The notes under the pieces were generated by a model. It did no database searches. It had not been told where the DNA came from and saw nothing but the letters and a program-made list of their open reading frames with translations. A stretch of 30,295 nt of DNA from a virus. A program made the position numbers and the translations under genes. This document shows positions 1 to 30,295 of this stretch, piece after piece (the first letter of the stretch is position 1; every line of letters begins with the position of its first letter). The stretch is from the IMG/VR virus record IMGVR_UViG_3300024261_000113, positions 1-30,295 of that record; one strand, 5' to 3'.

Positions 1-2
1 GT

Positions 3-425
3 CAAACAAGATACAAGGTAATTTATAATACATACGATTGTGAGGGTATGGTAACACCGCTAAAGAATACGGAGTCACACGAGAAGGTTAGCCAGAAGGA
101 GATGGCATTCGTAGAGAAGGGTGTTCTAACTAAGCCGAGGAAGTATTGGAAGGTTGATGAGAAGACTCTCAAGAAAGTTAAGGCAAAGAAGAAGGCTAGA
201 CAGTTCATCACATTGTTCCAAGAGTATAACAAGTTGGAGAAATTACGCGGTACATATTTACTTGGGTGGAGTGACTTTATTCATAAACTGAATCTAAAAA
301 AAGATACACTACATCCCCAGTTAAATCAATGTGTGGCGGTTACAGGTAGGCTTAGTTCTAGTCAACCAAATGGACAGAATGCAGATTCATCCACTAAACG
401 ATATTGTGAGAGTAGATACTTATGA
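3..425 (+). CDS. DNA polymerase I family A, upstream part (5' cut by window edge)
   Basis: The frame is open from the left edge, so the true start lies outside the window. It encodes about 140 residues of the region just before the polymerase active site. The recognisable part is the family A stretch around 312-380, with HPQLNQ, then VAVTGRLSSSQPNGQN, which matches the conserved GRLSS..PN.QN block that leads into motif A. The frame ends with KRYCESRYL and a TGA at 423-425. Motif A, which should follow within a few residues, is in another frame starting at the overlapping ATG at 422. The two frames together would make one normal polymerase. It is either a genuinely split enzyme with coupled translation, a frameshifted gene, or a one-base sequence error. 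The 3'-5' exonuclease domain, if present, would lie upstream of the window. Confidence 0.85.
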   Translation, partial: QTRYKVIYNTYDCEGMVTPLKNTESHEKVSQKEMAFVEKGVLTKPRKYWKVDEKTLKKVKAKKKARQFITLFQEYNKLEKLRGTYLLGWSDFIHKLNLKKDTLHPQLNQCVAVTGRLSSSQPNGQNADSSTKRYCESRYL

Positions 426-1153
426 TAATACAATTAGATGCGAAGGGATTAGAGATAGTCTGTGGAGCATACCTATCACAAGATGAGGTTCTAATGAAGG
501 AACTCATTGATGGGGTTGATATTCACAGTCGCAACCAGAAGATGTTAGGACTACCAGAGGGTAAGGATGGTCGATTGGTTGCTAAGATATTTGTATTCAG
601 ATTGATGTATGGTGGTGGTGCTTGGGGTTATGCCAATGATCCTGCATTCTCTTGGATTAGTTCTAAGGGGCAGTTTTGGCAGGATAAGATTGATGACTAT
701 TATTCTAAGTACAAAGGCTTTGCTAAGTGGCACAACACCATTGTTGTTAAAGCATCAAGGGAGGGTAAGCTAGTTATGCCAACAGGTAGGGTTTATCACT
801 TCCCATTAACTAGAAACAAGATAACCAACGAACTGGAAGTGCCAGAACGTGCTATAAAGAATTATCCAGTACAAGGGTTAGGTGCAGATGTTATGGCAGT
901 AGCACGAGTATCATTTTTTAAAAGGTGGAAGGATATTGGAGATATTAAAGGCGTTCTTTGCAATACTGTGCATGATTCAATTGTTTGTGATATACAATCA
1001 TCTGAAGTGGCGAGAGTTCGTGATTTATGCCACTCAGTGTTCAGTGACCTCCCTGATAATTTTGGGCGTGTATTTGGCAAGCGTTTCAACCTTCCACTTT
1101 GTTGTGAGGTTCTTGGAGGAAATAACATGACAGATATGGAGGAGATATTGTAA
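422..1153 (+). CDS. DNA polymerase I family A, catalytic palm/fingers part
   Basis: This 243-residue frame carries all three catalytic motifs of family A DNA polymerases. Motif A is QLDAKGLEIV with the metal-binding Asp at D6 and the steric-gate Glu at E11. Motif B (O helix) is R51-x3-K55-x3-F59-x3-Y63-G64, exactly the spacing of R754, K758, F762, Y766 in E. coli Pol I. Motif C is VHDS with H184 and D185; Ser replaces the usual Glu after the Asp, as in some phage enzymes. NYPVQGLGADVM around 148-159 is also typical. It should extend primers during phage DNA replication. The ATG at 422 sits inside the stop region of the preceding frame (ATGA), and only a weak GAG-rich stretch precedes it, so expression by termination-reinitiation is likely if the split is real. 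Confidence 0.9.
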   Translation: MIIQLDAKGLEIVCGAYLSQDEVLMKELIDGVDIHSRNQKMLGLPEGKDGRLVAKIFVFRLMYGGGAWGYANDPAFSWISSKGQFWQDKIDDYYSKYKGFAKWHNTIVVKASREGKLVMPTGRVYHFPLTRNKITNELEVPERAIKNYPVQGLGADVMAVARVSFFKRWKDIGDIKGVLCNTVHDSIVCDIQSSEVARVRDLCHSVFSDLPDNFGRVFGKRFNLPLCCEVLGGNNMTDMEEIL

Positions 1154-1160
1154 ATAATAG

Positions 1161-1189
1161 TGTACATTTAGTTTTAAGTATGGTATAAT
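1161..1189 (+). promoter_or_regulatory. sigma70-like promoter with extended -10
   Basis: In the gap between the polymerase and the next gene, TGTACA (1161-1166, 4 of 6 matches to TTGACA) is followed after exactly 17 bp by TATAAT (1184-1189). TGG directly before it gives an extended -10. The start site would fall near the GGGG at 1193-1196. AAGGAG at 1212-1217 is the ribosome site for the gene at 1224. A closely similar element stands on the other strand at 21781-21809. It probably drives the second half of the replication arm using host RNA polymerase. Confidence 0.75.
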
Positions 1190-1223
1190 ATAGGGGTAGT
1201 AAAAAACATTAAAGGAGAAACAA

Positions 1224-1784
1224 ATGCCACAAAGTATAAGTACAGGGATAGTAGTAGAGATAAAAAAAGATATGGAATTTACCAACGCAGCAGGTAAAAC
1301 ATATAAGGGCGTAAGATTTACTTATAGTGATGATAAGACAGGGGACATTAAGGCTCAAAAGTTCCATGAGAATGTAATGAAATACTCCCCAGAAGTAGCC
1401 AAAGGAATTAATACTTTGGTTAAGGATGACGAGTTTACAATGATTAAAGAAAAGAAAGAAGGTAGTGATTTTTGGAATGCTACTAGCATCACTAAAGGGA
1501 GGGACACAGGAGTGGTAAATACAGCAGCCCCACAAGCAGCAGGTAAGTCAGCAGCTAAACCGTATGTCTCTACATACGAGACGAAAGAAGAACGGGCAAT
1601 ACGACAACGGCTTATAGTCGCTCAGTCATCTCTTTCTACAGCCATTGGTTGTCTAAGTGATAAAGAGAAGCTTAATGAAAAGAAAGTATTTGCAACCGCA
1701 GAGAATATCTTTCAATGGGTAATGAACCATAAGGAAGAAGATGCTACCGCAGCAGATGAAGTTGAAATGGGCGAAATGACCTAA
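1224..1784 (+). CDS. putative single-stranded DNA-binding-like protein, acidic tail
   Basis: This 186-residue protein was not recognised with certainty. Its first 95 residues look beta-rich, with alternating charged and hydrophobic residues (TGIVVEIKKDMEF, then TYKGVRFTYSD), compatible with an OB-type fold. The middle is Ala-rich and low in complexity (about 95-115), and the C-terminus is acidic (EEDATAADEVEMGEMT). A nucleic-acid-binding core plus an acidic tail is the plan of phage single-stranded DNA-binding proteins such as T7 gp2.5. The location between DNA polymerase and a 5'-3' exonuclease fits that role. It is the first gene after the promoter at 1161-1189, with a strong AAGGAG six bases before ATG. 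Its stop shares a base with the next start (TAATG). The function is inferred from shape and position only. Confidence 0.5.
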   Translation: MPQSISTGIVVEIKKDMEFTNAAGKTYKGVRFTYSDDKTGDIKAQKFHENVMKYSPEVAKGINTLVKDDEFTMIKEKKEGSDFWNATSITKGRDTGVVNTAAPQAAGKSAAKPYVSTYETKEERAIRQRLIVAQSSLSTAIGCLSDKEKLNEKKVFATAENIFQWVMNHKEEDATAADEVEMGEMT

Positions 1785-2524
1785 TGACTACTGCCCTGAT
1801 AGATGGGGATTTAATATGCTACATATCCGCAGTATCGGCAGATGGGGCAGATGAAAGGTTCGCTACTTATAGAGCCGAGAAGATGTTGGGGAGGATATTA
1901 GAGGAGGTTAATTGTGACAGTTACAGGGTATTTCTTTCAGGAGGTAATAACTTCCGCAAGCAAATTAACCCAGAGTATAAAGCACAAAGACCTCCTCCTC
2001 CTGAACACTTAAAAGCCTGTAGGCAGCTAATGATTGACAAGCATAATGCTGAAGTAACTGATGGATATGAAGCGGATGATGCTCTAGGAATCGCCCAGAC
2101 AAAAGATACAGTAATATGTTCTATAGACAAAGATCTACTAATGATAGAAGGAAAGCATTACAGTTGGGATATAGTTCGTAAGGGTAAAATAGTTCGCCCT
2201 GCAATATTTAGAGAAGTTAGTTACTACGATGGCATTATACATTTCTATAAACAAATGCTCATAGGTGACGTAGCTGATAATCTATTTGGAATCAGGGGTA
2301 TCGGAGAAGCAAAGGCAAGTAAATTGTTAGAGAGAGTACCTAATGAAGACTTACTCAGAACGATTGTTCTTAATATGTATATTGATGACAGGGTTGGAGG
2401 TATACAAGATAGACCTGATCTAGAAAGAGAGGAAACCGCTAGGTTCTATAAAAACGCTGATTGCTTTTGGATTTGGAGGGATTTAGGAGTGACTTATTCT
2501 GTAAGAGAAGATATTGAGGGTTAA
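1784..2524 (+). CDS. FEN/PIN-type 5'-3' exonuclease (T7 gp6-like)
   Basis: This 246-residue protein belongs to the flap endonuclease / 5'-3' exonuclease family. The metal-binding motifs appear in order: IDGD (D7, D9), the arch residues Y65-K66 to R69, GYEADDA (E96, D98, D99), and SIDKD (D115, D117). GDVADN (D162, D165) then precedes the helix-three-turn-helix GIRGIGEAKA at about 169-178 that grips the DNA. In phages this enzyme removes RNA primers and degrades host DNA, feeding nucleotides into phage synthesis. The start overlaps the preceding stop as TAATG, so translation is probably coupled. The length fits small phage members of the family (T7 gp6 is somewhat longer). The last 11 bp overlap the TTG start of the HNH gene. 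Confidence 0.9.
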   Translation: MTTALIDGDLICYISAVSADGADERFATYRAEKMLGRILEEVNCDSYRVFLSGGNNFRKQINPEYKAQRPPPPEHLKACRQLMIDKHNAEVTDGYEADDALGIAQTKDTVICSIDKDLLMIEGKHYSWDIVRKGKIVRPAIFREVSYYDGIIHFYKQMLIGDVADNLFGIRGIGEAKASKLLERVPNEDLLRTIVLNMYIDDRVGGIQDRPDLEREETARFYKNADCFWIWRDLGVTYSVREDIEG

Positions 2525-2876
2525 GGGTTGGACAGAGGGAAGATTTAGGAGTTTTATTTTTAGCGTGATTAGAGGAGGTATGAGGAGGTATCCACCTAAG
2601 TTTATGTGCCTAAACAAAGCCAAGGTGGGGAAACAAATTAATAAAGCTAGTGGAAGGATGGCACAACACTATAAATGTAATAAATGTAAAGAAGCATTCC
2701 CACAGAAGGAAGTACAGGTAGACCATAAGAAGCCAGTGGTTGATCCCAAGACAGGGTTTGTCGATTGGAATACCTATATAGATAGAATGTTTTGTGAGGA
2801 TAAAAACTTTCAAGTGTTATGTAAATCGTGCCATAAGATTAAGACTCAGAAAGAAAAACTTAGGAGGAAAAAATGA
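2514..2876 (+). CDS. HNH endonuclease with two CxxC zinc knuckles (TTG start)
   Basis: This 120-residue protein has a classic zinc-supported HNH nuclease. The first knuckle is C55-x2-C58; VDHKKPV supplies the catalytic His (D70-H71); NFQVLC gives N98; and the second knuckle is C103-x2-C106 followed by H107. The N-terminal GWTEGRFRSFIFSVIRGG helix looks like a DNA-contacting extension. That helix requires the TTG at 2514, because an in-frame TAA lies just upstream at 2502-2504 and the first ATG comes only at codon 23. The gene overlaps the exonuclease end by 11 bp and ends in ATGA with the next gene. Because it sits in the replication block, it may act as a recombination or branch-resolving nuclease, as T7 gp3 does at a similar genome position. 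A free-standing homing nuclease is the alternative. Confidence 0.8.
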   Translation: MRVKGWTEGRFRSFIFSVIRGGMRRYPPKFMCLNKAKVGKQINKASGRMAQHYKCNKCKEAFPQKEVQVDHKKPVVDPKTGFVDWNTYIDRMFCEDKNFQVLCKSCHKIKTQKEKLRRKK

Positions 2877-3118
2877 TTTCCAAGGTAGTCAATATAACAT
2901 TCTCAGATCGTCCTGCCACCTACAAATTACAGATGGTAGGGGAAGGAAGTACGGGAGAAGAACCACAAAAGCAGAGGGAGTTCTGGTCAACGAGGTCATG
3001 TAGATTGTTTCCTGCTGAGATAACCTTTATTGAGAAGGCAGAACGAGACTATGCTAGGGCGCAAGAAATTTTAGCCAAGACGTATGTTGAATGGGAGAAA
3101 AGCTTATCAACATCCTAA
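2873..3118 (+). CDS. small protein of unknown function
   Basis: This 81-residue frame starts in an ATGA overlap with the HNH gene stop, with AGGAGG about five bases before the ATG, so it is very probably translated. No family was recognised. The first half (MISKVVNITFSDRPATYKL) looks like beta strands, with a Gly/Glu-rich link near 24-32. The second half (about 50-78) is a charged helix. There are no membrane segments or cysteine pairs apart from a single Cys at 43. The last 28 bp overlap the following exonuclease gene in another frame. Its place inside the replication operon suggests an accessory role there, but nothing in the sequence says which. Confidence 0.6.
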   Translation: MISKVVNITFSDRPATYKLQMVGEGSTGEEPQKQREFWSTRSCRLFPAEITFIEKAERDYARAQEILAKTYVEWEKSLSTS

Positions 3119-3825
3119 TATTAGATATAGAAACTGCACCTAATCTGGCACACACATGGGGTTTATACGATCAGTCAGTCGCTTTAAATCAGATAGTGAA
3201 GCCCAGTTACACGTTATGTTGGGCTGCCAAGTGGTTAGGTAAGAAGAAAGTATTCTTTAGAGATCATAAAGAAAAGGCATTCGTAAAAGATATATACGAA
3301 TTACTTACGGAAGCTGATGCGGTGGTGCATTATAACGGTTCTAAATTCGATATTCCTATTTTAAACAAGGACTTCGTTAATCAAGGATTACCACCACCTG
3401 CCCCTTTTAAGGAGATTGATTTACTAAAGACAGTTAGAAGAAGATTTAGAATGCCTAGTAATAAGTTAGAGTATGTATGTAATTTTTTAGAAATTGGAAA
3501 CAAACTCAAACATCAAGGGCATGATTTATGGACGGCTTATATGGCAGGTGATAAGAAAGCCATGCAGAAAATGAAGAGGTATAATATACATGACATTACC
3601 CTAACGGAGCAATTGTATATGAGACTTCTTCCTTGGATTCCCAATCACCCCACAGATAGCCCTACAAATGCTTGTCCTGTATGTGGTGGTCATCATTTAC
3701 AGCGTAGAGGTACTATTAGAAGGTTAGCAGGATTGTACGCAAGGTATCAATGCCAAGACTGTGGAAAATGGAGTCAAGGTACTGAGAAGTTAGAAAAGCT
3801 TGTTATAACACACAAAGGGATATAA
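3091..3825 (+). CDS. DnaQ/YprB-like 3'-5' exonuclease with C-terminal zinc ribbon
   Basis: This 244-residue protein has an RNase H-fold DEDD exonuclease core. ExoI motif is LDIET (D12, E14); ExoII is HYNGSKFD (N82, D87); ExoIII is YNIHDITLT with D168; and D110 lies in the strand between. The spacing and the HYNG..FD motif resemble YprB/RNase_H_2-type exonucleases more than polymerase proofreading domains. Residues 195-224 add a zinc ribbon (C195-x2-C198 and C221-x2-C224) that may bind DNA. It could provide end-processing or proofreading alongside the polymerase. The ATG at 3091 is preceded by no clear ribosome site and lies 28 bp inside the upstream gene, so coupled translation is likely. Confidence 0.8.
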   Translation: MGEKLINILILDIETAPNLAHTWGLYDQSVALNQIVKPSYTLCWAAKWLGKKKVFFRDHKEKAFVKDIYELLTEADAVVHYNGSKFDIPILNKDFVNQGLPPPAPFKEIDLLKTVRRRFRMPSNKLEYVCNFLEIGNKLKHQGHDLWTAYMAGDKKAMQKMKRYNIHDITLTEQLYMRLLPWIPNHPTDSPTNACPVCGGHHLQRRGTIRRLAGLYARYQCQDCGKWSQGTEKLEKLVITHKGI

Positions 3826-3826
3826 A

Positions 3827-3901
3827 ATGGATGAAAGACTTAAACAAATGGTGGAAAGATTTATGGTTTCCTGCTATAAATCTTTGGAATGCACCACATA
3901 G
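3827..3901 (+). CDS. possible 24-residue small ORF
   Basis: ATG at 3827 stands six bases after AGGGA (3816-3820), an ideal ribosome spacing, and opens a 24-codon frame (begins MDERLKQMVERF, ends LECTT, TAG at 3899-3901). It overlaps, in another frame, the open stretch upstream of the next gene. The ribosome site suits this start better than the alternative ATG at 3831. There are no recognisable motifs apart from an amphipathic, charged helix. It may be a leader peptide coupling translation to the gene starting near 3915, or it may be chance. Confidence 0.3.
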   Translation: MDERLKQMVERFMVSCYKSLECTT

Positions 3902-3914
3902 GGTAAAGACTATT

Positions 3915-4091
3915 ATGCCACTCACACACGAAGAAATTAAAGCAAGATTGAAGATGTTAGATGAGATTTCACTCTTAGAGATATTAGAAATATCTTCAGA
4001 GGATATAGTAGAAAAGTTCTCTGAAAAAATTGAGAGGAGGGGAGATTATTTTATTAAGGATTTAGAAGATGAGGAGTGGGATGATGAGTAA
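3915..4091 (+). CDS. small acidic helical phage protein
   Basis: From ATG 3915 the product is 58 residues: MPLTHEEIKARLKMLDE, then LLEILEISSEDIVEKF, and an acidic end EDEEWDDE. The L-T-H-E-E-(I/L)-K start and the L-L-E-x-L-x-I-S-S-E-D-(I/L)-V core recall a short conserved protein often seen in phage replication regions, whose function is unknown to me. The frame is open back to an ATG at 3831, which would add a Trp-rich 28-residue extension. I prefer 3915 because the recognised core begins there, though its ribosome site is weak (AGGG about 11 bases before). The end overlaps the next gene by 8 bp. Confidence 0.55.
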   Translation: MPLTHEEIKARLKMLDEISLLEILEISSEDIVEKFSEKIERRGDYFIKDLEDEEWDDE

Positions 4092-4335
4092 GTTAACTAA
4101 AAAAGAGAAGGAAGCAGATGAATTAAATTGGCTTCTTGCTGACCAACATCAAGTGGGGGGAGATCATTACTTAACTGAGATACAGCCTTGGGATTTTATA
4201 ATAGCAAACAACTTAGCATTCCTAGAGGGAAATATAATTAAGTATATTTGTCGTTATAAAAACAAGGGTGGTGTTGAAGATTTATACAAGGCAGATCATT
4301 ACCTGAAGAAGTTGATTGAGACTGAGGAGAAATAA
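4084..4335 (+). CDS. DUF3310-like nucleotide kinase-associated protein
   Basis: This 83-residue protein matches the DUF3310 (SaV-like) pattern widespread in phages: HQVGGDHYL, then IQPWDFIIANNLAFLEGNIIKYICRYKNKGGVEDL split over about 25-65, and a closing helix DHYLKKLIE. These short proteins are often fused to or next to nucleotide-metabolism genes, but no activity is established. Three in-frame starts exist (4069, 4081, 4084). GAGGAG at 4071-4076 gives the best spacing to the ATG at 4084. The gene overlaps the preceding one by 8 bp, and its TAA shares a base with the start of the tiny membrane protein at 4335. Confidence 0.8.
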   Translation: MSKLTKKEKEADELNWLLADQHQVGGDHYLTEIQPWDFIIANNLAFLEGNIIKYICRYKNKGGVEDLYKADHYLKKLIETEEK

Positions 4336-4466
4336 TGACTATGATGGGTAGTATCGGAGATATATTAATAACTACGCAGGTTCTCATTGTTAGTCTAGCT
4401 ATAGTAATAGTGGCTATAGGTGGACTACTAACAGTATTGGAATGGGTAGCTACAGATAAAAAATAA
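4335..4466 (+). CDS. 43-residue single-pass membrane protein
   Basis: This short gene begins in a TAATG overlap with the DUF3310-like gene and has GAGGAGA (4324-4330) just before it, so translation is likely. The product starts MTMMGSIGDILITT. It continues with one strongly hydrophobic run (VLIVSLAIVIVAIGGLLTVL, about residues 16-35) and ends EWVATDKK, giving a positively charged tail. One membrane pass is expected. It fills the 145-bp gap before the reductase gene. No family was recognised. Small membrane proteins in phage early regions can modulate the host envelope or exclude other phages, but here that is speculation. Confidence 0.6.
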   Translation: MTMMGSIGDILITTQVLIVSLAIVIVAIGGLLTVLEWVATDKK

Positions 4467-4480
4467 AATTTAAGGATAAT

Positions 4481-6412
4481 ATGAAAAAAGCGAACAAGAT
4501 GGGAACTTATGAGCAGATAATCCACGTAACAAAATATGCTAGGTATTTAGAAGAAAAGAAACGTAGAGAGTCATGGGAAGAGACTATCACTAGGTTTATG
4601 GACTATATGTCTATAAAAGTAGACCTTGACGGCAAGTATAAGGAGCTACACAAGGCTCTAGTAAATCAGGAGATAGTACCCTCCATGAGACTCCTTATGA
4701 CGGCAGGAGAGGCTTGTGAGAGGGATAATATAGCAGCATTTAACTGTGCCTACACCTCTATATCCAGTAAACGGGTGTTTAGTGAAATCTTATACATACT
4801 AATGAACGGAACTGGTATTGGGTTCTCTAATGAGCGCAAGAAAATAGATCTGTTACCTCCTGTGCCTAGAGAATTGTCATGGTCGGATGATGTAATTGTA
4901 GTGGCAGATAGTAAGAAGGGTTGGGCGGTAGCCTTTAGAAAGTTGATGAGTTCGCTATGGGAAGGTGATATTCCTAATGTTGATTACTCTAAGATCAGAC
5001 CTGCGGGAGCAAGGCTTAAAACATTTGGTGGTCGTGCTTCTGGGCCTCTACCATTACAGAATCTATTTACATTTGTAACAGAAACATTTAAGGGGGCTAA
5101 AGGACGTAAGCTGAATAGTCTAGAAGTACATGATATTATATGTATGATTGGTGACATTGTTGTTGTTGGTGGTGTGAGGCGAAGTGCATTGATTGGCTTA
5201 TCTAATCTAACTGACCACAGAATGCGTGATGCTAAGACAGGTCAATGGTATCTACCAGTACAAGACGGCGGAAATCCACATAGGATGTTAGCTAATAATT
5301 CAGTATGTTATACGGAGCAGCCCGATGCTAAAACTTTTTTGGAAGAATGGCTCAGTCTCGTTAAGTCGGGGTCTGGGGAGAGGGGGATCTTTAACCGCAT
5401 TGCTGCACAAAATCAAGCCTCTCGTTGGGGAAGACGTAGTGCTGATCTTGATTACGGATGCAATCCATGCTCAGAAATTATACTACGAGATAAACAATTC
5501 TGCAACCTTACAGAGGTTGTTGTTAGACAATCAGATACATATAATGAACTCAAGAAGAAGATTGAACTGGCAACAATACTTGGAACATATCAATCAACCC
5601 TTACGGATTTCAAGTTCTTATCCGAAGAATGGAAGAAGAACACAGACGAAGAAAGGCTGCTAGGAGTTAGCCTGACAGGTATTATGGATAGCCCATTACT
5701 GAATGGGGCTAAAGATGCGGTGCTACAACATAGGGAATTGGTACGGGGACTACCTACATTACTACAGGAGTTAAGAGATCATGCTAGGAAGGTTAATATT
5801 AAATGGGCTGAGAGACTTAACATACCTGTGTCTACTGCTATTACTTGCGTTAAGCCTTCTGGGACTGTTTCTCAGTTGTGTAACTCTGCTAGTGGGATTC
5901 ATGCTAGGTTTGCCCCTTACTACATACGCCGTATTCAATTAGATAAGAAAGATCCAGTATGTCAATTCTTATTAGACAATGGATTTCCTCTAGTTGATTA
6001 TGAAGCCAAGAAGGAAACGACAATGGTAGCTAGTTTTCCCATGAAAGCACCCGTAGGGGCAGTGTGTAGGGGTACTCAAACAGCAATAGAACAGATGGAG
6101 TTATGGTTGATGTATCAAGATGATTGGTGCGAACATAAGCCTAGTTGTACTGTGTACGTGAAGGAACATGAATGGGTAGAGGTAGGTGCATGGGTCTGGA
6201 AGAATTTTGATCGCATCTCAGGAATAAGCTTTTTGCCCCACTCTGACCACGTATATCAACAAGCACCTTACGAGGACATTACAGAAGAGCAATATGAGGA
6301 AATGCTTTCTAAAATGCCTACAGAGATTGATTGGAGTGCCATGATTGAGGATAAGGATAATACAGAAGCATCACAAACCCTTGCTTGCGTGGCAGGGGCT
6401 TGTGAGATCTAA
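4481..6412 (+). CDS. nrdJ: adenosylcobalamin-dependent (class II) ribonucleotide reductase
   Basis: This 643-residue enzyme converts ribonucleotides to deoxyribonucleotides for phage DNA synthesis using a cobalamin-derived radical, so no separate small subunit is needed. The active site follows the monomeric class II pattern. C89 lies in NCAYTSI, and the finger loop N328-P-C330-S-E332 is followed by C341 in CNLTEV. The C330-to-C341 spacing is the same as between the radical Cys and its partner in the Lactobacillus enzyme. VKPSGTVSQLCNSASGIH is also typical. The C-terminal redox pair C636/C641 (CVAGAC) is present, so the gene looks intact. It is somewhat shorter than the roughly 740-residue bacterial monomeric enzyme, mostly in the N-terminal regulatory region. 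AAGGA five bases before ATG 4481 supports the start. The host must supply or import cobalamin. Confidence 0.93.
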   Translation: MKKANKMGTYEQIIHVTKYARYLEEKKRRESWEETITRFMDYMSIKVDLDGKYKELHKALVNQEIVPSMRLLMTAGEACERDNIAAFNCAYTSISSKRVFSEILYILMNGTGIGFSNERKKIDLLPPVPRELSWSDDVIVVADSKKGWAVAFRKLMSSLWEGDIPNVDYSKIRPAGARLKTFGGRASGPLPLQNLFTFVTETFKGAKGRKLNSLEVHDIICMIGDIVVVGGVRRSALIGLSNLTDHRMRDAKTGQWYLPVQDGGNPHRMLANNSVCYTEQPDAKTFLEEWLSLVKSGSGERGIFNRIAAQNQASRWGRRSADLDYGCNPCSEIILRDKQFCNLTEVVVRQSDTYNELKKKIELATILGTYQSTLTDFKFLSEEWKKNTDEERLLGVSLTGIMDSPLLNGAKDAVLQHRELVRGLPTLLQELRDHARKVNIKWAERLNIPVSTAITCVKPSGTVSQLCNSASGIHARFAPYYIRRIQLDKKDPVCQFLLDNGFPLVDYEAKKETTMVASFPMKAPVGAVCRGTQTAIEQMELWLMYQDDWCEHKPSCTVYVKEHEWVEVGAWVWKNFDRISGISFLPHSDHVYQQAPYEDITEEQYEEMLSKMPTEIDWSAMIEDKDNTEASQTLACVAGACEI

Positions 6413-6590
6413 AATAGACACTAAATGTATCCTTGAATGCCTTCTGAATGAGGAAGGGAATGCGTGTGTTAGTTGTGGGCGAACTCTACAGGAGATAAGA
6501 GATGATGGAATTAGAGCAAGAGACGAACTTCAATCTAGAATTAAAGAAACAACTGATGCTTCTAGCAGCCCAGTTAAGAGATCTAGATGA
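6402..6590 (+). CDS. DUF1289-like CxxC small protein (GTG start)
   Basis: This 62-residue frame, read from GTG 6402, contains C-I-L-E-C-L-L, then N-x-C-V-S-C-G-R-T-L-Q-E-I. That is the cysteine plan of DUF1289 proteins (C...C...G.C.GCGRTL.EI), probably metal-binding or redox-active. GTG 6402 follows AGGGG and overlaps the reductase end by 11 bp. An upstream ATG at 6345 in the same frame would place 57 more bases over the reductase and is less likely. The last 30 codons also overlap the next gene in another frame. Its position directly after ribonucleotide reductase suggests, without proof, a link to reductase redox or metal handling. Confidence 0.6.
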   Translation: MRSKIDTKCILECLLNEEGNACVSCGRTLQEIRDDGIRARDELQSRIKETTDASSSPVKRSR

Positions 6591-6723
6591 TGCTAATTTG
6601 GAAGAAGGAGTAATACTAAAGATAGAATATCCTGATGTACCTAATCTGTATTTTCAGATAGTAGTACAGGAGTTAGATGAGGATTCAGTATTTGAAGTTG
6701 AACTAGATAAGAGGGTACATTGA
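6502..6723 (+). CDS. small acidic protein of unknown function
   Basis: This 73-residue protein starts at an ATG seven bases after AGGAG (6490-6494), a strong ribosome site, even though it overlaps the DUF1289-like frame by 89 bp. The N-terminal half is a helix with heptad-like leucines (LELKKQLMLLAAQLRDLDD), suitable for a coiled coil. The second half looks like beta strands (EGVILKIEYPD, then YFQIVVQELDEDSVFEVEL). It is strongly acidic, with no cysteines. No family was recognised. Confidence 0.6.
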   Translation: MMELEQETNFNLELKKQLMLLAAQLRDLDDANLEEGVILKIEYPDVPNLYFQIVVQELDEDSVFEVELDKRVH

Positions 6724-6724
6724 T

Positions 6725-7108
6725 ATGAAACTTGCAATAATAGGCAGTCGGTCAGTTAAAGAAGAACAAATGGTGTGGGAAGCAATACATACTTTTGTTA
6801 CAAAACACTCAGTTGAGGGTGTTCCCATTACCATTGTTTCAGGTGGTGCAGAGGGTATAGATGGGTTCGCTAAGTCTTATGCTAGTAAATGGAGTATGGA
6901 TCACGTAGAGTTTATCCCATACTTTAAGCTAGACAGGGCTTCTAATTACTCTGCTAGACATTTCTTTATCCGTAATAAACAAATCATTGACAACGCGGAT
7001 CGAGTGTTAGCAATATGGGACGGGGTTTCCAAGGGGACTGAGCATGGTATTAAATATTCTCAGAAGACAGGGAAACAAGTTATGGTTATAAAAAGGAATG
7101 TAACTTAA
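6725..7108 (+). CDS. SLOG / DUF2493-family nucleotide-binding protein
   Basis: This 127-residue protein has a Rossmann-like fold of the SLOG superfamily (DprA/LOG-related). The visible motifs are MKLAIIGSRS at the N-terminus, IVSGGAEGIDGFAKSYA near 37-53 (the glycine-rich ligand loop), and WDGVSKGTEHGI near 98-109, which ends the binding pocket. Members of this family bind nucleotides or nucleotide-derived ligands. Phage versions are common next to replication or nucleotide genes, but their reaction is not known. It is the last gene of the + strand arm. Its TAA at 7106-7108 overlaps the stop of the opposing gene, so the two arms meet with no spacer. Confidence 0.8.
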   Translation: MKLAIIGSRSVKEEQMVWEAIHTFVTKHSVEGVPITIVSGGAEGIDGFAKSYASKWSMDHVEFIPYFKLDRASNYSARHFFIRNKQIIDNADRVLAIWDGVSKGTEHGIKYSQKTGKQVMVIKRNVT

Positions 7109-7416
7109 TCCCCACCCCTACGTTTCATCATATAGCTTTCTAGTTTAGCAAAGCGATCTTGTATTTCTTTATGATGTTGGAGTGCTTCACTTTTAAAGGA
7201 GTTAATAGCTTCTTTAAAGGTGAGTGCGCTAACATATTCTTCTGCAATTTTCAACTCTAATATAGCAAGTTTATCACAAGTAATTCTACCTTGCGCCCTA
7301 CACTCTGTAATCTTTACTAATAAGAATCTACCGAACCATAACCCTACTGCCACTAATAGTCCTGCTGCTGCTACTAATAATTCAAAAAGCCACTCGGCAT
7401 GATTTGCGTGTTCCAT
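7105..7416 (-). CDS. small membrane protein with coiled-coil tail
   Basis: This 103-residue protein has one N-terminal membrane segment (WLFELLVAAAGLLVAVGLWF, about 9-28). It is followed by a long charged helix (about 45-95, LELKIAEEYVSAL then FAKLESYMMKRRGG) likely to form a coiled coil. Phages often carry short proteins with this plan, a membrane anchor plus an AEEYV-type helix, at the end of structural operons; their role is unclear. An i-spanin role is possible, but no lipoprotein frame is embedded here and a better spanin exists at 25444. AAAGGAAA followed by TAA repeats precedes the ATG. It is the last gene of the - strand arm. Confidence 0.65.
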   Translation of the reverse strand: MEHANHAEWLFELLVAAAGLLVAVGLWFGRFLLVKITECRAQGRITCDKLAILELKIAEEYVSALTFKEAINSFKSEALQHHKEIQDRFAKLESYMMKRRGGD

Positions 7417-7434
7417 TATTATTATTATTTTCCT

Positions 7435-9477
7435 TTAGTTATAATAGTTTTTCTGTTCTTCAGCAAGTTCTGTGCCTTCCAAGGTTTTTAGCTTTGCCTT
7501 TTCTTTTTGCCTTCTCTCTACCTCTTTACTACTAGCTTCGGTATTATAACGCCCCTTATGTACGTCAGCCCTTCCTTTCCCCATCTCAGATGAAAATTCC
7601 AATTCTTGCTTTATGTTTGGCATATTTGCAGTTATGAAAGCAACGGCTTTAGGATCATTAGCACCCCAACCATTCATCATAGCAGTAGCCCTGCGAGTAT
7701 CCCTAACCCTTTTAGCTATGAGAGTTGTTAGACGTTGAGTAGTTGCTGGATGACCTGAGAAAGCTAATTCACCATTGTCATAAGTTACCTCTACCTTGTG
7801 TCCCAACTTCCTTGCTTCAGCAACTTCCCTTATCATATTCTTATTGATTATATCTAGCCTTGTATTCATTGCCTTGTTAACTGTTGCTAAATTCTCAGGA
7901 GTTAGATCCTCATGGACTCCCGTCATTTTAGGATCCATCCATTTTGCTACAGCCATATCTGATTGTTCAAACTTTTCTAGATCAGTTGCTTTATCTGTTA
8001 TGGACTTGATTTGAGCAAGTACACCATTATTAACAGCCAGTTTACCTTCTGGAGAAGGAGTAACTCTTTGAGATTGAACTGAGGAGTAAACGGTTGTATC
8101 TAGTCCTACTTGTTCTCCTTCACTCATAACGGTGATACTTCCCGAAACCTTTGTATTAGGACTAACAAGTTTTTCCATTAGGAGTGGTAATTTTCCTGCT
8201 AAGTCAGGGAATCTGTGTATCAATTCTCCTTTTGGGAAAAATGCCCAGACCTTCATTAGGGCTTTGAATTGTGCAGCAGGCATGTGTGTAATACCTTCCA
8301 TAAACCTATCAGTACTAAACTCTTTTGCTTTGTTCCATGCATTTAGAGATTCGGTAACACCCTTCTTCTCTAGTTGTTTATCGAATATCTCCATGTAGGC
8401 ATCTATCCTAGCGGTTGCATTATCGGCTAGATATTTAATTTCTGGGTCTGAATATAATGGACGGGTTGCGTCATCATATCCCTTCTTAATATCTTCAGCT
8501 TCTAGTCTTATTCCTTTTATAGTTCTCGCTAGGGCTGCTGCATCTCCCTCGGCAAGCCTTAATGAGTCTCCACTTACCTTCAAGAAGTTCTTTTCTATTT
8601 GATCTCTCTTGATTGTTAGAGGTGATTTACCTTCTGAGTTCTTTTTAAGCAAGACACGGGCTTGCTGATAGACAGACATCGCCTCATTTTTTACAACGCG
8701 ATCAAACTCGGCTATTCCTGCTTGTTCCTTGTCATAGGAAGCTAACCAATCTGTCATGTATTCTATTTCATAATTGCCCTCAGAGTCTAGAGGGGGATTT
8801 CCGCCTCCTGCCTTTTGGTATGCAGCAATGATACGATCTTCTTTCTTGACGGCTGCGTTTATTGCAGCAGTCTTTGCTACCTTATCTAGATCCATTTGAG
8901 TTCTTACACCTGCTATTTCCCATAGCCTTTTTGTACTACCAAGGATTTCATCTGCCAATGTAGGGTGTCTAGCTATGGCTTCTCTAGTAATCCTTGTACT
9001 ATTAGCTACAAACTCAGCAGAGGACATACGTCCTTGTTTCTTTGCAGCAGCTAGTTTTGTTATTTCTTTAGCGGTATTAGCGGAAGCAATATTAATTGTA
9101 TCAACAATTTGCGCTCCCTTACCTTCCGCTTCATCCTTAGAAAAGGTATCCCACATTCTTTCTTCAGTATTAACTGCAATGTCTCTTTCTTGGGTAGCAT
9201 CACTAACAGCATTAGCCTCATCAAGATATTTATTTATATTAGCTGAGTGTTCTTGTTCTACTTTAGCAAGATCATATGCATCTTTAAATTCTTTAGCATG
9301 ACCAATTCCGGCAGCTACCCCTTCGCCTATTGCTGCGTAGGAATCTCCCTGCAACTTCCCGTAAGCATGAGTATTAACAACCCCTGCTTGGCTTTTTTCA
9401 GCAGCACTTGTATTTGGTTTAGTTAGTTTAGTATCTCTAAAATTAGCAGCTTCTTCTTGTCTGTCCTTAAATCTCAT
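7435..9477 (-). CDS. internal virion protein (T7 gp15-like by size and context)
   Basis: This 680-residue protein is largely helical, rich in Ala, Lys and Glu, and lacks a signal peptide, membrane segments and cysteines. It starts in a TAATG overlap with the 1696-residue gene and follows the gp14-like gene in the same transcript, as expected for the ejected core proteins of T7-like podoviruses. No enzymatic motif is visible. The C-terminal 45 residues are highly charged and helical (SSKEVERRQKEKAKLKTL). In T7 the three core proteins leave the capsid and form a channel across the envelope. The assignment rests on position, length and composition, not on recognised residues. Confidence 0.6.
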   Translation of the reverse strand: MRFKDRQEEAANFRDTKLTKPNTSAAEKSQAGVVNTHAYGKLQGDSYAAIGEGVAAGIGHAKEFKDAYDLAKVEQEHSANINKYLDEANAVSDATQERDIAVNTEERMWDTFSKDEAEGKGAQIVDTINIASANTAKEITKLAAAKKQGRMSSAEFVANSTRITREAIARHPTLADEILGSTKRLWEIAGVRTQMDLDKVAKTAAINAAVKKEDRIIAAYQKAGGGNPPLDSEGNYEIEYMTDWLASYDKEQAGIAEFDRVVKNEAMSVYQQARVLLKKNSEGKSPLTIKRDQIEKNFLKVSGDSLRLAEGDAAALARTIKGIRLEAEDIKKGYDDATRPLYSDPEIKYLADNATARIDAYMEIFDKQLEKKGVTESLNAWNKAKEFSTDRFMEGITHMPAAQFKALMKVWAFFPKGELIHRFPDLAGKLPLLMEKLVSPNTKVSGSITVMSEGEQVGLDTTVYSSVQSQRVTPSPEGKLAVNNGVLAQIKSITDKATDLEKFEQSDMAVAKWMDPKMTGVHEDLTPENLATVNKAMNTRLDIINKNMIREVAEARKLGHKVEVTYDNGELAFSGHPATTQRLTTLIAKRVRDTRRATAMMNGWGANDPKAVAFITANMPNIKQELEFSSEMGKGRADVHKGRYNTEASSKEVERRQKEKAKLKTLEGTELAEEQKNYYN

Positions 9478-12400
9478 TATAATCCATCCCTATTTTTCCA
9501 AAGTTTGAACCACTCTTTCATTTCTGGATCTTGGCTATCCTGAACTATTCTAGACAACCTTTTCATAGGCCCATTAACTGTCTCGTGATTGTGTTTATAT
9601 AACTCAGCCAATAGTGATTGCCTTCCTGATTTATAAGCTGCTATATCTTTACTTAATACTGCATCCATAATTCTAGACTTAGCTTCTGGCCCAAGTATTT
9701 TACCGTCTTCTATAACACTGAACAAAGAAGACAAAGCCTGTGTCTTTGCTGCTGCATCTGTGGTGTCAATTATATTACTTATAAACACCCATTGCTTATA
9801 GATTCCGTCAGTTAGATCCTTTTCTACTTGTTTTAATTCCATAACAGAAAGAACACCATCCCAATTATCTATCTCTTTATGAGTACGGAAGCCCCATGCC
9901 TTGAAAAAAGCTTCTGAAACAGAGATAGCTGATCCTAAATCATGTCCATTTGAACTCTGTATGTTCGCTGTACTATGCATTATTACTGCCTTGGTTATAT
10001 TCTTATACATTGATCCTAATTGAAGAACCTCATGCACAGCCCTTGTTAAATGTTCAGGAGCATCTAATTTTTGTATATGGCTTAACGCCTGTATGTTATT
10101 TACTGTTTTACCCACACTACCTAAGATGGAAGTTATAGGCATTCTAGGGTTGGTACTACCTTGTCCGTCAATGAGTTTATACCACTCTATTGCTGTACTA
10201 ATGTAAGGCAACCCATGAGGTGAATAAGGAGATAGTCCTTCTGAGAAAGACAGATCAGTTACCGCCTTACCTTCTCCCTTCTCATCCCAGATTGCCTGTA
10301 TCAGATTATTCACAGCATATTCACCTACCCCATGCTCTAGGATTCTACGAAGTTCTGGCTCATCATCAAACAATGGTTCTCCATTAAATAAATCATAAGA
10401 CCATGCCAACAATGCTGAAGCAGGTAAACCTGCATGGAAACCATAAGTAGTAAGTCTTGCTGCTGCAAGTTTTGCCCTTAATGGAGCAGGCATTATAGTA
10501 GCACTATCTTGTAATGTATTTAATGTAAGTTTATGTCCAATAGCCATGAATTGGAAGAGTACTGAGGCAGCCCCTCTTTGATAAGGAAGGCTTCCTGCTC
10601 TACTCATACCACCAGATAATCTAGTACCTTCAAGGGCAATGGTTTCTTGATTCTTTAGTGTTCTCCAATCTTTATTAGGATTCTGTTTCTGCCATAAAGA
10701 TCTAGCTTGATACCACATACCAAGTCTATTATGCATTTCACCAACATCAAATCCTGCCTTTCTTGCTAACCCTATAGGCTTAGTGAAGGTATTCTGTCCC
10801 CTTCTGCCTGCCTTCTGCCACCCAGATTCCATAAGCATGGCTTGAGAATCGTTGAATACATCCCGAACCAGTTCATTTCTATCCAATGAATCTAGTAATC
10901 CAGAACGCTTAATGGCTTTAAAATCTTCGAGTAATTGTTTCTCAGATAATCCAGATAACTTCTTATCTGCTAATACTCTAACTACCTTCATGTTTACATT
11001 CTGGAAGTCATCCATTGTGGAGATCATAAAACGCATTGCTTGTGCATTTCTAAAGCTATTACCCGCAGTAGCAGGGTTCACTACCCACATTTCCCTTACT
11101 TGGGCAGGCTGTATAACCCATTGCCGAGGTACATTCAAGTGAATGTAAAGGGCAGAGCCAAGTTGTTTAGGAAACTTAGTAAGTAAGTTACCCTGATCGC
11201 CAATCTTACGGAAGGCATCGGGTAAATCCCTAGCCATATCTTTTGAAATCTTTGGAAGTACACCGCTAGTTCTATTCCATTTAACAGTAAAGTCTTCTAA
11301 TAGATCTGCAAATGCATGAAATTGTGCTTCCCATTGGAAATCTCCGTAGGTCTTCATCTGCTTCATCATGGAATAGTATTCAAAGTTTCGTAGAGCCTCT
11401 TGAAACTTAATCTCGTTTGCTTTATCAGGAATACCTTTTATAGATATTTGACTTATTTCAGAAGGGAACAAACCGCCTTCTACGAATTCTGAATATCTAT
11501 CTAAGAAACTCTTTTGTACAGCCATATCCCATTGAGTAAATGCTTCTGTAGTGGCAAGGTTATCTATAGATCTTTGAAGCGATACAAGGCGATCCTCTAT
11601 TCTCGCAGGGCCATCCATACTCTGTAATCTTTCTCCTCTACGCCTAGCTTCTCTAAGCATTGATCCCTGAACCTTCATGGCTTCTGCAATCTGCTCTGCT
11701 TTATTCATTCTCTCTCTACGAACTGTAATTATCATATCAGGATTATCTAGTTCGAGTTGGGCTTTCATCTGATTGCCCTCTGCCCTAGTCCTAGTAGCAC
11801 CATGAGTTGTCTTCAGTTTATCGTATAAAACATTTGGATCTGTCTCTTTTATACCATTGATACGGGATTCTTTTGGGTGCATATCAATGAAGAAATTCTC
11901 TTTAGTTACTCTAGGAGAATAACCTTCTATTTTAGGCAGAGTAATGTCAGGAAGATGATGCAACTTAACATTACTACTAAGAATACCATATTCAAATGAC
12001 TCACCTTTACCTCCCATAGTTTCAAACATCTTAACGACAGTATTTCCATTCTTCTCAAACAGCTTCTTGTCATACTTAACTTTTCGACCTAAGTCAAAGT
12101 CCCACACATAAGAATTAGCATCGCGCCCCATCTTCGCTAATTCCGCAGGATCTATTCTATCTGAGGCCATCCCTATTGGCTTGCCCTTACCCGCTTTATA
12201 AACACCTCTATAGCCTTTATCATACTTGTGTTGTCTATCTTGTCTAGCTACAAAGTTATATTGATAATCAATAACTCTACGCCATTTAGCCCATGTAACT
12301 GCTAGATTTTCTACCTCTGCCCTTTTTAGGTTAGGGAATTGTATCTCTAGTTCTCTTATTGTGAAGTGATCCTTACCCAACTCTTCTGCATCATTAATGA

Positions 12401-14567
12401 GGGTATTGAACTCTTCCTTATTTTTAAGTTCTCGTATAGCACTATTTAATTGTCTATCAAAGGTATTAGCTATTCTAGCTTGTCTCTCAATAGCACGAAA
12501 TGCAGGCCCTTCCATTCCTAAATGCCTACCTGTAGCGAATAAAAAGTTACCTATCTTGCTTCTAGATAGAGCCGTTACATCCTTACCCAATATCCTTATT
12601 GGTTGTACACCTAGGGTACCTACATTTAATGCACCATAGTCAAACTTCCAGTTATGGGCAATAACATATCCCCCATCTTTCTCCAGAATACCATATATAG
12701 CTTTGTTTGGGTTGACCGCTTCGATAGATTTTATTAGTTTATTCATCTCACGCCTAGCCCCCAACTCAGTCTTATACACTCCACCACTTCGTGGCGTAAA
12801 TATATCTTGTCCTTCTGAGGTTGTATGAGTAATACTTACTTGACTATTAGGTTGATTATATTTAGGCCCACCATTATCTTGGTGTATCTTATGAATGGTT
12901 TGTATATCTCTTAGTCGTACATCGGCATCCTGAAGATTAGGATCAAAGCGAGTTTCTTCAAATAAGTTGTTAAGTTCTGAATCTGCCCTTGAAATCCATT
13001 CATTCAACTCGGTAGCTGTGTCAGGATTCATAGGTGTTTCATCACCTACCACCATCTTATATGTTTTTGGATTTACCCAATCATGGGCTACACCACTTAC
13101 CCCATTACCACCATACTTAACATCGGCAGTAGCCCCATCCTCCTTTCCGATTACTTCTGCACTTTCTTTTGCAGCCTTATCTGGATTAGCTACTTTATCA
13201 GAGTCAGCAACACTTGATGCAGGTACTCCAACATCCTCATCCAACTCTGTACGAGATGGTTTAGATACCTTCTTGAGTCCCCTGCCACTAAATACTGCAC
13301 CCATAAAGCCACCCATAAGGCCTTCTACAGTCATATCGCCTATATTACCTTGTTCTCGTTGAAGTTCTGGATAACCTTCTAATATTCTATTCTGTGCAGC
13401 TACAGATAATTGACTAAATGTAATGGTAGCACCACCATTTAGAATAATACTTTTAACGAAATTAGCTGCCTTTAAGAAGGGTAATGAGGTTTCTACCCCA
13501 AAAAATAAGCCCTCTTGTAAGGCTGCTATCATTCTTGTTTCTTCATCAACACCCTCTGCACTTAGCTGAGAGTAATGAGATAACGCCTGCGTTGTGCCAC
13601 CTGCTAAGAAGACTACTCCTGCCGTGGTTAAAGCACTAGCACCTGCTACAGGAGCAGCAAGCCCAGCCCCTACTGCAGCAACTAATGGTGGGCCAATTTC
13701 ACCTAGCCCCTGTACTACTGCATGCCCAGTTCCTAGGTTTGCAACCCGTCTTTGTTCCTCTAGACCCCTTCTAATTTCTTCTGGAGTTGTCTCACCAATA
13801 CCAGTAGTCTCAGAAATCCTGTCTACTGTAAAACTCCAACCACCCGCAAAACTATCCCAGTAACCTTGAGGTACACTATTTATTTGTTCTTGACGAACCC
13901 TTCCATGTTGATTGTTCTTTCTTATATCTATTCTTGCTAGAATGCTATCTTGATTAGCAACAGTAGTAATAAGGGCTTTTGGTTCAGGAACAGTTTGTCT
14001 ATTTATATATCTTTCTTTCAAAGATAATGGAAGTAATCCTGACTGAAGATAAGTAGTTAAGACTGTCTTTCTAAAATCAGAACTTAGAGAAGAGTCAGAT
14101 ATAATACTATCTACTGCTAGACTATCAGATTCTCTATCTGATTCCTTTGCAGCAGCTTTTGCTTCTTCCTCTAAAGCACTTCTTCCTTCTGTTATTAATT
14201 GATCTTTTGATTCTGCAAAACGTGTTTCTGCATCTTGCCCCTCTAGCCCAAGTTCTTGTGTTGCATAGTAAGATGTTTCTTTTGCTTGCTGTTGACTTTG
14301 AGCAGTTGGGGGTGGTGGTGATGGAGCAGGAAGTCTCATAAGACCATCCTCATGTTCCTCACCAGTGTCCTCTAAAGGGATCTTAAACTCTGGATCAATA
14401 CCTAAAGTACCTACATCTTCTTGAATAATATCCTCTTCAGCAGCTACAAATGGATCTGGGCCTGCCTCTGGAAACTCTTCAGGAGCAAGACCTTGATCGT
14501 CAAATGTAGCATCCTCTACTGGAATAGGTTCTTCAGTACTAGGAACTATTTCTTCTTTAGTTACCAT
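9477..14567 (-). CDS. giant internal virion / DNA ejection protein (T7 gp16-like)
   Basis: At 1696 residues this is the largest gene here and longer than T7 gp16 (1318). The first 110 residues are acidic and Pro/Gln-rich, with a PSPPPPT run near 83-89. A glycine/alanine-rich hydrophobic stretch at roughly 280-330 (GEIGPPLVAAVGAGLAAPVA followed by GVVFLAGG) could insert into membrane. The remainder is mixed helical sequence, with RRERMNKAEQIAEAM and LFQFMAIGHKLTLNTL as recognisable blocks; the latter recalls large virion proteins of other podoviruses. I see no lytic transglycosylase or lysozyme motif, unlike the N-terminus of T7 gp16. It probably forms the ejected core with its two neighbours. 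Confidence 0.65.
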   Translation of the reverse strand: MVTKEEIVPSTEEPIPVEDATFDDQGLAPEEFPEAGPDPFVAAEEDIIQEDVGTLGIDPEFKIPLEDTGEEHEDGLMRLPAPSPPPPTAQSQQQAKETSYYATQELGLEGQDAETRFAESKDQLITEGRSALEEEAKAAAKESDRESDSLAVDSIISDSSLSSDFRKTVLTTYLQSGLLPLSLKERYINRQTVPEPKALITTVANQDSILARIDIRKNNQHGRVRQEQINSVPQGYWDSFAGGWSFTVDRISETTGIGETTPEEIRRGLEEQRRVANLGTGHAVVQGLGEIGPPLVAAVGAGLAAPVAGASALTTAGVVFLAGGTTQALSHYSQLSAEGVDEETRMIAALQEGLFFGVETSLPFLKAANFVKSIILNGGATITFSQLSVAAQNRILEGYPELQREQGNIGDMTVEGLMGGFMGAVFSGRGLKKVSKPSRTELDEDVGVPASSVADSDKVANPDKAAKESAEVIGKEDGATADVKYGGNGVSGVAHDWVNPKTYKMVVGDETPMNPDTATELNEWISRADSELNNLFEETRFDPNLQDADVRLRDIQTIHKIHQDNGGPKYNQPNSQVSITHTTSEGQDIFTPRSGGVYKTELGARREMNKLIKSIEAVNPNKAIYGILEKDGGYVIAHNWKFDYGALNVGTLGVQPIRILGKDVTALSRSKIGNFLFATGRHLGMEGPAFRAIERQARIANTFDRQLNSAIRELKNKEEFNTLINDAEELGKDHFTIRELEIQFPNLKRAEVENLAVTWAKWRRVIDYQYNFVARQDRQHKYDKGYRGVYKAGKGKPIGMASDRIDPAELAKMGRDANSYVWDFDLGRKVKYDKKLFEKNGNTVVKMFETMGGKGESFEYGILSSNVKLHHLPDITLPKIEGYSPRVTKENFFIDMHPKESRINGIKETDPNVLYDKLKTTHGATRTRAEGNQMKAQLELDNPDMIITVRRERMNKAEQIAEAMKVQGSMLREARRRGERLQSMDGPARIEDRLVSLQRSIDNLATTEAFTQWDMAVQKSFLDRYSEFVEGGLFPSEISQISIKGIPDKANEIKFQEALRNFEYYSMMKQMKTYGDFQWEAQFHAFADLLEDFTVKWNRTSGVLPKISKDMARDLPDAFRKIGDQGNLLTKFPKQLGSALYIHLNVPRQWVIQPAQVREMWVVNPATAGNSFRNAQAMRFMISTMDDFQNVNMKVVRVLADKKLSGLSEKQLLEDFKAIKRSGLLDSLDRNELVRDVFNDSQAMLMESGWQKAGRRGQNTFTKPIGLARKAGFDVGEMHNRLGMWYQARSLWQKQNPNKDWRTLKNQETIALEGTRLSGGMSRAGSLPYQRGAASVLFQFMAIGHKLTLNTLQDSATIMPAPLRAKLAAARLTTYGFHAGLPASALLAWSYDLFNGEPLFDDEPELRRILEHGVGEYAVNNLIQAIWDEKGEGKAVTDLSFSEGLSPYSPHGLPYISTAIEWYKLIDGQGSTNPRMPITSILGSVGKTVNNIQALSHIQKLDAPEHLTRAVHEVLQLGSMYKNITKAVIMHSTANIQSSNGHDLGSAISVSEAFFKAWGFRTHKEIDNWDGVLSVMELKQVEKDLTDGIYKQWVFISNIIDTTDAAAKTQALSSLFSVIEDGKILGPEAKSRIMDAVLSKDIAAYKSGRQSLLAELYKHNHETVNGPMKRLSRIVQDSQDPEMKEWFKLWKNRDGL

Positions 14568-14570
14568 ATA

Positions 14571-15146
14571 TTATTTCCAGACAGACGGTGCTGAACTTGA
14601 GAAATGATTAACCGCTCCTGCCCCACCTGCCATTGCTCCCGCAGATAGTCCTCCACCTCCTGCTGCTGCTGCTCCTGCTCCTGCAAAGCCACCTGCAAAT
14701 GACATGGCTGCATCTCCTATTCCACCAATACCTTTCATCATACCTGCGAATGCAGCTTGTTTAGCACCAATGCGATTATATTTAGACAAGGCATCTGCTG
14801 ATTGTTGACTCAATACCGATAGGCGATCACCAAATCCTTCAAATTGATTAAGCATACCTGTGTTCTGTCCATACTGAGAGGTAATACTGCCAGTAGCACC
14901 TGTAGCAGAGGATGTTCCACTATACATAGCCCCTGCATTAACAGAACTTTGTACGATTTGCGCCCGTTTAATTCTAGCCTCTCGTAAAGACGAAACCTTT
15001 TCTCTTTGAACTTTAAGAGCATTCTTCTTTTTGTCTACGCGATTAGCTTCTCTTTCGGCAGCTTCTTTAATGCGTAACTGTTTAGCTTGCTTCTTAGCAG
15101 CACTTGCTCCTGTAAATCCACTTACTATTGATGTTATTGCTGACAT
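14571..15146 (-). CDS. internal virion protein (T7 gp14-like)
   Basis: This 191-residue protein closely matches the plan of gp14-type internal virion proteins. It has an N-terminal helix (MSAITSIVSGFTGASAAKK), a Lys/Arg/Glu-rich coiled coil (about 18-60, ending REARIKRAQIVQSS), a small-residue segment with SGTSSATGATG, and a Gly/Ala-rich hydrophobic end (AGGFAGAGAAAAGGGG near 152-168). In T7 gp14 forms the outer-membrane part of the ejection channel, and the hydrophobic ends here would suit that. GGGAGGA stands just before the ATG, inside the end of the acetyltransferase gene. T7 gp14 is 196 residues, close to this length. Confidence 0.75.
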   Translation of the reverse strand: MSAITSIVSGFTGASAAKKQAKQLRIKEAAEREANRVDKKKNALKVQREKVSSLREARIKRAQIVQSSVNAGAMYSGTSSATGATGSITSQYGQNTGMLNQFEGFGDRLSVLSQQSADALSKYNRIGAKQAAFAGMMKGIGGIGDAAMSFAGGFAGAGAAAAGGGGLSAGAMAGGAGAVNHFSSSAPSVWK

Positions 15147-15147
15147 T

Positions 15148-15525
15148 TTATATGTCCTCCCTCGTAATACTATATATTAATGAATCTTCCATCTTCCCAC
15201 CATACAGGAAACTTTTCTTTAAGATTCCCTCATAACTCATTCCACAATCCTTCGCTACCTTTATTGCTAACCTATTATGTTTAGGTAGTAATGCATAAAT
15301 ATGATGTAACTCTGGTATGTCTCTAAATCCTTTTAAGATTGCTTGTCTAGCAAATTGAGAAGTATATCCTCTTTCCATCTTCATTACATCCGTTAGATGT
15401 ACTTGATATGAATTAAGAGAAATAGGGACAGCTAAAATTTGTCCTATAACTAAATCCCCCTTCTTCATATCGAGGAATATTGGTAGATGAAGCTGTGGCC
15501 CTTCTCTACGTTCCAGTGAAAACAT
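15148..15525 (-). CDS. GNAT-type N-acetyltransferase
   Basis: From ATG 15525 the product is 125 residues. It shows a GNAT-like order: a beta region (LPIFLDMKKGDLVIGQILAV), then RGYTSQFARQAILKGF, similar to motif A (acetyl-CoA pyrophosphate loop followed by helix), and HNRLAIKVAKDCGMSYEGILKKS, typical of the C-terminal part (N-x-A-x-x-x-x-x-x-G-(F/M)-x-x-E-G). A TTG at 15561 in the same frame gives a longer 137-residue reading, but ATG 15525 overlaps the upstream stop as TAATG, the pattern used repeatedly here. It sits between the tail nozzle and the gp14-like gene, where T7 has gene 13. Its substrate is unknown; it could modify a virion or host protein. Confidence 0.75.
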   Translation of the reverse strand: MFSLERREGPQLHLPIFLDMKKGDLVIGQILAVPISLNSYQVHLTDVMKMERGYTSQFARQAILKGFRDIPELHHIYALLPKHNRLAIKVAKDCGMSYEGILKKSFLYGGKMEDSLIYSITREDI

Positions 15526-17774
15526 TAAGGTCTTGCAGGTGCTTCCATTAGTACAGCCCAACCTAGTAGCTTCATATCTTTTCCTGTCTCAGACTCAATT
15601 CGCAATGAGAGTGCTTTACCATTTCCTCTTAATTTACTTTTCGTTACAATTACATTCTTACCATAATCAAATGTATCTGATGCACCTGTAGGAATGTAAT
15701 TTCTCTTATATCTGTATGTTTGGAAAGCTGTACCCCACTTACCACTATTGATACTATCTGCCCAATCCCATTGTGCTTGTACCAAACAACCTGATGGATT
15801 GTCAGGCATTAAAGCCAAACCTACTTCAGTAAAACCATCTTCTGTTCTATCAAAGTACATGAATAGATAAGGGATATATTTCTTCCTCATTAAATCACCA
15901 AATATATCATATCCTGTTATAAGATAACTAGAATAATCTACTCCCGCAGTATTTTCTGTATACCAATCTAGGAAGGAAGTATTACTATATCTTCCTATTG
16001 TAATGTCTGTACCTGCTGATACTAGAAAAGCATAAGTAGTTCTTCGGTTTGATCTAAGAGATGTTGTTACAGTGACTCCTACAGTAGCAGCTAGTACTAC
16101 ATCTGTTCCTACAATAACATCTTCAGTACTATCAGTAGCCGTAAATCTAGGCAAGACAATATAATCTGTTATAAAAGGACTTCCACTTGCCAGTGGACTA
16201 ATTGTATTAGGATAGAAAGCTTTTAATGTTAAATCAAGTACAAGTTCTCTATTATATTTATTTATGTAATTATCAGTAGCATAATCTTCTGTATCATTAT
16301 ATAACCATCTAATCCTATTTTCTTGTTCTTCATACATCCCTATTGCATTTTGTATTGCTACATTAGATATATTATTATAAAAACTTTGTACAGTAGTTAA
16401 GGATATTGATTCAGATTGATACCTACCAGTAGTACTTTCTTGTGATAATAAAAAGACTCCTGATCTTGACCAGTAAGCTACTGATCCATTTACTTCCACA
16501 ATACTTCTAGGACTCTCTGTACCGATAGAAGATATTTTAGATACTTGGAATGAGGTAGCTTTAAATCCACCTGTATCACCAAATATTTCCCACACACCAT
16601 TCTCTGCAAATACTAATAGAGAACCTTTGGTAGAAATTAGTTTAACTACTTTAGAAATGTCTGGAATTTGAATAGTCCCACCATCAGTATCAATTACATC
16701 ATTAATATCTTCTGAGGTTGGATCAGCAGCAGTATAACACTTAGCTAAAGCACTAGTAGCCGATGCCACTTGGGTAAAGAATATAAATCCTGAGTAGTAT
16801 GGGGACTCTGAATCTCCAGTAGTGATTGAAGAGGTTACACCTGAATAGAATACTCTACCCGCATAGGTAGCAACTGTTGTTATATTGCCATTCTCTTTAT
16901 CTGTAGGTAGTGCTGCAATGCCACTCTCAGTTACTCTAGAAGCTCCTCTATGTAAAGCATCAATAACAAATCTACCTTTAGGGGCAGGAGCATTATCCGT
17001 GGAAGCCCTATCCATAAATGTTGGATTATATTTTTCAAATGTAGCGGAATCTGTAGTGTCTGCCTCTTTACCTAGAGTCCATACATCTGCATTACTAGGG
17101 TACTCAGCGAGAGTTGTAAATGTACAATTGATTGCATCTGAACCACAAGTAGATACAATCTTTGGAGACCATCCTTGATTTCTTAAATTATAGAAATGTT
17201 CATCCGAAAGGGTCGTAGGTCTCTCATCAAAAGCTAACCCATCGTCTATCCCCCATGTATCTCTAATCTGTAGAGTAAGGGAGGTTTGGGACACTACATC
17301 TGTTACACTATTATAAGTTAGTAATATAGGATCATCTATATCAGCAGAAACTAGTACAACATTATTATTAATAGTTGTAACCTGTATATCTGAATTAGCA
17401 AGCCCTGTTATTGTTAAAGCATTACCACTATTAAGATATTCAGTAGTAGGAGATACATTTAATAAATTAATAAACCAAAGTTTATTAAAAGATCGTATAA
17501 TACCTACCATTTTAGATGTATCACCATCAGGACTATTCCAACGGTGGAGGCTTTGTTTTGATCCCGCCAATACAGTTTCAGTAAGTCCCGTAGCTTTCTT
17601 TACATAGTTAGTTTCATAGTCTACTCCTAATCTACGCAAACGCTTACCCGTCCGTTCTAGGACAAAGTTGTCTTCATCTACAGAGGCACTTTCTGGAAAG
17701 GTTAAAGCAGTCGCTTCAGTAATTAACCCTCTGACAAAGTTATTATGTTGTTTCTCTGAACTAGCCTTTGCCAT
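15525..17774 (-). CDS. tail tubular protein B / nozzle (T7 gp12-like)
   Basis: This 749-residue, beta-rich protein has the hallmarks of podovirus tail nozzles. The N-terminus has FVRGLITEATALTFPES followed by ENFVLERTGKRLRRLGV-like sequence, which fits the docking region. EHFYNLRNQGW lies near 207-217. Long repeated beta stretches include VATYAGRVFYSG near 297-308 and LISTKGSLLVFAENGVWEI around 385-403, which suggest a propeller-like fold. T7 gp12 is 794 residues, so the length fits. It would close the tail tube beneath the portal-adaptor complex and carry the fibres. It follows the gp11-like adaptor with one 68-residue gene between them. Confidence 0.85.
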   Translation of the reverse strand: MAKASSEKQHNNFVRGLITEATALTFPESASVDEDNFVLERTGKRLRRLGVDYETNYVKKATGLTETVLAGSKQSLHRWNSPDGDTSKMVGIIRSFNKLWFINLLNVSPTTEYLNSGNALTITGLANSDIQVTTINNNVVLVSADIDDPILLTYNSVTDVVSQTSLTLQIRDTWGIDDGLAFDERPTTLSDEHFYNLRNQGWSPKIVSTCGSDAINCTFTTLAEYPSNADVWTLGKEADTTDSATFEKYNPTFMDRASTDNAPAPKGRFVIDALHRGASRVTESGIAALPTDKENGNITTVATYAGRVFYSGVTSSITTGDSESPYYSGFIFFTQVASATSALAKCYTAADPTSEDINDVIDTDGGTIQIPDISKVVKLISTKGSLLVFAENGVWEIFGDTGGFKATSFQVSKISSIGTESPRSIVEVNGSVAYWSRSGVFLLSQESTTGRYQSESISLTTVQSFYNNISNVAIQNAIGMYEEQENRIRWLYNDTEDYATDNYINKYNRELVLDLTLKAFYPNTISPLASGSPFITDYIVLPRFTATDSTEDVIVGTDVVLAATVGVTVTTSLRSNRRTTYAFLVSAGTDITIGRYSNTSFLDWYTENTAGVDYSSYLITGYDIFGDLMRKKYIPYLFMYFDRTEDGFTEVGLALMPDNPSGCLVQAQWDWADSINSGKWGTAFQTYRYKRNYIPTGASDTFDYGKNVIVTKSKLRGNGKALSLRIESETGKDMKLLGWAVLMEAPARP

Positions 17775-17776
17775 GA

Positions 17777-17983
17777 CTACTTATCTATTTCCAATCCTTT
17801 TACTGCTTCTTTTTTAGCTCTCCACATATTAAATGCTTTCTTAGCCATATCTTCTGCCGTAAATAATCCCTGTAATTCTTGGGGAATCTCTCCACCACTA
17901 TTCCATTTAAAAGCTAGTAAAGGCGATTTAGGATCTACGCCCAAGTGAAGTTCTTTTCCTGCTGCTGTTGTGTACATTAACAT
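17777..17983 (-). CDS. small protein between tail genes
   Basis: This 68-residue protein starts in a TAATG overlap with the upstream tail gene. It could also begin two codons later at a second ATG. The first half contains LGVDPKSPLLAFKW, and the second half is a basic helix (AEDMAKKAFNMWRAKKEAVK). There are no membrane segments or cysteines. No family was recognised. Being located between the two tail-tube genes suggests a small virion or assembly component. Confidence 0.6.
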   Translation of the reverse strand: MLMYTTAAGKELHLGVDPKSPLLAFKWNSGGEIPQELQGLFTAEDMAKKAFNMWRAKKEAVKGLEIDK

Positions 17984-18744
17984 TAGTATTTTTTCCCCTT
18001 TCTTCCAAAACCTGCGAAGTCAATTCCATTACTTACTCTGAATGCCTCTTGAGACATCCTTCTTCTTTGAATCTGAGATTGTGCTGCTGCAATTGGATTA
18101 TCACTTTGTTTTAATATTACAAAACTTGCAGTCTTTGCATCAGCTAAAAGATAGCTAAATGCTTGTGATGGTAAATCAGGAGTAAAAGTATTAGTAGCAG
18201 ACCATGTAGGCTGTACTTTACCAAAACATTGTGATTTACTTTGTTGCATATTAGTAGTATCTATAGCTGAATCATAAGAATCAAAGATTAAATACTCATC
18301 ATCAAATGATGTATAAAAAGTAGCAGCAGCATCATTATTAATATTTAGAGAAACTCCAGTAGTATCTACAACAACATCTACAGTTGCATCATCGCTTTTT
18401 CTTACTGCTATTAAATCTACAAATTCTTTAGGAGTTTTATATTTTATATCTATATATTTATCAAATGTATCTGCTGCTGTTTTAGTATTATATTTAACCC
18501 ATTCAATGTCAATAGCACTATCTGGTATTTTCATGTGAGTAGGTCTAGCAGCAGTAGCAGCCTCTAGTCGAATAAACTTTTTTAATTGAGGCCAATCTTT
18601 CCCATCAATTAGATTATAGTATGATGTTTTTATTATTTGAGCTACTTGTGTACTTTCTACAGTATCAGAAATATCTGATACATTATCTGAATCTAAATCA
18701 GATAATATGTCCTGTGTTAGTTCTAGTAACGTCATTGAAGGCAT
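17983..18744 (-). CDS. tail tubular protein A / head-tail adaptor (T7 gp11-like)
   Basis: This 253-residue protein fits the podovirus adaptor family (T7 gp11, 196 residues). It begins with a helix (LLELTQDILSDLDSDNVSD), followed by SYYNLIDGKDWPQLKK near 41-56; the (Y)-(N/D)-x-L-x-x-x-x-x-W-x-x-L pattern is typical. A beta region carries the KTPKEFVDLI motif, and a C-terminal helix is rich in Gln/Arg (AAAQSQIQRRRMSQE). It should ring the portal and hold the nozzle. Start and stop share bases with both neighbours (TAATG on each side), suggesting coupled translation of the tail genes. Confidence 0.8.
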   Translation of the reverse strand: MPSMTLLELTQDILSDLDSDNVSDISDTVESTQVAQIIKTSYYNLIDGKDWPQLKKFIRLEAATAARPTHMKIPDSAIDIEWVKYNTKTAADTFDKYIDIKYKTPKEFVDLIAVRKSDDATVDVVVDTTGVSLNINNDAAATFYTSFDDEYLIFDSYDSAIDTTNMQQSKSQCFGKVQPTWSATNTFTPDLPSQAFSYLLADAKTASFVILKQSDNPIAAAQSQIQRRRMSQEAFRVSNGIDFAGFGRKGKKY

Positions 18745-19202
18745 TAGGCTGTCCTACGAAGAATAACAGTTATAGTACAAGCGGTAGCAGTTGTGTTACT
18801 TCCTGTAACCACAAAATTTACTGCTTGATTTGCTGTTAAAGTATTAGCACCACTTGGGGATACTGTGTCTACATCACCCGCAGCACTACCTGATTGAGTA
18901 ATAGTTATAACACCACTTGTTACTGCCGTTGTACCTATTTTAGCTGTTATTGTGCAATCAGCAGTAGCAAAAGCATTATCAATTACACTTGTAATCGTAG
19001 TGATTGTTCCTGCATAAGGTGTAGCTAAGTAATAAGTTTGGTTTGCAACAATATCTGGAATAGTTACATTAAGAGCAAACTCTTGGAATTTCCATGTTCC
19101 TGTCCCTGAGTTAGCATGAAGGGTCTGATTTGAAGTAGCAGCAGACACTCCTTTAGCCTCATGTAATTCAGCATTAGTAATATTTTTATGTTCTATTGTC
19201 AT
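18744..19202 (-). CDS. virion surface / head fibre-like protein
   Basis: This 152-residue protein begins MTIEHKNITNAELHEAKGVS. This (E)-H-K-x-I-x-x-x-E-x-H-E-x-K-G start recurs in small structural proteins of many phages. The rest is Thr/Ala/Ser-rich beta sequence (IPDIVANQTYYLATPYAG, then GTITTITSVIDNAFATADC), suggesting a surface-exposed beta barrel. Two cysteines (near 102 and 143) are present. It lies just after the terminator that closes the capsid genes and before the tail adaptor. A head fibre, decoration or tail-spike accessory role is likely; the exact one cannot be told. Confidence 0.55.
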   Translation of the reverse strand: MTIEHKNITNAELHEAKGVSAATSNQTLHANSGTGTWKFQEFALNVTIPDIVANQTYYLATPYAGTITTITSVIDNAFATADCTITAKIGTTAVTSGVITITQSGSAAGDVDTVSPSGANTLTANQAVNFVVTGSNTTATACTITVILRRTA

Positions 19203-19222
19203 AAGTTTTAGACTTTATTAAG

Positions 19223-19253
19223 AAAAAAGGGAGGGCTTTTATACCCTCCCTTT
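19223..19253 (-). terminator. intrinsic terminator after the capsid genes
   Basis: A perfect 10-bp stem, GGGAGGG with flanking AAA (19226-19235) against CCCTCCC with TTT (19244-19253), encloses an 8-base loop. Read on the - strand, the stem is followed by a run of U. It lies in the 82-bp gap between the decoration-like gene and the next structural gene, so it should stop or thin out transcription coming from scaffold and capsid. The + strand sense also has a short T-rich end but is less convincing. Confidence 0.85.
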
Positions 19254-19284
19254 AATTTACATCAATGAATATTATTCATTCCCA

Positions 19285-19791
19285 TTAAGCAGCAGGAACG
19301 TCTAAGTATTCAACAATGATTTGCGCTCTACCTGCGGTAAATGTGCCTGTAGCTGCGACTTGTAGTTGACCTACTGCATCTAGTTTGCCCATAACAGCAT
19401 TACCAGAGTTAGTACCCGCATGAGTTGAAGATTTCAATGCAGCTATAACTTCACTGCCATCAATCTGTGCTAATGCAAGAGCATCCCACAGTTTATCTTC
19501 GCCTGTGCCGATAGCTGATCCATCAGTTTCAACCATATCAATATCATAGCTTGTGCCACCTGCGAAAGCAGTAATAACTTGAAAATATGCTTCAGTTATA
19601 TATGTATTTGCAGGTAAACGCAATACCATTTTATTGGTAGTGTCACTTACAGGAAGATCACTATAGTCAAAAGTCCATACCGCTTTTTTGGTTGGCCCTT
19701 GAGAAGGAATTACACCGCCAAACTTCTTGTCGGTACTCCTTGGCCCATAATGATTTTCTACGTTTCTAATTAAATTTGTCTCGAATCCCAT
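19285..19791 (-). CDS. capsid decoration-like structural protein
   Basis: This 168-residue protein follows the major capsid gene by 12 bp and has a strong AAGGAG ahead of its ATG. The sequence is beta-rich: AVWTFDYSDLP, then RLPANTYITEAYFQVITAF and AGGTSYDIDMVETDG, ending ARAQIIVEYLDVP. This pattern of paired strands with I-T-x-A-Y-F and G-T-S-Y-D-I is one I associate with small virion structural proteins near capsid genes. No cysteines or membrane segments are seen. Position and strong expression signals suggest an abundant head component that binds the capsid surface. Confidence 0.6.
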   Translation of the reverse strand: MGFETNLIRNVENHYGPRSTDKKFGGVIPSQGPTKKAVWTFDYSDLPVSDTTNKMVLRLPANTYITEAYFQVITAFAGGTSYDIDMVETDGSAIGTGEDKLWDALALAQIDGSEVIAALKSSTHAGTNSGNAVMGKLDAVGQLQVAATGTFTAGRAQIIVEYLDVPAA

Positions 19792-19803
19792 AATAATCTC
19801 CTT

Positions 19804-20799
19804 TTAGTAGTTAGTAGGGTGAGTAGCAATAGCGATCAAAGTATCTGTTCGCTGAACACCTAACCCAAAACGTGAAGTTACTTGGAAATTATCACCGCGA
19901 TTATTTGGATCGCGCCAACCTTCTGTACGTGGCTGTCTGCGCCATGCGTGCATAACTGGCTTGCAGTTATCATCTGCAACACACATTGCAATATTCATAA
20001 CATCCCCAATTTCAGCAGTATCGTTAGCTAGATTGTAACTAGAAGCATTTAGTGCTTCAGTAGCAGTCTTTACTGGTAGGAAGTTACTTGTCCAAATATC
20101 AAACCCGAATATATTTTTAACAAACTTATGTTCCTTAGAAAAACCTTCAGTAATAATACCTTCAAAATGAGGGTTATTACTTACGTTTGTCAAGTTACTA
20201 AGACTGTTAAAAGTTGCTTCTACAACTGGATCAACAATCATAATACGACCATTGGCAGGAACTCCTGCTTTATCCATAGATAGTTTAGCAGCGATAATGT
20301 CATCCATCGTCATTACGCGAGTAGATGCTGATGCACCACCTGCAACCCAACGATGAGGCTGTCCATTAACCAAATTAATATCAGCATTGGTTTGTCCAGT
20401 TCCACTTTCACTACCTGCTACCGCCAAGAAACGAGTTTCATGGTTTACTGCTAATGCCCTAGTAGATTCTACTGCTCGCATACTCATAAGAGCTTCTACT
20501 TGCGCCCCATCTTCCCTAAGTTCATCAGATACACGCCAAGCATCAGCTTTGTAATCTGTGATTGAGAGAGTAAGGGTATTGTTGTCGATTGCATTGAAAT
20601 CAAGTGGTGTATCTTCTGCACCATCTTGGATCGTTACAGTACCGATTGTTTTAATGTTTAAAGTCGTTCCACTCCCGAAATCCGTCACATCACGCCACAA
20701 TCCGTCAGGAAGGGCAAATGTTTGTAGATTATCAAGAATAAACTGACTATACTGTTCTGCTTCAATAAAAGCAGATGAGTTACTTGTCAATTGAGACAT
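19804..20799 (-). CDS. major capsid protein
   Basis: This 331-residue protein is immediately downstream of the scaffold gene, the usual order in podoviruses. The features fit an HK97-fold capsid of T7-like type: an N-terminal arm (EAEQYSQFILDNLQTFALPD), a beta region (GTTLNIKTIGTVTIQDG), a long helix with ADAWRVSDELREDGAQVEAL, and a C-terminal domain ending RFGLGVQRTDTLIAIATHP. MIVDPVVEATFNSL near 188-201 is also typical. It has AAAGGAAA about eight bases before the ATG. The intrinsic terminator two genes later suggests this block is transcribed at high level from the promoter at 21781-21809. Confidence 0.85.
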   Translation of the reverse strand: MSQLTSNSSAFIEAEQYSQFILDNLQTFALPDGLWRDVTDFGSGTTLNIKTIGTVTIQDGAEDTPLDFNAIDNNTLTLSITDYKADAWRVSDELREDGAQVEALMSMRAVESTRALAVNHETRFLAVAGSESGTGQTNADINLVNGQPHRWVAGGASASTRVMTMDDIIAAKLSMDKAGVPANGRIMIVDPVVEATFNSLSNLTNVSNNPHFEGIITEGFSKEHKFVKNIFGFDIWTSNFLPVKTATEALNASSYNLANDTAEIGDVMNIAMCVADDNCKPVMHAWRRQPRTEGWRDPNNRGDNFQVTSRFGLGVQRTDTLIAIATHPTNY

Positions 20800-20816
20800 A
20801 AAATATTTCCTTTAAG

Positions 20817-21527
20817 TTAATTTAAACCAAGATTCTTTTTAGCTTTTTGTCCTGCAATTGCCCAAGCTGTCTTAACATCTTTAGTATCAAAACTTTTTAC
20901 TTTAGAATTAAGATCTCCTGTAGGCTCTGCTTGATACGCTTGTGTATTAACAGACCCCATAGTAGGAGAAACATCAGTTTGTTTCTGTTCAAATCCTGCC
21001 ATTTTAAAAACAGCAGTAGGTGAATTGGCAGCAATTATATTCAAATCAGCTACAGTAAGGCCAGAATCAGTGGCGAGTTGGTTATAAACTTCCTCACCTT
21101 TAGTACCATATTGCTTTATAAATCTTTGTGCTACGGTTCTATTATTCTGAGCCTTTACTTTACTTTGCTCTATTTTGGTTAACTCTTGATTAACCATCGT
21201 AGAAATGTGTTCTTGATTTACTTCTGCTCTAGGAGTTGTCTCCCCTGTTGCTTGGGTAGATCTCAATTCATCGACAAGTTCTCTAGTTGTTCTCTGTCCT
21301 TCCAATGTTTGCTTTAATGAAGCGTTTTCTGCTTCAATAGTTGCAATATGATTCTGGGCAGGTTCTATAGAAGCATAAGCTGCTTCAACTGTTGAGTACT
21401 TCTTCCCTTCCCCTACTATACCCTGCAATTCAGTCGGAATTACTGGTGTGGTTGGAGTATCTAATACTGGTGCTTCTGCTACTTTCTCTTCAGGTTTGTC
21501 ACCTTCAAATATTGTTTCTTCGCTCAC
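20817..21527 (-). CDS. capsid scaffolding protein (GTG start)
   Basis: This 236-residue, Glu/Lys/Gln-rich, mostly helical protein lies directly before the major capsid gene. The acidic, Pro-containing N-terminus (about 1-40) is followed by a coiled-coil region (IATIEAENASLKQTLEGQRT), a second helix (QELTKIEQSKVKAQNN), and a basic C-terminus (AWAIAGQKAKKNLGL) of the kind that contacts capsid subunits. This matches the plan of T7 gp9-like scaffolds. The start is a GTG preceded by AAAGGGA at eight bases, two bases after the previous stop. Confidence 0.75.
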   Translation of the reverse strand: MSEETIFEGDKPEEKVAEAPVLDTPTTPVIPTELQGIVGEGKKYSTVEAAYASIEPAQNHIATIEAENASLKQTLEGQRTTRELVDELRSTQATGETTPRAEVNQEHISTMVNQELTKIEQSKVKAQNNRTVAQRFIKQYGTKGEEVYNQLATDSGLTVADLNIIAANSPTAVFKMAGFEQKQTDVSPTMGSVNTQAYQAEPTGDLNSKVKSFDTKDVKTAWAIAGQKAKKNLGLN

Positions 21528-21529
21528 TT

Positions 21530-21760
21530 TTAGTTCCCTTTGTCAGGTAAAAAATTAAGTAACCTTTCAATGCGTTTTAAATCGCCTAATAGAAAGGATT
21601 GTTGTTCTGCCCATGATGGACTTGAAAAACTTTCTTCGGAGATCATCTTTCGATAAGAGGTGGCTTTTTCTTCTTCTAAATATTTTCTTAGGATATTTAC
21701 CACATCCTGCTTCGACATCTTTCCCCAATCTTCTTCATTTACACGTAAAAATTTATTCAT
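21530..21760 (-). CDS. small helical protein before the scaffold
   Basis: This 76-residue, charged and probably all-helical protein contains EEDWGKMSKQDVVNILRKYL and LGDLKRIERLLNFLPDKG. No family was recognised. It is the first gene after the promoter at 21781-21809. The leader would be only about 14 bases, with no clear ribosome site other than the G-run at the expected start of the RNA. It is therefore an unusual start, possibly translated inefficiently. A capsid assembly role is suggested only by position. Confidence 0.55.
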   Translation of the reverse strand: MNKFLRVNEEDWGKMSKQDVVNILRKYLEEEKATSYRKMISEESFSSPSWAEQQSFLLGDLKRIERLLNFLPDKGN

Positions 21761-21780
21761 ACTTTTATTCTTACCCCCAT

Positions 21781-21809
21781 ATTATACCATAGTTTAAGCT
21801 AAAAGTCAA
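21781..21809 (-). promoter_or_regulatory. near-consensus sigma70 promoter for the capsid block
   Basis: On the - strand, TTGACT (21809-21804) and TATAAT (21786-21781) are separated by exactly 17 bp. TGG before the -10 adds an extended -10 element. It lies in the 66-bp gap between portal and the small gene at 21760. The downstream GGGGGTA and the TATGG lead-in are shared with the promoter at 1161-1189. It should give strong host-polymerase transcription of the scaffold, capsid and decoration genes, ending at the hairpin at 19223-19253. Confidence 0.85.
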
Positions 21810-21826
21810 GAGAAATCTTATTTATT

Positions 21827-23590
21827 TTAGCCTAATAGCTCTTCTTCTACTGGCACAGCCTGCTCATTTTCAAGATCACCTTGAGCTTGTTGTGCTTGAC
21901 CAGAGGTTTCTTTCTGTTCTTGTACTGCAATGTTTGGACTAATTAACTGGAATTTCTCTAATCCCATTGCTTCTTCAAGCATTTTAGCCAAAGCTATTGA
22001 GGATACATGGGGAGCTATTACTCCTGCTATTGGGCCATTAAAGATACCCATAACATTCTGAATCAATTGACTTCTAGCTGCAAAGTGCCTAGAACCCATT
22101 GGCATAATTTTACCTTTAGCTGTAATATCTGATTTTTCTATCTCTATAAACTCTACTACACCAATATCATCATCCATAACACGAATAAGGTCTGATGAAT
22201 CTAGATTCCTTTTAGAAATCTCTAACATTTTATTTAATGCCTTCTCTAGAAATCTCTTTTCAAACTTATTAGTTTTGTTTAGGAAGATTCGTTGGGCTGC
22301 ATTATCTAGTTTTTCTACTTCAAAAGCTGTCTTTTCACCTGCGGTTCTAATTCCTAAAGCATTCTTAGGGCTACCTGCCAGTTCTTCCATAGTACCCATC
22401 AATCCACCAATCTCATTATTAGTTGCTAAAGCTTGTGGATTAAGGTTAAGCATTTGTACAGCACCATCTTCAGGTAGATGTACAATGCCTTTAGGTTGCC
22501 ATGAGAAAGGTTCTACTGCCCCTTTAAGAGCTATCATAGGAAATACACTTAAATCAAACGCATCTGCTTTAAGATTCTCTAGATGATCTAGTCTATATTG
22601 CAATCCTACTAAATTATCTAATGGCCCCATTGCCCATAGGTTATCAGGACGTTCCCTCCATCCAACATGAACCATATCATCTCTGCCAATCCAACTAGGA
22701 TTATTAATACTTCGGAGAGTAAACTGCCTATCTATAACTGTAATGACTACATTCTCTTTTAGTTCATCACTATCTTGGTCATATAGATCTCCTTTAAACT
22801 CTAGTACCTCTATAAGTCCTGATTGAAGATACTCAGACAGAGAACCAAAACCATCAAAAGCATATCCCTCTGCCTTATTTATGTCTTCAATACTAAAAGA
22901 ACCTAGCGCATTGTTTCTGCGTTCCATTGCTTTATTAAGAACCTTTTCATCATAACGTAGATCAGGTCTTGTTCTAAGTTCCTTACGAAGTTCTCCTATG
23001 CTCTTGAGTGTCCTAACAATCTTCGGGGATGACTCAAAGCTAGAGGCAGCAGGATTAAACACAATGTCATAAGGAGACACACGGATAAGCTTTGGGCCAA
23101 TATAATTAACAATTTCTTCACCAGTTTCTTCATCTTCGATAGCATCCTTGACCCATATTACTTGTCCAAATACATTCCCAGTATCTATATAGTCATAAAG
23201 TAAATCAGAAATAGTATCACTAAATCCACCTTGCTGAGTCTTATTCTTCATGTAAGCTTTAATAGTATCAGCTTTATCCTTTGCTACATCATCTTCTGTT
23301 TCACCAAACCATTCCAACCAATTGTCATTGGGAAACATAGAGTCTACATAATGAGCATGAAGATTATCCCTAATCTGAGTTAGTTTAGGTATAGTAGTTC
23401 TATTCTTCCATCCACCCACATTATTAGAGGTAGTGGTAGTATCAGTAGCAAATATATAGTTTCTTAATTCTTTCCATTCCTCTTCTTTGCTCTGTTTTTG
23501 CATCCTCCATTTAGTATATAACTGACTAATTTGTCTAGCTTCACCTTCAGGCTGCAATAAATTATTAATACTAGCTACGTCACCTGCCAT
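21827..23590 (-). CDS. portal (head-tail connector) protein
   Basis: This 587-residue protein has the composition and landmarks of podovirus portals. The N-terminus includes LYTKWRMQKQSKEEEWKEL. Residues near 67-95 hold TIPKLTQIRDNLHAHYVDSMF, and the DYIDTGNVFGQVIWV region comes near 133-147. LVGLQYRLDHLENLKADAF (about 329-347) lies in the wing/stem portion, and AGSPKNALGIRTAGEKTAFE is near 397-416. The tail of Gln/Glu is low in complexity. It follows a Lys-rich gene and the large terminase, the packaging order typical for this group. The length is near that of T7 gp8 (536). The start shares bases with the upstream stop (TAATG). Confidence 0.85.
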   Translation of the reverse strand: MAGDVASINNLLQPEGEARQISQLYTKWRMQKQSKEEEWKELRNYIFATDTTTTSNNVGGWKNRTTIPKLTQIRDNLHAHYVDSMFPNDNWLEWFGETEDDVAKDKADTIKAYMKNKTQQGGFSDTISDLLYDYIDTGNVFGQVIWVKDAIEDEETGEEIVNYIGPKLIRVSPYDIVFNPAASSFESSPKIVRTLKSIGELRKELRTRPDLRYDEKVLNKAMERRNNALGSFSIEDINKAEGYAFDGFGSLSEYLQSGLIEVLEFKGDLYDQDSDELKENVVITVIDRQFTLRSINNPSWIGRDDMVHVGWRERPDNLWAMGPLDNLVGLQYRLDHLENLKADAFDLSVFPMIALKGAVEPFSWQPKGIVHLPEDGAVQMLNLNPQALATNNEIGGLMGTMEELAGSPKNALGIRTAGEKTAFEVEKLDNAAQRIFLNKTNKFEKRFLEKALNKMLEISKRNLDSSDLIRVMDDDIGVVEFIEIEKSDITAKGKIMPMGSRHFAARSQLIQNVMGIFNGPIAGVIAPHVSSIALAKMLEEAMGLEKFQLISPNIAVQEQKETSGQAQQAQGDLENEQAVPVEEELLG

Positions 23591-23919
23591 TATGTCTTCC
23601 TCTTTTTATTTTTTGTTGCTTTCTTTTTAACAACTCTTTTCTTTTCAATGTCTCTAAGTTGTCCTGCGAGTTTCTTCTTAGTAGTGGCTACTGGATTACC
23701 TGCGGTCTTTCCTTTACCTCTATTCTCAATCTTAGTTGTTTCTGCTTTAGTATTGTCTTTAGGAACGTCCACACCTTTCCTTTTTGCAGCAAATTTTATT
23801 GCTTTATCTGTATTAGCTTTTACACCAGTATGTAGTCCTACTTCATCACTACGTCTACGTTGTTCTTTTCGATAAGCACCTGTCTCTGCGTTGCTTCTCA
23901 CTAGTTTTCTTTTTGCCAT
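23590..23919 (-). CDS. Lys/Arg-rich small basic protein
   Basis: This 109-residue protein is exceptionally basic, beginning MAKRKLVRSNAETGAYRKEQ and ending in the lysine-rich KRVVKKKATKNKKRKT. It has few hydrophobic residues, so it is probably disordered and binds nucleic acid or the negatively charged portal/terminase surface. It is wedged between the large terminase and portal genes with TAATG overlaps at both ends. No family was recognised. A packaging accessory or DNA-condensing virion protein is plausible; a small terminase is unlikely because no helix-turn-helix is evident. Confidence 0.6.
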   Translation of the reverse strand: MAKRKLVRSNAETGAYRKEQRRRSDEVGLHTGVKANTDKAIKFAAKRKGVDVPKDNTKAETTKIENRGKGKTAGNPVATTKKKLAGQLRDIEKKRVVKKKATKNKKRKT

Positions 23920-25451
23920 TACATCATACCTCCAAATCTAGGGTGAACTTTAAGACTATCAATACTCACAACATTATTTGCCCATTGTCTAGGGATAACG
24001 GCAATCTTAATAGCATTAGATAGGGCTTCTTTTACATCATCATGTGGTGGTCGTTTAAGTATCAATTCTTCTTCTAGTATTTGACAGTTACCTGACTTAT
24101 AGTGCCACACAGATTGATTCTCATACTTAGGTTCGAGTATAGCTGATACTCTTTCTTCTTTATCACCCTCTTGTCTAGATGGTCTATACTCATCTATTAC
24201 TAAAGGCAATCCATTAGGTTTGATATAGCTTTCTTTAAGTTCGTTTACTATTTGCTGTTGTGCCACTGTTACTTCTGCACATAGCTTCCTAAATCCCCAC
24301 TTGTTTTGTGCTTTAACAATATGATTAAAATACTCTACAATACGATCTGTCTTAAACCTATCAATGTCTAGTACATAGAAATTACCAGAGGAAGATACAC
24401 CTACAGTTACCAGTGCTGTATAATCAGCTTTTCTCTTTAAGGAGAATGCGAAATCTATCGCTGCATAAGTAGATAATTTCTCTCTAGCCATAAACCAATA
24501 CTCCCCATTCTTTGTTAAAAGTCTAGGTTCATAGTATTGGAACTTCTCTGGGTTAATTCCCCCACTTCCTATAGCATTAGGATTATTATAATATTGTGCA
24601 TAAAAATGTTCATGTATTAAATACTTAGCTTTAATACCTGCAAGTATCTTCTGGTTAAATCCAAACCATTGTCCATCAGTCCTTTGTTTCCGAGGCCATA
24701 GAAACTCACCTTCTGTTTCTACTTGCCGTTCAAAGACCTCATATACATTGTCTGTATCTGCTTCATTTCCCTCATCATCATATATAGTCACTTGCATACT
24801 AATAAAGTTACTGTAAATGTCTCTAGGATCATATCGAGTTCCCACTGCCACTTCTTCTGCATTAGGATTTTCAATAGATGCGAGTTGAGAATATAAAGCC
24901 TCTACCCTATCTCTGCCATCCTGAGTATAGGCATTATTAGGCACGACCAAGTCGTCCAAAACCACCAAGTCTGCATGGAAACCAGTAACATTAGCAGTAA
25001 TTCCAGCAGCCTTAACCGTACTATCCCTAACACCCTCTTTTTTCCTGATTGGATGATCTACGCATATTTCTTCTACAGCCCATTTCTCTCTCTTTCCCTC
25101 TTCTGTTTTTAACATCTCAGGCCAATATCTTGCATAGATTTCACTATCCAATATTAACTTAATTTGATATAATTGTTTTTCTGCTAAAGGTGCGGTTGCT
25201 GATATATACAATACTGTAATGGCAGGATTTTTTGTTATCTTCCATGCAGTATAATATGCAGCAAGTTTACTTTTCATGTGACCACGAGGTAGCAATACAA
25301 GTCTATTAGGCTTTGCATCTTGCCTAGTAAGCCATTGCATTAGTTCCTCATGGATTAATCCTAATAGGAGATGCGGAGCAACTAACCTCACAAAGGAGAT
25401 AAAGTTGTTCTCCGCCAATACCCTAATCTGTTCTACTTTAGAGCTAACCAC
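23919..25451 (-). CDS. terminase large subunit (GTG start)
   Basis: This 510-residue protein is the DNA packaging motor, with ATPase and nuclease domains. The Walker A-like motif is LLPRGHMKSK (about 53-62), Walker B is LVVLDDLV (162-169) with the catalytic acidic pair, and motif III is VGT (203-205). The nuclease half begins TYAAIDFAFSLKRKADYTAL, with metal-binding D333, and ends with PPHDDVKEALS. The length is near that of T7 gp19 (586). The start is GTG at 25451, 8 bp inside the i-spanin gene; GGAG lies about 11 bases before it. No small terminase gene was recognised next to it. Confidence 0.9.
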   Translation of the reverse strand: MVSSKVEQIRVLAENNFISFVRLVAPHLLLGLIHEELMQWLTRQDAKPNRLVLLPRGHMKSKLAAYYTAWKITKNPAITVLYISATAPLAEKQLYQIKLILDSEIYARYWPEMLKTEEGKREKWAVEEICVDHPIRKKEGVRDSTVKAAGITANVTGFHADLVVLDDLVVPNNAYTQDGRDRVEALYSQLASIENPNAEEVAVGTRYDPRDIYSNFISMQVTIYDDEGNEADTDNVYEVFERQVETEGEFLWPRKQRTDGQWFGFNQKILAGIKAKYLIHEHFYAQYYNNPNAIGSGGINPEKFQYYEPRLLTKNGEYWFMAREKLSTYAAIDFAFSLKRKADYTALVTVGVSSSGNFYVLDIDRFKTDRIVEYFNHIVKAQNKWGFRKLCAEVTVAQQQIVNELKESYIKPNGLPLVIDEYRPSRQEGDKEERVSAILEPKYENQSVWHYKSGNCQILEEELILKRPPHDDVKEALSNAIKIAVIPRQWANNVVSIDSLKVHPRFGGMM

Positions 25452-25818
25452 GAACTCTATTTCTCCATTCGTGTACTATCTTTAAAGCTGTTTCTGCTTT
25501 ACTCAATCGTTTGAGTAATTCACTTCTGGAAAGCTGCTCAATGGATCTGGACAAATTGCGGGGGCGAGAAGCGTTTGACACCCTGTCAGCATCAATATGG
25601 TCAATAGCATTGTTAAATTTCTCATCGAGTTCCTTTTTAAGTTTATCATTATGTTCATTAATTTTATTACTAGAGTCTGATTGATATTTCCCTAGTGCTT
25701 GTAATCCCGCAAGTTCCTTTCTAGCTGTGTCCCTTTGACGGGCTGTATATTGTCTCCATCCATACATTCCGCCAAGGATAATTGTATAAGCTAATAGAAC
25801 GTATGTCATTACATCCAT
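25444..25818 (-). CDS. inner-membrane spanin (Rz-like)
   Basis: This 124-residue protein has one N-terminal membrane segment (MTYVLLAYTIILGGMYGW, about 4-21) followed by a long periplasmic coiled coil (NEHNDKLKKELDEKF, then SELLKRLSKAETALKIV). This is the i-spanin plan (lambda Rz, T7 gp18.5). It lies directly before the large terminase, as in T7, and carries a lipoprotein gene in another frame. Together the two would fuse inner and outer membranes at the end of lysis. The gene starts right after the holin candidate and overlaps the terminase start by 8 bp. Confidence 0.8.
   Translation of the reverse strand: MDVMTYVLLAYTIILGGMYGWRQYTARQRDTARKELAGLQALGKYQSDSSNKINEHNDKLKKELDEKFNNAIDHIDADRVSNASRPRNLSRSIEQLSRSELLKRLSKAETALKIVHEWRNRVRG
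25503..25625 (-). CDS. outer-membrane spanin (Rz1-like lipoprotein), embedded
   Basis: A 40-codon gene is nested in the +1 frame of the i-spanin. It starts at ATG 25625, with AAGGA five bases upstream. The product has a short positive start and hydrophobic core ending in a perfect lipobox, MRNLTMLLTILMLTGC, with Cys16 as the lipidated residue. A proline-rich mature part of 24 residues follows (QTLLAPAICPDPLSSF, then PEVNYSND). A nested o-spanin in an i-spanin gene is known from lambda Rz/Rz1 and T7 18.5/18.7. The mature peptide is unusually short, since lambda Rz1 has about 40 residues. Confidence 0.8.
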   Translation of the reverse strand: MRNLTMLLTILMLTGCQTLLAPAICPDPLSSFPEVNYSND

Positions 25819-25819
25819 A

Positions 25820-26011
25820 CTAATCTTCTGAGCCTTTTTCTTTAAGAGCAGTTATAATTAGACCAAATATAAAAGCTACAACAGTAGCTAGTTGTAATTC
25901 TTGTTCTGCTGTTAATTCTAAACCTACTAAAGCTCCTCCCCAAGCTAATGCTCCTACTGCTGCTGCTTGAGTACTCTTTTCTTTAAGTCTTGCTTTAAGC
26001 CAATTCAACAT
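25820..26011 (-). CDS. holin candidate
   Basis: This 63-residue protein has a short basic start (MLNWLKARLKEKS), two hydrophobic segments (QAAAVGALAWGGALVGLEL, about 15-33, and LATVVAFIFGLIITAL, about 41-56) split by an acidic turn, and a charged tail KEKGSED. This is the plan of small class II-type holins seen with WLKxRLKExS starts. It directly precedes the spanin pair and terminase, the same place as T7 gene 17.5. It would permeabilise the inner membrane to trigger lysis. The function is inferred from topology and position. It overlaps the upstream gene by 17 bp. Confidence 0.65.
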   Translation of the reverse strand: MLNWLKARLKEKSTQAAAVGALAWGGALVGLELTAEQELQLATVVAFIFGLIITALKEKGSED

Positions 26012-26258
26012 AATAAATCCCTATAAAATATGCTACATAAGCGCAGATGATACCTGCATAAGCGAACCATAAATCCCTTCGCCAAACCGTTACTTTCCGA
26101 TGGTGCTGATAATACTCCCTGCTTAAAGGGAATAATATTACTAACCAGACAAACCATAATGGTTGCCATAGTATTAATAATGCGGGTACAAAGGCTGTAG
26201 CCCAGTGGGCAGGTTGATTAACGAGCCACTCCATAGCCCAACTACGTTCTTTACTCAT
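25995..26258 (-). CDS. multi-pass small membrane protein in lysis cassette
   Basis: This 87-residue protein has three hydrophobic stretches: about 17-31 (WATAFVPALLILWQP), 33-45 (PLWFVWLVILFPL) and 63-84 (LWFAYAGIICAYVAYFIGIYYV). A charged, His/Arg-rich loop (SREYYQHHRKVTVWRRD) lies between the second and third. It sits upstream of the holin candidate. It may be a second holin, an antiholin or another envelope protein; I did not recognise its family. The start has GAGGG about seven bases before ATG. Confidence 0.6.
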   Translation of the reverse strand: MSKERSWAMEWLVNQPAHWATAFVPALLILWQPLWFVWLVILFPLSREYYQHHRKVTVWRRDLWFAYAGIICAYVAYFIGIYYVELA

Positions 26259-26568
26259 TTATTACCCTCACTCTAGAATTAAAAGGAGTAGCAAGAATCT
26301 GTCTTGTCTTAGCTCCTTCTGTTACCATTTCATTTCTAAAACTCTCTGTAGCTGATGCTCCTTTACGGGCTTCATTTGCAGTGTTAATTAATAAGGCGGG
26401 CATCCATGCAATGGCACAACCCCAATCATCTGTGTCTTCATCCGTATTAACATTTTTACCTGATACTCTAATGTACCAAGGACAACGGACAATAACCTGC
26501 TTACCATTAACGGTTTTAACTTCTTCACATTTAGCCCCTAAAGGGCATTCTCCAGTTTCTACATCCAT
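26251..26568 (-). CDS. conserved-looking Cys-containing phage protein
   Basis: This 105-residue protein has four cysteines (at about 8, 14, 29 and 51), a CPWYIRVSGKN stretch, and DDWGCAIAWMPALLIN followed by SATESFRNEMVTEG. The W-G-C-A-(I/L)-A-W-x-P-x-L-L-I and E-S-F-R-N-E-M patterns look familiar from phage proteins of unknown function. The cysteines may bind a metal. It starts in a TGATG overlap with the upstream fibre gene, with no clear ribosome site, so translation is probably coupled. Its position between fibre and lysis genes does not fix its role. Confidence 0.6.
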   Translation of the reverse strand: MDVETGECPLGAKCEEVKTVNGKQVIVRCPWYIRVSGKNVNTDEDTDDWGCAIAWMPALLINTANEARKGASATESFRNEMVTEGAKTRQILATPFNSRVRVINE

Positions 26569-27419
26569 CAGTCTTTACTGCATAAAATTATGTTAATATA
26601 TGAAACATCTAAATTAATAGCACTCCCAGTAAAGGCGTGACTATGTGTTGCGCCACCACCAGTTGAAGCAGTTTCTATTCCAGCAGCACCAAAATTTTGG
26701 AGCGCACCTCCTCCTCCTCCACCAATAGGGCCTGCCGTAGAATTAGTAGCGTGAGTATGGGCGGGCATCTGTGCTATTGTAAGTGAAATTGCATCAGTTG
26801 TACCACTTGGAGTCTGACTAGCAAAAGCTGTTTCAAAAGCTACTGAGCCACCTGTACCTCCCCCAGTTCCCGATACTACTCTAAATGCTTTATCATTCTG
26901 AGAAGTTATCTTAGTCCACCCTGTTGGTGCATTGGCTTGCCAAAATAGCATGACAGTACCCGCAGGAATTGCAGAAGTAGGATAAGTAGGTAATGTTGTC
27001 CAAGCAGCACTCGTTCCATTAGTTGTTAAGTACTTACCATTATGAGATGTTTGAGTAGGTAAGTTAGCTGTAGCTATTAGCTGCCATTTAACATTGCTTA
27101 AATCTGTACTAAATGTACCAGATGTATGTGCTAAAATACAAATATAACTTGTTCCACTATTCTCAACAACATCTCCTATTATATAAGCAGTAGTAGTTGC
27201 CCACGGCCCTTTCCAATCCCATCCCTCAACAACAATTGGATTACCTAGATTAAGAATGTTCTGTCCATTCATATCCAATGAACCCGTCATTGTGTTTGGA
27301 GCAGTACCATCCCTAGAAATAGTATTTTCTAATGCTGCTTCTATTAACGTATTGTTAGTATTAGCTGCTGTAGTAGATTGATAACCAGTGGTTACGTCAT
27401 TTAATGTAAGTTTTGCCAC
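26568..27419 (-). CDS. tail fibre with collar-like tip (GTG start)
   Basis: This 283-residue fibre starts with a short phage-fibre motif (about 19-60, including NTLIEAALENTISRDGT and GSLDMNGQNILNLG). A carbohydrate-binding-like module (KGPWATTTAYIIGDVV then YICILAH, about 70-105) follows. The C-terminal tip is like tail collar / short-fibre proteins: AIPAGTVMLFWQANAPTGW, then MPAHTHA, a Gly-run near 231-236, and HSHAFTGSAINLDVSYINI. His pairs in HTH and HSH could bind metal as in T4 gp12-type tips. It probably recognises the host surface. GTG start in a TAGTG overlap, with AGAGGAAA about seven bases before. Confidence 0.75.
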   Translation of the reverse strand: MAKLTLNDVTTGYQSTTAANTNNTLIEAALENTISRDGTAPNTMTGSLDMNGQNILNLGNPIVVEGWDWKGPWATTTAYIIGDVVENSGTSYICILAHTSGTFSTDLSNVKWQLIATANLPTQTSHNGKYLTTNGTSAAWTTLPTYPTSAIPAGTVMLFWQANAPTGWTKITSQNDKAFRVVSGTGGGTGGSVAFETAFASQTPSGTTDAISLTIAQMPAHTHATNSTAGPIGGGGGGALQNFGAAGIETASTGGGATHSHAFTGSAINLDVSYINIILCSKD

Positions 27420-28843
27420 TATTTATTTTCCTCTAATTTAGCAATTCGTGCCTCTAATGATTCAATCACAGTTTGTTGCTCTTGGACAGTTTTAACGAGT
27501 AAAGGAACAAGTTTAGCTTGGTCTATTCCCTGCATTACAGGTTTATCGTCATCATCTACTTCATCCTTGACACCTGTAACAGCTTCAGGCACTACTTCTT
27601 GTGCCTCATGTGCCATGAAACCATCAACTGTATTGTCAGGGTCAGCTAAGAAATTGAATCGAGCAGGTTTAAGTTGTTTTAAGCGTGTTGTTGCATCCCA
27701 ATCATATTCTACATTTTCTTTTAATCGGTAATCTGAACTTGTATTATAAGAAGTTGCCGAGGAAGTAACGCTGATATTTCCAACATCAGTACCCCCTCTA
27801 GTAAAAACATAAATTGCTCCGTCATCATTACGACCTAAACTGGAAAAAGAACCGCTAGCGTTTTGAAAAATGCGCCCATTAGGATTTAAAGTAATCCCCG
27901 TAGTTGTATTGCCCCTTCCCGGCTCCGCTGTTGTTCCACCTATAAGAACACTACCACCAGAAGTAATACGCATCTTCTCAGAGGCATTAACTTGAAAAGC
28001 AACATCGTGATTTGATCTTGTTCCCATCCAACAAATACCACCAGTAGGATTGATTTCACCAGTTGTTGTACCATCTGATACGGCGAATTTACCAGTTGGG
28101 GCTGCAATACCTATACCAACATTACCTGCGCTAGTAATCCGTAATTTTTCTGTATTGCCACCACCATTGGCGCGAGTTGAGAACGCTAAATAGGAAGCAA
28201 TATTTGCGCTTGTTGCATTTTCTTTAGCACCTTTGATTACAGCCCACGTTCCATAAGCATTATTAGAATCTGTATGCTTACCGCCGAAAGCAATTTGACC
28301 ACCAGTATCGGCTGCTTGCGATGTGTTTGAAATAATATTCAGATTGCCATAACTGCTAGTTAACGGAATGTTAGCACCTTCAATAATAGCTTCTGCTCTT
28401 CCGTCTGAACCAGAAGCCACAACTGCTGTTCCTGCGCCGAATGTGTGATTTTTAGCTAATGGAGCAGCAATTCCTATACCAACGTTACCGCCATTTGGAT
28501 TTAACAGTAATGGATACTCTGTTTGCATCCCAGTTTGGTCATAACTCTGTAACCATGCACCGCTTGTACTATTACCACCAATATCTAAGATGGCATTATT
28601 TCCGGGTCTAATCCGTAAGGTAGTTCCTGCGCTTGGTGTAGTTCCAGTAGTAGCAGGTAGTGATGTTCCTCCACCTTCTATGTGTAATTTTGTAACAGGA
28701 GCAGAAGTTGATATACCAACATCACCACTAACAGCTAAGTCATTAGTAATCGTTACATCATCATTGGTGTCTACCGTTGCGTAAGTATTGCCGTTATTCT
28801 TTAGCGTAGTAGTAGTGCTTGTAGTTTCTATACTAGATGCCAT
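27419..28843 (-). CDS. tail fibre with S74 intramolecular chaperone
   Basis: This 474-residue fibre is built from beta-helix-like repeats with recurring NVGIG motifs (near 46-56, 120, 240, 300) and short LRITS/MRITSGG blocks. The C-terminal 105 residues are a Peptidase_S74 chaperone: SSDYRLKENVEYDWD at 369-383, with the self-cleavage expected at Ser370-Asp371 and the Lys in RLK as partner. Then come PARFNFL and GFMAHEAQEVVPEAV, and a coiled coil (LLVKTVQEQQTVIESLEARI) that trimerises it. The chaperone would be cut off after folding. The start shares bases with the upstream stop (TAATG). Confidence 0.88.
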   Translation of the reverse strand: MASSIETTSTTTTLKNNGNTYATVDTNDDVTITNDLAVSGDVGISTSAPVTKLHIEGGGTSLPATTGTTPSAGTTLRIRPGNNAILDIGGNSTSGAWLQSYDQTGMQTEYPLLLNPNGGNVGIGIAAPLAKNHTFGAGTAVVASGSDGRAEAIIEGANIPLTSSYGNLNIISNTSQAADTGGQIAFGGKHTDSNNAYGTWAVIKGAKENATSANIASYLAFSTRANGGGNTEKLRITSAGNVGIGIAAPTGKFAVSDGTTTGEINPTGGICWMGTRSNHDVAFQVNASEKMRITSGGSVLIGGTTAEPGRGNTTTGITLNPNGRIFQNASGSFSSLGRNDDGAIYVFTRGGTDVGNISVTSSATSYNTSSDYRLKENVEYDWDATTRLKQLKPARFNFLADPDNTVDGFMAHEAQEVVPEAVTGVKDEVDDDDKPVMQGIDQAKLVPLLVKTVQEQQTVIESLEARIAKLEENK

Positions 28844-29067
28844 TAGATACTTGCTCCTTTAAGCTGCTTAAGAGTTTTCATACCATCTACTTGTTTGGTT
28901 ATATCTCGAAGCCTATTCTTCTCTTTAACAATAGCTGAAGTATCTTTACTTTCTTCTAATGCTCTTTGAAAGGCAACATCTTGTGCTTCAAGTAAAGATT
29001 TACGTTCCGCTCTTAGTTTATCTTTAGTAATATCTTGAGCCTTGATAAAGTTTATCTTCATTGGCAT
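28843..29067 (-). CDS. small helical protein between fibre genes
   Basis: This 74-residue protein is almost entirely charged helix (KDKLRAERKSLLEAQDVAF, then REITK-like IVKEKNRLRDITKQVDG). It has no cysteines or membrane segments. It starts in a TAATG overlap and has GGAG about ten bases before. Fibre genes in many phages are followed by small assembly chaperones, and this could be one; the sequence gives no further support. It forms a small pair with the next upstream 90-residue gene. Confidence 0.55.
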   Translation of the reverse strand: MPMKINFIKAQDITKDKLRAERKSLLEAQDVAFQRALEESKDTSAIVKEKNRLRDITKQVDGMKTLKQLKGASI

Positions 29068-29339
29068 TACAGATTCTCCTTCATATTGTATGAGGTTAGT
29101 TCTTCCTCTGTTAAGTCAGCCGAAGTCTTTTCATCACTACCTGCTTCATATTCCCAAGCATCTCTAAATGTCCTATCAGATAAATCAACATCCGTAATCT
29201 CATACTTAGTGCCAGTTGGTAACGTCTTGTTAGCAAGATGGATTAGTTTTTCTTCAAGTGTTCCTGTTAGTTGTGCTAGGAACTTAGGAGCAGGTATTAC
29301 TTGTGCAAGTGTTCCGTCATTGTCATAAATTATTTTCAT
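29067..29339 (-). CDS. small fibre-associated protein
   Basis: This 90-residue protein begins MKIIYDNDGTLAQVIPAPKF and has TLPTGTKYEITDVDLSDRTF followed by DAWEY, a pattern I associate with short proteins located beside phage tail fibre genes. The C-terminus is acidic (DLTEEELTSYNMKENL). GGGGA precedes the ATG. It may help fibre assembly or be part of the fibre tip, but the role is not known. Confidence 0.55.
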   Translation of the reverse strand: MKIIYDNDGTLAQVIPAPKFLAQLTGTLEEKLIHLANKTLPTGTKYEITDVDLSDRTFRDAWEYEAGSDEKTSADLTEEELTSYNMKENL

Positions 29340-29342
29340 TTC

Positions 29343-30146
29343 TTAATCCCCAAAAACTTGAGCGTTTACAGAGCTAGGATCAAACGAAGACCATGAACCG
29401 TTTACTGTCCCAACTCTAAAAGCCCCCACCGTTCTATATGAATAACCATTAGTGATAGGATGCCAATCTGTTAATATAGTTCCAACTATTGTAGGGGCAG
29501 TATCCGTACTAGCCGACAATGCAATTGAATAGTTTATGTTTGCCATATCGTTGTCAATATTAACCGTATAACTACCAGTTCCATTGTCTGTAACACTACT
29601 GACATTATGACTATCTCTAACAGACAAAGTACCAGTACCATTAAAGTTCACCCAAGCCCTTGCGGTGAATTGTGATACCCCTCTGCCGTCTGAAGTAATA
29701 CGCATACGCTCAGTTGGATTTCCACCACCTCTAGTGGAGAATATTAAATTTCCGTATCCAGAGCTTTCATAATCACTTGCTATTGATGCGCTGCCGTGAT
29801 CGTCATGGCTAAACATAATTCTAGCTAGTTGTCCTGCTGATTTTGTTACTGAATTTAATGCCAGTTGTCCTGTGTAGGCACTAGACTCATCTATATCCCT
29901 CTGCATACGAGTAAGACCAACCACATGGAGAGGGGCATTAGGTGCAGAAGTACCTATACCAACATTACCATTAGCTAATATCGTAACCTTAGTAGCACTA
30001 GTACCACTAGTAGTTGTCTTTAATTCTAACTTGCCTTCACCACTAGATACCTCTGTGCCTGTAACTGTGGCTACAATAGGAGTCTGAGCGCATCCAAAGT
30101 CTAGGCTATCTGATCCCCCATTTGGGGTTGTAATTTTAATTGTCAT
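29343..30146 (-). CDS. tail fibre without S74 domain
   Basis: This 267-residue fibre shares modules with the 474-residue one: ANGNVGIGTSAPNAPLHVVG (about 58-77) and FSTRGGGNPTERMRITSDG (about 137-155) correspond to the NVGIG and FSTRANGGGNTEKLRITS parts there. Its C-terminus is different: RAWVNFNGTGTLSVRDSHNV, then GSYTVNIDNDMANINYSIAL, and ends SSVNAQVFGD. That C-terminal unit looks like a separate beta-rich tip domain. No autochaperone is present, so it should fold without self-cleavage. AGGA about six bases before the ATG. Confidence 0.8.
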   Translation of the reverse strand: MTIKITTPNGGSDSLDFGCAQTPIVATVTGTEVSSGEGKLELKTTTSGTSATKVTILANGNVGIGTSAPNAPLHVVGLTRMQRDIDESSAYTGQLALNSVTKSAGQLARIMFSHDDHGSASIASDYESSGYGNLIFSTRGGGNPTERMRITSDGRGVSQFTARAWVNFNGTGTLSVRDSHNVSSVTDNGTGSYTVNIDNDMANINYSIALSASTDTAPTIVGTILTDWHPITNGYSYRTVGAFRVGTVNGSWSSFDPSSVNAQVFGD

Positions 30147-30153
30147 ATTGTTC

Positions 30154-30295
30154 CTATGTTAAGTACCTAATTATCACAATTCCTGAACTGCCGTCTCCGT
30201 TAGTAACAGCACCGCCACCGTGTCCTCGGTTAGCTGTATTTGCCCAACCTGTTCCATTTGCTCCCATAGCGGGACTGTAATAACCTTTTACTCCA
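30154..30295 (-). CDS. glycine-rich fibre or tip protein, C-terminus only (cut by window edge)
   Basis: The - strand reading from the right edge gives 46 codons and stops at TAG (30156-30154), eight bases before the next start. The visible end contains YSPAMGANGTGWANTAN, then RGHGGGAVTNGDGSSG and finally IVIIRYLT. The G-S-S-G-I-V-I-I-R-Y end is a common closing motif of glycine-rich phage fibre or tip domains. The gene starts outside the window, so its length and other domains are unknown. Confidence 0.65.
   Translation of the reverse strand, partial: GVKGYYSPAMGANGTGWANTANRGHGGGAVTNGDGSSGIVIIRYLT

Follow-up and report, generated by a model that had tools for sequence, protein, structure and literature searches.

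A probable two-chain family A DNA polymerase in a relative of MEP401-type Zobellviridae, and candidate ribosome bypassing sites in motif A of related split polymerases

The window, by which we mean the whole 30,295-nucleotide stretch of viral DNA analysed here, opens with two overlapping genes corresponding to separate parts of a family A DNA polymerase, as listed below together with their conserved motifs.

3..425, + strand: N chain of the split family A DNA polymerase; open frame to the TGA at 423-425, Pfam DNA_pol_A 1.1e-13, homologous N chains in relatives
342..380, + strand: conserved TGRLSSSQPNGQN block (palm), from the translation; TGRLSSS and PN/QN do not vary among the aligned N chains
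422..425, + strand: ATGA overlap, with the C-chain start codon within the N-chain stop; same sequence in contig L001
422..1153, + strand: C chain with the motif A strand, fingers, and motif C palm (motifs A, B, and C); Pfam DNA_pol_A 2.8e-25, 144 split loci
434..454, + strand: motif A (LDAKGLE), intact in the window, with the catalytic Asp codon at 437-439; from the translation and the C-half alignment
572..616, + strand: motif B (RLVAKIFVFRLMYGG), the site of group I introns in five relatives; from the alignment and the relatives' loci
965..979, + strand: motif C (TVHDS) with the second catalytic Asp, invariant in the alignment

The N chain represents the exonuclease/thumb side of the polymerase and has the C-terminal end TGRLSSSQPNGQN...SRYL*, its last residues being ...CVAVTGRLSSSQPNGQNADSSTKRYCESRYL, followed by the TGA. 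Its 5' end was lost at the contig start, and a nearly complete copy was found in the independent IMG/VR contig L001 (L001:1-1140), which carries the exonuclease region, as do the complete N chains of the relatives. The C-chain ORF starts with the ATG at 422 and opens with MIIQLDAKGLEIVCGAYLSQD (MIIQLDAKGLE), its frame being -1 relative to that of the N chain with an overlap of 4 nt. The N and C halves matched positions 51-136 and 154-358 of the Pfam DNA_pol_A model, respectively, and in L001, the C half of which is 92% identical to that of the window, the TTATGATA junction was the same, with synonymous differences nearby. The ATGA split just before motif A proposed in the initial annotation was confirmed by these two frames, each matching a separate part of DNA_pol_A, and by the identical junction in L001. 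Its view that the reading order is intact with no sequence missing held for the order but not for the completeness, as an xGG turn of 2-3 residues seen in unsplit relatives (...SRFEGG, then KIMEADFSQLEFR) is absent from the split genes, the rest all being present. Farther downstream in the window, an HNH endonuclease gene (2514-2876; Pfam HNH 2.2e-5) overlaps the end of the 5'-3' exonuclease gene, and a separate RNase H-like/PolB-exo2-like exonuclease gene lies at 3091-3825; the relatives' counterparts of the latter weakly matched the exonuclease region of the N chain.

The major capsid protein and the large terminase (TerL) of the window phage were 64-71% and 61-62% identical, respectively, to those of MW202697, MEP401, and MEP402, and the phage is therefore a relative of the MEP401-type Zobellviridae. 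In the OM43 phages MEP401 and MEP402, two ORFs separated by a small third one encode the polymerase, and this split, for which an intron was proposed, is present in most of the related metagenomic genomes (PMC10580990). The window polymerase belongs to this previously reported split polymerase: besides the MEP401-like capsid and terminase, the window has two ORFs spanning the N- and C-terminal parts of PF00476, and the cut falls between SRY and the motif A strand, at the same residue. Megablast of the window polymerase against GenBank phages gave no match, and a search of bacterial and archaeal genomes retrieved two close relatives only, both on short MAG contigs.

The comparison with homologous phages that the initial annotation had proposed was made on 209 deduplicated loci obtained from IMG/VR scans and GenBank phages, comprising 144 split loci, 46 unsplit loci, and 19 fragments, and revealed that the 144 distinct split loci are cut at the same residue. 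Every C chain that reached profile position 1 started with ATG at the same residue (102 of 102), the N chains of the split loci nearly always ended within a few residues of SRY/SRF, and the gap between the halves ranged from -17 to +3598 nt with all three frame relations. The split was also found in the cultured phages MEP401, MEP402, and QDWS535, the last being an Alcaligenes phage in which the halves overlap by 1 nt, while in MW202796 a cytosine methyltransferase and other genes lie between the halves. As far as these sequences indicate, the split is a single event ancestral to the window, with one split/unsplit change on a quick tree of the C half. The distances of the N and C halves were correlated with r = 0.907 over 104 loci (maximum 0.20 in 2000 permutations), a mirror-tree correlation that partly reflects shared phage ancestry. 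Regarding the content of the gaps, small acidic ORFs resembling MEP401 gp14 form one family recurring between the halves (L005:7766-7999 and the gaps of ~36 loci), and a small R67-dihydrofolate-reductase-like ORF (Pfam DHFR_2 2.7e-22) was located between the two polymerase genes (MW202697, L003:4849-5055).

The two genes very probably specify a family A DNA polymerase of two subunits, the separate chains of which would each be produced by ordinary initiation and termination following the ancestral split. Chain 1 would comprise the 3'-5' exonuclease, the thumb, and the TGRLSSxxPN part of the palm, and chain 2 would supply motifs A, B, and C, namely the fingers and the catalytic palm; the cut would fall in the turn ahead of the motif A strand and remove only the 2-3 residues mentioned above. 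In the window, we infer that the ATGA overlap should couple the translation of chain 2 to that of chain 1, although the Shine-Dalgarno match ahead of the C start is weak (-3.1 kcal/mol, near the random-site average of -2.8). The earlier proposal of a two-chain polymerase made by coupled translation was strongly supported with respect to the two chains, and the coupling is plausible in the window, but would be unneeded in most relatives. The two chains are expected to assemble into the normal, active PolA fold without a peptide bond between them. A composite of locus L044, in which the two genes are in frame and 48 nt apart and were read through as a single chain, was predicted by AF2 to adopt one Klenow-like PolA fold (pLDDT 91, pTM 0.87) with only the linker disordered, and Foldseek gave Bst PolI as its top match (E 4e-27); because the composite is a single chain and the AF2 alignment took in unsplit polymerases, this result indicates compatibility with one fold rather than assembly. 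A replicative family A polymerase would have been kept as two chains, cut beside the catalytic aspartate, over long evolutionary time.

The other explanations of the junction were each found to be far less probable. An assembly or sequencing error splitting an intact gene, as considered in the initial annotation, has a negligible probability: the frames might in principle be joined by changing a single base, but this idea was refuted by the identical junction of the independent contig L001, by the 144 split loci from many samples, and by the split in the cultured MEP401, MEP402, and QDWS535. The programmed -1 frameshift at TTATGATA that was likewise suggested, which would join both frames of the window into one polymerase, agrees with the -1 relation and the 4-nt overlap; it is nevertheless very hard to accept, given that the site is not slippery (the P-site UUA would re-pair on CUU) and that the relatives have gaps of up to 3.6 kb, every frame relation, and start codons of their own.

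Introns are frequent in phage polymerases, and group I introns do occur in this same gene at motif B. Even so, it is highly improbable that the halves are exons flanking a group I intron or an intein, or the remains of one, joined by splicing as suggested previously (PMC10580990), because the window has no intervening sequence, the N chains stop right after SRY, the C chains have their own ATG, several gaps measure only 0-1 nt, and no Rfam group I intron match was obtained in window 1-6500 or in nine gap-containing loci. Nor was an intein detected at the half ends of the window, where N ends with ...SRYL and C starts with MIIQLDAK with no extra sequence. The C half was broken at motif B in five relatives (L081, L084, L086, L247, and L249); the 3' part of the break, unlike the C chains at the split, had no start codon in the three inspected (L081, L084, and L086), and the Rfam group I model matched all but one of the five loci, with scores of 48.7 to 25.8 bits (E 1.5e-9 to 0.011) that lie below the curated cut-off. 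These motif B introns constitute a positive control for intron detection, nothing similar being found at the N/C gap, and an intron or intein at the split was rejected, since the scans were blank at the junction and yet detected the introns of the relatives. The notion that the site just before motif A attracts invading elements thus proved valid for the relatives, with endonuclease genes in the gap and group I introns at motif B, but not for the window junction, where there is no intron, intein, or endonuclease gene. The motif B introns sit between FR and LIYGG, some with an HNH-like ORF, and a further break of the C gene was observed near C-profile position 146, beside the NYPVQG motif (L254:2975-4478 and L285:4034-5509).

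In the relatives, motif A was found to be interrupted at or beside DAKxL^E in approximately 25 of the 144 split loci, as well as in the fragment L154 and the GenBank MAG contig L285. The indels measure -1 to +10 nt, and the take-off codon is usually followed immediately by a stop; they are listed below, each with the take-off codon first.

CTG TAA CTG: L063
CTT TAG, then CTA, CTC, or CTT: L077, L085, L230
CTT T CTT: L071, L098, L099, L101
CTT C CTT: L117
CTT TA: L119, L219, L233
CTG TA: L102
CTT T GAG, resembling the RF2 site CUU UGA: L154, L226
CTC TT: L251
CAA ATATG CAG: L115, L116
GAA plus 10 nt: L227, L241
GAA plus 7 nt: L157
CTT plus 7 nt: L248
CAG TAG CGG: L224
-1 at A-AAG: L062, L114, L131
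+1 within a run of A, possibly a sequencing error: L003

The indel state required about 21 changes on the tree. The indels were grouped into 20 types, a grouping of our own, and compared with a null that treats inserts as random and ignores micro-duplication. A stop directly followed the take-off codon in 13 types (1.6 expected, p 4.5e-11), and take-off and landing codons were synonymous in 13 (2.9 expected, p 1.4e-8), while a minority of types, L102, L227, and L248 among others, did not fit a matched hop. Purifying selection was evident downstream of the indel (dN/dS 0.03-0.13 where dS was measurable), and no second intact C half was found in the indel-bearing contigs checked, which are incomplete. 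Reassigned stop codons were rejected as an explanation of the motif A stops, as all three stops (TAA, TAG, and TGA) are represented and reassignment would leave most inserts out of frame anyway.

Most of the indel-bearing loci also have a hairpin, the 5' arm of which lies around the C-chain start codon and the 3' arm of which ends at the take-off codon; the -1 indel types are without it. The mean z was -1.86 in 26 indel loci, against -0.21 in the 114 intact ones (p 3.7e-8), and the arms of the indel-bearing loci paired with their own partners at -11.6 versus -7.5 kcal/mol when swapped (permutation p 5e-5), the same arm-swap test on the intact loci giving p 0.73; these p-values are somewhat optimistic because several windows around the site were examined before the hairpin window was chosen, and the swap test is the stronger evidence.

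In 12 split loci, one ORF family (~100-175 residues as called) was located directly upstream of the C-chain start, between the halves (L062:3264-3695, L063:5552-5998, L077:5550-6008, others similar), and matched PHROG 3322 'endonuclease' as a free-standing ORF, suggesting a putative endonuclease; in L062, a sigma-70-like TTGACA-17-TATAAT precedes the ORF. A motif A indel was present in all 12 of these loci and in L131, which carries a deleted remnant of the ORF (13 of 13; Fisher about 5e-11), and a comparison of phylogenetically independent pairs, two loci with endonucleases of other types among them, gave 10 to 0 at best (median p 0.004). In most of the loci inspected, the endonuclease ORF lies between two copies of the C-gene start, a decayed one ahead of it and a fresh one after it, the latter mostly preceded by a clear Shine-Dalgarno sequence. 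The alignment of the gap endonucleases did not show the DHHRN motif of F-CphI (CX2-4C, DHDH, R, CX2C, N) but one CP and SIDR...GY..N; the AlphaFold model was poor (pLDDT 65), and the predicted structure had no PDB match. The HNH_3-type endonuclease genes in the gap did not go with indels (L072, L160, L214, L239, and L034 are intact; L227 is not), and the strong association is therefore limited to one endonuclease family. Because motif A indels occur also in loci without this family, the endonuclease may have founded the indel sites without being required for their persistence.

Judging from these sequence patterns, the junction and motif A would form an invasion hotspot in the relatives, with endonuclease genes between the halves, and the interruption of motif A in about one-sixth of the chain 2 genes would apparently be passed by ribosome hopping or frameshifting. 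The sites look like short T4-gene-60-style ribosome bypassing and are considered candidate sites. It is fairly likely that related split-PolA phages repeatedly evolved short programmed bypass or frameshift elements in motif A, partly founded by endonuclease insertion, so that recoding ~10 codons after the start would be needed for the catalytic chain; recoding is likely because of the matched codons, the stops after take-off, the hairpin, and the purifying selection downstream. This concerns the relatives, since motif A of the window is uninterrupted and the junction there lacks an endonuclease gene.

That the hairpin acts solely on C-chain initiation, by hiding the start codon, and plays no part in bypassing seems unlikely; the 5' arm does overlap the start codon and sometimes adjoins the Shine-Dalgarno sequence, but the hairpin occurs in the indel loci and not in the intact ones, its 3' arm ends at the take-off codon, and bypassing in T4 gene 60 is promoted by a stem loop on the 5' side (PMC5009743). 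Still less probable is that the indels are immunity scars that block the endonuclease and leave the C chain inactive without any recoding. The complete coincidence of the endonuclease family with indels would fit such scars, but the low dN/dS downstream, the lack of a second C half in the contigs checked, the synonymous take-off and landing codons and stops far above chance, the covarying hairpin, and the indels without an endonuclease all argue against them. Immunity and bypassing are nonetheless compatible, and both can be true, in which case the indels would also confer immunity to the endonuclease.

While the split itself was already reported (PMC10580990), the motif A indels of the relatives are new here. 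The window polymerase resembles that of MEP401/MEP402 in belonging to the same family and in having the same cut between the N- and C-terminal DNA_pol_A parts, whereas in the latter the halves flank a small ORF and an intron was suspected, in place of the ATGA overlap of the window, for which an intron is unsupported. A replicative phage polymerase in two chains is also known from gp43A/gp43B of Aeromonas phages 25 and 44RR, the split PolB chains of phage 25 being co-purified and active (PMC2988022); these are PolB rather than PolA, of an unrelated lineage, with a seg-type endonuclease gene or untranslated sequence between the genes. In nrdA of Aeh1, split by MobE (PMC2988022), an endonuclease was inserted in a key enzyme gene and the two chains still work, but the enzyme is a ribonucleotide reductase, the case is single, and there is no bypass. 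T4 gene 39/60 is split by mobA, with a 50-nt bypass in gene 60 (PMC2988022, PMC5009743); in that bypass, the take-off codon is followed by a stop and matches the landing codon, and a stem loop on the 5' side presumably pulls the mRNA (PMC5009743). The candidate sites likewise lie in a split gene invaded by endonucleases, but as many separate cases, and the stop after take-off and the synonymous landing codon, each in 13 of the 20 indel types, are features of the relatives and not of the window. They differ from T4 gene 60 in the size of the inserts, which are only 1-10 nt (or a 1-nt deletion), in their position within the active site of a polymerase, some ten codons downstream of the start, and in having originated independently many times. 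This recurrence opens to comparative and experimental tests the proposal that ribosome bypassing evolves to protect genes from homing endonucleases. A major review notes that shorter versions of the T4 gene 60 bypass had long been presumed to exist and that no natural in-frame stop hopping was known (PMC5009743), and the relatives offer roughly twenty candidate cases of such short ribosome bypassing.
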